Source of the DNA: Verrucosispora sp. WMMD573
Lineage (GTDB): Bacteria; Actinomycetota; Actinomycetes; Mycobacteriales; Micromonosporaceae
Assembly (NCBI RefSeq): GCF_027497175.1
Contig: NZ_CP114901.1
Coordinates: forward strand, 5,084,001 to 5,148,000
DNA length: 64,000 bases
Reading direction: 5' to 3'
Shown: positions 1-64,000 of the stretch, piece by piece
Layout of the letters: the number at the start of each line of letters is the position of its first letter
Position numbering within the stretch: the first letter of the stretch is position 1
Notes under the pieces: model-generated
The model's database searches: none
What the model was told of the DNA's origin: nothing
The model's input: the letters and a program-made list of their open reading frames with translations, nothing else
Program-made: the position numbers and the translations under genes

Positions 1-20
1 GGGCGACTCACCCGACTCAC

Positions 21-626
21 TCAGATCCAGTGCGACTCCCGGGCGATCCGCAGCGCGTCGATCCGGTTGCGAGCGTTGAGCTTCGCGACGACCGACGACA
101 GATAGTTACGCACCGTGCCGTCGGAGAGGCGCAGCCGAGCCGCGATCTCACCAACGGTGTCCCCCTGGTAGACGTGGGTGAGCACCGAAAGCTCGCGGGG
201 CGTGAGTGGGCAGTCCCCGTTGCCCAGAGCGGCCACCGTCAGTTCCGCGTCGAAGACGCGTTCGCCGAGGTGGACGCGACGGATGGCGTCGAAGAACTGG
301 CGGGGCGGGACGTCGCGCTGCACCAGCCCCGCGATCTCTCCCGCGAAGGCCCGGCGCACGACCGGCCGGGTGAACGAGGTCGCGAGCAACATGCTTCGGC
401 AACCCGGGACGCTTGCCACCTTCTCGGCGAACGCCACCGCGTCGCTCTCCTCGCGCTGAAAGCTGATGATCACCACGTCGGGCCGATGCAGCTCGGCGAA
501 ATCCAACGCGTCCAAATAGTTACTCATCGATCCGACGACGCAGAACTCCTCCTCCTGCCCCAAGAGGGCAGTGAGCGCAAAACGGGACAGATGCAGAACG
601 TCGGACACGAGCACGTCGATTGCCAC
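21..626 (-). CDS. LuxR/NarL-type transcriptional regulator with degenerate receiver domain
   Basis: The 201-residue protein has the two-domain NarL/DesR layout. A receiver-like domain spans about residues 4-115, and a LuxR helix-turn-helix spans about 138-198 (LTPRELSVL, then GEIAARLRLSDGTVRNYLS). The GTG start has a clear GGAGG upstream. The receiver is unusual. The phosphoacceptor Asp is Ser55 (DVVIISFQ), one of the two acidic pocket residues is Val10, and the conserved Lys is Arg104. Family knowledge says these residues carry aspartyl phosphorylation, so I infer a phosphorylation-independent regulator. No sensor kinase is adjacent, and its targets are unknown. Confidence 0.85.
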   Translation of the reverse strand: MAIDVLVSDVLHLSRFALTALLGQEEEFCVVGSMSNYLDALDFAELHRPDVVIISFQREESDAVAFAEKVASVPGCRSMLLATSFTRPVVRRAFAGEIAGLVQRDVPPRQFFDAIRRVHLGERVFDAELTVAALGNGDCPLTPRELSVLTHVYQGDTVGEIAARLRLSDGTVRNYLSSVVAKLNARNRIDALRIARESHWI

Positions 627-922
627 TTATTCCCTCCAGACGGTTCCCCGACCGCGCCGTTGGGGGCCCAGCGCGCACCCTCGACGTCATAATGTCACAC
701 GCGTACGAAAATCTGAAGGTCGATATCTGACAGTGCCGGACGTGCAATTTGCTACCACTGTGGACATTCGCTGGATCAAGATTGCGACAAGCATGACAGT
801 GTCAAATTCGCGATAGATGTCCGGCCTTCTGCCGATCGGACCAGGGGGTCCTCAAGATCGCGGCACCGCCGACCCGAGGCGGTGGCGGACAGCCGTGCCA
901 CGTCGCCTCCTCGGCGTCCGCG
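627..922. other. Intergenic region, no gene seen
   Basis: This gap is more AT-rich than its surroundings. It must hold the promoter of the leftward regulator gene. The heptamer GACAGTG occurs twice about 65 bases apart. I see no convincing ORF, RNA gene or terminator. Confidence 0.5.
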
Positions 923-1288
923 TCAGGGAAGGCGACCGGTCACCAGATGGTCCGGCGCGCGCATCCGCCACGCGTCGGTGATCAGCTCGTCGAGCCGCTC
1001 GACGGCGACCGCCGCCAGGCGCACCATGACCAGGGGAAGCCCGTCGTAGGCCGGGGTGGTGAAGAACAGTGTCGGCTCACCGAGGAGCAGCGCCTGCTTC
1101 TCGGCCTCGTCGCCGACGTACAACACGGCGATGTCGGTGCGGATGACGCGCGGCTTTCCCGGCCGGCGCTCGGGGTAGGACCAGATGAAGCCTTTGTCCG
1201 CGACCCGGAAGTCGAAGCCGTCGCTGTCGATCTCCACGGCGTACGGTAGCGCCAGAGCCAGCCGGCGTACGTCGGAGGCGTCAGCCAT
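923..1288 (-). CDS. MmcQ/YjbR-like (CyaY-like fold) DNA-binding protein
   Basis: This 121-residue protein opens with ASDVRRLALALPYAVE. It continues with a WSYPERRPGKPRV-like strand region and a conserved PAYDGLPLVMVRL core. That pattern is typical of the small MmcQ/YjbR family, in which members begin with a short helix and a LALALP motif. The family has a double-wing DNA-binding-like fold but no agreed function. Length is normal for the family. It stands alone, with a 230-base gap on the upstream side. Confidence 0.75.
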   Translation of the reverse strand: MADASDVRRLALALPYAVEIDSDGFDFRVADKGFIWSYPERRPGKPRVIRTDIAVLYVGDEAEKQALLLGEPTLFFTTPAYDGLPLVMVRLAAVAVERLDELITDAWRMRAPDHLVTGRLP

Positions 1289-1522
1289 CGCCTGTCCCTG
1301 AGATCACCGGTCGCGGCATGCCGAGAGGCTAGCCGCAGACTCCGACATCGCCACCACCGGGAGCAACCGCCACCACGCTTCTTCGCCTCGTCGTACAGCT
1401 GCTCCTTGGCGACCGTACGGGCCGCGATCCGCTCGGCGCGGCTGGTGGACCGACCTGCCCGCCGCATCAGCCGGGTGGCGGGACGAACGACGTCCGCCCC
1501 ATCCACCCGGGACGCCGATGAC

Positions 1523-2404
1523 TCAGGAGGTGAACTTGTCCAGCGCCAACTCGATGGCACCGCTGTCCGGCTGGGCGTACGCCCTCATGGTCTCCTTGTT
1601 GTAGGAGATGAAACTCGGGCACCGCACCGCCGGGGCGTTGACCCGGCCGCCCTCACCGATCTTCTCACCGGTCTTGGCGGCGTAGAAGCTCAGCGTGTAG
1701 CGCGAGGACACGTAGTCGACGGTGACCTGCTTGTCGTCGCGGTCCTTGTACTGGCACTTGCGGGGCGTGCCCTCGCTGCCCTGCTCGAAGGTGAGGCAGC
1801 CGACGACGGAGACCGACGCCCACTCGGCGGTCTTGGCGTAGTACGGCTTGTCGAAGCCGACGGACTTGCTCAGCCAGGACTCCGGACGCTCCGGGGAGTT
1901 GGCGAACGTGTAGACCTTGGTGCCCTTCGCTCCGGTGTAGGGCGCGGCGTTGAGGATCGGGCTGCCTTCACACACGGCGGACATGTCGCTGGAGTTACGG
2001 GCAGTGACCGCGTTGTTGTTGTCCGGCTGCTCCTCCGCGGGCGGGACGACCGACGGCGCCTCGGTCGGGGCACCGGGCGCGTCGCTCCGCTGGCCCGCGA
2101 CGGGTTCCCCCTCCTCGTCACCGGCCAGCACGAAGAAGCCGATGACGCCACCACAGGCGACGAGCACCGCCATCACGGCCGCGCCGATTCCCAGACCGAG
2201 CCAGAGACCCTTGTTCGAGGACTTCGTCGGCTGCGGCCCGTAGGGCGGGGGTGGCGGCGGCACCGGCGCACCGTACGGGGAGGGGTAGCCGGCCGGAGTG
2301 ACCGGCGAGCCCGGCGGACCGACCGGGGAGCCGGGTGGTGTGCCCCAGGGGGCGGCGTTCGGATCCGGCTGTTGCCCACCGTACGGAGGATGGCTGTCAC
2401 TCAT
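1523..2404 (-). CDS. Membrane-anchored protein with Pro/Gly-rich N terminus
   Basis: About 293 residues. The first 60 or so are Pro/Gly/Tyr-rich (SDSHPPYGGQQPDPN), followed by one hydrophobic helix (GLGIGAAVMAVLVACGGVIGFFVLAG). An extracytoplasmic domain of about 190 residues follows, with Cys residues that could form disulfides. I place the start at the internal ATG with AAGGG upstream rather than 45 bases earlier. This layout is common in actinobacterial surface proteins. The outer domain is not one I recognise, so no function is assigned. Confidence 0.75.
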   Translation of the reverse strand: MSDSHPPYGGQQPDPNAAPWGTPPGSPVGPPGSPVTPAGYPSPYGAPVPPPPPPYGPQPTKSSNKGLWLGLGIGAAVMAVLVACGGVIGFFVLAGDEEGEPVAGQRSDAPGAPTEAPSVVPPAEEQPDNNNAVTARNSSDMSAVCEGSPILNAAPYTGAKGTKVYTFANSPERPESWLSKSVGFDKPYYAKTAEWASVSVVGCLTFEQGSEGTPRKCQYKDRDDKQVTVDYVSSRYTLSFYAAKTGEKIGEGGRVNAPAVRCPSFISYNKETMRAYAQPDSGAIELALDKFTS

Positions 2405-2583
2405 CTGATGCCCTTGTCGAAGTCGTGAGGTTACCTGGCCGATGATCACAGCCAGGGTAGTGAGCAGCGCAAGTCCGGGGGCATCGACTCCCCGGCCATC
2501 CAGCCGGCGGACGTCGCGCCTGGATTACCGGTGTGCCGGCGTCACCCGGCGGGTACCTATCGGACACCGCAGAGGAGGACGAG

Positions 2584-2814
2584 ATGACGACCGACCCGAG
2601 GTACACGCCGATCGCAATGACCGGAACCGGCAAACTGGTGGACGAAGACGGCGACACCGGCACCGAGTTGGTCGGCGCGGACGACGCGGCCGCCGACGCC
2701 GCACGAGCCGGCGCCGACATCGATCTGGCAGCGGCAGAACGGGACACCGATCCGACTCCCGTCGGCGCTGCCGATGCCGAGGCCGACCGGCGACGGGCCG
2801 CCGGCGAGGACTGA
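2584..2814 (+). CDS. Small acidic protein, unknown function
   Basis: A 76-residue protein rich in Asp, Ala and Glu (for example VGADDAAADAARAGADIDLAAAE). It has no hydrophobic segment. A strong GAGGAGG lies seven bases before the ATG, which supports translation. It is followed at once by a long perfect hairpin, so it looks like a single-gene transcript. It resembles small acidic, probably disordered actinobacterial proteins. No domain recognised. Confidence 0.65.
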   Translation: MTTDPRYTPIAMTGTGKLVDEDGDTGTELVGADDAAADAARAGADIDLAAAERDTDPTPVGAADAEADRRRAAGED

Positions 2815-2828
2815 GTCGGCCCCATACC

Positions 2829-2867
2829 GAACTGTGGCCCCGGGACGTCGTCCCGGGGCCACAGTTC
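2829..2867. terminator. Perfect 18-bp inverted repeat, likely terminator
   Basis: Two 18-base arms (GAACTGTGGCCCCGGGAC and its complement) flank a 3-base loop, 15 bases after the stop of the small acidic protein gene. No U-tract follows, as is usual for actinobacterial hairpin terminators. It would insulate the cellulase gene from read-through. Confidence 0.75.
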
Positions 2868-2876
2868 ATCCCACGC

Positions 2877-2890
2877 TTCGATGCATCGAA
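2877..2890. promoter_or_regulatory. 14-bp palindrome TTCGATGCATCGAA
   Basis: A perfect even palindrome just upstream of the candidate cellulase promoter. Its position suggests a regulator site, but I do not recognise the protein that would bind it. Confidence 0.4.
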
Positions 2891-2893
2891 ATA

Positions 2894-2923
2894 TTGCATC
2901 ATCGTTTCAAGGCCACGTAGGCT
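2894..2923 (+). promoter_or_regulatory. Candidate promoter of the GH5 cellulase gene
   Basis: TTGCAT and TAGGCT are separated by 18 bases. The predicted transcription start would fall at about 2930, inside the CebR-type box. This geometry suits repression. Confidence 0.45.
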
Positions 2924-2927
2924 GCGG

Positions 2928-2941
2928 TGGGAGCGCTCCCG
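2928..2941. promoter_or_regulatory. CebR-type operator TGGGAGCGCTCCCG
   Basis: The sequence matches 13 of 14 bases of the published CebR box TGGGAGCGCTCCCA of Streptomyces, the site of the cellobiose/cellotriose-responsive LacI-family repressor. It lies 67 bases before the ATG of a secreted cellulase and overlaps the predicted transcription start. The binding protein is not encoded in this window. Confidence 0.8.
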
Positions 2942-3008
2942 GCCTTCTCGTCCCTCGCCGCCGGAGTGCCGTACCCCCACCACCACGACCGGATTGCGAT
3001 GGTCCACC

Positions 3009-4445
3009 ATGAAGCAACCTCTGCGGCGCCTGCTGGTCGCGACCGGTGCCGTCGGCGCATTGACCCTCGGCGCGTTGACGGCCCTGCCCACCACCAACGC
3101 GATGGCCGCGACCGGCTGTTCCGTGACCTACACGACGAACAGCTGGTCCGGCGGGTTCACCGCGAGCGTCACGGTCACCAACCTCGGCGACCCGGTCAGC
3201 GGCTGGACGCTCGGCTTCAGCTTCCCCGACAGCGGTCAGCGGCTCACCCAGGGCTGGTCGGCCACCTGGAGCCAGAGCGGCAGCTCCGTCACCGCGCAGA
3301 GCGCGAGCTGGAACGGATCGCTCGGCACCGGAGCCAGCACCAACATCGGCTTCAACGGCAGCTTCACCGGTGCCAACCCGTCACCGAGTTCGTTCACGCT
3401 CAACGGCACCGTGTGCACGGGCTCGACCACGCCGACCACTCCCCCGCCGCCCACCACGCCGCCGACGACGACCAACCCACCGACCACCCCGCCGCCACCG
3501 GGCACCCAGACCCCGGTCGGCATCAACGGGCAGCTGCGGGTGTGCGGGGTCAACCTCTGCAACCAGTACGGTCGACCGATCCAGCTGCGCGGCATGAGCA
3601 GCCACGGCATCCAGTGGTTCGGCAACTGCTACAACCCGGCCTCACTCGACGCGCTCGCCACCGACTGGCGCGCCGACCTGTTCCGCATCGCGATGTACGT
3701 GCAGGAGCAGGGCTACGAGACCGATCCGGCCGGCTTCACCAACCGGGTGAACAGCCTGGTCGAGGAGGCCACCCGACGCGGGATGTACGCCATGATCGAC
3801 TTTCACACGCTGACCCCGGGCGACCCGATGTACAACCTGGAGCGGGCCAAGACCTTCTTCGCCACCGTCTCGGCCCGGCACGCCGCGAAGAACAACGTGA
3901 TCTACGAGATCACCAACGAGCCCAACGGGGTCGGCTGGTCCACCATCAAGAACTACGCCGAGCAGGTCATCCCGGTGATCCGGGCCAACGACCCGGACGC
4001 GGTGATCATCGTGGGCACGCGCGCCTGGTCCTCGCTGGGCGTCTCCGAGGGGGCCACCCACTCCGAGATCGTCAACAACCCGGTGAACGCCAGCAACATC
4101 ATGTACGCGTTCCACTTCTACGCCGCGTCGCACAAGGACAACTACCGGGCCGAGGTGGAGCGGGCCGCCGCCCGGCTGCCACTGTTCGTCACCGAGTTCG
4201 GCACTGTGGACTACACCGGTGACGGGGGTGTCGACCTGGCCAGCAGCACCCAGTGGCTCGACCTGCTCGACCGGCTGAAGATCGGTTACGCCAACTGGAC
4301 CTTCTCCGACAAGGCCGAGGGCAGCGCCGCGTTGCGGCCGGGCACCTGCAACGGCAGCAACTACACCGGCACCTCGATGCTGACCGCCTCCGGTGTCTTC
4401 ATGCGCGACCGCATCCGCACCCCGGACAACTTCCCCACCAGCTGA
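3009..4445 (+). CDS. Secreted GH5 endoglucanase (cellulase) with N-terminal CBM2
   Basis: A 478-residue secreted enzyme that cuts internal beta-1,4 bonds of cellulose. A signal peptide (KQPLRRLLVATG, cleavage near AMA-AT, residue 33) is followed by a CBM2 cellulose-binding module at about 35-137. A Pro/Thr linker spans about 138-168. The GH5 barrel follows, with acid/base Glu304 in YEITNEPNG and nucleophile Glu396 in FVTEFG. The start was chosen because it begins a proper signal peptide, although the frame stays open upstream. A CebR-type box precedes it, so induction by cellobiose is likely. It ends at a strong terminator facing zwf. Confidence 0.93.
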   Translation: MKQPLRRLLVATGAVGALTLGALTALPTTNAMAATGCSVTYTTNSWSGGFTASVTVTNLGDPVSGWTLGFSFPDSGQRLTQGWSATWSQSGSSVTAQSASWNGSLGTGASTNIGFNGSFTGANPSPSSFTLNGTVCTGSTTPTTPPPPTTPPTTTNPPTTPPPPGTQTPVGINGQLRVCGVNLCNQYGRPIQLRGMSSHGIQWFGNCYNPASLDALATDWRADLFRIAMYVQEQGYETDPAGFTNRVNSLVEEATRRGMYAMIDFHTLTPGDPMYNLERAKTFFATVSARHAAKNNVIYEITNEPNGVGWSTIKNYAEQVIPVIRANDPDAVIIVGTRAWSSLGVSEGATHSEIVNNPVNASNIMYAFHFYAASHKDNYRAEVERAAARLPLFVTEFGTVDYTGDGGVDLASSTQWLDLLDRLKIGYANWTFSDKAEGSAALRPGTCNGSNYTGTSMLTASGVFMRDRIRTPDNFPTS

Positions 4446-4465
4446 TCCGAGCGCACCACCACCAC

Positions 4466-4495
4466 GCGGCCCCGGCGGTACACCGCCGGGGCCGC
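4466..4495. terminator. Bidirectional terminator between cellulase and zwf
   Basis: A 14-base GC-rich inverted repeat (GCGGCCCCGGCGGT with its complement, two bases between) lies midway between two convergent genes, 20 bases after the cellulase stop. Confidence 0.8.
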
Positions 4496-4509
4496 ACTTG
4501 TGCGCCGGC

Positions 4510-5952
4510 TCAGCTCACGTCGGGCACCGGGCCGATCAGCGAATCGGCGGGCCCGGCGGAGCCCGCCCGGTACTCCTGTAGCGGCACCGCACCGGCCTTC
4601 CAGGCAGCCAGCACCGGCTCCACGATGCGCCAGCACTCCTCGGCGACGTCGGCGCGGACCGACAGGGTCGGATCGCCCTCGAAGGCGCCGCGCAACACCT
4701 CGCCGTACGCGGGCAGCTCGCCGGGGCCGAAGTCCGCCGTCAGGTTGACCTGCTCCAACTCGAAGGGATTCCCGGGACCGTTGATGTTGAGATCCAAACC
4801 GAGCTGATCGGGTCCGAAGCCGATCCGGAGCCGATCCGGCCGGTCGTAGCCGGTCAGGCCGTCGGGCACCCGGGTCGGCTGCTTGAAGGTGATGATCGCC
4901 TCTTTGCGTACGGTGTCCATCGCCTTTCCCGAGCGCAGCCGGAACGGCACTCCCGCCCAGCGCCAGGTGTCCACCGTGACCGCCAGCTCCGCGAGCGTCT
5001 CCGTGCCCCGCGCAGGGTCGACGCCGGGCTCGTCGGCGTAGTTCGGCATCCGCCGCCCGTCGATCTCTCCTGCGGTGTACCGGCCCCGCCGGCTGGCCGC
5101 CACCGGATCGTCGTGCCACAGCCGGGTGGCCCGCAACACCTGCGCCTTGCGTCCCCGCACCTCCTCGGCCCGCAGCGTCGGCGGCGGATCCATAGCGAGC
5201 AGGGCCAGCACCTGGAGCAGGTGGGACTGCACCATGTCCACCAACGCCCCGGCACCGTCGTAGTAGCCCGCCCGCCCTTCCAGGCCGAGCGTCTCGTCGA
5301 AGACGATGTCCACGCAGGCCACGTGCGAGGAGTTGAGCACCGGCTCGAAAATCCGGTTGGCGAAGCGCAGGCCGAGCAGGTTGAGCACCGTCGACTTGCC
5401 GAGGAAGTGGTCGATCCGGTGGACCTGGTGCTCCGGTACGAGGGTGGCCAGCAGTTCGTTGAGCGAGCGAGCCGAGATCCGATCGACCCCGAAGGGCTTC
5501 TCCAGCATCAGCCGGGTGCCGGGTGGCACCCCGATGCGGGCCAGCGCGGCGGCCGAACGGGCCGTCACCAGTGGCGGCAGCGCGAAGAAGATCACCAGCG
5601 GCCCGGTACAGCAGCCGAGCAGCGACCGCAGGTCCTCCTCGCGAGTCACGTCGGCCGGCACGTACCGCGTCTCCCGGATCACCTCGGACTCCACCGGGCC
5701 CACCGCGCCGACGGCCCCGAAGGAGTCGGCCACCCGACGCCGCCAGCGCTCGTCGTCCCAGCCATCCATGCCGCTGCCGATCAGCCGCAGGCCGGGCACC
5801 GCCCCGGTTGCCACCAGTCGACCCAGCCCGGGCAGCAGCAGCCGCCCGGTCAGGTCACCGCTGGCGCCGAGCACCAGCAGGGTCTGCCGTACGCCGGTGG
5901 CGGCGGGTTCTGCGGGGACAGCTGCGGGGGCGCTCGATGCCGGCGTCGTCAT
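4510..5952 (-). CDS. zwf: Glucose-6-phosphate dehydrogenase
   Basis: This 480-residue protein oxidises glucose 6-phosphate to 6-phosphogluconolactone with NADP, the first step of the oxidative pentose-phosphate pathway. The dinucleotide motif GASGDLTGR is at about 29-37. The substrate-binding signature RIDHFLGK, with its conserved His and Lys, is also present. The C-terminal region [16 protein letters not shown] is typical. I start at MTTPASS because the upstream residues are Arg/Gly-rich and unconserved. It is divergent from pgi, which uses the same substrate. Confidence 0.95.
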
Positions 5953-6183
5953 GCCACCACCATGCCCTGTCCCGGCGACCGGCAAGCACCGGACCCCGTG
6001 GACTCGCCGGCCGTTCGCGCACCGCATCCGGGTCGGTGCGGATCGTCACCCCGGTGTGGTCCGCAGATCCCACAGGTCGTGGTGTCGGGCTGGCGAGCCG
6101 ATCTTCATGTGGCAGTCTGGTCTCACCGTCGGCCGGGACGAGGCCGGCGGTGTGCCCGACCCTGCGAGGAGACGATCTATCCG

Positions 6184-7818
6184 ATGGCTGCGGACGTCAC
6201 CAGCACCGACGAGTGGCAGGCCCTGCGCAAGCACGCCGACGAGATCCGCGGGACGCACCTGCGGGATCTCTTCGCCACCGATCACGGCCGCGGCCGGCGG
6301 TTGACCGTCGAGGTGGCCGACCTCTACGTCGACTACAGCAAGAACCTGGTCACCGACGAGACGTTGCGCCTGCTGACCGCCCTGGCCGAGCGGGTCGGGC
6401 TGACCGACCGGATCGCCGCGATGTTCGCCGGCGCCCACATCAACGGGACCGAGAATCGCGCGGTGCTGCACACCGCGCTGCGGCTGCCGCCCGACGCCAC
6501 GCTCACCGTCGACGGACAGGACGTGGCAACCGACGTGCACGCGGTACGGGAAAGGATGGCCGAGTTCGCCGAGAAGGTACGCTCCGGCCAGTGGCGCGGG
6601 CACACCGGCGAGCGGATCCGCACCGTGGTCAATATCGGCATCGGCGGTTCCGACCTGGGGCCGGTGATGGCGTACGAGGCGTTGAAGGCGTACCGCGACG
6701 GCGGCCTGAGCTGCCGCTTCGTGTCGAACATCGACCCCACCGACATCCACGACACCACCGCCGATCTGGACCCGGCCACCACGTTGTTCGTGGTGGTGTC
6801 GAAGACCTTCTCCACGCAGGAGACCCTGGCCAATGCCGAGCAGGCCCGGCGGTGGCTGCTGGCCGGCCTCGACGCGGACGCCGACGCGGTGGCCCGCCAC
6901 TTCGTCGCGGTCAGCACCAACGCCCGGCGGGTGGCGGACTTCGGCATCGACCCGGCCAACATGTTCGGCTTCTGGGACTGGGTCGGCGGACGGTACTCGC
7001 TGCCGTCGGCGGTGGGCCTGTCGGTGATGCTGTCCATCGGGCCGGCGCGCTTCGACGAGATGCTGGCCGGCTACCACGCCGTGGACGAGCACTTCCGGAC
7101 CGCACCGCTGGCCGGCAACGCGCCGGTCCTGCTCGGCCTGCTCAACGTCTGGTACACCAACTTCCTGGGCGCGCAGACCCACGCGGTGCTGCCGTACTCG
7201 CAGTACCTGCACCGGTTCCCCGCCTATCTGCAACAGTTGACCATGGAGAGCAACGGCAAGTCGGTACGCACCGACGGCCGCCCGGTGTCGTACGACACCG
7301 GGGAGATCTTCTGGGGCGAGCCCGGCACCAACGGCCAGCACGCCTTCTACCAGCTGCTGCATCAGGGCACCCGGCTGGTGCCGGCGGACTTCATCGCCTT
7401 CAGCGAGCCCAACCACGACATCGGCGACATGCACGACCTGTTCATGTCGAACTTCTTCGCCCAGACCGCGGCGCTGGCCTTCGGCCGGACCGCCGAGCAG
7501 GTCGCGGCCGAGGGGACCGCGGCCGACCTCGTGCCGCACCGGGTGATGGCCGGCAACCACCCGAGCACGTCGATCGTGGCCGACCGGCTCACCCCGGCCA
7601 CGCTCGGCCAGTTGGTCGCTCTCTACGAGCACATCGTGCTCACCGAGGGCGCTATCTGGGACATCAACCCGTTCGACCAGTGGGGTGTCGAGCTGGGCAA
7701 GGTGATGGCCAACCAGCTCGCCCCGCTGCTCACCGGCGACCGACCCGAGCTGGCCGAACTGGACTCCTCCACCGCCGCGCTGATCCGCCGTTACCGCGTC
7801 CAGCGTCAGCGGGACTGA
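6184..7818 (+). CDS. pgi: Glucose-6-phosphate isomerase
   Basis: A cytoplasmic 544-residue enzyme interconverting glucose 6-phosphate and fructose 6-phosphate. It carries [19 protein letters not shown], the signature [19 protein letters not shown], and a C-terminal [25 protein letters not shown] block with the catalytic Lys. Length matches the bacterial family. GAGGAG lies just before the ATG. It is divergent from zwf across about 230 bases. The sigma-factor gene starts 31 bases downstream and may be partly cotranscribed. Confidence 0.97.
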
Positions 7819-7849
7819 GCCCGGGAACCGTCCGAACGCTGCGTGAGCC

Positions 7850-9094
7850 GTGACTGGCCTGACCGTTGAGCAGACGATCACCCGTGCCCACCAGGAGGAG
7901 TGGGCGCGGGTGGTCGCCAGCCTCGCCCGCCGCTTCGGTGACCTCGATGTCGCCGAGGAAGCGACGGCCGAGGCGTTCGTGACGGCCGTGGAGCGGTGGC
8001 CGCGCGAGGGCGTACCACCCAGTCCCGGCGGTTGGCTCGCCACCACCGCGACCCGCAAGGCGATCGATCGGCTTCGTCGCGATTCGCAGCGCGACGCCAA
8101 GCACCGGGCGGCCCGGATCGTCCACGACGACTCCCCGGCCGAGCCGACCGGTGCGGTCGAGGACGACCGGCTCAGGCTGGTCTTCACCTGCTGCCACCCG
8201 GCGCTCGCGATGCAGGCCCGGGTGGCGCTGACGCTGCGCCTGCTCGGCGGTCTCACCGTCGGCGAGATAGCCCGCGCCTTCCTGGTCCAGGAGACCACGA
8301 TGGCGCGACGGATCACCCGCGCCAAGGCAAAAATCAGGGCAGCGGGCATCCCCTACCGGGTACCCGCGGCCGACGACATCCGCGAGCGGGTCGTCGGCGT
8401 GCTCGCCGTCGTCTACCTCGTCTTCAACGAGGGCTACCTCGCCAGCGAGGGAGACGAAGCGGTACGCGTCGACCTCAGCGAGGAGGCGATCCGCCTCGGC
8501 CGCCTGCTCCGAACCCTCCTCCCGGACCACGGCGAGGTGGCCGGCCTGCTCGCCCTGATGCTGCTCATCGACGCCCGACGGCCGGCGCGGGTGTCCCGCA
8601 CCGGTGAGCTGCTGACCCTTGCGGAGCAGGACCGTAGCGCCTGGGACCGCGCCCGCATCGCCGAGGGCAACGCCCTGCTCCACGAACGGATCAAGGTAGT
8701 GGCGGCCGGCGGTGAGCCACCCGGGCGCTACCAGTTGCAGGCCGCCATCAACGCCGTGCACACCAACGCCCCCTCCAGCCGAGCCACCGACTGGTCCGGC
8801 CTCCTCGCCCTCTACGACCAGCTGTCGCTGATCGACCCCTCGCCGATCGTGCGACTCAACCGGGCGGTCGCCGTCGCCGAGGTCGACGGCCCTGCGGTCG
8901 GCCTCGCCGAGATCGAACCGCTCGACGAGGCTCTCGACGGTTACCACGCCCTGCACGCCGTCCGAGCCGACCTGCTGCGACGGCTCGGACGCCACCGCGA
9001 CTCACGAGCGGCGTACGACCGGGCCATCGGTCTCGCCGGCAATCCCGCCGAACGGGCCTACCTCACCCGCCGCCGCGACCAGCTCGCCGGCTGA
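7850..9094 (+). CDS. ECF42-type RNA polymerase sigma factor with long C-terminal extension
   Basis: A 414-residue sigma factor. Sigma-2 is at about 10-80 (FGDLDVAEEATAEAFVTAVERWP) and sigma-4 at about 120-175 (LRLLGGLTVGEIARAFLVQETTMARRITRAKAKI). A helical, TPR-like extension (DUF6596 type) covers about 180-414, including a VVYLVFNEGYLAS motif. This is the ECF42 architecture, whose genes typically sit beside a DGPF/YCII protein, as here. The GTG start is 31 bases after pgi. No anti-sigma gene is adjacent, so in this family the extension is the presumed control element. Confidence 0.9.
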   Translation: MTGLTVEQTITRAHQEEWARVVASLARRFGDLDVAEEATAEAFVTAVERWPREGVPPSPGGWLATTATRKAIDRLRRDSQRDAKHRAARIVHDDSPAEPTGAVEDDRLRLVFTCCHPALAMQARVALTLRLLGGLTVGEIARAFLVQETTMARRITRAKAKIRAAGIPYRVPAADDIRERVVGVLAVVYLVFNEGYLASEGDEAVRVDLSEEAIRLGRLLRTLLPDHGEVAGLLALMLLIDARRPARVSRTGELLTLAEQDRSAWDRARIAEGNALLHERIKVVAAGGEPPGRYQLQAAINAVHTNAPSSRATDWSGLLALYDQLSLIDPSPIVRLNRAVAVAEVDGPAVGLAEIEPLDEALDGYHALHAVRADLLRRLGRHRDSRAAYDRAIGLAGNPAERAYLTRRRDQLAG

Positions 9095-9196
9095 CCGGTG
9101 GAAAAATCTGCTCGACAGCTTGTCGGATGGGCGGCGGGTCGCTCGTAGATCAGGCGAGAGGCGGCCGGAGGGGCCGCCGGGACAAGGAGTTCTGCG

Positions 9197-9571
9197 ATGG
9201 CGCGGTACTTGATCTCGTTCAACGACGGCGCGATGGACCACATCCCCGACGAGGATTGGCCCGACGTGGGCAAGGCGGCGCACGCGGTGACCCAGGAGGC
9301 CGTGAACGCCGGGGTGTTCGTGTTCGGCGCCGGACTACAGCGGCAGCGGGCCAGCGTCGTGGCCACGGACGGGCTGGTGACCGACGGCCCGTACCCGGAG
9401 ACGAAGGAGGTCATCGGCGGATTCGTGGTCGTCGACGTGGCGGAACGCGAGGAGGCGCTGGCGTGGGCCGCCAAGATCGCCGTCGCTTGCCGGTGCGCGC
9501 AGGAGGTGCGGCAGCTCATGCCGGACCCCGAGACCGACGAGATGCTACGCCAGGCCGGCCTACGAGGCTGA
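9197..9571 (+). CDS. DGPF/YCII-related protein, partner of the ECF42 sigma factor
   Basis: A 124-residue single-domain protein with the ferredoxin-like YCII/DGPF core. The signature is TDGPYPETKEVIGGFVVVDV, followed by EEALAWAAKIA. The family lacks a known reaction but is consistently encoded next to ECF42 sigma genes. A good AAGGAG precedes the ATG. A strong hairpin follows about 50 bases after the stop. Confidence 0.9.
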   Translation: MARYLISFNDGAMDHIPDEDWPDVGKAAHAVTQEAVNAGVFVFGAGLQRQRASVVATDGLVTDGPYPETKEVIGGFVVVDVAEREEALAWAAKIAVACRCAQEVRQLMPDPETDEMLRQAGLRG

Positions 9572-9622
9572 CCTTCCGCCGTTCGGTTGTCTTTCGGTCC
9601 GTTCTGGCCCAATGGGTCAGGT

Positions 9623-9659
9623 GCGGGTGCCCGGACTCCCCCGTTGTCCGGGCACCCGC
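9623..9659. terminator. Hairpin terminator after the ECF42/DGPF pair
   Basis: 14-base arms (GCGGGTGCCCGGAC and complement) enclose a 9-base loop. The hairpin ends 31 bases before the MoxR start, so the next operon should have its own promoter or depend on read-through. Confidence 0.75.
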
Positions 9660-9690
9660 GTCACGACGACGCGACCGAGGAGCACAGCCC

Positions 9691-10749
9691 ATGCGGAGCA
9701 CCATCAACAGCGCCACCGTGAGCGAGCTGGACGCCCCAGGCGGGCACGCGGACCACACCCGGCTGCTGGAGCAGACCCTGTTCGAGGTGAAGCGGGTGAT
9801 CGTCGGCCAGGATCGACTGGTGGAGCGGCTGTTGACCGCCTTGCTGGCCCGGGGTCACTGCCTGCTGGAAGGCGTTCCCGGCGTGGCCAAGACCCTCGCC
9901 GCGGAGACTCTGGCCACAGCGGTGGGCGGCAGCTTCGCCCGAATCCAGTTCACCCCCGACCTGGTGCCGTCGGACCTGATCGGAACCCGGATCTACCGAG
10001 CCTCGACTGAGACGTTCGACGTCGAGCTGGGGCCGGTCATGGCCAATCTGGTCCTCGCCGACGAGATCAACCGAGCCCCGGCCAAGGTGCAGTCGGCGCT
10101 GTTGGAGGTGATGGCCGAGGGACATGTCTCGATCGGTGGACGGACCTACCCGGTCCCCACGCCGTTCCTGGTGCTGGCCACTCAGAACCCGATCGAGTCC
10201 GAGGGCGTCTATCAACTGCCCGAGGCGCAACGGGACCGCTTTCTGATGAAGATCATGGTCGACTATCCAACCGACGACGAGGAACTGGGCATCCTCTACC
10301 GGATGGGCGCCGGCACCCCGGCCGCCCGGCCGGTGCTGGACCCGCCCCGGCTGGCGGCGTTACAGGCCCGGTCCCGCGAGGTCTTCGTCCATCACGCCCT
10401 GGCCGAGTACGTCGTACGGCTGGTGCTGGCCACCCGCGACCCGCGCCGGTTCGGGCTACCTGACGTGGCCGCGCAGCTGGCGTACGGTGCCAGCCCTCGC
10501 GCCACCCTCGGTCTGGTCGCCGCCGCCCGGGCGCTGGCGTTGCTGCGTGGCCGCGACTACGTGCTCCCCGCGGACGTGCGGGAGATCGCCGGCGAGGTGC
10601 TCGCCCATCGGCTGGTCCTCTCCTTCGACGCGGTCGCAGACGACGTCGACCCCGGCGAACTGGTGCGGCAGGTCGTCGAGGCGGTACCACCCCCACAGAT
10701 CGCTCCCGCCCAGGAGGTCCAGGGGCCGGGCCTGGGGACGGCGGCATGA
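9691..10749 (+). CDS. MoxR-family AAA+ ATPase
   Basis: A 352-residue cytoplasmic ATPase of the MoxR group, proposed to act as a chaperone in metal insertion or complex assembly with VWA partners. Visible parts are Walker A (GVPGVAKT, about residues 57-64), Walker B (LVLADEINRAPAKVQSALLEVM), sensor 1 (FLVLATQNPIESEGVYQLPEAQRDRF) and the lid domain. The ATG follows GAGGAG. Its stop overlaps the DUF58 start by four bases, as expected of a MoxR-DUF58-VWA operon. Confidence 0.95.
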   Translation: MRSTINSATVSELDAPGGHADHTRLLEQTLFEVKRVIVGQDRLVERLLTALLARGHCLLEGVPGVAKTLAAETLATAVGGSFARIQFTPDLVPSDLIGTRIYRASTETFDVELGPVMANLVLADEINRAPAKVQSALLEVMAEGHVSIGGRTYPVPTPFLVLATQNPIESEGVYQLPEAQRDRFLMKIMVDYPTDDEELGILYRMGAGTPAARPVLDPPRLAALQARSREVFVHHALAEYVVRLVLATRDPRRFGLPDVAAQLAYGASPRATLGLVAAARALALLRGRDYVLPADVREIAGEVLAHRLVLSFDAVADDVDPGELVRQVVEAVPPPQIAPAQEVQGPGLGTAA

Positions 10750-11729
10750 ACGAGAACGCGACGAGCCTCGGGCACCTGGCGCCGCAGCGCCGGCTGCGCC
10801 GGCTGGAGCTGACCATCACCCGCCGGCTCGACGGCTTGCTGCACGGCCAGCACCTGGGCCTGCTGCCCGGCCCGGGCAGCGAGCCGGCGGGCAGCCGGGA
10901 GTACCGCCCCGGCGAGGACGAGGTACGCCGGATGGACTGGTCGGTGACCGCGCGAACGACCGTGCCGCACGTGCGTACCGTCGACGCCGACCGGGAGCTG
11001 ACCACCTGGGCGCTGGTGGACGCGACGCCCAGCATGGACTTCGGCACCGCCGAGCTGGAGAAGCGGGAACTGGCGGTGGCGGCCGTCGCCGCCGTCGGCT
11101 TCCTCACCGCCGGCTCCGGCAACCGGCTCGGCGCGCATCTGCTCGGGGATACCGGAGTGCGCCGGTTCCCCGCCCGCACCGGCCGATACCACCTGCTCAG
11201 CCTGCTGCGCACCCTGATGGAGGTGCCCCGCGGCCGACCGGCCAGCGACCCCGTGCCGCTGGCCGAGGCCATCGACGGGTTGCGCCGGTCGGCCGGCCGC
11301 CGCGGGCTGACGGTGGTCGTCTCCGACTTCCTGGACGGCCTACCCGACGAGGGCGTCGCCGGCGCCGGAGGCGGTCCCCCGGACTGGGAGCGACCGCTAC
11401 GGCGGCTGGCCGCGCGGCACCAGGTGCTCGCGGTCGAGGTCCGCGATCCGCGCGAGCTGGAGCTGCCCGACGTCGGCCTGATCACGCTGCTCGACCCGGA
11501 GAGCGGGCGACGGCGCGAGGTCGCCACCGGCAGCCGCCGGCTGCGTGACCGCTATGCGGCGGCCGCCGCCGCACAACGGCTGGCCGTGGCGCGGGCGCTG
11601 CGCCGGGCCGGCGCGGTCCACCTACCGCTGAGCACCGACCGGGACTGGATCGCCGACATCGTCCGGCACGTCCACACCCAGCGCCGGCTGGCCCGGGCGA
11701 CCCGACCGACGCACGGAGGAGCCGCGTGA
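10746..11729 (+). CDS. DUF58 domain-containing protein
   Basis: A 327-residue protein with the DUF58 signature SREYRPGEDEVRRMDWSVTAR at about residues 49-69. A degenerate VWA-like strand (LVDATPSMDF) follows. DUF58 proteins accompany MoxR ATPases and are thought to act with them at the membrane. No membrane helix is evident, unlike many longer DUF58 proteins. It overlaps both neighbours by four bases, so translation is probably coupled. Confidence 0.92.
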   Translation: MNENATSLGHLAPQRRLRRLELTITRRLDGLLHGQHLGLLPGPGSEPAGSREYRPGEDEVRRMDWSVTARTTVPHVRTVDADRELTTWALVDATPSMDFGTAELEKRELAVAAVAAVGFLTAGSGNRLGAHLLGDTGVRRFPARTGRYHLLSLLRTLMEVPRGRPASDPVPLAEAIDGLRRSAGRRGLTVVVSDFLDGLPDEGVAGAGGGPPDWERPLRRLAARHQVLAVEVRDPRELELPDVGLITLLDPESGRRREVATGSRRLRDRYAAAAAAQRLAVARALRRAGAVHLPLSTDRDWIADIVRHVHTQRRLARATRPTHGGAA

Positions 11730-12676
11730 GCTGGGAATCCCCCGAACGGCTGTGGCTGCTGGCCGGGGTGGCCGCCCTGGTGGTCGGGTACCTGGTGCGT
11801 CAGCGCCGACACAGCCGGTACGCCGTCCGGTTCACCAACCTGCGCCTGCTGGACAAGGTGGCACCGGCCCGCCCGGCGTGGCGCCGGCACGTACCGGCCG
11901 CGCTGTTCATCGCGATGCTGGCGCTGCTGGTGGTCGGCTTCGCCCGCCCGACCGACGAGGTACGGGTACCCCGGGAACGGGCGACCGTCATCGTGGCCGT
12001 CGACGTGTCCCGGTCCATGCTCGCCGACGACGTACCGCCGGACCGGCTGCTCGCGGCCCGGGAAGCGGCCCGTGAGTTCGTGGCCGACCTGCCGGCGGAG
12101 TTCAACGTCGGGCTGGTGGCCTTCGCCGGCAGCGCGTCGGTGATGGTCGCACCGGGCGGCGACCGTGAGTCGGTCACCGCCGGCATCGACCAGCTCGACG
12201 AGGGTGTCACCGGCCGACCGGGAACGGCGATCGGCGAGGCCATCCACGCCTCGCTGGAATCGATCCGCACCCTGGACGCGCAGGCCGCCGAGGATCCGCC
12301 GCCGGCAAGGGTGGTGGTGCTCTCCGACGGGGCGAACACCTCGGGACGGGACCCGGCGCAGGCCGCCGCCGACGCCGTGCAGGCCGGCGTACCGGTCGAC
12401 ACCATCTCCTTCGGCACCCCCGACGGACGCATCGGCGGCGGCCAGTCGGTCCCGGTCGACGGGGAGACCCTGCGCGCCGTGGCCGAGCAGGCCGGTGGCG
12501 GCCACTACCAGGCGGGCAGCGGCGACGAGTTGCGATCCGCGTACGCCGACATCGGCTCGTCGGTCGGTCATCGGCTGGAGCGTCAGGACGTGTCGGCGCG
12601 GTTCATCGGCGCCGGCCTGGTGCTCGCCCTGCTGGCCGCCGCCGGCTCCCTGTTCTGGTTCTCCCGACTGCCCTGA
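11726..12676 (+). CDS. Membrane-anchored VWA domain protein (BatA-like)
   Basis: 316 residues. Helices lie near residues 8-22 and 55-71 (LFIAMLALLVVGFA), then a VWA domain with an intact MIDAS start DVSRSM and later TGRPGTAIGEAI and VVLSDGANTSG. A C-terminal helix (FIGAGLVLALLAAAGSLFW) closes it. This N- and C-terminally anchored layout matches BatA-type proteins, which present a metal-dependent adhesion domain outside the membrane. It completes the MoxR-DUF58-VWA set. Confidence 0.92.
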   Translation: MSWESPERLWLLAGVAALVVGYLVRQRRHSRYAVRFTNLRLLDKVAPARPAWRRHVPAALFIAMLALLVVGFARPTDEVRVPRERATVIVAVDVSRSMLADDVPPDRLLAAREAAREFVADLPAEFNVGLVAFAGSASVMVAPGGDRESVTAGIDQLDEGVTGRPGTAIGEAIHASLESIRTLDAQAAEDPPPARVVVLSDGANTSGRDPAQAAADAVQAGVPVDTISFGTPDGRIGGGQSVPVDGETLRAVAEQAGGGHYQAGSGDELRSAYADIGSSVGHRLERQDVSARFIGAGLVLALLAAAGSLFWFSRLP

Positions 12677-12714
12677 CGGCCGTCTTTCGAACCTCTTCGA
12701 GGAGGGGACATCGC

Positions 12715-13629
12715 ATGCACAGCACGATTGCGGGGTTGGGTGAACCGCGCGGACCACGCTTCGTCTCGCCTGCCCTGCCGGCCGACGAGCAGCCGCCCGC
12801 TTCCCCTGCGGTCGCGGCAGTCCCGGCCGCGCCGACGGCACCCGACCCGGCGGTCGGGAACCCGGAGCCTGCCGTCGGAGCGCCGCGATGGCCCCGGCTG
12901 CTGCTGGCCGGGCTGACCGTGGTGGCGGTGTCGACAGGTGCCGGCGGCGTCGCCGGGCACCTCACCGCCGGCGACGCACCGGCAGCCAGCCCGGGCTCCG
13001 CGCCGGCCGGTCCGACCGGGAGTACGGCGGCCGACCTGGTCACCGCCGCCGACCAGGTGCTGGCTGGAGTGGTGTCGGTGCGGGTGACCAGCGGTGGCCG
13101 GGGCGCCTCCGGATCGGGGTTCCTGATCGACGACCGGGGACACGTGGTCACCAACAACCACGTGGTGGCCGGCGGCAACACGTTCCAGGTGGTCGGCCGG
13201 GACGGCCGTCGGCTCACCGCGCGGTTGGTCGGCCGTGACCCGGGTACGGACATCGCCGTGCTGCGGGTCGATCCGGGCAACGGGCTGCGCCCGCTGCCGC
13301 TGGCCACGGCCGGCCAGACGCGGGTCGGTGAGCCGGTGCTCGCGGTCGGTTCGCCGCTCGGGCTCTCCGGCACGGTGACCGCCGGGATCGTCAGCGCGCT
13401 GGACCGGCCGGTTCGTCTCGGCGCTGGGGCGCGGCAGCCGGCCTTGCAGACAGACGCGTCCATCAACCCCGGAAACTCCGGTGGTCCACTCGTCAACGGC
13501 CGGGGCGAGGTGGTGGGCGTGAACACCGCCATCGCCACACTGGAGGGCAGCGGCAACATCGGAATCGGCTTCGCCATCCCGGTCGAGCGGGCGGCTCAGG
13601 TGGCACAGGGGCTGATCGCGAGAGGATAA
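12715..13629 (+). CDS. HtrA/DegP-like S1C serine protease, membrane anchored, no PDZ domain
   Basis: A 304-residue protease. A Pro/Ala-rich cytoplasmic segment (1-58) and one helix (about 60-82) lead to a trypsin-like domain. The catalytic triad is complete: His149 in TNNHVV, Asp179 in GTDIAVL, Ser255 in NPGNSGGPL. The protein ends right after the protease fold, so the C-terminal PDZ domain of classic HtrA is absent. It lies 38 bases after the VWA gene and 7 bases before a response regulator, suggesting an envelope-stress role, which is inference. Confidence 0.92.
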   Translation: MHSTIAGLGEPRGPRFVSPALPADEQPPASPAVAAVPAAPTAPDPAVGNPEPAVGAPRWPRLLLAGLTVVAVSTGAGGVAGHLTAGDAPAASPGSAPAGPTGSTAADLVTAADQVLAGVVSVRVTSGGRGASGSGFLIDDRGHVVTNNHVVAGGNTFQVVGRDGRRLTARLVGRDPGTDIAVLRVDPGNGLRPLPLATAGQTRVGEPVLAVGSPLGLSGTVTAGIVSALDRPVRLGAGARQPALQTDASINPGNSGGPLVNGRGEVVGVNTAIATLEGSGNIGIGFAIPVERAAQVAQGLIARG

Positions 13630-13636
13630 CTGACAG

Positions 13637-14332
13637 ATGCGGCTGCTCGTGGTGGAGGACGAAGAGGATCTGGCCGGCGCGCTGCGGGTCGGGCTGGCCC
13701 GGGCCGGCTACGCCGTCGATCTCGCCGCCGACTCGGCGCAGGCGTACGACCTGCTGCTGGTAAACGCGTACGACCTGATGTTGCTCGACGTCAATCTGCC
13801 CGATGGCGACGGGTTCGCGCTGTGTCGGGCGATCCGGTCCGGCACGGTCGAGGTGGCCGGCGGGCGGGATCTTCGGGTGCTGATGCTCACCGCCCGCGGT
13901 GCGTTGACCGACCGGGTGCGTGGCCTGGACGAGGGTGCCGACGACTATCTGGTGAAACCGTTCGCGCTCGTCGAGTTGCTGGCGCGGGTGCGGGCGCTGC
14001 TGCGCCGGGACACCGGCGGCACCGGAGTGGTCCTCACCGTGGGCGCGTTGACCCTGGACGTGGCGCGACAGGAGGCCCGCCGGGGCAGCCGGCAGTTGCA
14101 CCTGACCCGGAAGGAGTTCGGCGTCCTGGAGTACCTGATGACCCGTCCCGGGCAGGTGGTGCCGGCCGAGGAGTTGCTGGAGCACGTCTGGGACGCCAAC
14201 GCCGACCCGTTCACCGAGACCGTCCGGGTCACCGTGGGTACGCTGCGGCGCAAACTCACCGGTGGTGGCGACGACCCGGCGATCGAGACCGTCGTCGGGC
14301 GCGGCTACCGGCTGCGGGAGGTGCTGGCGTGA
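13637..14332 (+). CDS. OmpR/PhoB-family response regulator
   Basis: 231 residues. The receiver domain is canonical: acidic pocket in LLVVEDEEDLAGAL, phosphoacceptor Asp in LMLLDVNLPDGDG, Thr in MLTARG and Lys in YLVKPFA. The winged-helix output domain carries LTRKEFGVLEYLMTRPGQVV and ETVRVTVGTLRRKL. It overlaps the kinase gene by four bases, so the pair is a cognate two-component system. Target genes are not known; the protease and MoxR operon upstream are plausible. Confidence 0.96.
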   Translation: MRLLVVEDEEDLAGALRVGLARAGYAVDLAADSAQAYDLLLVNAYDLMLLDVNLPDGDGFALCRAIRSGTVEVAGGRDLRVLMLTARGALTDRVRGLDEGADDYLVKPFALVELLARVRALLRRDTGGTGVVLTVGALTLDVARQEARRGSRQLHLTRKEFGVLEYLMTRPGQVVPAEELLEHVWDANADPFTETVRVTVGTLRRKLTGGGDDPAIETVVGRGYRLREVLA

Positions 14333-15537
14333 CTGTCTTCCGGTCGATCCGGTTCCGGCTGACCGTGCTCTACTCGACGCTGCTGTTCGCGCTTGCCGGC
14401 GCCGGGCTGCTGGTGGCGTACGTGGCGGTGGACCGGGCGGTCGATCCCAAGCCGATCACCAAGCGGTACGAGGCGCAGTTGGTCAAGCTCAAGAGCGACG
14501 GGCGTACGGTGCCGACCGGCACCACGCTCGAGGTGGCCGAGGTGCAGCAGATCGAGGACGAGGTGAACCTGCGGCTGTTGCAGACGGTTCGGGATTACTC
14601 GTTGATCGCCCTCGGCGGGCTCTTCGTGGCCAGCCTCGGCATCGGGTGGGTGCTCTCCGGCCGGGCGTTGCGTCCGGTCGGCGCGATCGCCCGCACCGCT
14701 CGGGAGATCCAGGCCACCGACCTGTCCCGCCGGATCCGCCTGACCGGTCCTCGCGACGAACTGCGCGAGCTCGGCGACACCATCGACTCGATGCTCGACC
14801 GGTTGGATCATGCCTTTCACGCCCAGCGGCAGCTCATCGACGACGCCTCGCATGAGCTGCGCAGCCCGTTGGCGATCATCCGAGCCAACCTCGACGCCTC
14901 GCTGACCGCGCCGCAGGCTGGTGAGCAGGAGCGTGCCGCGGCGGTGGCGACGATCGACCGGGCCACCACCCGGATGTCCCGGCTGGTCGAGGATCTGCTG
15001 GCCACGGCCCGTCGGGACGCCGACTCGATGTCCGACACGGACGTGGACCTCAGCATCGTGGCACGCGAGGCGGGCGACGACTTCGCCGCCCTGGCCACCG
15101 GTCGCGGGCTACGCCTGCGATACGCGCTCGGCCCGGATCTCACCCTGATCGGCGACCCGGACGCGTTGCGCCGGGCCGCCGGCAATCTGCTGTCCAACGC
15201 GGTACGCCTGTCCCCTCTCGGCGGGGCGATCAAGGTGGCCACCGGCCGGGTGGACGACTGGTTGTGGCTGGCCGTCGCCGACGAGGGCCCGGGTATCGCC
15301 GAGGCCGACCAGACCCGGGTCTTCGACCGGTTCTGGCGGGGCGAGGCCGGGCGGGGAGGCTCCGGTGGTGACCGGCGGACCGGGTTGGGGCTGGCCATCG
15401 TGCGGCAGATCGTCGAGTCGCACGGTGGACAGGTGGCGGTGTTCTCCCAGCCGGGTGCGGGCAGCACCTTCGTGTTGTGGCTGCCGGCCGCCGACCGGAC
15501 CGGGGACACTCGGCCGCCGACCAGCACGCCACTGTGA
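14329..15537 (+). CDS. Sensor histidine kinase
   Basis: 402 residues. The first helix (FRLTVLYSTLLFALAGAGLLVAYVAV) and second helix (LIALGGLFVASLGIGWVLSG) flank an extracytoplasmic loop of about 60 residues. A HAMP domain, the H-box (IDDASHELRSPLAII) and ATP-binding boxes N (NLLSNAV), G1 (VADEGPGI) and G2 (GLGLAIVRQIVESHGG) follow. All catalytic motifs are intact. The GTG start overlaps the regulator stop. The short sensor loop gives no clue to the signal. Confidence 0.95.
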   Translation: MTVFRSIRFRLTVLYSTLLFALAGAGLLVAYVAVDRAVDPKPITKRYEAQLVKLKSDGRTVPTGTTLEVAEVQQIEDEVNLRLLQTVRDYSLIALGGLFVASLGIGWVLSGRALRPVGAIARTAREIQATDLSRRIRLTGPRDELRELGDTIDSMLDRLDHAFHAQRQLIDDASHELRSPLAIIRANLDASLTAPQAGEQERAAAVATIDRATTRMSRLVEDLLATARRDADSMSDTDVDLSIVAREAGDDFAALATGRGLRLRYALGPDLTLIGDPDALRRAAGNLLSNAVRLSPLGGAIKVATGRVDDWLWLAVADEGPGIAEADQTRVFDRFWRGEAGRGGSGGDRRTGLGLAIVRQIVESHGGQVAVFSQPGAGSTFVLWLPAADRTGDTRPPTSTPL

Positions 15538-15650
15538 CTGTCATCCAACTGTCATCCAACCGTGCGGTCGACTCCAAGGTCGTTGCGCAAGGTGGTGATC
15601 GATCGGGACGGCGCGTCGAGTCGCCGGCATCAACGACGAAGGAGACCGCT

Positions 15651-15956
15651 GTGGTGATGCCGTGGCCTTGGCCGATGCCCGACGATCACTCCTTCCGGGC
15701 GCTGTGGGACGAGCCACAGCATCACGACGAGGATGTGCGTCTCGCCGCCCTGGTCGCGCAGCGGCTGAGCGCCGACTGGTCGACCCGCCGGCAGCAGATC
15801 ACGGTGATGGTGCAGAACCGGGTCGTGATCCTCACCGGCCTGGTCGCCAGCGCCGAGACCCGCCGCGCCGCCGGTGAGCTGGCCTGGGACATCGAGGGCG
15901 TGACGGACGTCTGCAACGCGCTACGGCTGGCCGGCCACCGGCGAGGTCGCCGCTGA
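15651..15956 (+). CDS. BON-domain protein
   Basis: About 101 residues. A Trp/Pro-rich opening (MPWPWPMPDDHSFRALW) precedes a BON domain (VRLAALVAQRLSADWSTRRQ, then VVILTGLVASAETRRAAGELAWDIEGVTDVCNAL). BON domains are thought to bind membranes or hydrophobic ligands. AAGGAGA lies six bases before the GTG I chose. The open frame extends upstream into the kinase gene, but that part is unlikely coding. It ends at a bidirectional terminator. Confidence 0.82.
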   Translation: MVMPWPWPMPDDHSFRALWDEPQHHDEDVRLAALVAQRLSADWSTRRQQITVMVQNRVVILTGLVASAETRRAAGELAWDIEGVTDVCNALRLAGHRRGRR

Positions 15957-15963
15957 TGAACTT

Positions 15964-16006
15964 CGGCTCGTCCACGGTGCCCGGCACCGGTGCCGTGGAC
16001 GAGCCG
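15964..16006. terminator. Bidirectional terminator between BON and STAS genes
   Basis: 14-base arms CGGCTCGTCCACGG and CCGTGGACGAGCCG enclose 15 bases, lying between two convergent genes. Confidence 0.8.
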
Positions 16007-16022
16007 GACCCGGACAGGCCGT

Positions 16023-16592
16023 CTATTCCGATGGGTCCGCTGCCGCAGCGTGATTCTGCAGGCGGGCGAGCGCGTCGGCGCGGTTGTCCGCGATCGGAAA
16101 CAGCTCGTCCAACCGGGTGACCCGGAGCACCTGACGGATCAGCGGCGAGGTCGACGCCACGCAGAGCAGTGCACCACGTTCCGTGGCGCCGCGATGAGCG
16201 CGAACGAGCAGCCCGAGCGCGGTGGAGTCGAGAAGGTCTGTCCGGCCGAGGTCCACCAGGACGTGTCCGCCCATGTCGGCCGCGTGCCGCAGCGCGATGC
16301 CGAGGGTGTCACCGGTGTCGAGGTCGACATCGCCGGCGACGGTCACCACGGTGACGGCACCGAGGTGCTCGATCCCGAGGATGCCACCGGGTACGCCGGC
16401 AGCGGCGGGGCCGAGTTGCGTGCAGTGCGCACAGCGGTGCGGACCGTCGGCGAGCGGGGAACCGCTCCAGCCGTGCTCCGACACCAGCGGCCACACCACC
16501 TCCGCCTCGGAGTGCGTCCGCGGCCCGGTAACCGTGTCACCGCAGTTGTCACAGGTCAGGGTGACCAGGTGGTCATCGAGAACGACGGCCAT
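16023..16592 (-). CDS. STAS-domain protein (anti-anti-sigma type) with Cys-rich N terminus
   Basis: 189 residues. The C-terminal STAS domain has the phospho-acceptor region RTDLLDSTALGLLVRAH with a conserved Ser, typical of anti-sigma antagonists that are switched by kinase and phosphatase. The N-terminal 75 residues carry CDNCG and CAHC, a possible zinc ribbon that is not part of standard SpoIIAA proteins. Start chosen at ATG with GGAAGGAG upstream. No RsbW-like kinase is next to it. Confidence 0.85.
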   Translation of the reverse strand: MAVVLDDHLVTLTCDNCGDTVTGPRTHSEAEVVWPLVSEHGWSGSPLADGPHRCAHCTQLGPAAAGVPGGILGIEHLGAVTVVTVAGDVDLDTGDTLGIALRHAADMGGHVLVDLGRTDLLDSTALGLLVRAHRGATERGALLCVASTSPLIRQVLRVTRLDELFPIADNRADALARLQNHAAAADPSE

Positions 16593-16804
16593 GGCGCGCT
16601 CCTTCCCAGGTCGGAGGGGTTGGAGTCCCACCCTGCCGGGGCCAGGTGGCGGGCACCGCGCGGACACATGACGGTTGGGTGACGAATCGCCTTCGCGCTG
16701 CTTGCGGGTCGGATGGGCGACGACGGTGTCGCGCACGTCGTCCCCTTTGAGACGATAGACGCAGAGAGATCAGTTGATCCCTGTGTGCGACGGGAGGTCG
16801 AAGA

Positions 16805-17911
16805 ATGCGAAAAGCACTACCCGCAGACGAGCCGGTCGGCACCCTGGACGTGGTGCACCGGTTCCGCGGCCCGATGCCCACCGGGGTGACCGTCTCGCAC
16901 CGCGGCCGGATCTTCGTCAATTTTCCCCGTTGGGGTGACGAGGTGCCCGCCACCGTGGTGGAACTGCGGCGCGGACGCGAGGTTCCCTACCCTGACCTGC
17001 GGTGGAACACACCGTCCGGCGACGACGATACGTCCGCGTTCGTGTCGGTGCAGAGTGTGGTGGTCGACCCGGCCGACCGGCTCTGGGTGCTCGACACGGG
17101 CAGCCCGCTGTTCCAACCGACCTCGCCCGGTGGGCCGAAGCTGGTCCGCGTGGACCTGAGAACCGACACCGTCGCCCAGGTGATCACTTTCCCGCCCGAG
17201 GTGGTGCTGCCCACGTCGTACCTCAACGACGTGCGCTTCGATCTGCGCCGCGGCGAGGCCGGCCTGGCATACATCACCGACAGCGCCGACGGTGCCCCCA
17301 ATGCCCTCATCGTGGTCGACCTGGCCAGCGGGGCGTCGTGGCGGCGACTCAACGACCACCCGTCCACGAAGGCCGCGCCGCTGGAGGACTACCGGCCGGT
17401 GGTCGAGGGACGCCCGTTCCTGGTCCGGCCCCCGGACGCGCCCCCGCAGCCGGTCGGTGTCGGTGCCGACGGCATCGCGATCTCCGCCGACGGCACCCGG
17501 CTGTACTACTGCGCCCTCGCCACCCGCCGCTGGTACAGCGTCGCCACCGAGGCCCTGGCCGACCGCGCCCTGAGCGACGCGGTGGTCGCCGCGACGGTGG
17601 TCGACGAGGGCGACAAGGGCGGCGGCGCCGACGGCCTGGAGTCCGACGACGCCGGGCGGATCTACCTCACCAACTACGAGCACAACGCGGTGCTGCGACG
17701 CCGGCCCGACGGCGAATACGAGACCGTGGTGCACGATGCCCGGCTGCTCTGGCCGGACACGCTCAGCGTGGCCGCCAACCGGCACCTCTACATCATCGCC
17801 AACCAGGTGCACCGGCAGCCGCCGTTCAACCGCGGTCGGGATCTGCGACGCAGGCCGTACGCCCTGTTCCGGACCCGCATCGACGCGGGTCCGGTGCTGC
17901 TGCGACCGTGA
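16805..17911 (+). CDS. Yellow/major royal jelly protein-like six-bladed beta-propeller
   Basis: 368 residues. Family-typical segments are GVTVSHRGRIFVNFPRW, VVVDPADRLWVLDTG, SYLNDVRFD, GLAYITDSADGAPNALIVVDL and DGIAISADGTRLYYCAL. This is the MRJP/Yellow family, a beta-propeller group related to SMP-30-like lactonases. No signal peptide is seen. Bacterial members have no established reaction. The ATG follows GGGAGG. Confidence 0.85.
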   Translation: MRKALPADEPVGTLDVVHRFRGPMPTGVTVSHRGRIFVNFPRWGDEVPATVVELRRGREVPYPDLRWNTPSGDDDTSAFVSVQSVVVDPADRLWVLDTGSPLFQPTSPGGPKLVRVDLRTDTVAQVITFPPEVVLPTSYLNDVRFDLRRGEAGLAYITDSADGAPNALIVVDLASGASWRRLNDHPSTKAAPLEDYRPVVEGRPFLVRPPDAPPQPVGVGADGIAISADGTRLYYCALATRRWYSVATEALADRALSDAVVAATVVDEGDKGGGADGLESDDAGRIYLTNYEHNAVLRRRPDGEYETVVHDARLLWPDTLSVAANRHLYIIANQVHRQPPFNRGRDLRRRPYALFRTRIDAGPVLLRP

Positions 17912-17920
17912 CGACCAGCA

Positions 17921-17957
17921 CGCCCCGATCGGGTGGAAACGTCACCCGACCGGGGCG
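17921..17957. terminator. Hairpin terminator after the MRJP-like gene
   Basis: 15-base arms CGCCCCGATCGGGTG and CACCCGACCGGGGCG pair with one mismatch around a 7-base loop, starting 10 bases after the stop codon. Confidence 0.7.
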
Positions 17958-18015
17958 GCTTGCCGCGCGCCGCGGATAGCGTCGGGGGGAATGCCCACGA
18001 GGTGAGGAGCGGGTC

Positions 18016-18186
18016 GTGACCGAGCCGGAGGAAGAACGCGAGAAAAGCGCGAAGACCGACCCGGTGCTGTTCTCCCCGGACGGCGACCCACACCACAATC
18101 CAGCACAGGCGCCGCTACCGGACGAGCACCCGCCGGTCACGTACTCCCACGACGGCGAAACCGACGTGATCGACGGCGAGCAGTAG
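18016..18186 (+). CDS. Small hydrophilic protein, unknown function
   Basis: A 56-residue ORF starting with GTG after a GAGGTGAGGAG ribosome site. It is rich in Glu, Asp, Pro and His (TEPEEEREKSAKTDPVLFSP, ending DVIDGEQ). Third positions are mostly G or C, and the frame ends 17 bases before the convergent glycosyltransferase gene. No domain is recognised. The ribosome site and codon use make it a likely gene. Confidence 0.55.
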   Translation: MTEPEEEREKSAKTDPVLFSPDGDPHHNPAQAPLPDEHPPVTYSHDGETDVIDGEQ

Positions 18187-18203
18187 AACCCACACGGCCC
18201 CGG

Positions 18204-19862
18204 TCAGCTCGGCGATCGCGCCGTCGCTTCGGAGCGGGCAGCCCTCACCTTGGCGGTCAGCTCGTCGTCGTAGCGGGCCAGGGCACGTCCGTCGGCGGAG
18301 TAGGCGATCAGCTGCCCGTGCGCCATGGTGGCCGAACGGAAGGAGAACGTCCGGACTCCGGGATAGGCGGCCAGCAGCGGAATGGTGCGCGGTGGGCCGC
18401 CCGGAGCGGAGTGGTAGTCCAGCCGCGCCACTTGATCGGAGACCACGCCGTTGACGCGCACCTTGGTCTTCTCGCTGCGGGTGCCGAAGGTGACCGGGGC
18501 ATCGGTGCCATAGCGGGCGCACTCCACCGGCCCCCGGCAGACGAAGAAGTACCGCGAGTTGACCACGTCCGGCAGGCGGTACGCCTTGAAGGTGGGATCG
18601 GCCCCGGCGGGCAACGGTTGCACGGCGAAGAACGCCAGTGCGCCCACAGACGCGACGCCGATCCGCAGCCGCCCCCGTTTGGCGGCCCGGTCGGGATGGG
18701 TGCGGGCGGCGGTGAGCGCGACCGCGCCGAACCCTGCCACGCAGAGCGTGACGGTGCCGATGGCACGGGCGTTCTCGAAGAGGAACTGCACACCGGGTCG
18801 CATCGACACCGGGGCCAGCACCACACCCAGCGACAACACCATGCTGGCCAGCAGCAGGGCACCGGCGACCCGCCGGATCGCGCCGACGGCACCCACCAGC
18901 AGCATCGCGGCCAGCACGGTCCACACCTGGTGGTGGGTCCAGGAGACCGGGGACGCGGCAACGGTCGCGCAGCCGACCAGCACGGCGGCGTGCCCCGGTC
19001 GCCCCAGCCGGGACAATGCCCCCGCCCGGAGCAACGCCAGGGCGCAGATGGCTACCACCAGGGCGGCCCAGATCAGCGGAAGGGACTCCTCGTCCATGCC
19101 GATACGAAGCAGCATTCCGTGCACCGACTGGTTGCCCAGCGACGCCAGGTTGCCGATCCGGGAGGTCTGGGTGACGGTGCCCGCCCAGTAGGTCAGGCTC
19201 TCGGCGGGCAGGACGGCCAGGGCGAGCGCTGCGCAGCCGACGAAGGCGGCCAGCGCGCGAGCAGCATCGCGGTACCGGCCGCAGGCCAGGAAGTAGATCA
19301 CGAACAGCAGCGGCGTCAGTTTGATCGCCGCCGCCACGCCGACCAGCACACCGCGCATCCGTGACGGCGGTGCCATCCCGTCGAGCAGCGCCATCAGCAC
19401 GATGAAGATGCTCACCTGACCGAACCGCAGGTTGCTCTGCACCGGCGCGGCGACCATGAGCACCGCTGCCACCGCCGCGATGCTGACCGACGTCGGCACG
19501 CGATCCCCGGTCGCGCCCCGGCTCGGTCTGGCGATGCTGCCCTCTACCAGGGCGCGGCCGACGGGTACGGCGATGGCGACCACGGCGGCGCAGGTCGCTG
19601 CCAGCCAGAGCGCTTCGACCGCGCCGAGCGGCACTGTCGTGATCGGCCAGAGGACGAGCGCCGCGAACGGCGGGTAGGTGAACGGCCCGCCATTCGGCGC
19701 CACGTACCCGTAGAGCGGACGCCCGGCCCGCAGATCGGTAAGCGCGCCGTGGTAGATGTGCAGGTCGGACAGGCGGTCGGGGCGCCGCAGCACCAGCGCG
19801 ACGGAGAGCGCTGCCGCGACCGCGAACCCCACCCACAACAGCGCCGCCCGTCGATCCCGCAT
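18204..19862 (-). CDS. GT87-family (DUF2029) polyprenol-phosphate-dependent membrane glycosyltransferase
   Basis: 552 residues with about ten membrane helices. Near the start is the family block DLHIYHGALTDLRAGRPLYGY followed by GPFTYPPFAALVLWP. GT87 enzymes transfer mannose or arabinose from a polyprenol donor outside the membrane. The known actinobacterial examples act on phosphatidylinositol mannosides or arabinogalactan, but the substrate here is unknown. After the last helix (near residue 400) comes a soluble tail of about 140 residues with two Cys (FFVCRGPVECARYGT) that is not part of the core family. It stands alone. Confidence 0.85.
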   Translation of the reverse strand: MRDRRAALLWVGFAVAAALSVALVLRRPDRLSDLHIYHGALTDLRAGRPLYGYVAPNGGPFTYPPFAALVLWPITTVPLGAVEALWLAATCAAVVAIAVPVGRALVEGSIARPSRGATGDRVPTSVSIAAVAAVLMVAAPVQSNLRFGQVSIFIVLMALLDGMAPPSRMRGVLVGVAAAIKLTPLLFVIYFLACGRYRDAARALAAFVGCAALALAVLPAESLTYWAGTVTQTSRIGNLASLGNQSVHGMLLRIGMDEESLPLIWAALVVAICALALLRAGALSRLGRPGHAAVLVGCATVAASPVSWTHHQVWTVLAAMLLVGAVGAIRRVAGALLLASMVLSLGVVLAPVSMRPGVQFLFENARAIGTVTLCVAGFGAVALTAARTHPDRAAKRGRLRIGVASVGALAFFAVQPLPAGADPTFKAYRLPDVVNSRYFFVCRGPVECARYGTDAPVTFGTRSEKTKVRVNGVVSDQVARLDYHSAPGGPPRTIPLLAAYPGVRTFSFRSATMAHGQLIAYSADGRALARYDDELTAKVRAARSEATARSPS

Positions 19863-20080
19863 GGGCAGAGATTAGTTGTACGCGCGACCGCTGGGCGCGA
19901 TGCCACCCGCCGCTCGGCGCGGCCCCGCCACCGCTCAGCGCGGCCGTCCCACCACACCTTGTGACGCCGCCGGGTCGGCGAAGACAATCGTCGATGTTCT
20001 GAGAGCCGGACGAGGTAGGGCACCGGGCAGCCCTCGATCGGAACGCCACCATGTCCCCTTCCGTCCGGAGGACCCGTTCC

Positions 20081-21430
20081 ATGAGAAAAGCGATCCGACT
20101 GTGGTGCGCCGCCCTGGCAACCATCGTCCTGACCGCGCTTGCCGCGCTGTCGCTCCCGACATCGGCGTCGGCCGCGACGCTGACCGAGGTGACGAACTTC
20201 GGTACCAACCCGAGCAACCTGCGCATGTACCTCTACGTACCGGACCGGGTCGCGCCACGGCCGGGCCTGCTGGTCGTGGTCCACTACTGCACCGGCAGCG
20301 GGCCGGCGATGTACTCGGGCACCCAGTACGCCCGCCTGGCCGACCAGTACGGCTTCATCGTCATCTACCCGTCGGTGACCCGCAGCAGCCAGTGCTTCGA
20401 CGTCTACTCGCAGCAGGCGCTGCGTCGCGGTGGCGGCAGCGACCCGGTCGGCATCATGTCCATGGTGGAGCATGTCCGGAGCCGCTACTCGGTCGATCCG
20501 GCCCGGATCGCCGCGACCGGCACCTCGTCCGGCGCGATGATGACGAACGTCCTGCTCGGGCTCTACCCGGACGTCTTCCGGGCGGGTGCGGCCTTCGCCG
20601 GGGTCCCCTTCGGCTGCTTTGCCACCACCGGCGGCTCGGAGTGGAACAGCGAGTGCGCCAACGGGCAGATCAGCCGTACCCCGCAGCAGTGGGGGGACCT
20701 CGTCCGCAACGCCTATCCCGGGTACACGGGCCCACGGCCACGGATGCAGATCTGGCACGGCACCAACGACGAGATCCTGCGCTACCCGAACTTCGGCGAG
20801 CAGATCAAGCAGTGGACCAACCTGCACGGGCTGAGCCAGACCCCGACCTTCACCGACAGCCCGCAGCCGGGTTACACCCGGACCCGCTACGGCGGTTCCG
20901 GCGGTGACGCACCTGTCGAGGCGATCAGCATGCAGGGCGTGTCGCACAACCTGCCGGTCGACGCCGCGCAGGCGATCCGCTTCCTCGGGCTCGACGCCGG
21001 GCCGCCCACCCCGACGCCGACCCACCCGACCCCGACCCCGACGCCCACGCCCACGCCCACCCCAACCCCCACGCCCACTACGCCGCCGCCGTCGCCGACG
21101 GTGCCGCCGGGGACGGGCTGCCGGATCGGGTACGCGGTAAACGCCTGGAATACCGGACTGACCGCATCGGTGACCATCACCAACACCGGTACCACGGCGG
21201 TCAACGGCTGGAACCTGGCATTCACCCTGCCCGCCGGGCAGACCATCACGAACGGCTGGAACGCGACCTACTCGCCGACCTCCGGGGCGGTGGCCGCCCG
21301 CAACGTCTCCTACAACGGCACCATCGCCCCCAACGGCTCGGTCACCATCGGCTTCCAGGCCAACCACAGCGGCAACACCGCCAGCCCGCCCTCGTTCACC
21401 CTCAACGGCGCTCCCTGCACGGTCAGCTGA
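20081..21430 (+). CDS. Secreted CE1/PHB-depolymerase-type esterase with C-terminal CBM2
   Basis: 449 residues. The signal peptide ends near SASA-AT (residue 31). An alpha/beta-hydrolase domain (about 35-310) has nucleophile Ser149 in GTSSGAMM and an oxyanion region VVVHYCTGSG. A (Pro-Thr)n linker leads to CBM2 at about 350-449 (GCRIGYAVNAWNTG to APCTVS). CBM2-linked members of this family are acetylxylan or feruloyl esterases, so removal of acyl groups from plant xylan is most likely. The ATG was chosen because GGAGGA lies ten bases before it; an ATG 30 bases upstream lacks one. Confidence 0.88.
   Translation: MRKAIRLWCAALATIVLTALAALSLPTSASAATLTEVTNFGTNPSNLRMYLYVPDRVAPRPGLLVVVHYCTGSGPAMYSGTQYARLADQYGFIVIYPSVTRSSQCFDVYSQQALRRGGGSDPVGIMSMVEHVRSRYSVDPARIAATGTSSGAMMTNVLLGLYPDVFRAGAAFAGVPFGCFATTGGSEWNSECANGQISRTPQQWGDLVRNAYPGYTGPRPRMQIWHGTNDEILRYPNFGEQIKQWTNLHGLSQTPTFTDSPQPGYTRTRYGGSGGDAPVEAISMQGVSHNLPVDAAQAIRFLGLDAGPPTPTPTHPTPTPTPTPTPTPTPTPTTPPPSPTVPPGTGCRIGYAVNAWNTGLTASVTITNTGTTAVNGWNLAFTLPAGQTITNGWNATYSPTSGAVAARNVSYNGTIAPNGSVTIGFQANHSGNTASPPSFTLNGAPCTVS
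21006..21080 (+). repeat. Low-complexity (Pro-Thr) linker repeat in the CE1 gene
   Basis: Tandem repeats of about six bases (CCGACC, CCCACG) encode a Pro-Thr ladder between the esterase and CBM2. Such tracts vary in length between strains. This one is in frame. Confidence 0.85.
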
Positions 21431-21448
21431 CCGTCGCCCCCAACCGGC

Positions 21449-21483
21449 CCGGTGTCCGTACGGCGGTCGCGTACGGACACCGG
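21449..21483. terminator. Terminator of the CE1-CBM2 gene
   Basis: Perfect 13-base arms CCGGTGTCCGTAC and GTACGGACACCGG enclose a 9-base loop, 18 bases after the stop codon. Confidence 0.8.
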
Positions 21484-21501
21484 CCGCCAGGTAGCGCCAC
21501 C

Positions 21502-21666
21502 GTGACCGCCCGCAACGTCGGGGGTTCCAGCCTGCTGCTCAACGGGACGATCGACGCGACGGTGACCGGCCGGGGCATCTTCTGCGCCTCCGAGCCCGGC
21601 GGCGGGGCGGTCAACCTCACCATCAGCAACATCACCCTCCGCAATTCGAGCATCAACCGCTGCTGA
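21502..21666 (+). pseudogene. Orphan C-terminal fragment, beta-helix-like
   Basis: A 54-residue open frame ends SNITLRNSSINRC, preceded by VTARNVGGSSLLLNGTIDAT and GRGIFCASEPGGG. The alternating beta-strand and Asn-rich pattern with paired Cys resembles the last turns of a secreted right-handed beta-helix enzyme, such as a pectate lyase. It is too short to be a full enzyme and has no ribosome site. It sits between two terminators. I read it as the 3-prime remnant of a lost polysaccharidase gene; the exact family is a guess. Confidence 0.4.
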
Positions 21667-21671
21667 CCATG

Positions 21672-21705
21672 CCGGGGCCACCCGCACCGTCCCGGGTGGC
21701 CCCGG
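21672..21705. terminator. Hairpin terminator after the beta-helix-like fragment
   Basis: Perfect 13-base arms CCGGGGCCACCCG and CGGGTGGCCCCGG with an 8-base loop lie six bases after the fragment stop codon. It is probably the original terminator of the lost gene. Confidence 0.75.
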
Positions 21706-21788
21706 TCTCCGGCGGCCTGTCACCGTACGGCCCGGGCGCGCGAGGTCCCCGGGGTGTGTCGGGCCGAACGGCCGCCCTGCCGAGTCGG

Positions 21789-21817
21789 TTGACAGATCTT
21801 GGGGGTGATTTCAGACT
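21789..21817 (+). promoter_or_regulatory. Weak candidate promoter of the mannonate dehydratase gene
   Basis: A consensus TTGACA is followed after 17 bases by CAGACT. The -10 match is poor, so only the -35 is persuasive. It lies about 40 bases before the ATG. Confidence 0.3.
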
Positions 21818-21855
21818 GGCTCGCGTCGAGCCGTCGGCCACGGTGGGGAGCCTGG

Positions 21856-23064
21856 ATGAAGATCGCCGATGCCCGGGTCATCGTCACCTGTCCCGGCCGG
21901 AACTTCGTCACGTTGAAGCTCGTGACAGACGACGGGGTGACCGGGGTCGGCGACGCCACCCTCACCGGCCGGGAGATGGCGGTCGCGAGCTACCTGACCG
22001 AGCACGTCGTGCCGCTGTTGATCGGCCGGGACGCCGACCGGATCGAGGACACCTGGCAGTACCTGTACCGGGGCGCGTACTGGCGACGCGGTCCGGTGAC
22101 GATGAGCGCCATCGCGGCGGTGGACACCGCGCTGTGGGACATCAAGGGCAAGGTGGCCGGGCTGCCGGTCTATCAACTGCTGGGCGGCCGCAGCCGCGAC
22201 GCGGTCACTGTCTACGGCCACGCGAACGCGCCCACTGTGGACGGCCTGCTCGCCGAGCTGGCCCGCCATCTCGACCTCGGGTACCGCGCGATCCGGGTGC
22301 AGTGCGGCGTGCCCGGGCTGGCCGACACCTACGGCGTGGCGCGGGACGGCACGTCCCACCAGTCGCCGGTCTCGCCCGTCCCGGCCGAGACCGAATGGAG
22401 CAGTGAACGGTATCTCACCCACGTGCCGTCGGTCTTCGCCCAGGTACGCAGCGAATTCGGGCCGGAGGTGAAGCTGCTGCACGACGTGCACCATCGACTC
22501 ACCCCGATCGAGGCCGCCCGGCTGGGCAAAGCTCTGGAGCCGTACGCGCTGACCTGGCTGGAGGACCCGGTGCCAGCGGAGTTGCAGGAGGGCTTCCGGC
22601 TGATCCGCCAGCACACCACCACGCCGCTGGCCGTCGGCGAGGTTTTCAACACCATCTGGGACTGCCAGCAGCTCATCACCGAGCAACTCATCGACTACGT
22701 ACGGGCCACCGTCGTGCACGCGGGGGGCATCACCCACCTGCGCCGGATCTTCGATCTCGCCCACCTCTACCACGTACGCAGTGGGTCGCACGGCACCACC
22801 ACGCTGTCCCCGGTCTGCCTGGCCGCGGCCCTGCATCTCGACATCAGCATCCCCAACTTCGGGCTGCAGGAGTACCTGCCGCACAGCAAGGCGACCGATG
22901 CGGTCTTCCCGCACTCGTACCGCTTCGCCGACGGTTTCCTGCACCCCTCGGAGGAACCAGGGCTCGGCGTCGACATCGACGAGGAACTGGCGGCGCGGCA
23001 TCCGTACCGCCCGGCTTCGCTGCCGGTGAACCGGCTGGAGGACGGCACCCTGCACAACTGGTGA
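21856..23064 (+). CDS. D-mannonate dehydratase, enolase superfamily (ManD/RspA type)
   Basis: 402 residues. It converts D-mannonate to 2-keto-3-deoxygluconate in glucuronate breakdown. The N-terminal lid has [27 protein letters not shown]. The barrel has [17 protein letters not shown], metal ligands in [11 protein letters not shown] and [10 protein letters not shown], then LAVGEVFNT and [13 protein letters not shown]. These match characterised ManD proteins. GGGGAG precedes the ATG. Its place beside xylan genes fits use of methylglucuronic acid side chains released by the GH67 enzyme. Some ManD-like proteins have very low activity, so the substrate is moderately certain. Confidence 0.87.
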
Positions 23065-23073
23065 CCACCCGAG

Positions 23074-23100
23074 GCCCGGCGCGGAAGCTCCGCGCCGGGC
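23074..23100. terminator. Bidirectional terminator between mannonate dehydratase and xylanase
   Basis: 12-base arms GCCCGGCGCGGA and TCCGCGCCGGGC around AGC lie between two convergent genes. Confidence 0.8.
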
Positions 23101-23119
23101 CCGGTGAGGTGCCGGTGGA

Positions 23120-24742
<1,623 letters not shown>

Positions 24743-24824
24743 TCAACGCGCCGGAGCACTCTTTGACCGCCTGTCCCCGTCCCGATCCGACTCCGCTGTC
24801 GTCCGCGCGCCACCGGGAATGTGG

Positions 24825-25871
24825 TCATGCCGGTGAGATCAGAGCCCTCGAAAGTTTCGGGCCGTCCGGCCGGTCCGTGGTCCCGGCACCGAGCACCTCG
24901 GCCAGCCAGCGCAGCTGCCGACGCACCTGGGTGGCGTCGCCGTGTTCGTGGCCGTTGAACGGATAGACGTGCATCGTGCGCTCGGGAGGCGGACCACCGG
25001 CGGCGGCGCCGTAGTGGTTGTAGGCGGCGAACCCGGTGCTCGGCGGGCACACCATGTCCCGCAGCCCGACACCGAAGTGGACCGGCGCGTTGGCCCGACG
25101 GGCGAAGCTGACCCCGTCGACGTAGGACAGGGTGCGCCGTACGGCCGGCTCCGCGTCGCGGTTGACCGCGAGGTAGTTGACGATCTCGCCGTACACGCCA
25201 ACCTCGGTGATCTCCAGCGCCCGCTGGGGGTGGCAGAGAAACGGCGCGGTGGTGAGCACGGCGGCGAGGTCACTGACCAGCCCGGCGACTGCGAGGGACA
25301 GCCCGCCGCCCTGACTGTTGCCGGCGGCCACCACCCGGTTCGGGTCGACTCGCGGCAGCGCCCGGGCCGCCTGCACCGCCCGCACCGCATCGGTGATCAG
25401 CCGGCGGTAGTAGTAGCCCTCCGGGGTCATGATGCCGCGGGTCACCGGCGACGGCCCGCCGGGCGCTTCACCGTGCGGGTCCGGCGTGTCCCCCGCGCCG
25501 TACTGGCCGGACTGTCCCCTGGCGTCCATCAACAGGTGGGCGTAGCCGGCAACCGGCCAGGTCAGGCGCTCGTGTGGCAGCCCTCGACCACGGCCATAGC
25601 CGACATACTCCACGATCACCGGCAGCGCCTCGTCGACCCCGGCCGGACGGTTGTACCAGGCCCGGACCGGATCGCCGCCGAAGCCCGCGAAGGTGACGTC
25701 CCAGCTGTCCACCAGGCGCAGGTCGGTCGGTTCGGGTCGGAGGTCGAGCAGCACCGGCGACTGCGTCGCCGCGTCCAGGGTCGACTGCCAGAACGCGTCG
25801 AAGTCGGCGGGTTCAGCCACGGCCGGGGCGTACTGCCGCAACTGATCCAGTGGGAGGTCGAACAGGGGCAT
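24825..25871 (-). CDS. CE7 acetylxylan esterase / cephalosporin-C deacetylase family
   Basis: 348 residues with no signal peptide, so cytoplasmic deacetylation of imported xylo-oligosaccharides or acetylated sugars is expected. CE7 landmarks are FDLPLDQLRQY at the start, the MDARGQSGQYG block, and nucleophile Ser186 in AAGNSQGGG. A late HEHG motif contains the catalytic His. It lies 21 bases downstream of the LacI gene and is probably cotranscribed with it. The 3-prime end of the gene carries a perfect operator for the downstream xylanase. Confidence 0.92.
   Translation of the reverse strand: MPLFDLPLDQLRQYAPAVAEPADFDAFWQSTLDAATQSPVLLDLRPEPTDLRLVDSWDVTFAGFGGDPVRAWYNRPAGVDEALPVIVEYVGYGRGRGLPHERLTWPVAGYAHLLMDARGQSGQYGAGDTPDPHGEAPGGPSPVTRGIMTPEGYYYRRLITDAVRAVQAARALPRVDPNRVVAAGNSQGGGLSLAVAGLVSDLAAVLTTAPFLCHPQRALEITEVGVYGEIVNYLAVNRDAEPAVRRTLSYVDGVSFARRANAPVHFGVGLRDMVCPPSTGFAAYNHYGAAAGGPPPERTMHVYPFNGHEHGDATQVRRQLRWLAEVLGAGTTDRPDGPKLSRALISPA
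24849..24859. promoter_or_regulatory. Perfect operator CGAAAGTTTCG inside the CE7 gene end
   Basis: An 11-base odd palindrome matching the CGAAANTTTCG element reported upstream of actinomycete xylanase genes. It lies in the last ten codons of the esterase gene, about 290 bases before the xylanase start. Confidence 0.65.
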
Positions 25872-25892
25872 GGCTCCTCGCAGCGGGCTCGG

Positions 25893-26924
25893 TCACGAAT
25901 GTGGGGGCGGTGCGGTGCTCTCCCGGATCACCAGCTCGGCGACCAGGTCTATCCGGCTGGTGGGCAGGGCGTTGCCACGGGCGAGATCAAGCAGCATCTG
26001 GGTGGCGGTGCCGGCCATGTCGCGCAGCGGCTGGTGGACCGTGGTCAGGGCCGGACCGATCCAGGCCGAGAGCGGCAGGTTGTCGTAGCCGACCACCGAC
26101 ACGTCGCCGGGGACGTCGATGTCGAGCTGCCGGGCAGCCCGCAACACGCCCAGCGCCTGCAGGTCCGAGCCGGCGAAGATCGCCGAGGGCCGGTCGGGCC
26201 GACTGAGCAGCTCGATGCCGTGAGTGTAACCGGCGTCGAGGTGGAAGTTGCCATAATGGATCAGCGTGGCGTCGATCGGCACGCCGAGTTCCTCGTGGGC
26301 ACAGCGGAAGCCGGCCGTGCGGGCCCGGGCGCAGAGCACCTCCCGTGGGCCGGAGATGAGCGCGATCCGGCGGTGCCCGAGATCCAACAAGTGTCGGGTG
26401 GCGATCAGCCCGCCGTTCCAGTTGTTCGAGCCGACGGTGGGCACGGAGGCCACACTGGCGCTGTCGGTGTCGATGACGACCACGGGAATCGACTGGCGCT
26501 GCAACTGCTCTCGCTGCTGGTCGGTGAGGTTGCACATGACCAGCAGCACCCCGAGGGGACGCCGGGCGACCGCCCCGTCGACCCAGGACTGCGGTGGCCG
26601 ACGGGCGGCACTGAGCTGCGACAGCACCACCTTTACCCCGGTGAGGGCGGCGACCGCCTCGACTCCCCTGATGATTTCCAGGGCCCAGTCGGAGCCGAAC
26701 TCGTGAAACACCAGGTCGATCTGGCCCTCGCCGGACGCCCGACGGGCGCGCCTGCGGTAGCGGTGCCGTTGCAGGCTGGCCTCGACCCGTGCCCGGGTCG
26801 CGGCGGCGACGTCCGAGCGTCCGTTGAGGACCTTGGAGACCGTGGCCGAGGAGACCCCGACCTCCCGCGCGATGGTCGCGATGGTCGCGGAGCCGAGGGC
26901 CGCCGGCGAATGCTTCTCTGCCAT
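25893..26924 (-). CDS. LacI-family repressor of the xylan locus
   Basis: 343 residues. The DNA-binding domain at about 12-60 (SATIATIAREVGVSSATVSKVLNGRSDVAAATRARV) is standard LacI. The periplasmic-binding-like sensor domain includes LGHRRIALISGP and DVSVVGYDNLPLSAWIGPALTT. I start at MAEKHSP because the upstream open frame crosses an operator and lacks the family pattern. It is divergent from the GH3-ABC operon. A perfect TCCGAAATTTTCGGA palindrome lies 19 bases upstream, so autoregulation is likely. By context it should sense xylose or xylo-oligosaccharides, like BxlR/XlnR of Streptomyces. Confidence 0.9.
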   Translation of the reverse strand: MAEKHSPAALGSATIATIAREVGVSSATVSKVLNGRSDVAAATRARVEASLQRHRYRRRARRASGEGQIDLVFHEFGSDWALEIIRGVEAVAALTGVKVVLSQLSAARRPPQSWVDGAVARRPLGVLLVMCNLTDQQREQLQRQSIPVVVIDTDSASVASVPTVGSNNWNGGLIATRHLLDLGHRRIALISGPREVLCARARTAGFRCAHEELGVPIDATLIHYGNFHLDAGYTHGIELLSRPDRPSAIFAGSDLQALGVLRAARQLDIDVPGDVSVVGYDNLPLSAWIGPALTTVHQPLRDMAGTATQMLLDLARGNALPTSRIDLVAELVIRESTAPPPHS

Positions 26925-26942
26925 CCGATCCTCTGCAACGAG

Positions 26943-26957
26943 TCCGAAATTTTCGGA
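26943..26957. promoter_or_regulatory. Operator TCCGAAATTTTCGGA upstream of the LacI gene
   Basis: A perfect 15-base odd palindrome containing CGAAATTTTCG, lying 19 bases before the repressor start codon. This position is suited to autorepression. Confidence 0.75.
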
Positions 26958-27081
26958 GACTGTAACACGCAGCGGACCGACGGAGGGTGACCCGAGTCGA
27001 TACCGCCGCACTCGTGGGGATGAATGCCGGCAATCGCTTACCAGCATGACAAGTACGGCCTGAACAGTCTTTCCATGCCCC

Positions 27082-27110
27082 TTGACAGGCTCTGTCGACG
27101 CCCTTAGGTT
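27082..27110 (+). promoter_or_regulatory. Promoter of the GH3-ABC-GH39-GH42 operon
   Basis: TTGACA and TAGGTT are separated by the ideal 17 bases. The predicted start near 27117 puts the operator at 27138 just downstream, where a bound repressor would block elongation. The leader to the GH3 ATG would be about 104 bases. Confidence 0.65.
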
Positions 27111-27137
27111 CCCCGACACAGGTGTCCGACTAGTTTC

Positions 27138-27148
27138 CGAAAATTTCG
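27138..27148. promoter_or_regulatory. Operator CGAAAATTTCG of the GH3 operon
   Basis: A perfect 11-base palindrome about 20 bases after the predicted transcription start of the xylan-uptake operon. It shares the CGAAANTTTCG pattern with the other two operators in this locus. Confidence 0.75.
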
Positions 27149-27220
27149 ATAATCGCCGTGCTCCACGGCGGTCGGCGTGGCCTGCCGGGAGATCTCCCGG
27201 CTCCGGCCGGAGGGGTTCGC

Positions 27221-29608
27221 ATGACAAGTCAGCTGCCCGTCGACGACCGATTGGCGTCCACGCACGCCGATCGGTGGCGTGATCCGAGACTGCGACCGGA
27301 CGAACGGGCCGACGCGCTCATCCCGCTGATGTCGCTGGAGGAGAAGCTCGCCCAGCTGGTCGGCCTCTGGGTCGGTGCGGACGCATCCGGTGAGGGCGTC
27401 GCTCCTCATCAGACCGACATGGTCGAGCACACCCCGCCGTGGTCGGAGGCGATCCGGCACGGCCTGGGGCAGCTGACCCGGCCGTTCGGCACCGCGCCTG
27501 TCGATCCGGTCCTCGGCGCGCGTTCCCTGGCCGCGTCCCAGGCGCAGATCGTCGCGGCAAACCGGTTCGGTATTCCGGCGCAGGTGCACGAGGAGTGCCT
27601 CACCGGTTTCGCCGCCTGGCGGGCGACCGTCTACCCGACCCCGCTGAGCTGGGGTGCGGCCTTCGACCCGGAGCTGGTCGAGGAGATGGCCGGGCTGATT
27701 GGCCGGTCGATGCGCGCCGCCGGCGTCCATCAGGGACTCGCCCCGGTGCTGGACGTCACCCGCGACTACCGTTGGGGGCGCACCGAGGAGACGATCGGCG
27801 AAGACCCCTACCTGGTCGGCACGGTCGGCGCGGCGTACGTGCGCGGGCTGGAGCGGGCCGGTGTGGTCGCGACGTTGAAGCACTTCGCCGGCTACTCGGC
27901 GTCGCGCGGTGGCCGGAACCTGGCACCGACGGCGATGGGGCACCGGGAACTCGCCGACGTGATCCTTCCGCCCTTCGAGATGGCCCTGCGGCTCGGTGGG
28001 GCGCGATCGGTGATGAACTCGTACGCCGAGATCGATGGCGTGCCGGCGGCGGCCGACGAGGATCTGCTCACCCGGACGTTGCGTGATCGGTGGGGCTTCG
28101 ACGGGGTGCTCGTCGCCGACTACTTCGCCGTCCGGTTCCTACAGACCCTGCACGGCGTCGCCGCCGACGCCGCCGCGGCGGCGCGGCTGGCGCTGCGGGC
28201 CGGCATCGATGTCGAGCTACCCACCGTGGATGCCTACGGCGCGCCCCTGGCGGCGGCGGTACGATCCGGCGAGGTCAGCGAGGGCCTGGTCGACCGGGCG
28301 CTGCGGCGGGTGCTGATTCAGAAGATCGAGCTGGGGCTGCTCGACGAGGGCTGGCAGGAGTTGCCGGCGGATGTCGAGGCGCTGCGCTTGGACGACGAGG
28401 CCGGTCAGGCCGTCGCCCTGCGGCTGGCCCGCCAGTCCGTCATCCTGCTCCGCAACCAGGACGGGCTGCTGCCCCTCGCCGATCACCAGCGGGTCGCCCT
28501 GATCGGGCCGGTCGCCGACGACGCGATGGCGATGCTCGGCTGCTACACGTTCCCGCTGCACGTCGGCGTGCATCACCCCGAGCACGGCACCGGGGTCGAG
28601 ATCCCGTCCCTGCGCGAGGCGCTCCAGCAGCGGCATCCGCAGCTCACCCACGTGCCGGGTACCGACATCACCGGCGACGACACCTCGGGCATCGCCGCGG
28701 CGGTCGAGGCGGCCACCGACGCCGACGTCTGCGTCCTGGCCGTCGGCGACCGGGCCGGCATGTTCGGCCGGGGCACCTCCGGCGAGGGCTGCGACGCGGT
28801 CGACCTCCAGTTGCCCGGAGCGCAGGCCGAACTGGTACGCGCGGTGCTGGCCACCGGCACGCCGGTCGTCCTGGTGGTGCTCTCCGGCCGTCCGTACGCC
28901 CTGGGCGACGCGATGGACAGCGCGAGCGCCATCGTACAGGCGTTCTTTCCCGGTCAGCTCGGCGGTCAGGCGGTGGCCGAGATCCTCACCGGCGAGGTGG
29001 ATCCGTCCGGCAGGCTGCCGGTCAGCGTGCCCCGGCACGCCGGTGGGCTGCCCGGCACCTACCTCACCCCCATCCTGGGCCGACGCTCGAAGGTGTCGTC
29101 GGTGGACCCGACGCCGGCGTTCCCGTTCGGCCACGGTCTCAGCTACACCACCTTCGAGTGGAGCGACGCCGCGGTGAGCGACGCGCCGGGCGGCGTCACC
29201 GGGCAGCTGACGGCCTGGCCGGTCGACGGGGAGGTGACCGTCGGCGTCACCGTCCGCAACACCGGTGCCCGCGCCGGCACCGAGGTGGTTCAGCTCTACC
29301 TGCACGACCCGGTGGCGCAGACCACCCGGCCGGTGGTTCGCCTGATCGGTTACGCGCGGGTCCCGGTGGAGCCCGGCGGGGCGGCTCGGGTCAGCTTCAC
29401 GGTCCCTGCGGACGTCACCTCGTTCACCGGCCTGCACGGCCGGCGAGTGGTCGAGCCCGGCGAGGTACAGCTGCGGCTCAGCCGGTCCAGCGGCGACGCG
29501 GCGGCGAGCCTGACCCTGCGGCTGGAGGGCGACGAGCGCGAGGTCGGTCACCACCGCGAACTGTTGTCCCGGGTACGCGTCGAGCCGGCACCGGAGGACC
29601 GGCCATGA
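27221..29608 (+). CDS. GH3 beta-xylosidase/beta-glucosidase (BxlA-like)
   Basis: 795 residues, no signal peptide. The N-terminal GH3 barrel ends with the nucleophile block DGVLVADYFAVRFL. The second alpha/beta domain has RNQDGLLPLADHQRVALIGPVADD and GRGTSGEGCD. A C-terminal fibronectin-III-like domain contains VRNTGARAGTEVVQLYLHDP. The enzyme releases terminal sugars from imported oligosaccharides. Position at the head of an operon with a xylo-oligosaccharide-type importer favours xylosidase. GGAGGGG precedes the ATG. It overlaps the permease gene by four bases. Confidence 0.92.
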   Translation: MTSQLPVDDRLASTHADRWRDPRLRPDERADALIPLMSLEEKLAQLVGLWVGADASGEGVAPHQTDMVEHTPPWSEAIRHGLGQLTRPFGTAPVDPVLGARSLAASQAQIVAANRFGIPAQVHEECLTGFAAWRATVYPTPLSWGAAFDPELVEEMAGLIGRSMRAAGVHQGLAPVLDVTRDYRWGRTEETIGEDPYLVGTVGAAYVRGLERAGVVATLKHFAGYSASRGGRNLAPTAMGHRELADVILPPFEMALRLGGARSVMNSYAEIDGVPAAADEDLLTRTLRDRWGFDGVLVADYFAVRFLQTLHGVAADAAAAARLALRAGIDVELPTVDAYGAPLAAAVRSGEVSEGLVDRALRRVLIQKIELGLLDEGWQELPADVEALRLDDEAGQAVALRLARQSVILLRNQDGLLPLADHQRVALIGPVADDAMAMLGCYTFPLHVGVHHPEHGTGVEIPSLREALQQRHPQLTHVPGTDITGDDTSGIAAAVEAATDADVCVLAVGDRAGMFGRGTSGEGCDAVDLQLPGAQAELVRAVLATGTPVVLVVLSGRPYALGDAMDSASAIVQAFFPGQLGGQAVAEILTGEVDPSGRLPVSVPRHAGGLPGTYLTPILGRRSKVSSVDPTPAFPFGHGLSYTTFEWSDAAVSDAPGGVTGQLTAWPVDGEVTVGVTVRNTGARAGTEVVQLYLHDPVAQTTRPVVRLIGYARVPVEPGGAARVSFTVPADVTSFTGLHGRRVVEPGEVQLRLSRSSGDAAASLTLRLEGDEREVGHHRELLSRVRVEPAPEDRP

Positions 29609-30585
29609 GCAGCGTGACCACCCTGACCTCGTCGGCGTCCAGCCCCGACACGACGACACCGAACCCGCCGCCCCGCGCCACCCGGCAGACCTGGCGGCGT
29701 GCACTGCGGCGCGACTGGCAGCTGTACTCGCTGGCGATCCTGCCGCTGTTGTTCTTCCTGATCTTCCGGTACCTGCCGATGCTGGGCAACATCATCGCCT
29801 TCCGCCGGTTCCAGCCCGGCGGCAACATCTTCGGCGAGTACTGGGTCGGGCTGCGGTACTTCAAGATGTTCCTGAACGACCCGACGTTCTGGAACGTCTT
29901 CACCAACACGCTGGTGCTGGGTGCGCTGACCCTGCTGTTCTGCTTCCCGCTGCCGATCGTGCTGGCGCTGCTGCTCAACGAGGTACGGGCCCGCAAGCTG
30001 AAGCGCTTCGTGCAGTCGGTGTCCTACCTGCCGCACTTCCTGTCCATCGTGATCGTGGCGGCCATCGTAATGCAGCTCCTCTCCATGGACGGCACGGTCA
30101 ACCAGCTCGTCCGCGCCGGTGGTGGCGACGCCATCCCGTTCCTGCAACGGCCGGAGTGGTTCCGCACCATCTACGTCTCCTCGGAGGTCTGGCAGACCGT
30201 CGGCTGGGGCACGATCCTCTACCTGGCGGCACTCACCACCATCGACGACGACCTCTACGAGGCGGCCCGCATCGACGGTGCCAACCGCTGGCGGCAGACC
30301 TGGCACGTCACGCTGCCGGGCATCCGGCCGACCATGGTGACGCTGCTGATCCTCAACATCGGCGCCTTCATGGCGGTCGGCTTCGAGAAGATCCTGCTGC
30401 TGTACAACCCGTTGACCTATCCGACCGCGGACGTGATCTCCACCTACCTGTTCCGGATGGGCTTCCAGTCCAGCAACTTCAGCTACGCCGCCGCGATCGG
30501 GTTGTTCGAGGCGGTGATCGGGTTGATCCTGGTCGTCTCGGCGAACCTGATCGCCCGCCGCACGGTGGGGACGAGCCTGTGGTGA
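29605..30585 (+). CDS. ABC transporter permease, LplB-type (oligosaccharide import)
   Basis: 326 residues with six predicted helices, the first being LYSLAILPLLFFLIF. The EAA loop that contacts the ATPase is EAARIDGANRWRQTWHVTLPG. The pattern RYLPMLGNIIAFRRFQP and the NPLTYPTADVISTYLFRMG end place it with LplB/YtcP-like permeases for complex glycans. It is translationally coupled to both neighbours. Confidence 0.94.
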   Translation: MSSVTTLTSSASSPDTTTPNPPPRATRQTWRRALRRDWQLYSLAILPLLFFLIFRYLPMLGNIIAFRRFQPGGNIFGEYWVGLRYFKMFLNDPTFWNVFTNTLVLGALTLLFCFPLPIVLALLLNEVRARKLKRFVQSVSYLPHFLSIVIVAAIVMQLLSMDGTVNQLVRAGGGDAIPFLQRPEWFRTIYVSSEVWQTVGWGTILYLAALTTIDDDLYEAARIDGANRWRQTWHVTLPGIRPTMVTLLILNIGAFMAVGFEKILLLYNPLTYPTADVISTYLFRMGFQSSNFSYAAAIGLFEAVIGLILVVSANLIARRTVGTSLW

Positions 30586-31517
30586 CCGTCGACGCCGCCG
30601 AGCGGCCCACCGAGACCACGCCCCGCCCCCGCCGTCGCCGGGGCATCCAGCAGACCCGGGGCTATCGGGTGTTCCAGGTGGCCAACGGAATCATTCTGAC
30701 CCTCGTGGTGGTGGTGACGCTCTACCCGTTCGTCAACATCGTGGCCCGGTCGATGAGCGACGAGGCGTACATCATCGCCGGCCAGGTGAACCTCGTGCCG
30801 CGCGGGTTCACCCTGGAGACGTACCAGCTGCTGATGTCCGACTCGCTGTTCTGGACCAACTACCGCAACACCGTGTTCTACACGGTCACCGCCACGGTCA
30901 TCTCGATCGTGATGACCACCTGCTACGCGTACGTGCTGTCGAAGAAGCAGCTCAAGGGGCGCGGGGCGCTGGTGGGCATCGCGGTCTTCACCATGTTCTT
31001 CACCGGCGGCCTCATCCCCAACTACGTCCTGGTCACCAGCCTGGGCCTGAAGAACAGCGTCTGGGCGATCGCCCTGCCCAACGCCATAAACGTGTTCAAC
31101 CTGTTGGTGATGAAGGCGTTCTTCGAGAGCCTGCCGACGGAGTTGGAGGAGGCCGCCGCGGTCGACGGGCTCAACACGTACGGCATCCTGCTGCGGATCG
31201 TGCTGCCGCTGTCGAAGGCCATCGTCGCCACCATGGTGCTCTTCTACGCGGTGGCCTTCTGGAACTCCTGGTTCGCGGCCTTCCTCTACATGGACCGGCA
31301 GGAACTGTGGCCGGTCACCGTGTACCTGCGCAACCTGATCGCCGGTGCCACCGGCGCGGAGAACGTCGGGGCGATCACCGAGGCCAACGAGGTACAGGCC
31401 GAGGCGACGCTCAAGGCCGTGACCATCGTGCTCACCACCTTGCCGATCCTCCTGGTCTACCCCTTCGTCCAGCGGTACTTCGTCCGGGGCATCATGCTCG
31501 GCGCGGTCAAGGGCTGA
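30582..31517 (+). CDS. ABC transporter permease, LplC-type (oligosaccharide import)
   Basis: 311 residues with six helices. The EAA motif is EEAAAVDGLNTYGILLRIVLP, and the C terminus VQRYFVRGIMLGAVKG is typical of LplC/YcjP-like permeases. The GTG start overlaps the previous stop. With its partner it forms the membrane channel of the importer. No ATPase gene is present nearby, so a shared MsiK-type ATPase encoded elsewhere is expected. Confidence 0.94.
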   Translation: MTVDAAERPTETTPRPRRRRGIQQTRGYRVFQVANGIILTLVVVVTLYPFVNIVARSMSDEAYIIAGQVNLVPRGFTLETYQLLMSDSLFWTNYRNTVFYTVTATVISIVMTTCYAYVLSKKQLKGRGALVGIAVFTMFFTGGLIPNYVLVTSLGLKNSVWAIALPNAINVFNLLVMKAFFESLPTELEEAAAVDGLNTYGILLRIVLPLSKAIVATMVLFYAVAFWNSWFAAFLYMDRQELWPVTVYLRNLIAGATGAENVGAITEANEVQAEATLKAVTIVLTTLPILLVYPFVQRYFVRGIMLGAVKG

Positions 31518-31561
31518 CCAGAAGAAACACCCTCTCACCACCGAGTTGAAAGGATCCCGCC

Positions 31562-33199
31562 ATGTTCCGCAGATCGTGGCGTCACGCGGCGGCGGCTGCC
31601 GCCGTGCTGCTAGCCCTCGGCAGCGTCACCGCCTGTGGCGACGACTCGTCCGACAGCGAGGACCTGTCGGAGAACCGGGCCGGCGCGATGGAGAACTACG
31701 CCGTCGGTACCCAGTTCAAGGCCACCGAACCGCTGTCCTTCTCCGTCCTCTACAACAACCACCCGAACTATCCACTTAAGGAGGACTGGCTGTTCTGGAC
31801 GGAGTTGAAGTCCCGGACGAACGTCAGCCTCGAGAAGGTCGCCGTGCCGCTGAGCGACTACAACCAGAAGCGCAGTTTGCTCATCGGTGCCGGCGACGCC
31901 CCGCTGCTGATCCCGAAGACCTATCCGCCGGACGTGCACGCGTACGTCTCCTCGGGGGCGATCCTGCCGGTCAGCGACCACCTCGATCTGATGCCGAACC
32001 TCAAGGACAAGATCGAGAAGTGGAACCTCAAGCCTGAGATCGACACGCTGCGCCAGCAGGACGGCAAGTTCTACCTGCTGCCGGGCCTGCACGAGAAGCC
32101 CTGGCACGACTACTCGCTGGCGGTCCGCACCGACATCCTCGAAGAGCTGAACCTCGAGGTCCCGAAGACCTGGGACGAGGTCTACACGATGCTCAAGGCG
32201 ATGAAGGCGGCGTACCCGGACGTGTACCCGTTCTCCGACCGGTGGAGCCAGCCCAACCCGGCCGGCAACCTGCTCAACCTGCTGGCCGTGTCGTACGGCC
32301 TGGAGGGCGCGGGTTGGAACTTCCAGCACATGAGCTGGAACGCCCAGGCACAGCAGTTCGAGTACACCGGCGCCACCGACCAGTACAAGCAGATGTTGCA
32401 GTACCTCAACAAGCTGGTGTCGGAGAAGCTGCTCGATCCGGAGAGCTTCACCCAGACCGACGACCTGGCCCGGCAGAAGCTCGCCAACAGCAAGTCCTTC
32501 GTGATCAGCGCCAACGCCCAGGCCGTGGTGAACGACTACCGCCCCGACCTGGCCGCCACCAACCCGAAGGCGAAGATCACCAAGATCCCGCTGCCGATCG
32601 GCCCCGCCGGCGAGATCAACCCGGCCAGCCGACTGGAGAACGGCATGATGATCTCCTCCAAGGCGCGCGACAGCAAGAACTTCGTGGCCATGATGCAGTT
32701 CGTCGACTGGCTGTGGTATTCGGACGCGGGCCAGGAGTTCGCCAAGTGGGGCGTCGAGGGCACCACCTTCGTCAAGGACGCCTCCGGTAAGCCCACGCTC
32801 GCGCCGGAGGTCAACGTCGTCGGTCTGAACCCTGGTGCGCCGAAGCACCTGCAGAAGGACTTCGGCTTCTACAACGGTGTCTTCGCCTACGGCGGCAAGC
32901 CCGAGCTGGTGCAGGCGTTCTTCTCCCCTGAGGAGCAGGAGTTCCAGCAGGTGATGAACGCGCGGGCACCGAAGTCGCCACCGCCGCCGTACCCGCTCAA
33001 CGACGAGGAGCGCGAGCAGGTGTCGCTCTGGGAGACCCCGCTCAAGGACCACGTCTACCAGGCCACGCTTCAGTTCGTGCTCGGGCAGCGTGACTTCGCC
33101 GAGTGGGACGCGTACGTGGCGGAGCTGAAGAGCAAGAACATGGACGCCTACCTGACGATGGTCAACGAGGCGCACAAGCGCTTCCAGGAGAAGAACTAG
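31562..33199 (+). CDS. Extracellular solute-binding lipoprotein (oligosaccharide ABC importer)
   Basis: 545 residues. The signal peptide ends in a lipobox with acylated Cys25 (GSVTACGDD). The mature protein is a large LipO/YtcQ-type family-1 binding protein (YNNHPNYPLKEDWLFWTELK, GKFYLLPGLHEKPWHDYSLAVRTD, PKTWDEVYTMLKAMK). It would capture the sugar outside and deliver it to the two permeases. It starts 44 bases after the second permease with GAAAGGA as ribosome site. A hairpin follows the stop. Confidence 0.94.
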   Translation: MFRRSWRHAAAAAAVLLALGSVTACGDDSSDSEDLSENRAGAMENYAVGTQFKATEPLSFSVLYNNHPNYPLKEDWLFWTELKSRTNVSLEKVAVPLSDYNQKRSLLIGAGDAPLLIPKTYPPDVHAYVSSGAILPVSDHLDLMPNLKDKIEKWNLKPEIDTLRQQDGKFYLLPGLHEKPWHDYSLAVRTDILEELNLEVPKTWDEVYTMLKAMKAAYPDVYPFSDRWSQPNPAGNLLNLLAVSYGLEGAGWNFQHMSWNAQAQQFEYTGATDQYKQMLQYLNKLVSEKLLDPESFTQTDDLARQKLANSKSFVISANAQAVVNDYRPDLAATNPKAKITKIPLPIGPAGEINPASRLENGMMISSKARDSKNFVAMMQFVDWLWYSDAGQEFAKWGVEGTTFVKDASGKPTLAPEVNVVGLNPGAPKHLQKDFGFYNGVFAYGGKPELVQAFFSPEEQEFQQVMNARAPKSPPPPYPLNDEEREQVSLWETPLKDHVYQATLQFVLGQRDFAEWDAYVAELKSKNMDAYLTMVNEAHKRFQEKN

Positions 33200-33207
33200 C
33201 AGCCTGT

Positions 33208-33239
33208 CCGGTCCGGTCGTGTCGGCGCGACCGGACCGG
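33208..33239 (+). terminator. Intercistronic hairpin after the binding-protein gene
   Basis: 12-base arms CCGGTCCGGTCG and CGACCGGACCGG enclose an 8-base loop in the 70-base gap before GH39. Such hairpins often protect or partly terminate transcripts so that the binding protein is made in excess. Confidence 0.65.
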
Positions 33240-33269
33240 GCACCCTCCACCCCGAGCACAGGAACGACG

Positions 33270-34790
33270 ATGCGGATCACCGTTGCGGAGCAACCCGTCG
33301 GCCGGCTGAACGACGCGTGGCGACTCGCCGTCGGCACCGGCCGGTTCGACCTGGCCCTGAGGCGCGACTACCAGGACTCGTTGGCCCTGGTGCAACGAGA
33401 GATCGGCTTCCGGTACATCCGCGGGCACGGCCTGCTCAGCGACGGCGTCGGGGTGCACCGGCCGTACGAACACCGGGGCCGACGTCAGGTTCGGCACGCC
33501 TTCGGCTACCTCGACCAGGTCGTCGACGCCTACCTCAAACTGGGCATCCGGCCGTTCGTGGAGCTGGGTTTCATGCCCTCCGGGCTGGCCAGCGGCGAGC
33601 AGACCGTCTTCTGGTGGCGCGGCAACGTCACCCCACCCCGGTCGCACACCGAATGGGCCGACCTGGTCCGGGCAACCGTCGGTCACCTCGTCGACCGGTA
33701 CGGCCTGGACGAGGTGCGTGGCTGGCCGATCGAGGTGTGGAATGAGCCCGACCTGAAGGAGTTCTGGCAGGACGCCGACGCCGACGCCTACCACCGGCTC
33801 TACGAGGTGACCGCGCACGCGGTGAAGGACGTCGACGCCGACCTCCAGGTCGGCGGCCCGGCGCTCTCCCCCGGCGCCGACGACGGATGGCTGCCCCGGT
33901 TCGCCGAGTTCGTCACCGACCGTTCGGTCCCGATCGACTTCGTCAGCCGGCACGCCTACACCTCCGGCCCGGCCCAGCACGTGCCGTTCGGCGTCCACCA
34001 GACCCTGACGCCGGCGCAGCGGCTGCTCGAACAGTTCGCCAGCCCCCGTCAACTGCTCGCCGACACCGCGCTGGCCGACCTGCCGGTGCACATCACCGAG
34101 TTCAACAGCTCCTACCGGCCGGACAACCCCATCCACGACACCGCCTTCCACGCCGCCTACCTAGCCCCGGTGCTGGCCGGCGGGGGCGACCTGGTCGACT
34201 CCTTCGCGTACTGGACCTTCAGCGACGTGTTCGAGGAGGTGGGCATCCCGACCACGCTGTTCCACGGCGGCTTCGGGCTGCTCACCCACCGGCAGATCCG
34301 CAAACCCACGTTCCACCTGTACGCCTTCATGAACCGCCTGGGTACGCAGATCCTCGCCCGTGGGGCGGACCACCTGGTCACCCGCGACGACACCGGCCGC
34401 ATCGCGGTGCTGGCCTGGGCGCCGGTCGACGTCACCGGCGGCGGACCGGTGGACGGCCACACCGTACGCCTGTCGCTGCCCATCGCCGATGCGGCCGCCC
34501 GCAGCGCGTTCCTGCTACGCTCCTCGGTCAGCGAGGAGCACGGCAACGCCTGGCGGGCCTGGGGTGAGCTGGGCCGACCGCCCTCCCCCACCGCCCGCCA
34601 GCTGGACGTCCTGCGACAGGCCGCCGAGCCGGCCCGGCGGCACGGCTCGCTGCCGGTGCTTGCCGGTCGCGTCGAACTGGATCTGCACCTGACCCGGCAC
34701 GAGGTGACCCTGGCCGAGGTGAGCCCGGTTACCGACGAAACTCCGCCCTGGTGGGACGAGCGGCGACTGCTGGGCGGTGAGCCGTCGTGA
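33270..34790 (+). CDS. GH39 beta-xylosidase
   Basis: 506 residues, cytoplasmic. Catalytic residues are Glu159 as acid/base in PIEVWNEPDLKEFW and Glu277 as nucleophile in VHITEFNSSY. Family marks IGFRYIRGHGLLSDG and DSFAYWTFSDVFEE are present, with a C-terminal beta-sandwich. GH39 members act on xylosides or iduronides; the xylan context favours the former. GGAACG precedes the ATG. It overlaps the next gene by four bases. Confidence 0.92.
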   Translation: MRITVAEQPVGRLNDAWRLAVGTGRFDLALRRDYQDSLALVQREIGFRYIRGHGLLSDGVGVHRPYEHRGRRQVRHAFGYLDQVVDAYLKLGIRPFVELGFMPSGLASGEQTVFWWRGNVTPPRSHTEWADLVRATVGHLVDRYGLDEVRGWPIEVWNEPDLKEFWQDADADAYHRLYEVTAHAVKDVDADLQVGGPALSPGADDGWLPRFAEFVTDRSVPIDFVSRHAYTSGPAQHVPFGVHQTLTPAQRLLEQFASPRQLLADTALADLPVHITEFNSSYRPDNPIHDTAFHAAYLAPVLAGGGDLVDSFAYWTFSDVFEEVGIPTTLFHGGFGLLTHRQIRKPTFHLYAFMNRLGTQILARGADHLVTRDDTGRIAVLAWAPVDVTGGGPVDGHTVRLSLPIADAAARSAFLLRSSVSEEHGNAWRAWGELGRPPSPTARQLDVLRQAAEPARRHGSLPVLAGRVELDLHLTRHEVTLAEVSPVTDETPPWWDERRLLGGEPS

Positions 34791-35470
34791 GCACCGCCAC
34801 CCGTCGGGAGTTCGGCGCCGGTCCGCTGTCCCGAGGGGCAGCGCTGATCTACACCCTGCTGGTGGTGGAGTTGCTGCTGCTGGTCTGCGCAGCACCCGGC
34901 CTGGTGGCGCTCTTCGCGCTGGAGCGGCACATCAGCAACCTGCCACTGGTCGCGCTCTGTGCGGTACCGCTCGGCCCGGCCTTCTCCGCCGCGCTGTACG
35001 CCCTGCACCGGCAGCGTCTCGACCTGACCGAGCTGCACCCGTGGCGGCTGTTCTGGCGCGGATACCGGGCCAACCTGACCGGTTCGCTGCTGGTCTGGGT
35101 GCCGGCGCTGGTGTGGCTTACCGTCATCGCGGTCAATCTGGTGAACCTGCCGGCGGCGGGGGTGCCCGGCTGGTGGGCGGTGCCGCTGATGCTGGTCGGT
35201 GCCGGGGTGTCGGTGGTCGGGGTCAACGCGTTGGTGATCACGTCGCTGTTCACGTTCCGGCTGCGGGACGTGTTCCGGCTGGCCGGGTATTTCGTGCTGC
35301 GTACCCCGGTGGTCACGGTCGGCACGGTGTTGCTGCTGGTGGCGGCGACCGCGCTCACCATGGTCGCCTCGGAGGCGGCGCTCGCCGCTCTCGGCTCGGT
35401 GCTGGCGCTGGCGCTGGTCCATGGCAGCGCACCGATGACCGACGTCATCAGGAAGGAGTTCGTCGGGTGA
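34787..35470 (+). CDS. DUF624/YesL-like membrane protein
   Basis: 227 residues with about six helices, and a conserved PLGPAFSAALYALHRQRLDL segment followed by FWRGYRANL. YesL-type proteins are found in polysaccharide-utilisation operons with LplB/LplC permeases, as here, but have no proven role. It overlaps both GH39 and GH42 genes by four bases, which implies tight coupling with the hydrolases. Confidence 0.85.
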   Translation: MSTATRREFGAGPLSRGAALIYTLLVVELLLLVCAAPGLVALFALERHISNLPLVALCAVPLGPAFSAALYALHRQRLDLTELHPWRLFWRGYRANLTGSLLVWVPALVWLTVIAVNLVNLPAAGVPGWWAVPLMLVGAGVSVVGVNALVITSLFTFRLRDVFRLAGYFVLRTPVVTVGTVLLLVAATALTMVASEAALAALGSVLALALVHGSAPMTDVIRKEFVG

Positions 35471-37515
35471 GTCTGCCCACCACGCCCAAGGTGCCGTTCG
35501 GCGGCGACTACAACCCCGAGCAGTGGCCCGAGGCCGTGTGGGACGACGACGACCGGTTGTTCGCCCTGGCCGGGATCGACACCGTCACCCTCGGCGTCTT
35601 CGACTGGGCGTCGACCCAGCCGACCCCCGACAGGTACGACTTCGGCCTGCTGGACCGGATCGTGGACCGGGCCGCCGCAGGCGGCCGGATGATCTGCATG
35701 GCCACCGGCACCGGTGCGCATCCGGCATGGTTGGCCCGAGCCCATCCGGAGGTGACCCGGGTCGACTTCGAGGGACGCCGGCACCGGTTCGGCCAGCGGC
35801 ACAACTCCTGCCCCAGCTCGCCGGTGTTCCGTCGACTCTCGACGGAACTGGCGCGCCGGGTGGCCCGCCGGTACGCCGACAACCCGGCGGTGGTGGCCTG
35901 GCACGTGGGCAACGAGTACGGCGGCGCCTGCTACTGCGACCTCTGCACCGACGGCTTCCGCCGGTGGCTACGGGAGCGCTACGGCACCCTGGCCGCGTTG
36001 AACGCGGCCTGGTACACCACGTTCTGGTCGCACACCTTCACCGACTGGGACGAGATCGAGGCGCCGTCGGCACTGACCGAGCACTGGCGTGGGCCGGACC
36101 ACACCGCCTTCCAGGGCATCACCCTGGACTACCGGCGCTTCATGTCCGAGGCGATGCTGGCCAACTTCCGCGACGAGAAGGCCGCCATCCGCGAGTCCAG
36201 CGACCTGCCGGTGACCACCAACTTCATGGGCATGTACCGACCGATCGACTACCACCGCTGGGCCGCGGACCTTGACTTCGCCTCCTGGGACAACTACCCG
36301 CCGGAGGGCAGCTCGCCGGCCTGGATGGCACTCAGCCACGACCTGATCCGCGGCCTCAAGGATGGCCAGGCGTTCTGGCTGATGGAGCAGACGCCCAGCA
36401 TGACGGCCTGCCGCGACGTCAACCCGCTCAAGCCGCCCGGAGTGATGCGGCTGTGGAGCTGGCAGGCGGTGGCGCACGGCGCGGACGCGGTGCTCTTCTT
36501 CCAGCTGCGAGCGTCGCGTGGAGCGTGCGAGAAGTACCACGGCGCAGTCATCGGCCATGCCGGCCGCGCCGACACCCGGGTCTTCCGGGAGGTAGCCAAG
36601 CTGGGTGCCGAGTTGCGTCGGCTCGGCGACGCCACGCTGGGCGCGCGTACCCCGGCGCGGGTGGCGCTGCTGTTCGACTGGGACAGCTGGTGGGCGCTGG
36701 AGATGTCCGACGGACCGTCCCGACTGGTCCGCTACCAGCAGGTGGTGCTCGCCTACTACCAGGCGTTGTGGGACGCCGGAGTGGACGTCGACGTGCTCGC
36801 GGTCACCGCCGACCTGTCCAGCTACGCCGTGGTCGTCGCCCCGGCGCTGCACCAGGTCTCCGATGACCTGGCTGAGCGGTTGGCGCAGGTGGCACAAGGG
36901 GGCGGTTCGGTGCTGACCACGTTCCTGTCCGGCCGGGTGGACGTCGACGGCAACGCGTTCCTGGCGGACGTGCCGGGTCCGCTGGCACCACTGACGGGGG
37001 TACGGGTCGACGAGTGGGACGCCCGGGGCGCGGAGGTGGTCAACCCGGTCCGGCTCGGCACCGGGGCCGGGGAGCTGGAGGTCGACTCCCGGCTGGTGTT
37101 CGAGCTGATCATCCCCCAGGGCGCCGACGTGGTGGGCAGCTATCGCGCCGACTGGTACGCCGGCACCCCGGCGGTCACCCGCAACACCTACGGCGCAGGG
37201 CACGGATGGTACGTCGGCACCGCGCTGGACCAGCGCGGCGTCTCGTGGGTGGTGCGGCAGGTGCTGGACCGGCACGGCCTGGCCGGTCGCTACCCGGGCG
37301 TGCCGGGCCTGGAGACGGCGGCACGCGTCACCGGCGACGGCACCCGGTTGCTGTTCCTGCTCAACCACGGCACCGATGCCGTAGAGGTGCCCGCCACCGT
37401 GTCCGGCGTGGACCTGCTCACCGGCGCTCGGGTCGAGGTGGGTGATCCGCTGCGGCTCGACCCGGCCGACGTTCTCGTGCTCCGCGAAGCCGACAGGTCC
37501 GGTACCTCTTCCTGA
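35467..37515 (+). CDS. GH42 beta-galactosidase family enzyme
   Basis: 682 residues. The N-terminal pattern FGGDYNPEQWPEAVWDDD, the acid/base Glu150 in AWHVGNEYGGACYCDLC and the nucleophile Glu in FWLMEQTPS are those of GH42. The Cys cluster at about 155-160 plus Cys115 fits the zinc site of the family. A trimerisation domain and a small C-terminal domain follow. GH42 enzymes act on beta-galactosides and sometimes alpha-arabinosides; in this operon, side-chain sugars of xylan are plausible. Last gene of the operon. Confidence 0.92.
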   Translation: MSLPTTPKVPFGGDYNPEQWPEAVWDDDDRLFALAGIDTVTLGVFDWASTQPTPDRYDFGLLDRIVDRAAAGGRMICMATGTGAHPAWLARAHPEVTRVDFEGRRHRFGQRHNSCPSSPVFRRLSTELARRVARRYADNPAVVAWHVGNEYGGACYCDLCTDGFRRWLRERYGTLAALNAAWYTTFWSHTFTDWDEIEAPSALTEHWRGPDHTAFQGITLDYRRFMSEAMLANFRDEKAAIRESSDLPVTTNFMGMYRPIDYHRWAADLDFASWDNYPPEGSSPAWMALSHDLIRGLKDGQAFWLMEQTPSMTACRDVNPLKPPGVMRLWSWQAVAHGADAVLFFQLRASRGACEKYHGAVIGHAGRADTRVFREVAKLGAELRRLGDATLGARTPARVALLFDWDSWWALEMSDGPSRLVRYQQVVLAYYQALWDAGVDVDVLAVTADLSSYAVVVAPALHQVSDDLAERLAQVAQGGGSVLTTFLSGRVDVDGNAFLADVPGPLAPLTGVRVDEWDARGAEVVNPVRLGTGAGELEVDSRLVFELIIPQGADVVGSYRADWYAGTPAVTRNTYGAGHGWYVGTALDQRGVSWVVRQVLDRHGLAGRYPGVPGLETAARVTGDGTRLLFLLNHGTDAVEVPATVSGVDLLTGARVEVGDPLRLDPADVLVLREADRSGTSS

Positions 37516-37629
37516 CCGCGCTCCGGCCGATCCGGGCGCAGCGGCCCGGCGTCGATCGACAACCTCCCCTGCCGGCCTCCGAGCCATCCTCAGCGTGCGA
37601 TCCATGGTGCACATCAGCCGCCGACGCGC

Positions 37630-37803
37630 TCACTCGGTCTCGGTGGTGAGGGTGCGGAGGTTTCCGCGCACCTTTTCGAGCTGGCCGGTGGTCGGGAACT
37701 CGTCCCCGGGTGACGCCGGCGCCAACCACCGATGTCCGAACGTGTCGATAATTTCGACTTCCCGCAACCCGCCGGCCGGATCAGCGGCAATCTCCGTGCC
37801 GCA
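37630..37803 (-). pseudogene. Possible 3-prime remnant of a lost gene
   Basis: In the 299-base gap before the phytase, this minus-strand frame has coding-like codon use and a coherent sequence (GGLREVEIIDTFGHRWLAPA, then TGQLEKVRGNLRTLTTETE and a stop). It has no start or ribosome site and runs without a break into the antisense of the phytase gene. I do not recognise the family. It could instead be chance. Confidence 0.3.
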
Positions 37804-37814
37804 GGGTCCGGCAC

Positions 37815-39152
37815 ATGACGCAGACATTGAGCGCCGCGGTGACGGTAGGCGTCGTCGCCGCTGCGCTGCTCGCCCCGGTGCAGGTGACCGCTGCCGCCAG
37901 CGTCCAGCCGCCGGTAGTGACCACCAACAACGAAACCCCCGTGTTGTACGACGATGAGGCGGGTGGGAACGCCTCCGGTGACGATCCCGCGATCTGGGTC
38001 CATCCGGCGGACTCCCGGAAATCCGTGGTGATCGTGACCGCCAAGGAGGGCGGCCTCCGCGTCTACGACATGGGCTCTCGTGAGCTTCAGTCGTTGCCCG
38101 CCACGAAGGCACCACGAAGCGACGCTGTCGCGGGCCGCTACAACAACGTCGATATCGCCTACGGCCTGCGCCTGGCCGGTCGCCGGGTCGACGTCGCCGT
38201 CGTCTCGGACCGCTACAACGACCAACTCCGGTTCTTCGCCATCGACCCGGCGGGCGCGGCAGCACGTACCCCGCTGACGGAGGTCACCGCAGCGGACCAG
38301 AGCTTCCTGTTCAACCCCGACCGGGCGGCGGTCGAGCAGGAGCAGACCGCCTACGGCCTCGCCGTCTGGCAGCCACGCTCCGGCGAGACGTACGCCGTCG
38401 TCACCCAGGAGGGCACGACGACCATCGCCACCGTCCGCATCGCGGCCATCGGTGGCAAGCTCGGCTACACGGACATCCGGCGACGTGCGATGCCGAGCCA
38501 CTTCCGGCTGCCGGACGCCACGACCTGGGTGCCCTGCGAGGAGCCAGGCGTACTGCCACAGCTCGAAGGTGTCGTGGTGGACCAGGCATCGGGTGTGCTC
38601 TACGCCGCGCAGGAGGACGTCGGCCTGTGGCGGCTGCAACTGCCGCTCGGGCCACGGAGCCGACCCACGCTCATCGACCGGGTCACCGACTTCGGCATCC
38701 ACGATGTCTACGACAGCGAGACCGAGGAGTGCCGGCCGATCGACCCGAATGCGAAGGGCTATGGCGGAAATCTACTCGCGGCGGATGCCGAAGGTGTCGA
38801 CATCTACTACGGGCGTGGCTCCACCGGGTATCTCATCGTGTCCAGCCAGGGCGACGACTCGTTCGCGGTCTACCAACGCCGAGGCACGAACCGGGCGGTG
38901 GGGAGCTTCCGGGTCACCGGCGTCGGTGGCGTCGACGACATCAACGGCTCCGACGGCCTGGCCGTGACCAACCGCCCCGTCGGCACGTACCGGCAGGGTC
39001 TGCTCGTCACCCACGACGAGCCCGAGACCGGACCCGACGTGGACGACGAGCGCGACGCCACCAACTTCTCGTACGTCTCCTGGGGCGATGTCGCGCGGGC
39101 ACTGTCGCTGGCCGTGGACACCCGGGCCGGAAACGACCCTCGCCTACGTTGA
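37815..39152 (+). CDS. Secreted beta-propeller phytase
   Basis: 445 residues. A hydrophobic signal segment (VTVGVVAAALLAPVQVTAAA) precedes a six-bladed propeller with the phytase marks DDPAIWVHPADS, AKEGGLRVYDM, RYNNVDIAYGL, VVSDRYNDQL, and later TDFGIHDVYDSETEE and INGSDGLAVT. The family removes phosphate from phytate with calcium in the active site. The segment before the hydrophobic core lacks Arg or Lys, which is unusual, so the true start may be upstream (an Arg-rich stretch precedes it in frame but without a start codon). No PhoP box is obvious. Confidence 0.9.
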   Translation: MTQTLSAAVTVGVVAAALLAPVQVTAAASVQPPVVTTNNETPVLYDDEAGGNASGDDPAIWVHPADSRKSVVIVTAKEGGLRVYDMGSRELQSLPATKAPRSDAVAGRYNNVDIAYGLRLAGRRVDVAVVSDRYNDQLRFFAIDPAGAAARTPLTEVTAADQSFLFNPDRAAVEQEQTAYGLAVWQPRSGETYAVVTQEGTTTIATVRIAAIGGKLGYTDIRRRAMPSHFRLPDATTWVPCEEPGVLPQLEGVVVDQASGVLYAAQEDVGLWRLQLPLGPRSRPTLIDRVTDFGIHDVYDSETEECRPIDPNAKGYGGNLLAADAEGVDIYYGRGSTGYLIVSSQGDDSFAVYQRRGTNRAVGSFRVTGVGGVDDINGSDGLAVTNRPVGTYRQGLLVTHDEPETGPDVDDERDATNFSYVSWGDVARALSLAVDTRAGNDPRLR

Positions 39153-39242
39153 CACTCCCTGAGCCGGCCCGGCCCCCTCGCAGCAGCACACCGGCAGGAA
39201 CCGGGTGCGTGCCGACCGGCGAGAGCAGTAGCGTCCCGACCC

Positions 39243-39701
39243 ATGACCTCGGACGCTTTCGTACCAGCCGGCTTCACCCCGCCGACATCGCTGGTCGCCG
39301 AACGGTTCCGCCTCGAACCGCTGGGCCCGCAGCACAACGTGGCGGATCACGCCGCCTGGATGTCGAGCATCGAACACATCCGTGCCACGCCTGGATACCC
39401 GGACGGCGACTGGCCACCGCCCAGCGGTATGTCGGTGGAGAAGAACCTCTCCGATCTACGCCGTCACGCCGACGACTTCACCAGAGGCACCGGGTTCACC
39501 TTCACCGTCCTCGACCCGGGTGCCGACGACGTCATCGGCTGCGTCTACCTCTACCCGTCGGCCTCCACGGAGTACGACGTGACCGTCCAGTCCTGGGTGC
39601 GGGCCGACCGGGCAGACCTGGACGTGCCGCTCGCCAGCGCCGTCGCGGACTGGATCGCCACCGACTGGCCCTGGGAACGCCTGGACCGGTGCGGCCGCTG
39701 A
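39243..39701 (+). CDS. GNAT-like acetyltransferase family protein
   Basis: 152 residues. It opens with RLEPLGPQHNVADHAAWMSSIEHIRATPGYP, has a central TFTVLDPGADDVIGCVYLYPS strand region and ends DWPWERLDRCGR. The fold pattern is GNAT-like but the acetyl-CoA loop is not clearly preserved. Proteins of this type are common in actinobacteria and uncharacterised. It converges on the next gene with a 44-base gap. Confidence 0.65.
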   Translation: MTSDAFVPAGFTPPTSLVAERFRLEPLGPQHNVADHAAWMSSIEHIRATPGYPDGDWPPPSGMSVEKNLSDLRRHADDFTRGTGFTFTVLDPGADDVIGCVYLYPSASTEYDVTVQSWVRADRADLDVPLASAVADWIATDWPWERLDRCGR

Positions 39702-39745
39702 CGACGTGGCTTCCCGTCGCAGGCCGGCGAAGATTCGGGAGCGTC

Positions 39746-40336
39746 CTACGGCCTCCAGTCGCGGTTACGGCCGGTGAGCCCGAGGACCCGGTCGAGCAGC
39801 GGAGCGTCGGCGGGCTGGGCGATCATCGGTCCGAACAGGCCGGGGGTGCCGTCGCTGCTGGCCTGTTCGGACACCAGACGGTGGACCGTAGCGAGGGTCC
39901 GGTCGTCGATGTCGTACGGCTGACCGGTCGCGCGAGCGAGATCCCATCCGTGCACTACCAGCTCGTCAAGCGCGACGATGCCCATGATCTCGGCTGGCAG
40001 CGCGGCTCCCCCGACCGCGGTCTCGCCCGCCCAGGCCGCCGGCTCGCGCCAGGCGGCGACCAACTCGTCGAGCCGCCCCGGCAGTAACGTGCGCCACCGC
40101 GGGTCGAGCTTGTCGGCTGAGGGCTCGCCCGGCCCGTTCGGTGCGGGATCCGGTCCCTTCTCGGCAGCCGTCCGGAACGCGAGCGTCAGTCCCATGAGAT
40201 GGTCGAGCAGGTCGCCGACCGTCCAGCCGGCACATGGCGTGGGGTCGGAGAGCTGGACGTCGGTGACCCCGGGCAGCAGCGCCTTCAGCGCGCGGGCTGC
40301 TGGCTCGAGATCCGGACTGCCGTCACTGTCGATCAT
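39746..40336 (-). CDS. TIGR03086 / maleylpyruvate isomerase-like (DinB fold) protein
   Basis: 196 residues. It has the DinB-like metal-binding pattern: DPTPCAGWTVGDLLDHLMG near the start with a His ligand, and VALDELVVHGWDLARATGQPY with further His. These match the TIGR03086 group, thought to be mycothiol-dependent or metal-binding, with no proven reaction for most members. The gene stands alone. Confidence 0.8.
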   Translation of the reverse strand: MIDSDGSPDLEPAARALKALLPGVTDVQLSDPTPCAGWTVGDLLDHLMGLTLAFRTAAEKGPDPAPNGPGEPSADKLDPRWRTLLPGRLDELVAAWREPAAWAGETAVGGAALPAEIMGIVALDELVVHGWDLARATGQPYDIDDRTLATVHRLVSEQASSDGTPGLFGPMIAQPADAPLLDRVLGLTGRNRDWRP

Positions 40337-40453
40337 CTCTGCTCCTTCGTCGCGAACTTCGCCGCACGCTACGCGGCGGGACTGACAGAACAGGCCGACG
40401 GCCGGTCAGGAGGTGCCCGGCGCGGCGTGGTCCGGCCGGCACCGCAAGCCGGC

Positions 40454-42511
40454 TCAGTGCAGGGGCCGGTCGTGCGCGTCGGGTACGCCGGACTTGCGGT
40501 GGAAGTAGGCGTTCACCTGGTCGCGCCACTCCCGCGCGCAGCGCAACTGCTCGTCGAGCCGCTCGGTCACCCGGGCGTGCACCGCGGCGTCCACCAACCC
40601 GGCGAGTGACTTCCACCGCAGGCAGGCCGCCTCCACCTCGACCACCCCGGCGAAGTGGGTGTCGTAGATGTGCTGGATGACGGTGCGACCGCTGTGCAGC
40701 ACGTGCTCGTACGGCACGTGGTGAAAGAAGAGCAGCAGCTCGTCGGGGCAGGTCTCCGGGGATTCGTACACCCGGGACCAGGGTCGGGGGTACTGGCCGG
40801 TGAAGCCGGTGCCGGTGGCCCGGGTACGGTCCACGCCCACGCCGTCACGGTCGGCGAAATGGTAGGTGCCCCACCGGCTGTACTCGTATCCGTCGACGTC
40901 CGGGCCGTAGTGCAGGCCCGGCCGCACCATGAATCCCACGCCCAGCGGTGCGGTGTAGCGCTCGTAGCTGCGCCACGAGTCGTCCATGATCTCGTGCAGG
41001 GTGCGGCGGAGCAGGTCCGGATCGGCGCTGGTGTCCGGGTGGAAGGTCAGCTCGATCCATTCGTCGAGCACCTCCGCCGGTCGCAGCCGCGGATCCCAGG
41101 CCAGCCGGCCAAAGGCGTACAGGTTGGCCTGGGCCAGCGGGTGCCCGGTCCAGAACGGATCGTCACCCACGTTGGAGACGGCGACCAGACCGCCTCCGTC
41201 GGCGGCCACCGCGGCGACGGTGCGTCCGTCGTCGCCCCAGCCGAACCGCAAGACCTCGCTCCACCAGGGAGCCAGGTAGCACACGTGCCGCTGCTGGCCG
41301 GTGTACTCCTGCGTCACCTGGAACTCCACCGCCAACCGGGTGCCGGGCATCGCCGTGATCACCGGGGAGACGGGTTCGCGGGTCTGGAAATCCATCGGGC
41401 CGTGCTTGACCTGGACGATGACGTTGTCGCGGAAGCGGCCGTCGAGCGGGGCGAAGTGGTCGAAGGCGGCCCGGGCCCGGTCGGTGGAGCGGTCCCGCCA
41501 GTCCTGCCGGTGGTTGTAGACGAAGGCCCGCCAGTGCACCACGCCGCCGTGCGGGGCCAACGCCTCGGCGAGCAGGTTCGCTCCGTCGGCGTGGTCACGG
41601 CCGTAGCTGAACGGGCCCGGTTGTCCCTCCGAGTCCGCCTTGACCACGTAGCCGCCGAAGTCGGGGATGCGGGCGTACACCGCTGCCGTGGTCTCGGCCC
41701 ACCAGGCCCGCACCGCGTCGTCGAAAGGATCCGCGGTGGGCAGGCCGGCGAGGACGACTGGCGCGGCGAAGGTGACCGACAGATGCACTCGGATGCCGTA
41801 CGGACGGAACTCGTCGGCGATCTCGGCGACGTCGTCGAGCCGCTCGGTGAGCAGCCGTGCCTCGGTGGCGTGGACGTTCACGTTGTTCACCGCCACCGCG
41901 TTGATCCCACAGGCGGCCAGCAGTCGCGCATACCCCCGGACCCGGCCGCGGTCCCGCCGGGGGCGGCCGGCCTGCCAGAAGATCGATCCGCCGGCGTAGC
42001 CGCGCTCGACCTGACCCATCACCGGGTGCACGTCGACGTTGTCCCAGTGATCGAGCATGCGACGGCGCATCGCGGGACGGTGCGGTTGTGCCGCGCACGG
42101 TGGGCCGAAGGCCGATTCGCCGAGGCGGATCAAATGGAACAGCCCGTAGAGCAGCCCGGCCGGCTGGTCGGCGAGCAGCACCGTGACCTCGCCGTGCCGG
42201 GCCAGGGCGTAGCCTTCCCCGCCGAGTGGCCCACCGTCGGCCGCCCTCAGGTCGGCCAGAGCGGCGTCGAGCTCGGCGGGGCCGCCGTCGCCAGCGGCCG
42301 TGACCAGGGCGAGCACCAGGCTCGGCGGCGGCCCCTCGGCCGTACGTCGGACACTGCCGCCGTGTTCGGCGCAGGCCCGCTCGACCTCGGCGAACACCGT
42401 CTCGACGAGCCTTCCGGCGCCGAGTACGAGGCAGTGCCGGGAGCCGATCGCGCGGAACGCCTCAGCCGGCAACCAGGCGGGGTGGACATCGGTCGGGGCA
42501 GGGCCGGTCAT
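40454..42511 (-). CDS. GH67 alpha-glucuronidase
   Basis: 685 residues, no signal peptide. It removes (4-O-methyl)glucuronic acid from the end of xylo-oligosaccharides. Family blocks are RRMLDHWDNVDVHPVMGQVERGYAG, FGGYVVKADSEGQPGPFSYGRDHADGAN (catalytic acids), VHWRAFVYNHRQDW and FRDNVIVQVKHGPMDFQTREP. No ribosome site precedes the ATG, and the -10 ends about seven bases before it, so the mRNA is probably leaderless. Its product would feed glucuronate to the mannonate dehydratase branch. Confidence 0.94.
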   Translation of the reverse strand: MTGPAPTDVHPAWLPAEAFRAIGSRHCLVLGAGRLVETVFAEVERACAEHGGSVRRTAEGPPPSLVLALVTAAGDGGPAELDAALADLRAADGGPLGGEGYALARHGEVTVLLADQPAGLLYGLFHLIRLGESAFGPPCAAQPHRPAMRRRMLDHWDNVDVHPVMGQVERGYAGGSIFWQAGRPRRDRGRVRGYARLLAACGINAVAVNNVNVHATEARLLTERLDDVAEIADEFRPYGIRVHLSVTFAAPVVLAGLPTADPFDDAVRAWWAETTAAVYARIPDFGGYVVKADSEGQPGPFSYGRDHADGANLLAEALAPHGGVVHWRAFVYNHRQDWRDRSTDRARAAFDHFAPLDGRFRDNVIVQVKHGPMDFQTREPVSPVITAMPGTRLAVEFQVTQEYTGQQRHVCYLAPWWSEVLRFGWGDDGRTVAAVAADGGGLVAVSNVGDDPFWTGHPLAQANLYAFGRLAWDPRLRPAEVLDEWIELTFHPDTSADPDLLRRTLHEIMDDSWRSYERYTAPLGVGFMVRPGLHYGPDVDGYEYSRWGTYHFADRDGVGVDRTRATGTGFTGQYPRPWSRVYESPETCPDELLLFFHHVPYEHVLHSGRTVIQHIYDTHFAGVVEVEAACLRWKSLAGLVDAAVHARVTERLDEQLRCAREWRDQVNAYFHRKSGVPDAHDRPLH

Positions 42512-42516
42512 TGCGC

Positions 42517-42531
42517 AGATCGTAACGATCT
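42517..42531. promoter_or_regulatory. 15-bp palindrome AGATCGTAACGATCT over the GH67 -10 element
   Basis: A perfect odd palindrome overlapping the -10 hexamer and ending six bases from the start codon. A protein bound here would block RNA polymerase. It is not the CGAAANTTTCG motif, so another regulator is implied. Confidence 0.6.
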
Positions 42532-42546
42532 CACCAAATACGTCAA
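42519..42546 (-). promoter_or_regulatory. Promoter of the GH67 gene
   Basis: On the minus strand TTGACG and TACGAT are 16 bases apart. The predicted start is at or one base before the A of the ATG. Confidence 0.6.
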
Positions 42547-42549
42547 GAT

Positions 42550-42561
42550 ACTTCCGGAAGT
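42550..42561. promoter_or_regulatory. 12-bp palindrome ACTTCCGGAAGT upstream of GH67
   Basis: A perfect even palindrome just upstream of the -35 hexamer, in an activator-type position, or the second site of a repressor loop with the palindrome 30 bases closer to the gene. Confidence 0.4.
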
Positions 42562-42631
42562 CCCGGTCACCGGCGGGCCCGCCGCACGGGGGTGCGCCCG
42601 CCGGTCACCAGGATGTCGAGCCGTACCTTCG

Positions 42632-43501
42632 TCAGCTTGGTTCGACGGGCAGCCACAGCTCACAGGTGGCGGTGCTGAAATCGGCCGCGCGGTCGAGGAC
42701 CGCGACGATCGACGGCCCCGGCCGCAGCCGCCACGGATTCGACGGGAACCATTCCGACGCGGTCGCGGCCCAGGTCTGTTGCAGCGTCTGCGGGTACGGT
42801 CCGGCGGCGCGGAAGACCGCCCACGTACCGGCCGGCGCCTCGATGCTGTCGAGGTCGCCGGAGACCCGGGTGTCCCGGGCCACGGCGACCCCGTGCAGGT
42901 AGGTCAGCTCGGTACCCTCGACGGCGTCCGGGTCGACGCCGTCGGTGACCTGGAGCAGACCGCCCGGCTCGGTGTCGCTGAGCTCCTTCAACCGCTGGTG
43001 CTCCTCGGCCGGCAGCGCGGTGACGTGCCGCTGGATGTGCGGGTTGACACCGTGGTGGATGAGCGGAACCCGGGTGGCGTGTCCGATGAGCCGGAACGCG
43101 GGTCGGTCGACGATGCGGGTGTCCACGGGGACGCTCCCTTCGACGGTCAGGCGGAACCTGAGTTGTGGTTGGCTACGCAGGGGGCCGCCGTCGCGGCGTA
43201 CCTCACCGGGGCCGACGCCGTGCACGGCCCGGAACGCACGTCCGAACGCCTCCGTGGAGCCGTACCCGTACCGCACCGCGATGTTGAGCAGGTCGTCCTC
43301 GCCCCGGACGACGTCGGCGGCGGCGACGGTCATCCGCCGCCGACGCACGTACTCCGACAGCGGCATGCCGGCCAGCGAGGAGAACATCCGGCGCAGGTGA
43401 TACTCGGTCGTGCCGAGCGCCCGGGCCGCCCAGGTGACGTCGAGTTCCTCGGTGAGGCGCTCCTCGACGAGGTCGACGAGCCGGTTGAGTGCCGAGATCA
43501 T
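42632..43501 (-). CDS. AraC-family regulator with GyrI-like effector domain
   Basis: 289 residues. The N-terminal double helix-turn-helix (VTWAARALGTTEYHLRRMFSSLAGMPLSEYVRRRRM, then NIAVRYGYGSTEAFGRAFRAVHGVGPGEVRR) is followed by a GyrI/BmrR-like small-molecule domain at about 115-289 (DRPAFRLIGHATRVP to CELWLPVEPS). This order is that of Rob/SoxS-like drug- or ligand-sensing regulators. The start was set at ATG after AAAGGGGG. The longer upstream frame is not conserved in pattern. Confidence 0.92.
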   Translation of the reverse strand: MISALNRLVDLVEERLTEELDVTWAARALGTTEYHLRRMFSSLAGMPLSEYVRRRRMTVAAADVVRGEDDLLNIAVRYGYGSTEAFGRAFRAVHGVGPGEVRRDGGPLRSQPQLRFRLTVEGSVPVDTRIVDRPAFRLIGHATRVPLIHHGVNPHIQRHVTALPAEEHQRLKELSDTEPGGLLQVTDGVDPDAVEGTELTYLHGVAVARDTRVSGDLDSIEAPAGTWAVFRAAGPYPQTLQQTWAATASEWFPSNPWRLRPGPSIVAVLDRAADFSTATCELWLPVEPS

Positions 43502-43666
43502 GAGGCCCCCTTTCGCCGTCAAGGTTGACCCGCGCGCCCCTCGTGGCGCCCGATCGTCCTGGCCCGATCCGATCATGCGGCGAGCAGGTGGCGGCACGGG
43601 ACGGGTTCGTTTGGGAGGGCGGTGGGCGGGTAGACGCCGGACCCGCGGCGAAAGGGGTACGGCGAG

Positions 43667-44071
43667 GTGGACGACGAGCAGTTCATCGACTCCGTGGCGA
43701 ACCGCACCGGGGCCTCGGCCGAGCAGGCGACAGCCATCGCCCGAGCCACGCTGACCACCCTGGCGGAGCGGATCGACGGCGGCGAGGCACGCGACCTCGC
43801 CGGTCACCTGCCGGAAGGGCTGCGGGCATACGCATTCGGCCCACATGAGGATGCCGAGCGCTTCGGCCTGGACGTGTTCGTGCAGCGGGTCGGTGGGCGG
43901 GCGGACGTCGACCCCGATCTGGCGGCGGCCGGCATCCGGGCGGTACTCGACACCATTCGCGAGGCCGTCGAAGCCGGTCAGTACGACGATGTCATCGCGT
44001 TCCTGCCCGCCGAGTTCTGGCAGGTGGCGAACCCGGCACCGCAGTACGACGCAGACCTCGACCGGGGCTGA
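43667..44071 (+). CDS. DUF2267 domain protein
   Basis: 134 residues of the DUF2267 pattern: DDEQFIDSVANRTG, then AIARATLTTLAERIDGGEARDLAGHLPEGLRAY, and a second repeat ending YDDVIAFLPAEFWQV. Two tandem helical repeats make up the domain. The function is unknown. GTG start after AAAGGGG. Divergent from the AraC-type gene, and convergent with the Roadblock gene 15 bases away. Confidence 0.88.
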   Translation: MDDEQFIDSVANRTGASAEQATAIARATLTTLAERIDGGEARDLAGHLPEGLRAYAFGPHEDAERFGLDVFVQRVGGRADVDPDLAAAGIRAVLDTIREAVEAGQYDDVIAFLPAEFWQVANPAPQYDADLDRG

Positions 44072-44086
44072 CCGCAGCGCCGGACG

Positions 44087-44509
44087 TCACCGGAGCGCGA
44101 CGCGTTCGGCCACCGGCTCCAGGTACACCGGAAGGTGGTCGCCGGCCTGGGCGACGAACATGGCCACCTCGTACGCCATGTCGCCGACCTCCGCGTTGCC
44201 GTCGACACCGACGGCGAGGACGGCGCCGTTGCCGGTGGTGGCGTGGAACAGGAACGCCCGGGACATCTGCACCACCACCTGGTGCAGTTCACCGTCCCCG
44301 CAGACCCTGGCGGCGGCCAGGCCCAGCGCCTGAAGACCGCAGACCATGCTGGACAGTTGACCGGCGAGCTCGTCGTCGATGCCCCGTGAGGCGCCCAGCA
44401 GGAGGCCGTCCGGGGAGAGCACCACCGCGAACTGGGCACCCGGCACACGGTCGACGATGTTGTCGAGCGCGCGGCCGAGGTTGTCGGCGGTGGCCACCGC
44501 AGTAGTCAT
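44087..44509 (-). CDS. Roadblock/LC7 domain protein (MglB-like)
   Basis: 140 residues covering one Roadblock/LC7 fold (GRALDNIVDRVPGAQFAVVLSPDGLLLGASRGI, then AEVGDMAYEVAMFVAQAGDHLPV). In actinobacteria such proteins belong to conservon-like sets that act on small Ras-like GTPases. No GTPase partner is next to it here, but a large LuxR-type ATPase gene starts the locus upstream, with only 49 bases between their coding regions. The ATG is preceded by GAGAGGA. Cotranscription with the LuxR gene is plausible. Confidence 0.88.
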   Translation of the reverse strand: MTTAVATADNLGRALDNIVDRVPGAQFAVVLSPDGLLLGASRGIDDELAGQLSSMVCGLQALGLAAARVCGDGELHQVVVQMSRAFLFHATTGNGAVLAVGVDGNAEVGDMAYEVAMFVAQAGDHLPVYLEPVAERVALR

Positions 44510-44558
44510 GGCAGATCCTCTCGTTGGCGGAACCGGCGGATGAGGGCCGGTCCGAGGC

Positions 44559-47087
44559 TCAGTTCGCGGCCCGTCGGGGCCACGGCTGTCCGTTCGTGGT
44601 GTACGACGGGTCAGCCAGAATGGTTCGAAGCAGGGCCAACAGGTCGGTGCGGTTGGCGCAGTTGAGCCGCGAGCGCATCCGTGCCACGTGGTGCTCCACA
44701 GTCTTGGCGGAGATGAACAACCGATCCCCGATCTCCCGATAGGTGAGACCGGCGACGACAAGTTCGGCCACTTCCCGCTCCCGGTCACTGAGCCGGTGTG
44801 AGACGGTGCCGGCCGCCGGCTTGCGGTCCTCGGCGGCGGACCGGCCCTGAAGCGCCCGTGCGCAGTCCAGCAACGCCGTCATCGCCCGCCGGTCGGCGGT
44901 GCGGATGGCGGCCTGCCCGGCCAGCCGGGCACCGTCCCAGCACAGGCCGGTGTCGTGCAGGCCCCGGGCGGCGGCCTCGACCCGGACCGGATCGACGGTG
45001 CCGCGCAACACCTCCAGCCAGCACTCGGCCGCGGCGGCCACCACGGCGGCGTACCGGCTGTGACCGGCGGCGGCGAGCAGGGCGCTGACGTGTTCGTCGG
45101 CGGCGACCGGGTCGTCGGTGAGGATCGCCGCATGCAGTCCGCTCCAGTGCAGCGGCGTACGCCACAACGGCGGATCGCCCAGACGGCCGAGCAGTTCGTG
45201 GGCGGCCCGCAGGTAGGGCTGGAGGCGCCCCAGGTCACCCAGGCGGGCACCGGCGATGGCCAGCTCGCCCAGCGGCAGCAGGGTGAACAGGTCGACCGGG
45301 TGGCGGACCACCGCCTCCAGCGCGGGCACCCAGCCGCGCTGCAACGCGCCGAGGTCGCTGGCACGCCGGGCGATGCCCATGGTCAACCCGGCGGCGAAGA
45401 GCAGGTCGCGGGATTCCAGCTCGGCGTCGGCGGTCGCCTCGGTGAGTTGCTCACCGGCGGCGGCGATCCGCCCCCGCGCCATCAGGATCCAGGCACGCAG
45501 CAGCCGGTGCCGGCCGGTCAGCAGCGGCCCGCCGATGCCGCTGGCCAGAGCCCGGTCGAGGACCCGCTCGGCGATGTCCAGCTCACCACAGTGCACGGCG
45601 GTCAGCGCCGCCAGCGCGGCGGGGCTGTCCGGCAGCAGCACCGCCCGCCCGTCGGGTTCCAGCAGAGCCGCCGCCTGCACCAGGGTGGACAGGGCCGCCG
45701 ACGGGGTGCCGTGGACGCTTTCGCGTACCCCGTCGGCCATCAGCCGGGCGGCACTGGCCTGCAGGGTCGGCGGGCTGTCCGCGACGGGTTCGGGATGCTC
45801 ACTGGGACGGGCGGTGGCGAGCGCGCCGACCGCCGCGAAGGCGTGCGCGCTGACTCCGCCGGACCAGTGGTACAGCTCCACGCTGCGATCGGTCTGTCCA
45901 CGGTGGGCCAGTGCAGTGGCGGCGACGAGGGCGGCCTCCGCACGGGCCTCCGGCGGCGCGGTGGTGAGCAGCCGGTCGGCCAGTCGCAGCGCGAGATCGA
46001 GGTCCCCGGCGAGGGCGGCGGCGACCGCTTGCCGGACTCCGGTGGGTCGGCCGACGGTGCCCGCAGCGGCGAACAGTCGCGCCGCCAACGCCGGTTCGCC
46101 ACCGAGGGCCTCTTCCGCAGCCGCCTCCAGGGTGGCGGCCGGGCAGTCACCGGCGACACCGGCCGCAAGCAGCGAGCGCACCAGCGGCAGCACCGGTGCG
46201 CCGCGGCTGAGCGCGAGGTCGCTGAGCAGGTGCCAGACGGCGGTGCGGTCGGCGGCCGGGCTGAGCGCGGTCACCGCCCGCCGGACCAGCGGGGAGGGTC
46301 GGCCGTCGGCGCCCAGCAGCCCGGCGGCGCGGGCTTCGGCGACGAGGTCGTCGATCTCCGCCGGTTCGCGGTCAAGCAGTGGGCGTAGCGCCTCGGCCGG
46401 CAGCGGAACGCCAGCGGCCAACGCGATCAGCAGCCGGCGTACGTCGGCGGACAGGTGGTCCAGGTCGGGACCGAGGTGCAGCACCACCTGGCGGGGCGGT
46501 TCGGTCGGTACGCCGGTCGCCGCCTCCTGCTCGCGTAGCCCGTCGACCAGCCATCCCACGTGCCGAGGCACCCCGCCGGTCTGGCTGTGCACGAAGTCGA
46601 CCAGGTCCGGGCGGCGGCCGAGGCGGGGCACGGCGGCGAGGTACGCGGCGGTGCGCGCCCGGGTGAACGGGGTGAGCAGTAGCTGGCGTCCCTCCCGGCG
46701 CAGCGTGTCGGTCAGCTCGATCAGGGCCCCCGGTCGGGGCCACGGCCGGTAGCTGATCGCGACACGGTGCCGACGGTCGGAGACCAGCCGCCGCAGCGTA
46801 CGCAGCCGGGCCTCGTCGAGCAGGTGCGCGTCGTCGATCAGCAGCACGGTCTCGGGGACGTACGCGTCCTCGGTGGCCGGAACCTCGGTGTGGACGGTGA
46901 CGCCGGACCGGGTGTACCGGGCGGCCAGTTCCTGGAGGTAGGTGGTGCGGCCGTGGCCACCCGGTCCGGTCACCCCGAGAATGAGCGGCGCGGCCGGGTC
47001 GGCGGTGATCGTGCCGAGCAGGTCGGTCGGTTCGGCGTCGAGGACCAGCGGGCTGTCCGCCACGGCGCTCGTCATCATGGCGGTCAT
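44559..47087 (-). CDS. Large LuxR-family ATPase regulator (LAL-like)
   Basis: 842 residues. An N-terminal ATPase-like domain has a Walker A variant GPGGHGRT at about 41-48, where the Lys is Arg47, and Walker B VLLIDDAHLL at 81-90. A long Ala/Leu-rich helical (TPR-like) region spans about 250-760. The C-terminal LuxR domain is LSDREREVAELVVAGLTYRE and ISAKTVEHHVARMRSRL. It overlaps the Hsp70-like gene by four bases and lies one gene from the IniB/IniA/IniC-like genes, so it is the likely regulator of that locus. Loss of the Lys may weaken ATP hydrolysis. Confidence 0.88.
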   Translation of the reverse strand: MTAMMTSAVADSPLVLDAEPTDLLGTITADPAAPLILGVTGPGGHGRTTYLQELAARYTRSGVTVHTEVPATEDAYVPETVLLIDDAHLLDEARLRTLRRLVSDRRHRVAISYRPWPRPGALIELTDTLRREGRQLLLTPFTRARTAAYLAAVPRLGRRPDLVDFVHSQTGGVPRHVGWLVDGLREQEAATGVPTEPPRQVVLHLGPDLDHLSADVRRLLIALAAGVPLPAEALRPLLDREPAEIDDLVAEARAAGLLGADGRPSPLVRRAVTALSPAADRTAVWHLLSDLALSRGAPVLPLVRSLLAAGVAGDCPAATLEAAAEEALGGEPALAARLFAAAGTVGRPTGVRQAVAAALAGDLDLALRLADRLLTTAPPEARAEAALVAATALAHRGQTDRSVELYHWSGGVSAHAFAAVGALATARPSEHPEPVADSPPTLQASAARLMADGVRESVHGTPSAALSTLVQAAALLEPDGRAVLLPDSPAALAALTAVHCGELDIAERVLDRALASGIGGPLLTGRHRLLRAWILMARGRIAAAGEQLTEATADAELESRDLLFAAGLTMGIARRASDLGALQRGWVPALEAVVRHPVDLFTLLPLGELAIAGARLGDLGRLQPYLRAAHELLGRLGDPPLWRTPLHWSGLHAAILTDDPVAADEHVSALLAAAGHSRYAAVVAAAAECWLEVLRGTVDPVRVEAAARGLHDTGLCWDGARLAGQAAIRTADRRAMTALLDCARALQGRSAAEDRKPAAGTVSHRLSDREREVAELVVAGLTYREIGDRLFISAKTVEHHVARMRSRLNCANRTDLLALLRTILADPSYTTNGQPWPRRAAN

Positions 47088-48376
47088 CCTTCGTGTTCCC
47101 GGCTGCGGGCCAGCTTCCGGCGAGATCGCTTCGGCAGGTCGAGGGGTGAATAGCGGATCGGCGGGCGGGGCGGTGGCTCGTCGCGGGGGACCCGGTCGTC
47201 GGCCGGGTCCACGGGTGGGCCGGCGGTGCGCGCCATCGACGCGACGGACGCGGTGGCGACGGTCCCGGGGGCTCCGACGGTCGCGGGTGGACCAACCGGT
47301 GGCATCGGGCCGGACGGCAGCGGGCGTGGGGACAGGATCCGGGTGCCGGCTGCGGCGGCACCGGCCGCCGCCGTGTTCTGTGGATCGGGTGGGGTCTCGA
47401 CCGGAAAACCGGCCGTGGCGAGCAGCTCGGCGACCAGCGGCACCCGGCTGGCGCCGCCGGCCAGCAGCACGCCGTCGAGCTGCGCGGGTGCCAGGTCGGC
47501 GGCGTGGACGGCCTGCGCCAGCAGCTCCACTGTGGCCTGAACCGTCGGTCGGATCAGTTCCTCGAACTCCAGCCTGGTCACCGGCACCCGGACGGAGCCG
47601 GTCGGCAGCGACACCGCCACGTCGGTCTGCGACCCGACGGTCAGCTCCCGTTTGGCCCGTTCACACTCGACGGGCAGCTGACGCAGGGCACCACGGGCAC
47701 CGGGGCCGGCGTCGGCCAACTCCCGGGCGAGCACGGAGCGAACGTGCACGGCCAGCGCCTCGTCGAAGTCGACGCCGCCGAGCCGGGTGAGCGTCGCGGG
47801 GACGCCGACGGTCTCGTACCGGTCCCGGGCGTTACGCCGGACCAGTGCGGTCTCGAAGGTGCCGCCGCCCAGCGCATACACGGCGGCGACTCCACCGGCG
47901 AAGCCCCGGGCGGCGTGCCCCTCCGCCACGGTGACCGTGCGGGGCAACAGCGTCACCGCACCCAGGCCGTAGTCCCACAACGCGTTGTGCAGCAGGTCGC
48001 AGCGGTACCGCCCCCAGGAGGCGGGGTGGCTGAGCACAACCAGCTCGGCCGGCGCGCCGCGGGCGCCGTGGACCTGATCGACCACGTGCGCGGCGAGCAA
48101 CGCGACAAGGGTCTCCGGCCGGTAGCGCTCACCGGCGAGCAGCAGCGGCACGTCGTCGCCGACCCGGTTCAGCACCCCCCGGGCGGTACGCTCTGATTCG
48201 TCACCCTCACCGAGCGCGAACGTGCCGTCGGTGGACAGCAGCAGCGTCGACGGCAGCGGCCCCGGCCCGGAGTGCAGGGCGACCGGCTCCGGGTGACCCC
48301 AGTGCCCGTCCCGGTGCCGGGCGACCGCGGCGACGGTGCTGGTGTTGCCGATGTCGATCCCGAGCACGTAGGCCAT
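47084..48376 (-). CDS. Hsp70-like protein with degenerate ATPase site and no substrate-binding domain
   Basis: 430 residues. The actin-like ATPase fold of Hsp70 is clear: phosphate-1 GIDIGNTSTVAAV (6-18), phosphate-2 VYALGGGTFETAL (166-178) and adenosine LLAGGASRVP (304-313). Key residues differ from DnaK. The Asp of DLGGGT is Ala168, the FD Asp is Glu175, and the catalytic Lys region reads GEGDESE. After about residue 350 only a Pro-rich tail and a basic end (RSRRKLARSREHEG) remain, so the peptide-binding domain is missing. It is coupled to the LuxR gene and divergent from the IniB-like gene. Confidence 0.88.
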   Translation of the reverse strand: MAYVLGIDIGNTSTVAAVARHRDGHWGHPEPVALHSGPGPLPSTLLLSTDGTFALGEGDESERTARGVLNRVGDDVPLLLAGERYRPETLVALLAAHVVDQVHGARGAPAELVVLSHPASWGRYRCDLLHNALWDYGLGAVTLLPRTVTVAEGHAARGFAGGVAAVYALGGGTFETALVRRNARDRYETVGVPATLTRLGGVDFDEALAVHVRSVLARELADAGPGARGALRQLPVECERAKRELTVGSQTDVAVSLPTGSVRVPVTRLEFEELIRPTVQATVELLAQAVHAADLAPAQLDGVLLAGGASRVPLVAELLATAGFPVETPPDPQNTAAAGAAAAGTRILSPRPLPSGPMPPVGPPATVGAPGTVATASVASMARTAGPPVDPADDRVPRDEPPPRPPIRYSPLDLPKRSRRKLARSREHEG

Positions 48377-48672
48377 CTGCTTTCTTCCTTGACCGCGTCG
48401 GCCATGGGGTGGGCCGGACAGGCCCGCCGTTGCGGGCCGCCCCGGGGGACCCCGTGGGCTCCTACGTTCGTACCAGAGATCACTCCGGCATCAGGAGCCC
48501 CAACTTCGGCGGGCGTCGGTCCCCCACTCCCCCTAACGTACGAGAGCCCGGATGCCCCTAATCGAACGGGTCGGATTGCGGGATCGTCCCCGATGCCCGG
48601 CCCCGGACACCGCCCGTAGCGTCATCGGCGATCACCGGTCGTTGACGTTTCGCCGAGGAGAGAACCCCCAAC
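48377..48672. promoter_or_regulatory. Divergent control region between Hsp70-like and IniB-like genes
   Basis: A 296-base gap that must hold two promoters. CCCCTAA occurs at 48530 and 48555, 25 bases apart in the same orientation, and could be a regulator site. A TAGCGT at 48617 could be a -10 for the rightward gene but has no good -35. No ORF is supported. Confidence 0.4.
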
Positions 48673-49566
48673 ATGGACCAGACCCTGCACGACTTCGTGC
48701 TCAACCTGCTGACCGACGCGGACGCCCGGTCGGCGTTCGACCTCGACCCGGAGGGCGCGCTGCGGGCCGCCGGCCTCGGTGACATCACGGCCGCCGACGT
48801 CCAGGACGTGGTGCCGCTGGTGGTGGACTACGCGCCGGTGCAGGGACTCACCCCGGTCGCCCCGGTGACCGGGCAGCTCGGCCTCGACCCGCTGGTCGGT
48901 GACGCCACCGACGCGATCAGCCAGTTGCAGAGCGTGGCGCAGCAGATCAGCGTCGGCAGCTCCCACTCCGGAGTGGACGTCAAGGCCGGGGTGCTCGGCA
49001 CCATCGCCGTCGACCCGTCGACGGTGACCGCGGGGGCGAGCGTCTTCCCGGGAGTCGGCGTCGGCGTGACCCCCACCGGGGTGGGCGTGGACCTGTCCGG
49101 CGTACACGATGTGGCCAACACCCTCGACGCGGACGTGACGTCACCGATCGATCGCACCACGGAGCCGGCGCTCGGTGACGTCACCGGCGCGGTGGGTGAC
49201 CCCATGTCCGCGGTGAACGGCACCACCTCCGGGCTGCTGGACACCACGTCCGGTCTGCTTCCCGGCACCACCAGTCAGGTCGGCGATCTGGTCGGTTCGC
49301 TCGGTGTCGGCGACACCCTGGGCGGGCTCGGCCTGACCGGCGACGCGGGCGGCGTGGTGCCGTCGTTGGATCTCGATTCCACTGTGGGTGGTGTGACGGG
49401 GCAGGTAGATGGCCTGTTGGGCGGCGTCACCGGGACCGTCACCGGCGGCACGAAGGGGTTGTTGGACGGCGGGGTCAGTGGTTCGGTGAGCGGGGACACG
49501 GCAACCCACGGCGAGGCCTCCACCTCGACCGGCGGGGTGCTGGGCCTCACCGACGGTCTGCTCTGA
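48673..49566 (+). CDS. IniB N-terminal-domain protein
   Basis: 297 residues. The N-terminal 50 residues (TLHDFVLNLLTDADARSAFD, then GDITAADVQDVVPLVVDY) are the IniB N-terminal domain. The rest is a Gly/Ser/Thr/Val-rich repeat-like region (LGDTLGGLGLTGDAGG, TSGLLPGTTSQVGDLVGSLG) with no signal peptide or helix. In mycobacteria iniB heads the isoniazid-induced iniBAC operon, and the same order is seen here. GAGGAGAG precedes the ATG. A terminator-like hairpin separates it from the dynamin gene. Confidence 0.88.
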   Translation: MDQTLHDFVLNLLTDADARSAFDLDPEGALRAAGLGDITAADVQDVVPLVVDYAPVQGLTPVAPVTGQLGLDPLVGDATDAISQLQSVAQQISVGSSHSGVDVKAGVLGTIAVDPSTVTAGASVFPGVGVGVTPTGVGVDLSGVHDVANTLDADVTSPIDRTTEPALGDVTGAVGDPMSAVNGTTSGLLDTTSGLLPGTTSQVGDLVGSLGVGDTLGGLGLTGDAGGVVPSLDLDSTVGGVTGQVDGLLGGVTGTVTGGTKGLLDGGVSGSVSGDTATHGEASTSTGGVLGLTDGLL

Positions 49567-49576
49567 CACCCGTCAT

Positions 49577-49614
49577 CGGGCGGGGTCGGCACCATCCGGC
49601 GCCGACCCCGCCCG
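49577..49614 (+). terminator. Hairpin between IniB-like and IniA-like genes
   Basis: 14-base arms CGGGCGGGGTCGGC and GCCGACCCCGCCCG with a 10-base loop, followed by TTCTTC. It would reduce read-through so that more IniB-like protein than dynamin is made. Confidence 0.75.
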
Positions 49615-49659
49615 TTCTTCGCACTTGATAATTGAGCCGAATTCAGCACACTTGGTGCG

Positions 49660-51510
49660 GTGATGGCGGGAATCTGGCTCGACGCGCTCGACGACATCGC
49701 TCGCACGTGCCAGGAACACGGTCGGGGGGACCTGCTTCAGGCGGTCCGTCTCAAGCGCGCCCACCTGCTCGATCCGACGTTGACCGTGCTGGTGGTCGGC
49801 GAGCCGAACCAGGGCAAGAGTCAGCTGGTCAACGCGATCGTCAACGCACCGGTCTGCCCGGTCGGTGACGGGACCACGACCGTCCTGCCGACGGTGCTGC
49901 GGCACGCCGAGGTCGCCTCGGCGACGGTGGTGCAGACACCACTGACGAGGCCGGGAACGCCCCCGGCCGCCGATCCGCCGGCCGTGCAACGGACACCGGT
50001 GCCGACCGACAAGATCGCCGCCGGGGTCGGCGGCAGCACCGGCCGGCTGCCCGGCGGCGGCCCCGCGTACATCGAGATCGGTCTGCCCCGAGCGCTGCTC
50101 GGGGCAGGCGTGGTGCTTGTCGACATGCCGGGCGGCGGTGATGCCGCCGCCGTCGGCGCCGGCACCCCGGTCGCCGCCCTGGCCCGCGCGGACACCGTGC
50201 TGCTGGTCACCGATTCCACCCGGGACCTGTCGGTCAACGAGCTGAACATGCTGCTGCACCTCACCCGGTCACACTCCAATGTGGCCGTGGTGCAGACCAA
50301 GACGGATCTGGTGCCGGACTGGCGGGCCGTGGCCGACCGGAACCGGCGGCACCTGACCGACGCCGGGGTGCCGGCCCCCTTGATCCCGGTGTCCGCCGCG
50401 CTGCGCCTGCACGCCGCCGCCACCGACGACCACGCGCTCAACGCGGAGTCCGGCTTCCCGGCGCTGATCGCCCTGCTCCGGCGACACCTGGCGGCCAAGC
50501 CCGACACTCTGGCCCGGGCAGCCGTCGTGCTGACCGCGCGCACCGTGGTGGAGCAGCTCGCCGCGCCACTGCGGGCGGAACTGACCGACCAGCGCTCGGC
50601 CGAGGAGTCGGCGCCGATGGCCCGGCTGCACGCGGCCCAACGGGAGGTCGACGAGCTGCGGCGGTGCGCCACCCGATGGCAGAACATGTTGACCGACGAG
50701 ATGGCCGATCTGATCTCCGACATCGAGCACGACCTGCGCGACCGCACCCGGCAGATTCTGCGGATGGTCGACGAGGCGTTCGAGACCGCCGACCCGCTGG
50801 TGGCGTGGGACGCCGTCGCGCAGTGGCTGGAGGAGAGCCTCGTCGAGGCGGCGGCGGCGAACCGGCGATGGCTGGTGCAGCGGTGCGACTGGATCGCCCG
50901 GCGGGTCGCCGAGTCGTTCGCCCGCTACGGCCACGGGTCGCTGCCACCGTGGCCGCTGACCGCCTCGGCGGAGTACGGCGCACCGGTGCCGGAGCTGGAA
51001 CGTCCCAACGTCGACCGGTTCACCGTCGGCCAGAAGATGTTCACCGGTATGAAGGGCTCCTACGGTGGGCTGCTGATGTTCGGGCTGGCGCTCACCCTGG
51101 CCGGCATGCCGATGATCAACCCGATCTCGATCGGCGCCGGTGCCCTGTTCGGCGGCAAGAGCATCCGCGACGAGGGCAAACAGTTGCTGCGCCGCCGGCA
51201 GGCCACGGTCAAGGCTGCGGTGCAACGGCACGTCGACGACTTCTTCATCCAGGTCAGCAAGGACAGCCGGGACGCGGCCCGACGGGCACAGCGGGTGCTG
51301 CGGGATCATTTCGCCGCCCTTACCGACGAGTTGCAGACCGCCATCATCGAGTCGTTGCGCAGCGCCAAGGAGGCCGCCGACACCGACGCGGCGGCGCGGG
51401 AGCGACGCCAGCGCGAGATCCAGCAGCGGATGATCCGGCTGGCCGAGCTGTACGAGCAGGCGCAGCAGGTGACCGCCGCCCGCCCGGCGCCACTGGCACC
51501 GCTGGCATGA
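49660..51510 (+). CDS. Dynamin-like GTPase, IniA-like
   Basis: 616 residues. GTPase motifs are G1 GEPNQGKS (47-54), G2 Thr in GTTTVLPTV, G3 LVDMPGGGD and G4 TKTD. Long helices of the dynamin neck and trunk surround a hydrophobic hairpin at about 455-490 (GGLLMFGLALTLAGMPMINP), which matches the membrane-binding loop of mycobacterial IniA. A C-terminal coiled coil (RERRQREIQQRMIRLAELYE) ends it. IniA remodels membranes in mycobacteria. The GTG and the ATG one codon later are equally possible starts. It overlaps the next gene by four bases. Confidence 0.9.
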   Translation: MMAGIWLDALDDIARTCQEHGRGDLLQAVRLKRAHLLDPTLTVLVVGEPNQGKSQLVNAIVNAPVCPVGDGTTTVLPTVLRHAEVASATVVQTPLTRPGTPPAADPPAVQRTPVPTDKIAAGVGGSTGRLPGGGPAYIEIGLPRALLGAGVVLVDMPGGGDAAAVGAGTPVAALARADTVLLVTDSTRDLSVNELNMLLHLTRSHSNVAVVQTKTDLVPDWRAVADRNRRHLTDAGVPAPLIPVSAALRLHAAATDDHALNAESGFPALIALLRRHLAAKPDTLARAAVVLTARTVVEQLAAPLRAELTDQRSAEESAPMARLHAAQREVDELRRCATRWQNMLTDEMADLISDIEHDLRDRTRQILRMVDEAFETADPLVAWDAVAQWLEESLVEAAAANRRWLVQRCDWIARRVAESFARYGHGSLPPWPLTASAEYGAPVPELERPNVDRFTVGQKMFTGMKGSYGGLLMFGLALTLAGMPMINPISIGAGALFGGKSIRDEGKQLLRRRQATVKAAVQRHVDDFFIQVSKDSRDAARRAQRVLRDHFAALTDELQTAIIESLRSAKEAADTDAAARERRQREIQQRMIRLAELYEQAQQVTAARPAPLAPLA

Positions 51511-52964
51511 CCGGCGGGCGGCTCGACGCGGAAGTCCGGGACCTGCTGCACCGGGCGCTGCACGGTTACCGTGACAACCCCCGGGCCACCGAGCTGCTGC
51601 GGCACCAGTTGGCCCGCTACGACCAGCCGCTGCGGGTCGCCGTCGTCGGCGGGTGGCGCAGCGGCAAGTCGACGCTGCTCAACGCCCTGATGGGCGAGGA
51701 GGTGGCCCCGGTCGACGGAAGCGCCTTCACCTGGTACCAGGACGGGCCGCAGCCGGATGCCACCGGATACTCCACGAGTCACCCGCCGCAGCGGCTGGCG
51801 GTGCTGCGCTCCGGCACCGGGATGCGGGTCGACCTCACCGGCTGGCGCGCCGGGGAACTGCGCGACATCGTGGTGCGGTGGCCGGCACGCTCGCTGCGAC
51901 AGGTGACGTTGCTCGACACCCCGGCGCTCGGCGCGGCCGAGGAGCAGGCGGCGGATCCGGTGCTGGCGCGGGTGCTGCGGGAGGCCGACGCGCTGCTGTA
52001 CCTGACCCGCGACGCCCGGGGGGCCGACCTGCGGATCCTGGGGGCGACCCGGGGAGACGTCGTCGGGCAGGCCGCGCCGGTCCACACGATCATGGTGCTG
52101 GCGCGGGTGGACGAATCCGGCGGCGGTCGGGTCGACGCGCTGCTCAGCGCTCGTCAGCTCGCCCGACGGGCGCTCCGGGACCCGCACGTGGACGCGCTGT
52201 GCGTGACGGTGGTGCCGTGCAGCGGGCTGCTCGGTCTGGCCGGCCGGGTGCTCGGCGAGACCGAGTTCGCCGCGCTGGCGGCCCTGGCCCGGGTGCCGCG
52301 CGCCGAGCTTGAGCCGTACCTCCTCTCCGCCGAGCGGTTCGCCCGCGGCGAGCCACCGGCCGGGTTGGAGGCGACCACCCGTGGTGCGTTGCTGGAGCGG
52401 CTCGGCGTGGTCGGGATCCGCCTGGCGACCACTCTCGTGCGCACCGGCTGCGACAATCGGGTGGCTCTGGCCGCCGAACTGGTCCGCCGCAGCGGTCTCG
52501 CTGAGCTACGCGAGTCCCTCAACCGCCTCTTCGTCGACCGCCGGCACGTGCTCAAGGCACGGTCGGCGCTGACGGCGTTGGAGGCGGTGCTGCGGGACGA
52601 ACCGGGTCCGGCCACCGGCGACCTGCTCGCCGCGCTGGAGCAGCTGCTCGCCGGCGCGCACGAGTTCGCCGAGTCGCGGCTGCTGGCCGCGCTGCGCGAC
52701 GGCCGCCTCGGGTTCGACGCCGAGCTGGCCGCCGAGGCGCGGCGGCTGGTCGGTGGGGACGGTGACGAACCGGCCGCCCGGCTGGGCATCGCGCCCGACG
52801 CGACACTGGCGTGGCTGTGGGAGACCGCCGCCGAGGCGCGGTGGCGGTGGCGGGAACATGCCGAGGATCCCGGACTCGCCTTGTCGCAGCGGCGGGGCGC
52901 GCAGGTGGTGGCCCGCAGCTGCGAGGGTCTGCTCGCCGACCTGGCCGCCGCCCACGCCCGCTAG
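51507..52964 (+). CDS. Dynamin-like GTPase, IniC-like
   Basis: 485 residues. G1 is GGWRSGKS (48-55), G3 LLDTPALG, and a G4-like position reads ARVDES rather than NKxD. The helical trunk follows, without the hydrophobic hairpin of its partner. It is shorter than IniA, as IniC is in mycobacteria. Coupled translation suggests the two GTPases form a hetero-assembly, as for paired bacterial dynamins. Confidence 0.87.
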   Translation: MTGGRLDAEVRDLLHRALHGYRDNPRATELLRHQLARYDQPLRVAVVGGWRSGKSTLLNALMGEEVAPVDGSAFTWYQDGPQPDATGYSTSHPPQRLAVLRSGTGMRVDLTGWRAGELRDIVVRWPARSLRQVTLLDTPALGAAEEQAADPVLARVLREADALLYLTRDARGADLRILGATRGDVVGQAAPVHTIMVLARVDESGGGRVDALLSARQLARRALRDPHVDALCVTVVPCSGLLGLAGRVLGETEFAALAALARVPRAELEPYLLSAERFARGEPPAGLEATTRGALLERLGVVGIRLATTLVRTGCDNRVALAAELVRRSGLAELRESLNRLFVDRRHVLKARSALTALEAVLRDEPGPATGDLLAALEQLLAGAHEFAESRLLAALRDGRLGFDAELAAEARRLVGGDGDEPAARLGIAPDATLAWLWETAAEARWRWREHAEDPGLALSQRRGAQVVARSCEGLLADLAAAHAR

Positions 52965-53028
52965 GGCTTCAGTCCCTGGCCGGCCCGCGCGGGTCTCGGG
53001 CACGGCCACGTCGGGGATCGGAGCCTGG

Positions 53029-54276
53029 TCAGGCGGGCCGGGCGGGAGTGTGCAGACCCACCAGGCCGGGCACGGCGGCGCGGCCGAGTTGCGCGCCGGT
53101 GATCGGATCCTGCCAGCACACCGCTGCCCGCTGGCCCAGGTAGAGGCGCGCGTCGTCCGGGCTGAGCGCGACACCGGTGACCGGATCGGCGGTTGCCCGT
53201 TCGGCGGTGACGGCGAGCCCGGCCAGCTCCACGGCCCGCACGGCGGTGCCGGCGCCGAGGAACAGCCGCTCAGCGGAGGCCACCGTGTAAGCCGGACCAA
53301 CGGCGGTGCCGAGGGCGGCGATGCGGCGTACGGTCAGTTCCTCGGTGGAGATCTCCGCGACGGCGCCGGAGCCGACGTCGGCGACGTAGAGCCGGCCGCC
53401 GTCCGGGGTGATGGCCATGGTGTGACCGTCGGCGGCACCCTCCCCGAACGGGTGCGGCAGGTCCACGCAGTACGCCCATCGCTGTTCCAGATGCAGCGTG
53501 TGTACGAAGGCGTGCACGTCGCTGCCCGGCTGGCCGCTGATCCGGTCCCTGGTGTGCTGGTGGTCGGGTTGGTGGGTGTAGAGCGTGTAGAGCACGGCGC
53601 GGTTCGGTGCCAGCACCGCCTGCCGTCCGTCGCCGCGCATCTCCTCCTCCGCGCCCTCCGGCACAGCTGTCTTGGCCCGGGTCAGCAGCGGTCCGGTGGC
53701 CCCGGTGGCGAGGTCGACCAGGCGTACCCGGTAGCGGTCCGGCGCGGCCGGCGGCAGCCACTCCAGCACGAACAGCCCGGCCAGGTCGTGGGTGAACGCC
53801 TCGGGCACGACGTTGCCCCGCAGCCGCAGCCGCTGCCGCACCCCAGCGAGGTCGGCGATCAACACCGGCGTCTCGGCGCGTCCGGCGGGGCGGTCTCCGG
53901 TGGCGCTGAGGCGTTCGGTGGTCAGTGCCAGCCGGGTGCCGTCGGTGGAGACCGTCTGCGGCACCCACCGGCCCGGCAGCCGTACCCGCGGCGAGACGTC
54001 GCCCCGGCCGACGTCGACGCGCCACAGGTCGGTGTCGGCACCGTTGGCGGCGGCCGTCCACACCCACCGCCCGTCGGGGGTGGCCACTCCCGCGCCGATC
54101 GTCTGCCGGTCGGTGCCACGCAGCACGGTCAGGCCCCCGTCGAGGGTGACGAGCAGGGGGTCCGGCAGCGGGTCGGCGGCGGCCGGGGCCGGCTCGCAGC
54201 CGACCAGGGTGGCGGCGCCGGCCCCGGCCAGGGCGGTCAGCAGGGTACGCCGCGAGAACGTCGTGTTCGCCATCAT
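53029..54276 (-). CDS. Tat-exported lipoprotein with YncE/WD40-like beta-propeller
   Basis: 415 residues. The N terminus has a twin-Arg motif SRRTLL (8-13) and a lipobox LVGC with Cys27. The rest is made of repeated beta-strand units such as TPDGRWVWTAAANGADTDLW, TPDGGRLYVADVGSGAVAEI and SPDDARLYLGQRAAV. The ligand or reaction is unknown. I set the start at the paired ATGs because they give a proper signal peptide. It is divergent from the ECF sigma gene, 68 bases away. Confidence 0.8.
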   Translation of the reverse strand: MMANTTFSRRTLLTALAGAGAATLVGCEPAPAAADPLPDPLLVTLDGGLTVLRGTDRQTIGAGVATPDGRWVWTAAANGADTDLWRVDVGRGDVSPRVRLPGRWVPQTVSTDGTRLALTTERLSATGDRPAGRAETPVLIADLAGVRQRLRLRGNVVPEAFTHDLAGLFVLEWLPPAAPDRYRVRLVDLATGATGPLLTRAKTAVPEGAEEEMRGDGRQAVLAPNRAVLYTLYTHQPDHQHTRDRISGQPGSDVHAFVHTLHLEQRWAYCVDLPHPFGEGAADGHTMAITPDGGRLYVADVGSGAVAEISTEELTVRRIAALGTAVGPAYTVASAERLFLGAGTAVRAVELAGLAVTAERATADPVTGVALSPDDARLYLGQRAAVCWQDPITGAQLGRAAVPGLVGLHTPARPA

Positions 54277-54344
54277 GACCCGGTGACACCGGCGGGCCGT
54301 CCCGGGTTCCCACTCGGCACGATGGAACCCCGTCGGCGCGGGCG

Positions 54345-54932
54345 GTGTCAGTAGGGGTGATCCCACCGGAGGTAGCCCTGGACGACGAGCAGTTCGTCAC
54401 CCGCGCGCAGGCAGGTGACCTGGCGGCGTACGAGTCCCTGGTCGCTCGGCACACCGCGACCGCGTACCGGACCGCGGTGCTGCTCGGCGCGGGCTCCGAC
54501 GCCGAGGACGTCATCCAGGAGGCGTTCGTAAAGGGGTACCGCAAGCTCGACCGTTACCGCGGCGAGTCGTCGTTTCGTTCCTGGCTGCTGGCGATCGTGG
54601 CGAACGAGACGCGCAACCTGCACCGCACCCGGGAACGACGCAACGGCCTGCTGCTGCGTGCGGCGCGGGTGACGGCGGGCTCGGAGATCGTCGAGGACGA
54701 CGCCGTCGGCGCGGTCCTCGCCGGGGAGCGTCGGGCCGCCCTCCTGCGGGCGCTGCGGGCGCTGCCGTCGCGGGACCGGGAGGTGATCGTCTGCCGCTTT
54801 CTGCTGGACCTGAGCGAGGACGAGACGGTCACCATGCTGGGCTGGCCGCGGGGCACGGTGAAGTCGCGTACCTCGCGGGCGCTTGTCAAACTGCGCGGCC
54901 TGCTCGCCGTCGAGGAGGTCAGCCGTGGATAA
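54345..54932 (+). CDS. ECF-family RNA polymerase sigma factor
   Basis: 195 residues. Sigma-2 is AYRTAVLLGAGSDAEDVIQEAFVKGYRKLDRY followed by FRSWLLAIVANETRN. Sigma-4 is LRALPSRDREVIVCRFLLDLSEDETVTMLGWPRGTVKSRTSRAL. No extension is present. The GTG start is uncertain: another GTG lies 12 bases on, and GGAGG is inside the proposed coding start. It overlaps the next gene by eight bases, so the two form a sigma/anti-sigma type pair. Confidence 0.9.
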   Translation: MSVGVIPPEVALDDEQFVTRAQAGDLAAYESLVARHTATAYRTAVLLGAGSDAEDVIQEAFVKGYRKLDRYRGESSFRSWLLAIVANETRNLHRTRERRNGLLLRAARVTAGSEIVEDDAVGAVLAGERRAALLRALRALPSRDREVIVCRFLLDLSEDETVTMLGWPRGTVKSRTSRALVKLRGLLAVEEVSRG

Positions 54933-55659
54933 CCTGGAGCGGGAGCTGCGCGACCTGTCCGGTTGGTTGGCGACCCCGGAGCCACCGGACGTCACCGCCC
55001 GGGTCCGGGCCCGGCTGACCGCCGCACCACCTTCTCGCCGCGTCGCACGCCGACGCCGCTGGCGGTACGCGCTGGTGGGAGTGCTCGCCGCGCTGCTGGT
55101 GGCGACGCTGCCGTCGGGACGGGCCGCGCTCGCCGACGCGGTGGCGGGCCTGCTGCGCTTCGCCGGCATCACCATCAGCACCTCGCCCGAGCTTGCGCCC
55201 CCGACCGGCGTCCCGTCGCCACCGCCGGGGCAGCGCGCCGCCACCCTCGACGAGGCGCGCCGCCTGGTGCGCTTTCCGATCCGGACGCCGAGCGTGCTGG
55301 GCCCGCCCGAGCAGGCGCTGCTGGCCGATCCGGACGCCGCCGGCCGTTACCGGGTGGCGAGCCTGCTCTACCGGGCCGGCACGCTACGCCTGGACACCTT
55401 CGACGGCCGCCTCGATCCGGTGTTCTTCAAGCAGACCGGCGGGTCGGACGCCGAGTGGACGCAGGTGGGCACGGCCGAGGCGATCTGGCTCGGCAGCCCG
55501 CACCCGGTCTCCTACCTGGACCGCGACGGGGTCGTCCGCCAGTCGAGCGCCCGCCTCGCCGCCGCGACCCTGATCTGGACGGACTCCGGGGTGACGTATC
55601 GGTTGGAAGGCGAACTGACCATGGCCGAGGCGGTCGCCATCGCCACCACCCTGTCGTGA
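54925..55659 (+). CDS. Membrane protein, putative anti-sigma factor
   Basis: 244 residues. A cytoplasmic part of about 48 residues (NLERELRDLSGWLA) precedes one helix (YALVGVLAALLVATL) and an outer domain with a VSYLDRDGVVRQSS strand region. The GTG start inside the sigma gene follows GAGGAGG. Position and topology fit an anti-sigma regulator, but the HxxxCxxC zinc motif of the common class is absent. The outer domain is of the DUF4367-like type, which is an inference. Confidence 0.75.
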   Translation: MDNLERELRDLSGWLATPEPPDVTARVRARLTAAPPSRRVARRRRWRYALVGVLAALLVATLPSGRAALADAVAGLLRFAGITISTSPELAPPTGVPSPPPGQRAATLDEARRLVRFPIRTPSVLGPPEQALLADPDAAGRYRVASLLYRAGTLRLDTFDGRLDPVFFKQTGGSDAEWTQVGTAEAIWLGSPHPVSYLDRDGVVRQSSARLAAATLIWTDSGVTYRLEGELTMAEAVAIATTLS

Positions 55660-55792
55660 CGCCGCAGGCGAGTTTGCCCGGCGCCTCCGTTCGCTGTGGT
55701 CCGGCATCACCTTCGTGACGGGCACACAACGATTCCTGCCGAGCACGCCGCCGACGCACGGGCATCGGCTGCGCCGGCACTGACGGCGGGTG

Positions 55793-56320
55793 CTACACCC
55801 GGCCTTGCAGGATCGTGCCCATCCGCAACGCGACCTCCTCGCGCCGGTCCGAGTCACCGACGTCGGCCTTGATGCCGCAGAACTCGCCGCTGCGGCACGG
55901 GAACCACAGTTCGCCGTGGGTGTCGTCGTAGACGGCACCGTCGGCGGATCCGCTCACCGGTTCCCCGATCTCGGCCACCGCCTCGTACTCATCCTTGGAC
56001 AGCACCGACGCGTGGATCGCCTCCCCACCGGAGGTCGCCGTCCACACGCAACCGCCGAGCTGGTAGTCGTGCTGCCCACCGTCGTGCGCCCCGATCGCGT
56101 CCGCGACCTCGTCGGTGGTGAGGCGTTCACACTCCTCGCCCTTCGGCTCGGTCAGCGATCCGGCGGCGTCGTCCGGCGCCGCACCGTCCGCGCTCTCCAC
56201 CGCGCCCGGAGCCTGCGGCGGCGTCGAAGAACCTGAGCCGGCATCGCTACCGCACGCCACGAGCATGGCGAGCACCCCACCGACGACCGCAGTCTGAGCC
56301 AGCCTGCTGCGGATCTCCAT
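55793..56320 (-). CDS. DUF3558-like lipoprotein
   Basis: 175 residues. The signal peptide ends in a lipobox with Cys23 (MLVACGSD). A Pro/Ala/Ser linker leads to a domain with CERLTTDEVADAIGAH, GGCVWTA and WFPCRSGEFCGIKADV. The Cys spacing and alternation are typical of DUF3558 in actinobacteria. The role is unknown. It lies opposite the sigma/anti-sigma pair and may be part of the same envelope response, by position only. Confidence 0.8.
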   Translation of the reverse strand: MEIRSRLAQTAVVGGVLAMLVACGSDAGSGSSTPPQAPGAVESADGAAPDDAAGSLTEPKGEECERLTTDEVADAIGAHDGGQHDYQLGGCVWTATSGGEAIHASVLSKDEYEAVAEIGEPVSGSADGAVYDDTHGELWFPCRSGEFCGIKADVGDSDRREEVALRMGTILQGRV

Positions 56321-56450
56321 AGGTCATCACCTCCGCCGCGGCACCGCTTGCCGCCGATGACCAACTTCAGCACGACCAGCCGAAACTTGAATCGGTAGAT
56401 TCCCCCGGCTTTGCCGGTTGTGGGTGCGAGTCGGACGGCTGCCGGTACGG

Positions 56451-56768
56451 TCAGGCGGCGGGTGGGACAGCCAGCATCGCCAGCGGCACATGGTGCTGGC
56501 CCGCGTGGATGTCGCGGTCGCGCAGGCTGCCCTGCACCACCGGTCGCGGGAACGAAACCTTCACGACGTTCAGCGAGGGAATCCGGTAGAACTGGACGTC
56601 CTGCGCCGCGACGCGGTAAAGGCGGGCGATCACCGAGGCGTCCAGGAACCCTGGATCCGCGACCACCGCGTAGGCGTCGGTGTCGCGGGCGAACACCTCC
56701 ATCGTCACCCAGAACGGACCGGCGTTCTTGGACCGGACCTCCAGCGCGAGATCGGCGACCACGGTCAT
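56451..56768 (-). CDS. DUF4387 protein, partner of AtuA-like protein
   Basis: 105 residues of the DUF4387 pattern: DLALEVRSKNAGPFWVTMEVFA, VIARLYRVAAQDVQFYRIPSLNVVKVSFPRP and QGSLRDRDIHAGQHHVP. DUF4387 genes nearly always lie next to AtuA-type (DUF1446) genes, and here the two overlap by four bases. They probably form one enzyme. The reaction is not established. Last gene of a five-gene operon. Confidence 0.88.
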   Translation of the reverse strand: MTVVADLALEVRSKNAGPFWVTMEVFARDTDAYAVVADPGFLDASVIARLYRVAAQDVQFYRIPSLNVVKVSFPRPVVQGSLRDRDIHAGQHHVPLAMLAVPPAA

Positions 56769-58126
56769 CGGTTGTCCTCCAGGCAGACGCGGAACAGGCT
56801 GGTCGGCGACGACACCTCGACGACGTGGCTGAGCACGAACTCGTACACCGCTCCGCGTTCTGTCTCGGCCGGTGAGGTGGCGAAGGCGAGGCTGGGCAGG
56901 TAATCCATGTCCGGCGTGGGCAGGTGCAGCATCAGCGGGTTGGCGACCTTCGCGACCGCGGTCGCGGTCGCCTGGTCCGCCGCGCGGACCAGGAGCATCA
57001 CGCCCACCTCGCGGGGCGGCCCGGTGGCCGGGTCGAGGTCACCGAGGATCGCGTCGTACCCGTAGCGGCGGATGTCGAAGCTGTAGTCGCCCTCGGCCAG
57101 CCCGATGGTCCCGGACACCCACTCGATGATCATCTTGCGGAGCAGGGCGGTCCAGGTGTCGATCTGGCCGAGGATGTGCGGGTCGCGAATGGCGGTGAAC
57201 GACATCGTCTCGTACCCGGTGATCCGGGCGCCCTCCAGCTTGATGGTGTGCTGCGCGGCGGGCTCGAACCGGGAGCCCTCGACGCGCACCCGCCGCTCGT
57301 CCAGGGCCCGGTAGACCGCGTCGCCGACCTCGATGGTGCCGGCCGGCTCGCGCATGGTGAACGGGTCTACCGTCTCGTAGAGCATGTGCGCCGCGACCGA
57401 CGTGGGCGTGCAGGCATTGCTCGAATCGAGCGGCTCGATGGTGAATCCGGTGGCGTCCACCGTGGCCAGCACACCGCCGGCACGCGGGTTCGTGGTGCAC
57501 TGTCCGCCGCACTCGACGATCTTCGCGGCGTGCCAGACGGGTCCGGCCGGCATGCCCTTGAGCAACGGATAGGCGGCGGCCACGGCGGTGTCGGTTGCCC
57601 GCCCGGCGAGAACCACGTCGGCGCCGGCGGTCAGGGCCGCGGCGATCGGTTCGTGGCCCATCATCCCGACGATGTTGGTGCAGCCCTCCAGAGTTGCTCG
57701 GTCGAGGTCGCCGGCTGGCGGCAGCGGTCGGATCCGGTCCAGGTCGAGGTCGGCGGCCCGCTGTGAGCTGTAGATCGTGGCCAGCCGCAGTTGCAGGCCC
57801 TCGGCGGCGAGGATCTCCCGGGCGATGCCGGCGACCCAGTCGACACCGGCATCGGTGCCGCTGGTGCCGCACGAGCCGATGATCAGCGGGATGCCGGCCG
57901 TGGCCGCCGCCCGCAGCAGCAGGCGCAGGTCGCGGGCGACCGCGGCGCGGGCGGTCTTGGCGGTGCCGGCGCCCAGGTAGTAGGGCCCCGAGTCGGTCGA
58001 GCCGCCGTCCACGGCGATCACGTCGGCACCGAGCGCCAGTCCGCGTTCGACGGTCTCGGGTGGGAAGCCGGCGCCGAGCATGCCGACCGGCACGAGAATG
58101 CGTACGGAGTCAGGGTTGGTGGCCAT
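56765..58126 (-). CDS. AtuA-family (DUF1446) protein
   Basis: 453 residues. Conserved blocks include RILVPVGMLGAGFPPETVERGLALGADVIAVDGGSTDSGP, IIGSCGTSGTDAGVDW, TNIVGMMGHEPIAAAL and VECGGQCTTNPRAG. The family was named for acyclic terpene use in Pseudomonas, but many members sit in hydroxy-acid pathways. The neighbours here (FAD dehydrogenase, hydroxyacid dehydrogenase, tartrate-type dehydrogenase) favour an organic-acid substrate. Coupled to the DUF4387 gene and six bases from the dehydrogenase gene. Confidence 0.88.
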   Translation of the reverse strand: MATNPDSVRILVPVGMLGAGFPPETVERGLALGADVIAVDGGSTDSGPYYLGAGTAKTARAAVARDLRLLLRAAATAGIPLIIGSCGTSGTDAGVDWVAGIAREILAAEGLQLRLATIYSSQRAADLDLDRIRPLPPAGDLDRATLEGCTNIVGMMGHEPIAAALTAGADVVLAGRATDTAVAAAYPLLKGMPAGPVWHAAKIVECGGQCTTNPRAGGVLATVDATGFTIEPLDSSNACTPTSVAAHMLYETVDPFTMREPAGTIEVGDAVYRALDERRVRVEGSRFEPAAQHTIKLEGARITGYETMSFTAIRDPHILGQIDTWTALLRKMIIEWVSGTIGLAEGDYSFDIRRYGYDAILGDLDPATGPPREVGVMLLVRAADQATATAVAKVANPLMLHLPTPDMDYLPSLAFATSPAETERGAVYEFVLSHVVEVSSPTSLFRVCLEDNR

Positions 58127-58132
58127 CGTTCC

Positions 58133-59743
58133 TCAATTCTTGGCGATCGCTCGGCCGGCCTGCCGGCCGGAGAAGAGGCAGCCGCCCAGGAAAGTGCCCT
58201 CCAGGGCGCGGTAGCCGTGCATGCCACCGCCACCGAAGCCGCTGGCCTCACCGGCGGCGTAGAGGCCGGGCACCGGCTGCCCGGTGGCGTCCAGGACCCG
58301 CCCGTCGAGGTCGGTGTGCAGGCCGCCGAGGGTCTTGCGGGTAAGCACATGCAGACGCACGGCGATCAGCGGTCCGGCCTTCGGGTCGAGGATCCGGTGC
58401 GGCGGGGCGGTCCGCATCAGCCGGTCCCCCCGGTAGTTCCGGAAGTTCCGGATCGCGGCGAGTTGCAGGTCCTTGGTGAACGGGTTGTCCAGCTGCCGGT
58501 CGCGCGCCTCGACCACCCTGCGCACCTGGGCCGCGTCCAACAACGGCGTCTCCGTCAGCGCGTTCATCCCCTTCACCAGATCGTCCAGGTCGGACGCGAC
58601 CACGAAGTCCTCGCCCTGGTTCTTGAACGCCTCGACCGGCGCCGGCGCGCCGGCCCGAATCCGGCCGAGCACCTGCCGGACGCTGCGGGCGGTCAGGTCC
58701 GGATTCTGCTCCGAGCCGGAGAGCGCGAACTCCTTCTCGATGATCTTCTGGGTCAGCACGAACCAGCTGTGGTCGTACCCGGTGGACCGCAGATGAGCCA
58801 GGGTGCCGAGGGTGTCGAACCCGGGCGAGAGCTCCGCTGGCAGCCGGTGCCCGAGGGCATCCAGCCAGATCGAGGAGGGTCCGGGCAGGATGCGGATGCC
58901 GTGCGCACCCCAGATCGGGCTCCAGTTCTGCACCCCCTCCACGTAGTGCCACATCCGATCTGGGTTGATCACTGCGCCGCCGGCATCCGCAGCGATGTCG
59001 ATCATCCGGCCGTCCACGTGGGCCGGCACCCCGGAGATCATGCTCGCGGGCGGCGTGCCGAGCCGCGCCGGCCAGTTACGTCGGACCAGGTCGTGGTTGC
59101 CGCCGATGCCGCCGGAGGTCACGACCACCACCGGCGCGGACAGCTCGAAGTCCGCGACGGCCGTCCGGCTGGTGGCGACGCCGCGTTCCGCGCCGCTCGG
59201 TTCGAGAACCTTTCCGCGTACGCCGGACACGATGCCGTTGGTACGCACGATCTCGTCGACCCGGTGCCGGAACCTGACCGTGACCTTCCCGGCGCGCACC
59301 TTGGCGACGAACGGCTCCAGCAGCCCCGGGCCGGTGCCCCAGGTGATGTGGAAGCGGGGCACCGAGTTGTTGGCCCGCTCCGCCCACCCGACGATCGGGA
59401 ACAGTTTGACGCCGAGCTGGCGCAGCCAGGCGCGCTTCTCGCCGGTGGCGAAGTCGACGTACGCCTCGGCCCAGCGCCGCGGCCACTGGTCCTCGGGCCG
59501 GTCGAACCCGGCGTTGCCCAACCAGTCCTGCCAGGCAAGCTCACGCGAGTCGCGGATGCCCATCCGGCGCTGCTCGGGCGAGTCGACCAGAAACAGCCCA
59601 CCGAACGACCAGAACGCCTGGCCGCCGAGGCTCTGCTCGGGCTCCTGGTCGAGCAGGATGACACGGTGCCCGGCGTCCACGAGTTCGGCGGTGGCGACGA
59701 GTCCGGCCAGGCCGGCCCCGACAACGATCACATCAGCTGTCAT
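58133..59743 (-). CDS. FAD-binding dehydrogenase (fumarate reductase/KstD-like flavoprotein)
   Basis: 536 residues. The N-terminal FAD site is VIVVGAGLAGLVATAELVDAGHRVILLDQ. SLGGQAFWSFGGLFLVDS follows, and the C-terminal flavin block is GLYAAGEASGFGGGGMHGYRALEGTFLGG. It is a soluble member of the FAD_binding_2 family that oxidises or reduces C-C bonds next to carbonyl groups. The exact substrate cannot be read from the sequence. It overlaps the next upstream gene by four bases. Confidence 0.9.
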   Translation of the reverse strand: MTADVIVVGAGLAGLVATAELVDAGHRVILLDQEPEQSLGGQAFWSFGGLFLVDSPEQRRMGIRDSRELAWQDWLGNAGFDRPEDQWPRRWAEAYVDFATGEKRAWLRQLGVKLFPIVGWAERANNSVPRFHITWGTGPGLLEPFVAKVRAGKVTVRFRHRVDEIVRTNGIVSGVRGKVLEPSGAERGVATSRTAVADFELSAPVVVVTSGGIGGNHDLVRRNWPARLGTPPASMISGVPAHVDGRMIDIAADAGGAVINPDRMWHYVEGVQNWSPIWGAHGIRILPGPSSIWLDALGHRLPAELSPGFDTLGTLAHLRSTGYDHSWFVLTQKIIEKEFALSGSEQNPDLTARSVRQVLGRIRAGAPAPVEAFKNQGEDFVVASDLDDLVKGMNALTETPLLDAAQVRRVVEARDRQLDNPFTKDLQLAAIRNFRNYRGDRLMRTAPPHRILDPKAGPLIAVRLHVLTRKTLGGLHTDLDGRVLDATGQPVPGLYAAGEASGFGGGGMHGYRALEGTFLGGCLFSGRQAGRAIAKN

Positions 59744-60672
59744 CTTCTCTGCTCCGGGTCGATCAGGTGGGCGTTGACGGAGGTATGTGGGTCACCGGCC
59801 AGGGCGGCGACCAGTTCGCGCGCCCCGCACAGGCCCGAGTCGCGGCGGGCCTCGGTGGTCTGGCCGGCCATGTGCGAGTAGACGGTGATGCCGTCGACAC
59901 CACGCAGGACGCTGTCGGCGGGCAACGGCTCGACGTCCACCACGTCGAGGGCCGCTCCGGCGATCCGCCCGGACCGGACCGCCTCGGCCAACGCGACGAC
60001 GTCGACGATCGGCCCGCGTGCCGTGTTGATCAGATGGGCGGTCGGCTTCATCCGGGCCAGCACCGCAGCATCGATCAGGTGCCGGGTACGCGGGGTCAGC
60101 GCGGTGTGGATCGACACGTAGTCGGCGTCGCGGAGCAGGAGTTCCAGCGGGACCTCGTGGCCCAGTACCGTCATGCCGAACGCCTCGGCCAGTGGCCGTA
60201 CCCGCTGGGCCACCGCGCCACGACCGATCAGGCCGAGGGTCTTGCCGCGCAGTTCGTGCCCGTCCTGGCGCGGCCAGTCGCCGGCCGCGACCCCGACCGC
60301 CATCGGCACCAGGCGCCGCGCCTGGGCAAGCAGCAACGCGATGGTGTATTCGGCGACCGCGTTGGCGTTGATTCCGGGCAGGTTGCTGACGCTGATGCCG
60401 AGACGGGTGGCGGCCGGTACGTCCACCGAGTCGTACCCGACGCCGGTGCGCACGATCGCCCGCAGCGTGGGCGCGGCCGCCAGCACCTGCTCGGTCATCG
60501 GTTCGTTGGCGATCAGCGCGCCGTCGGCGCCGGTCAGCGCGGCGATCAGGTCCGCCGGCCGGCGCGGCCCGCGCATCGGGTCGTGCCGGGTGGTGAAGCC
60601 CTGGCCGGTGAGGTAGGTGTCCACCTCGTCCCCGGGGCGCAGGTAGTCGGTGGTGATCAGGATGGTCGGCAT
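59740..60672 (-). CDS. D-2-hydroxyacid dehydrogenase family protein with shortened NAD domain
   Basis: 310 residues. Catalytic Arg219 (NTARGP), Glu248 (DVVDVEPL) and His267 (YSHMAGQT) are present, and the NAD-binding loop reads GLIGRGAVAQRV in place of the usual GxGxxG end. After FGMTVLGHE (about 165-173) the chain jumps straight to VPLELLLRDADYVSIH. Relatives normally have about 18-20 more residues here, containing the strand end and helix that shape the NAD pocket. The frame is intact, so this is an in-frame deletion. Activity is doubtful. Confidence 0.85.
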   Translation of the reverse strand: MPTILITTDYLRPGDEVDTYLTGQGFTTRHDPMRGPRRPADLIAALTGADGALIANEPMTEQVLAAAPTLRAIVRTGVGYDSVDVPAATRLGISVSNLPGINANAVAEYTIALLLAQARRLVPMAVGVAAGDWPRQDGHELRGKTLGLIGRGAVAQRVRPLAEAFGMTVLGHEVPLELLLRDADYVSIHTALTPRTRHLIDAAVLARMKPTAHLINTARGPIVDVVALAEAVRSGRIAGAALDVVDVEPLPADSVLRGVDGITVYSHMAGQTTEARRDSGLCGARELVAALAGDPHTSVNAHLIDPEQRR

Positions 60673-60682
60673 CGGCTCTCTC

Positions 60683-61957
60683 TCAACGTGACAGGGCGGG
60701 GGTCGTCTCGCGGACCCGTTCCAGGCGGGCCAGCCGGATCACCACCACGCAGGCGAGGGTGGCCAGCACGGCGATGTCGAGCAGCATCCAGTTCCAACCG
60801 ACGAGGTCGACCGCCGCGCCGACAAGCGCCGGGCCGGCGAAGCCGCCCAGGTACCAGGTGACCGCGTAGAGCCCGGTGTAGGCGCCGAGCATCCGGCTGG
60901 ACGGGGCCAGGTTCCACAACGCGACCGCCGCGTTGATCAGGAATCCGGCGGCGCCCATGGCTGCGACACAGAACAGCACGACCGTGCCGGTGGGGGTCCG
61001 CACGACGGCACCGGCCGCAAGCGCCGCGGCGAAGACGGTGATGCCGATCAGGATCACCCGTAGCCGGCCGAAGCGCTCGGCCGCCAGCGCGGCCGGGTAC
61101 GCCGCGATCAGGTACGCGACGCCGCTGGGCAGGGTGAGCCCGCCGGCTTCACCGCGGGTCAGGCCCAGCACCTCCATGCCGTACGGGGTCATCAGGGACC
61201 GGGACGCGAACCAGGCGCCGCCGAAGAGAAAGACGGTGAGCAGCAGCAGTACCCGCCGCCGGTCCCGACTGGTGACCAGCTCGGTGACGACCCGCCACAG
61301 TGGTGATTTCGTCCGGTCGGGTCCGACAGCCGCGTCCTCGGCCACCGCGGCCCGATAGGCCGGGGATCGACTGTCGCGAACCCTGGCGATCATCACGGCG
61401 GTGACGACCAGCATGATCACCGCCGGGATGACGAAGGCCGCCCGGGGGTGGTCGTCCACCACCAGGAGGCTGATCAGTGACGCCACGATGATGGTCAGCG
61501 ACGTGGCGATCTTGACGATGGCGTTGGTCCGGCCGCGCCGCTGCGGCGGGACGAAGTCCGGGGTGAGGGCCTCGGCGAGGGGCCGCATGGTGTTCGCGAC
61601 AAGCGCGTAGCAGACCATCACCGCGACCAGCGTGACCAGCGAGGTGGTCCACGGCAGCAACAGGAAGAACAGGGCGCCGAGGGGCATGCCCACGGCCAGG
61701 TACGGGATGCGCCGACCCCACCGGGTCCGGGTGTTGTCCGACCGGTTGCCGATCCAGGGCTGGATGAAGATCCCCAAGAGGTTGTCCATGCCCATCAGCA
61801 CGCCGACGAGCGCGGCGCTCGTGACGTGCTCGCGCAGCAGGACGGGCACCTGGTTGTCGTAGAAGTTCCAGGTCGACTCCTGCGCGAACAGCGCGAGAGC
61901 GATGAAGAACGTGATCTTCCGGTATGACACCTCGTCGCGAGTCTTCATGTCGGCCAT
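60683..61957 (-). CDS. MFS transporter (GPH/SLC45-like)
   Basis: 424 residues with about twelve helices. It begins SYRKITFFIALALFAQESTWNFYDNQVPVLL and has the loop GNRSDNTRTRWGRRIPYLAVG, the Asp/Arg-rich 2-3 loop seen in GPH-type symporters. It is the first gene of the leftward operon and should import the substrate. The start was set at MADMK, which follows GGAGGTG. A TTGACG-17-TAGCGT promoter with an operator in its spacer lies just upstream. Confidence 0.9.
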   Translation of the reverse strand: MADMKTRDEVSYRKITFFIALALFAQESTWNFYDNQVPVLLREHVTSAALVGVLMGMDNLLGIFIQPWIGNRSDNTRTRWGRRIPYLAVGMPLGALFFLLLPWTTSLVTLVAVMVCYALVANTMRPLAEALTPDFVPPQRRGRTNAIVKIATSLTIIVASLISLLVVDDHPRAAFVIPAVIMLVVTAVMIARVRDSRSPAYRAAVAEDAAVGPDRTKSPLWRVVTELVTSRDRRRVLLLLTVFLFGGAWFASRSLMTPYGMEVLGLTRGEAGGLTLPSGVAYLIAAYPAALAAERFGRLRVILIGITVFAAALAAGAVVRTPTGTVVLFCVAAMGAAGFLINAAVALWNLAPSSRMLGAYTGLYAVTWYLGGFAGPALVGAAVDLVGWNWMLLDIAVLATLACVVVIRLARLERVRETTPALSR

Positions 61958-61985
61958 GTCACCTCCACGTAACGTGTGCCGCGTC

Positions 61986-62014
61986 ACGCTAGTTTGCTAT
62001 AGCAAAGTCGTCAA
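61986..62014 (-). promoter_or_regulatory. Promoter of the MFS-AtuA operon
   Basis: On the minus strand TTGACG and TAGCGT are separated by exactly 17 bases. The spacer is filled by the palindrome TTTGCTATAGCAAA. The predicted start is about 22 bases before the ATG. Confidence 0.7.
61993..62006. promoter_or_regulatory. Operator palindrome TTTGCTATAGCAAA
   Basis: A perfect 14-base palindrome inside the promoter spacer of the MFS operon, so a bound protein would exclude RNA polymerase. The adjacent GntR/FCD regulator is the obvious candidate. Confidence 0.65.
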
Positions 62015-62015
62015 C

Positions 62016-62029
62016 AGTTGCATGCAACT
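62016..62029. promoter_or_regulatory. Operator palindrome AGTTGCATGCAACT
   Basis: A second perfect 14-base palindrome, centred 23 bases (about two helical turns) from the first and sharing the TTGC/GCAA core. It lies on the GntR side of the region. Confidence 0.65.
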
Positions 62030-62058
62030 TGTGCAATGGCATGCGTTAGGGTGTGGCC

Positions 62059-62748
62059 ATGACAGTCACGGAGACGCTCGCCGATCAGGCGTACCGTCAG
62101 GTCCGCGCCGCCATCGCCGCCGGTCACCTCGCAGCGGGAGCGAAGGTGACCGAGCGCGGCCTGGCAGAACGCCTGGCGATCAGCCCCACCCCGGTCCGCG
62201 AGGCGCTGCGACGGCTGGAATCCGACGGGCTGATCGAACGGATCGGGCCGCGTACCGTGCTGGTCGCCGAGATCCGTGACGCCGCCATCGACGACCTCGC
62301 CGAGGTGGAGGTCGGCCTACGCGGGCTGGTCGCCCGGTTCGCCGCCCGGCACGCCACGGCCGACCAGCTCGACGCCCTCGACGAGATCCTCGACCGGGCC
62401 GACGACCTGCTGATCCTGCTCAAGGAGCGCCGCGCCCAGCGCCTGCCGACCGAGCGGCACCTCACCGCCCTGCTCGACACCATGGTGGAGTTCAACGAGA
62501 CGGTGAACGCCTGCGCCCACAACCCGGTCCTCGTCCGGATGCTCGACCAGAGCCGGGTGTTCACCCGCCCGCAGCGGCGGGAACTGCTGTTGCAGCGGGT
62601 GGCCGAGGACGACACCTTCGGCATGGAGCGTTACACCAGCCACCGCGCCCTGGTCCGGGCACTGCGGACCGGCGACTCCGCCGCCGCCGAACGCATCGCT
62701 ATCGCCGACGCCCAGGGCGGCCTCGACGCGCTGCGGAGGGCCCGATGA
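62059..62748 (+). CDS. GntR-family regulator, FCD subfamily
   Basis: 229 residues. The winged helix-turn-helix (QVRAAIAAGHLAAGAKVTERGLAERLAISPTPVREALRRLESDGLIERIG) is followed by an FCD effector domain with His ligands in TERHLTALLDTMVEF and YTSHRALVRAL. FCD regulators usually sense organic acids, in line with the neighbours. I chose the ATG over a GTG two codons earlier. A TAGGGT hexamer ends six bases before it and no ribosome site is seen, so the mRNA is probably leaderless. It overlaps the next gene by four bases. Confidence 0.92.
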   Translation: MTVTETLADQAYRQVRAAIAAGHLAAGAKVTERGLAERLAISPTPVREALRRLESDGLIERIGPRTVLVAEIRDAAIDDLAEVEVGLRGLVARFAARHATADQLDALDEILDRADDLLILLKERRAQRLPTERHLTALLDTMVEFNETVNACAHNPVLVRMLDQSRVFTRPQRRELLLQRVAEDDTFGMERYTSHRALVRALRTGDSAAAERIAIADAQGGLDALRRAR

Positions 62749-63824
62749 ACCACCGGATCGCCGTCATCCCCGGCGACGGGATCGGCAAGGAGGTCGTACC
62801 GGCCGGGATCGAGGCCCTGGAGGCGACCGCCGGACGCTTCGGCCTGCGGCTGGAGTTCACCGACTTCGGCTTCGCCAGCGCCGACTACTGGCAGCGGCAC
62901 CAGCGGATGCTCCCGGCCGACTGGGAGGAGACGCTGCGCGCCTTCGACGCCATCTACTTCGGCGCGGTCGGCTGGCCCGCCGTGGTGCCCGACCACATCT
63001 CGCTCTGGGGCAGCCTGCTCCAGTTCCGGCGCACCTTCGACCAGTTCGTGAACCTGCGCCCCTGCCGCCTCATGCCCGGCGTCCGCAGCCCACTCGCCGA
63101 CCGCGCGCCCGGCGACATCGACTTCCTGGTGGTCCGCGAGAACACCGAGGGCGAATACTCCAGCGTCGGCGGGCGCATCTTCGAGGGCACCGACCGGGAA
63201 ACCGTGCTCCAGGAGACGGTGATGACCCGGATCGGCGTCGACCGGGTGCTGCGCTTCGCCTTCGAGCAGGCACTGAACCGCCCGCGACAACACCTGACCT
63301 CAGCCACCAAGAGCAACGGCATCGCCATCTCGATGCCGTACTGGGACGAGCGGGTGGCGGCGATGGGCGAGCAGTTTCCCCGCGTACGGGTCGACAAGTT
63401 CCACATCGACGCCCTCGCCGCCCAGTTCGTACTGCACCCCGAATGGTTTGACGTGGTCGTCGCCAGCAACCTCTTCGGTGACATCCTCTCCGACCTCGGC
63501 CCGGCCTGCACCGGCACGCTCGGCATCGCGCCGAGCGCCAACATCAACCCTGACCGCCACCACCCGAGCCTCTTCGAACCGGTGCACGGCTCCGCACCGG
63601 ACATCGCCGGCCAGGGCATCGCCAACCCGATCGGCCAGATCTGGTGCGGCTCGATGATGCTGGACCACCTCGGCCATCCCGAGGCCGCCGCCCATCTCCT
63701 CGGTGCCATCGAGGACGTCCTGGCGCTCGGGCCGAAGGAGGCGCCCCTCACCCCCGACCTGCACGGCACCGGCACCACCGCCGAACTGGGCCACGCGATC
63801 GCCGAACGCGTCCGCGAACGCTGA
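62745..63824 (+). CDS. Tartrate/D-malate dehydrogenase-type decarboxylating dehydrogenase
   Basis: 359 residues of the isocitrate/isopropylmalate dehydrogenase family. It has IAVIPGDGIGKEVVPAG, FLVVRENTEGEYSSVGG, the signature NLFGDILSDLGPACTGTLGIAPSANINP and LFEPVHGSAPDIAGQGIANPIG. The sequence fits the tartrate/D-malate (TtuC/DmlA) branch, which oxidises beta-substituted malates with NAD and Mn or Mg. Its coupling to the GntR gene ties it to the leftward operon, suggesting one pathway for a hydroxy-dicarboxylic acid. Confidence 0.9.
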   Translation: MNHRIAVIPGDGIGKEVVPAGIEALEATAGRFGLRLEFTDFGFASADYWQRHQRMLPADWEETLRAFDAIYFGAVGWPAVVPDHISLWGSLLQFRRTFDQFVNLRPCRLMPGVRSPLADRAPGDIDFLVVRENTEGEYSSVGGRIFEGTDRETVLQETVMTRIGVDRVLRFAFEQALNRPRQHLTSATKSNGIAISMPYWDERVAAMGEQFPRVRVDKFHIDALAAQFVLHPEWFDVVVASNLFGDILSDLGPACTGTLGIAPSANINPDRHHPSLFEPVHGSAPDIAGQGIANPIGQIWCGSMMLDHLGHPEAAAHLLGAIEDVLALGPKEAPLTPDLHGTGTTAELGHAIAERVRER

Positions 63825-63869
63825 ATGCGGTCCGCGCTTGCCGGAGATCAGCGGCGCTTCCCGTGCGGT

Positions 63870-63889
63870 CCCGCATCGTCCCATGCGGG
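63870..63889. terminator. Bidirectional terminator at the right edge
   Basis: 7-base arms CCCGCAT and ATGCGGG enclose CGTCCC between two convergent genes. It is short, so termination may be partial. Confidence 0.5.
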
Positions 63890-64000
63890 TCACACGTCGG
63901 CGAGCAGCGCGTCGAGGGGTCGGGGCACGGTGTCGCGGGCGATGGCGGCCTCGACGAGCAGGCGGGCGTAGCGCAGGTTGCGGCGTGAACTGCTGCGCAG
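63890..64000 (-). CDS. C-terminal end of a gene running out of the window
   Basis: The last 36 codons and the TGA of a minus-strand gene (ending RPLDALLADV). The visible helix RRNLRYARLLVEAAIARDTV is too little to name a family. Codon use is coding-like. Confidence 0.5.
   Translation of the reverse strand: MRSSSRRNLRYARLLVEAAIARDTVPRPLDALLADV

Follow-up and report, generated by a model that had tools for sequence, protein, structure and literature searches.

Six genes lie together at positions 44087-52964 of the window, the whole 64,000-nucleotide stretch of DNA that was analysed, in the order Roadblock, IniR-like, Hsp70-like, IniB-like, IniA-like and IniC-like (Table 1). As the first-pass annotation had described, this group carries four-base overlaps on both arms. 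The overlap of the IniA-like and IniC-like genes (51507-51510) has a possible counterpart in 64 of 69 related loci, and, judged from the sequences, overlaps at the Hsp70/IniR and IniA/IniC junctions appear to occur more than chance would give. On one strand, a gene with an IniB N-terminal domain is followed by dynamins A and C, which is the iniBAC-type order, and the locus is a soil-bacterium relative of the mycobacterial drug-stress cluster iniBAC. iniBAC is an established readout for the action of cell-wall drugs, and vesicle release has been linked to its dynamins. At the sequence level, the content of the locus is an IniR-like regulator, an IniB-domain protein, an IniA/IniC pair, a divergent promoter that carries CCCCTAA boxes in direct repeat and a conserved Hsp70-like protein that consists of a nucleotide-binding domain (NBD) only. 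Comparisons were made with a 296-genome class set, in which 27 genomes have IniR (the window locus and 26 other class loci), with 80 further named loci, 74 of them assessable for the Hsp70-like gene, and with 17 control genomes. The gene order is kept across families.

Table 1 Genes and control elements of the iniBAC-type locus, in positions of the window
Feature	Position	Strand	Basis or remark
Roadblock/LC7 protein	44087..44509	-	Pfam Robl_LC7, E=1.2e-14
IniR-like signal-transduction ATPase/LuxR-type regulator, 842 aa	44559..47087	-	NCBIfam NF038181 and GerE
Four-base overlap, hsp70-like stop/iniR-like start	47084..47087	-	Possible in 60/74 related loci
Hsp70-like protein, 430 aa, nucleotide-binding domain only and Pro-rich basic tail	47084..48376	-	PF00012; DnaK 2v7y alignment; hydropathy
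Divergent intergenic region between hsp70-iniR and iniBAC arms	48377..48672	.	
Conserved element TTCGTACCA (+ strand letters)	48467..48475	-	Possible promoter part of hsp70-iniR arm
Predicted IniR box 1, CCCCTAA	48530..48536	+	
Predicted IniR box 2, CCCCTAA	48555..48561	+	Same orientation as box 1
CCCCGATG block	48588..48595	+	29 bp (start to start) upstream of -10-like hexamer
TAGCGT, -10-like hexamer	48617..48622	+	Putative iniB promoter
IniB-like protein: IniB N-terminal domain, then low-complexity Gly/Thr/Val/Asp-rich remainder	48673..49566	+	NF038175
IniA-like dynamin	49660..51510	+	Dynamin_N, E=2.8e-12; GTG start, next codon ATG
IniC-like dynamin	51507..52964	+	Dynamin_N, E=3.4e-8; purpose-built IniC profile

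The products of the iniBAC arm are readily placed. The IniB-like protein matches the IniB_NTERM model NF038175 (E=2.9e-20, 71.9 bits, cut-off 40), and the IniA-like dynamin is similar over its full length to M. smegmatis IniA (6j72; E=3.8e-97, residues 4-607), a protein to which the available part of PMC6715688 ascribes membrane fission activity. On the opposite arm, residues 22-825 of the regulator match the IniR model NF038181 at full length (E=1.1e-137). The score of 460.7 bits falls below the equivalog cut-off of 750 bits, and the protein is therefore named an IniR-like homologue. It has a GerE domain (E=5.2e-16), and the lysine of its Walker A motif is replaced by arginine (GPGGHGRT). Like an IniR gene, its gene lies beside iniBAC; IniR and IniA-proper (at least 691 bits) are found in the identical 27 of the 296 class genomes. 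The regulator was initially read as LAL-like and as foreign to the iniBAC description. The gene and its GerE domain are real, but the generic LAL label gives way to an IniR-like identity, and the second claim is not supported: in both M. marinum and M. tuberculosis, IniR has been shown to activate iniBAC (PMC5760070). When overexpressed, IniR of either species switches on a reporter in M. smegmatis, a host that carries a dnaK-like gene (PMC5760070).

The Roadblock gene, which is separated from the IniR-like gene by a gap of ~50 bp, had been counted as a sixth fixed partner, a proposal that was rejected. No Roadblock match is found in the 26 other class loci, and the matches in 30 of the 80 named loci are confined to Micromonospora, Verrucosispora, Plantactinospora, Phytohabitans and Dactylosporangium, all of which we take to be Micromonosporaceae. 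In six of these 30 loci the gene lies <=63 bp from IniR; in the other 24 it is about 2-3.4 kb beyond IniR. Conservon (cvn) cassettes consist of kinase-like, Roadblock, DUF742 and GTPase genes. The placement of Roadblock beside IniR recalls such a cassette, as does the copy in L064, the one locus tested in this respect, which is preceded by a NIT-HATPase kinase and followed by DUF742. In contrast, the window has Roadblock alone of the cassette, adjoined by a DUF2267 gene on the opposite strand, and does not qualify as a conservon. The gene is probably an orphan of a neighbouring kinase/Roadblock/DUF742 cassette that lies outside the ini module.

The Hsp70-like protein aligns with DnaK (2v7y) over residues 1-349 (E=2.1e-22), and its PF00012 match (E=1.2e-23) covers profile positions 104-377 of 599 alone. 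The C-terminal substrate-binding domain is thus absent, which confirms the original description of an Hsp70-fold protein without a peptide-binding domain. All nine relatives examined with Pfam share the NBD-only architecture, whereas a true DnaK is matched through the end of the profile. DnaK also forms a separate branch in the tree (100/100). An origin of the Hsp70-like protein as a displaced DnaK is ruled out by this architecture and by the tree. The ATPase residues K70, E171, D194 and D201 of DnaK (E. coli numbering) are replaced by L, R, A and E, and the catalytic Lys70 is retained in 8 of 112 aligned Hsp70-like rows; relatives of the L045 or L049 type have a canonical site. G73, D74, W121, R268, G307 and P313 are invariant over 62 rows. 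Hydropathy reveals no membrane helix in the window protein; relatives of many lineages have one.

The gene for this protein is present in the IniR locus of all 27 IniR-bearing class genomes, adjoining IniR in 20 and lying elsewhere within the locus in 7. It directly adjoins IniR in 74/74 assessable named loci, where it is one intact frame in 73, and it is present in 2/2 loci of one genome from outside the class. The proposal that the Hsp70-like protein is a fixed partner is therefore borne out, its synteny reaching beyond close relatives, through many families and into a non-class genome. In the one named locus with a broken frame (L127), iniA and iniC are fragmented as well. Locus L036 has just a partial Hsp70-like copy, and a longer copy ends contig C45 (L147). 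Elsewhere, the L114 protein is reduced to 253 aa and a second copy in L053 is split, and several mycobacterial-type loci have duplicated the gene rather than lost it. Dynamin loci without IniR have an Hsp70-like gene nearby in 16 of 29 cases versus 0 of 20 control windows, with 4 of the 16 positives lying 9-13 kb away in windows placed to include them. These 29 were counted from 31 fetched; L147 (G107) and L172 (G118), with ini loci divided between contigs, were dropped. Pfam shows L147:1780-3675 to be a true DnaK; this gene and a DnaK-type match cut at the stretch end (L172:10861-12000) were kept apart from the Hsp70-like set. Because 13 of the 29 IniR-less loci, several of them contig ends, have no Hsp70-like gene in the fetched stretch and 14 solo copies lie far from any dynamin match, the link to dynamins is not exclusive. 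From its genomic distribution, the Hsp70-like protein is a conserved, little-studied companion of these bacterial membrane-cutting dynamins.

The region between the two arms contains several conserved, oriented elements. TTCGTACCA occurs in 53 of 93 intergenic regions in the iniB sense and in none in the opposite sense. CCCCGATG occurs in 72 of the 93, again with none in the opposite sense, and is followed by the hexamer 28 or 29 bp downstream in 61 of the 72. Oriented CCCCTAA boxes, a motif first spotted by eye in the same regions later used for the counts, are present in 22 of 24 non-redundant divergent regions versus 1.3 in shuffles, with none antisense; they are directed at iniB, not at the hsp70-iniR arm. 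The box pair is found once in the window's own 6.5-Mb genome and in 47 of the 80 named loci, and 11 of the 26 class loci are without a pair; the IniR-bearing genomes G148 and G187 have no pair of the N1-20 pattern. Neither the stretches of the 29 IniR-less dynamin loci nor the 20 control windows contain a pair; L147, an ini locus, gave the single match in that control list. Pairs also stand upstream of a second hsp70-like gene in L050 and L052-L054 and before unlinked iniB-like genes in four genomes, all from genomes taken as mycobacterial. No box accompanies the second hsp70-like copies near iniC (L055, L061), nor, in the fetched stretches, the hsp70-like genes at a distance of 20-25 kb (L221) or without linkage to the ini locus (L195-L197). 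Across eight IniR-bearing genomes of mycobacterial type there are 30 pair matches, compared with 14 for a reversed-pattern control. Five are off-locus, four of them preceding IniB-domain genes and one (G290) within a long open frame. IniR-less G095 has one pair match and two reversed-control matches, and IniR-less G066 has none. The conserved boxes are consistent with binding of IniR to the iniBAC promoter, and the CCCCTAA repeats are predicted to be the IniR operator; such operator-like boxes lend support to the earlier suggestion of a control region shared between the arms. An HpoR site was ruled out as the identity of the box, as the HpoR motif differs and is palindromic (PMC13413693).

Taken as a whole, the locus is read here, with modest confidence, as an iniBAC/IniR-type envelope-stress module in which the Hsp70-like protein, rather than being a chaperone, serves the dynamin machinery as a nucleotide switch or as a scaffold. 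IniR, a MalT-like ATPase, would bind the asymmetric boxes and turn on iniBAC; IniA and IniC would sever or reshape membrane under stress, and IniB would be their partner in the envelope. The probably ancestral Hsp70-like protein would be membrane-anchored, its tail or propeller lying outside the cytoplasm, and would report the state of the envelope to the dynamins or position them. In the lineage of the window, the membrane helix appears to have been lost together with the residues for hydrolysis. Because of this loss, its protein would act as a soluble adaptor, ATP-binding or nucleotide-blind, between the translation-coupled IniR and the dynamins. More tentatively, actinobacterial dynamin pairs may commonly be coupled to a dedicated non-chaperone Hsp70-fold NBD, in many cases anchored in the membrane and bearing a tail or beta-propeller on the outside. 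This domain would sense the envelope and control dynamin assembly. IniR would have been added in one branch, where CCCCTAA repeats would place dynamins, IniB proteins and Hsp70-like genes under its control. This broader idea would be a bacterial parallel to Hsp70 acting on membrane coats.

Alternatively, the Hsp70-like protein could be a co-regulator that keeps the MalT-like ATPase inactive or membrane-held until envelope stress arises, with no role in dynamin function. MalK, MalY and Aes hold MalT in this manner, and the Hsp70-like gene is immediately beside IniR in 74/74 assessable named loci and 20/27 class loci, with a four-base overlap possible in 60/74 and the predicted operator preceding the extra copy in L050 and L052-L054. 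We regard this as rather unlikely, since the gene also accompanies 16 of 29 dynamin pairs that have no IniR in the stretch and stands apart from IniR in 7/27 class loci. In addition, overexpressed IniR of M. marinum or M. tuberculosis induces a reporter, although in a host, M. smegmatis, with its own dnaK-like gene (PMC5760070).

It is improbable that the Hsp70-like gene is a hitchhiker in decay, the remnant of a once-active Hsp70 relative that now does little and persists because of the structure of the operon. The scarcity of Lys70 (8/112 rows), the four substitutions in the window protein, the shortened L114 protein and the split L053 copy would fit such decay. They are opposed by the single open frame beside IniR in 73/74 loci (in the exception, iniA and iniC are broken too), the six residues invariant in 62 rows and the duplication of the gene in several mycobacterial-type loci. 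That the module is an Eleos (Leo)-type system of anti-phage dynamins is hardly credible. PADLOC models do match, LeoBC the IniA-like protein (7.1e-11) and LeoA the IniC-like protein (1.8e-12), but LeoA matches best over a stretch of 34 residues at the P-loop of the GTPase (IniC-like residues 38-71) and the LeoBC match is weak (238-582), so neither protein matches its PADLOC model at full length. Solved IniA 6j72, in contrast, matches the IniA-like protein along its length (3.8e-97), and the ini gene order is conserved across families.

The favoured reading, an envelope-stress module with an Hsp70-like switch or scaffold, can be set beside several known systems. Twelve class-sample loci with IniR above the NCBI cut-off, which we take to be Mycobacterium, resemble the window in their CCCCTAR boxes and in having the hsp70-like gene (12/12, beside iniR in 11). 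Micromonospora is not known to have mycolic acids. A mycolate envelope is thus no prerequisite for the module, which challenges trehalose(-mycolate) recycling as a general signal. DnaK/Hsp70 chaperones share the actin-like nucleotide-binding domain and the adenosine motif GGxxRxP with the Hsp70-like family. In this family, unlike in the chaperones, the substrate-binding domain is lacking, and its place is often taken by a membrane helix with a tail or by a beta-propeller; the catalytic residues are mostly lost as well, and the family forms a separate branch. The boxes at which MalT acts are, like those of the window, asymmetric, stand as direct repeats and lie in a control region that is divergent. 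MalT of E. coli (STAND/LAL), the comparison drawn in PMC5760070, resembles IniR as an ATPase with a helical sensor and a LuxR DNA-binding domain, and differs from the window regulator in box sequence and target genes.

Mycobacterial iniBAC-IniR (PMC5760070) has the same IniR-type ATPase/LuxR regulator, iniB*/iniB-domain gene(s) and IniA/IniC dynamin pair. The window differs in having one iniB-domain gene instead of two, a soluble and shorter Hsp70-like protein and an IniR below the NCBI cut-off. Apart from one sentence in PMC5760070, which places a dnaK-like gene next to iniR in M. smegmatis, the iniBAC papers examined name no Hsp70-like member. This gene is mentioned for M. smegmatis alone among the species compared there, so in M. 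tuberculosis and M. marinum the system may not need it. The first-pass annotation held both the regulator and the Hsp70-like protein to be new to iniBAC; the regulator part of that novelty falls with the published IniR, and the Hsp70-like partner is the real finding of the locus, bar that sentence. If this protein and the box are true parts of the system, a signal path from envelope to dynamin would be directly testable in Micromonospora, a harmless host. A further parallel is the cyanobacterial 'chaperone group' of dynamins, in which, according to PMC5827413, a conserved DnaK-domain protein is encoded next to a bacterial dynamin. The group belongs to another phylum; section 7 of that paper mentions neither IniR nor IniB, and 'IniA' and 'operon' each have 0 occurrences in its text. 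A link between DnaK-domain and dynamin activities was already proposed there, and the present finding joins that separate report of DnaK-domain genes beside dynamins.

The six-gene arrangement of the first-pass annotation is borne out by the gene coordinates and strands of the window (G000:C1:5084001-5148000, in a genome of 6.5 Mb), and both four-base overlaps, one on each arm, are genuine. Past iniC, at 54345-55659, translations judged by eye indicate a sigma-70-like (ECF) gene and then a membrane protein.

Features of the ini locus in the window
Feature	Position	Strand	Evidence
Roadblock	44087-44509	-	Robl_LC7 (family scan)
IniR-like regulator	44559-47087	-	GerE (family scan); NF038181
Hsp70-like	47084-48376	-	HSP70, profile positions 104-377 of 599 only
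Divergent region	296 bp, between Hsp70-like and IniB-like genes
IniB-like	48673-49566	+	IniB_NTERM above cut-off
IniA-like	49660-51510	+	Dynamin_N
IniC-like	51507-52964	+	Dynamin_N

The gene labeled LAL-like in the first pass does encode a regulator, but not a generic LAL protein. Residues 22-825 match NCBIfam NF038181, the isoniazid response ATPase/regulator IniR (E=1.1e-137; 460.7 bits, below the equivalog cut-off of 750 bits), and by this profile the protein is IniR-like. Among the matches listed in named genomes, the nearest IniR-like protein is that of Micromonospora andamanensis (91% identity). In the Walker A motif of the window protein an arginine replaces the lysine (GPGGHGRT), likewise in loci L062, L064, and L049; most aligned relatives covering that stretch retain the lysine. 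The suggestion that a coupled regulator falls outside the iniBAC description does not hold, as IniR is a published activator of iniBAC: the available sections of PMC5760070 (Boot et al. 2017) report ChIP-seq binding upstream of iniBAC, a regulon of iniBAC only, and activation of iniBAC by trehalose. ATP level is a proposed signal for IniR in the accessible part of PMC6104191.

Conserved synteny extends beyond close relatives. In the class sample of 296 genomes, a long IniR-like match is present in 27, exactly the genomes with IniA matches of at least 691 bits (the next scores 552 bits). All 27 fetched loci contain at least one copy of the Hsp70-like gene, which adjoins IniR in 20 and lies elsewhere within the locus in seven (L037-L039, L044, L048, L049, and L059). 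In L036, a partial copy adjoins IniR, and the dynamins and a longer copy are on a separate contig (L147). The gene also adjoins IniR in 74/80 named loci, the best 80 of at least 578 confirmed; the remaining six begin at IniR at a contig end. These loci come from genera that we assign to Micromonosporaceae and Pseudonocardiaceae, plus one record titled Rhodococcus. The locus in that record (L099, Rhodococcus rhodnii) resembles Kibdelosporangium loci L101 and L109, and the record is possibly mislabelled or mixed. An IniR match (E ≤ 1e-20) is present in 6 of 246 phylum-sample genomes, including one outside the class, in which both loci carry IniR, IniC, IniA, and the Hsp70-like gene. The Roadblock gene, in contrast, is not the fixed partner once proposed: it has no match in any of the other 26 class loci and was detected in 30/80 named loci (≤63 bp from IniR in 6, 2-3.4 kb off in 24). 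Downstream of IniR in L064 (12634-15468), it is flanked by a NIT-HATPase kinase and DUF742. Where a Roadblock gene adjoins IniR, as in the window, it is probably left over from a kinase/Roadblock/DUF742 cassette, of which all three genes persist in L064.

In agreement with the proposed absence of a peptide-binding domain, the HSP70 match of the window protein is partial. The best PF00012 stretch ends at profile positions 368-381 of 599 in 9/9 relatives tested; true DnaK (L147) is matched through position 599. Relative to DnaK 2v7y, the catalytic-site positions, which we take to be Lys70, Glu171, Asp194, and Asp201, are L, R, A, and E in the window protein. Of 112 rows (fragments and second copies counted), 8 retain the catalytic lysine. 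At the adenosine site, the glycine is conserved in 109 rows and the proline in 108. Simple hydropathy predicts a post-domain membrane helix in 30/35 class-sample rows, 9/29 rows of the mainly Pseudonocardiaceae set, and 6/44 Micromonosporaceae rows, and none in the window protein. A Thr/Pro-rich tail follows this helix in mycobacterial-type loci. Short paralogues downstream of IniR (L036:4407-5606, L040:12076-13176, and L042:12147-13265) retain just the initial portion of the nucleotide-binding domain, followed by a membrane helix and a tail rich in Pro and Thr. DnaK forms one side of a branch with 100/100 support in a tree of 90 rows. The ini label changes 6 times on this tree versus 29.4 in shuffles, and the ini-locus proteins fall into more than one clade.

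The 29 remaining IniA-like matches, all fetched, lie in stretches without IniR, though some of these genomes carry IniR elsewhere. A non-DnaK Hsp70-like gene is found in 16, at ≤2.5 kb from the dynamins in 12 and at 9-13 kb in four, in windows deliberately extended to take in known matches. Twenty control windows (20 kb each, round coordinates, 17 sampled genomes; unmatched to individual loci) contain no Hsp70-like gene, and 14 Hsp70-like copies in the tree have no dynamin match nearby. As judged from gene neighborhoods, the association with dynamins is wider than that with IniR. Hsp70-like proteins beside IniR-less dynamin pairs are often 690-870 aa (L154, L155, L160, and L166); some have C-terminal WD40 or PQQ propellers (L155, L154), and the domain scan named no C-terminal domain in L160 or L166. 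The L049 copy, from an ini locus, continues into a different beta-propeller. A true DnaK gene (L147:1780-3675) lies ~2.6 kb from iniC, and L172 has a DnaK-range match ~6 kb from iniC.

Because the Hsp70-like gene is retained in the absence of IniR and travels with the locus, its product would be placed on the dynamin side of the system. There, available sections of PMC6715688 describe GTP-dependent cutting of membrane tubes by M. smegmatis IniA, and those of a review (PMC11077946) a contribution of IniA/IniC to M. tuberculosis vesicle release. The main rival is a role as co-regulator of IniR, given how tightly the two genes are coupled in Micromonospora.

The divergent hsp70-iniB region could be extracted from 93 loci. 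CCCCTAR occurs in the iniB sense in 88 (at least two copies in 61) and in the opposite sense in 10; with approximate shuffles the values were 5.7 and, for at least two copies, 0.2. After clustering into 24 independent regions, the box is present in 22, at least twice in 15, antisense in 0, and absent from two; exact dinucleotide shuffles (n=200) gave means of 1.3 with a box and 0.01 with at least two (maxima 5 and 1). Since the motif was first noticed in the regions later counted, tests in other sequences matter. The complete 6.5-Mb genome contains a single instance of CCCCTAA-N(1-30)-CCCCTAA, located in the divergent region of the window. Across eight genomes of genus g2 that carry IniR, taken as Mycobacterium because their IniR exceeds the NCBI cut-off, 25/30 matches of the pair pattern are inside the ini locus, and the reversed control pattern gave 14. 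Four of the five off-locus matches precede unlinked genes with IniB N-domain scores of 60-62 bits. The exact paired box CCCCTAATCCCCTAA lies upstream of such genes at L215:3427, L216:3456, L217:3509, and L218:3531 (354-995 aa from stop to stop), which are likely extra members of an IniR regulon. The pair also precedes a second hsp70-like gene in L050 and L052-L054; additional hsp70-like copies close to iniC, in L055 and L061, lack a box, and IniR-bearing G148 and G187 have no such pair. The boxes are flanked by TTCGTACCA (hsp70 side) and CCCCGATG/TAGCGT (iniB side). Co-regulation of both arms is plausible, and the box orientation would favor iniB. Asymmetric direct-repeat boxes are expected of MalT-type regulators, and the predicted IniR boxes share this arrangement.

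No IniR-box motif was found in the available parts of PMC5760070 or PMC13413693. The open-licence papers searched, in their accessible parts, yielded no description of the CCCCTAA box of IniR loci, of the actinobacterial Hsp70-like family or its fixed place in these loci, or of its often membrane-anchored make-up with a nucleotide-binding domain only. The regulator and its hsp70-like neighbor are not wholly new because both are in PMC5760070, where, in the sections available, the hsp70-like (dnaK-like) neighbor of M. smegmatis iniR has a single sentence (section 10) and is left undeveloped. Together with PMC5827413, in its available part, this means that a dynamin-Hsp70 neighborhood is already published for cyanobacteria and, in that sentence, M. 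smegmatis. In the cyanobacterial dynamin "chaperone group" (PMC5827413, section 7), DnaK-domain proteins are encoded downstream and a linked activity with the dynamins is suggested; the actinobacterial loci share its dynamin-Hsp70 gene neighborhood.
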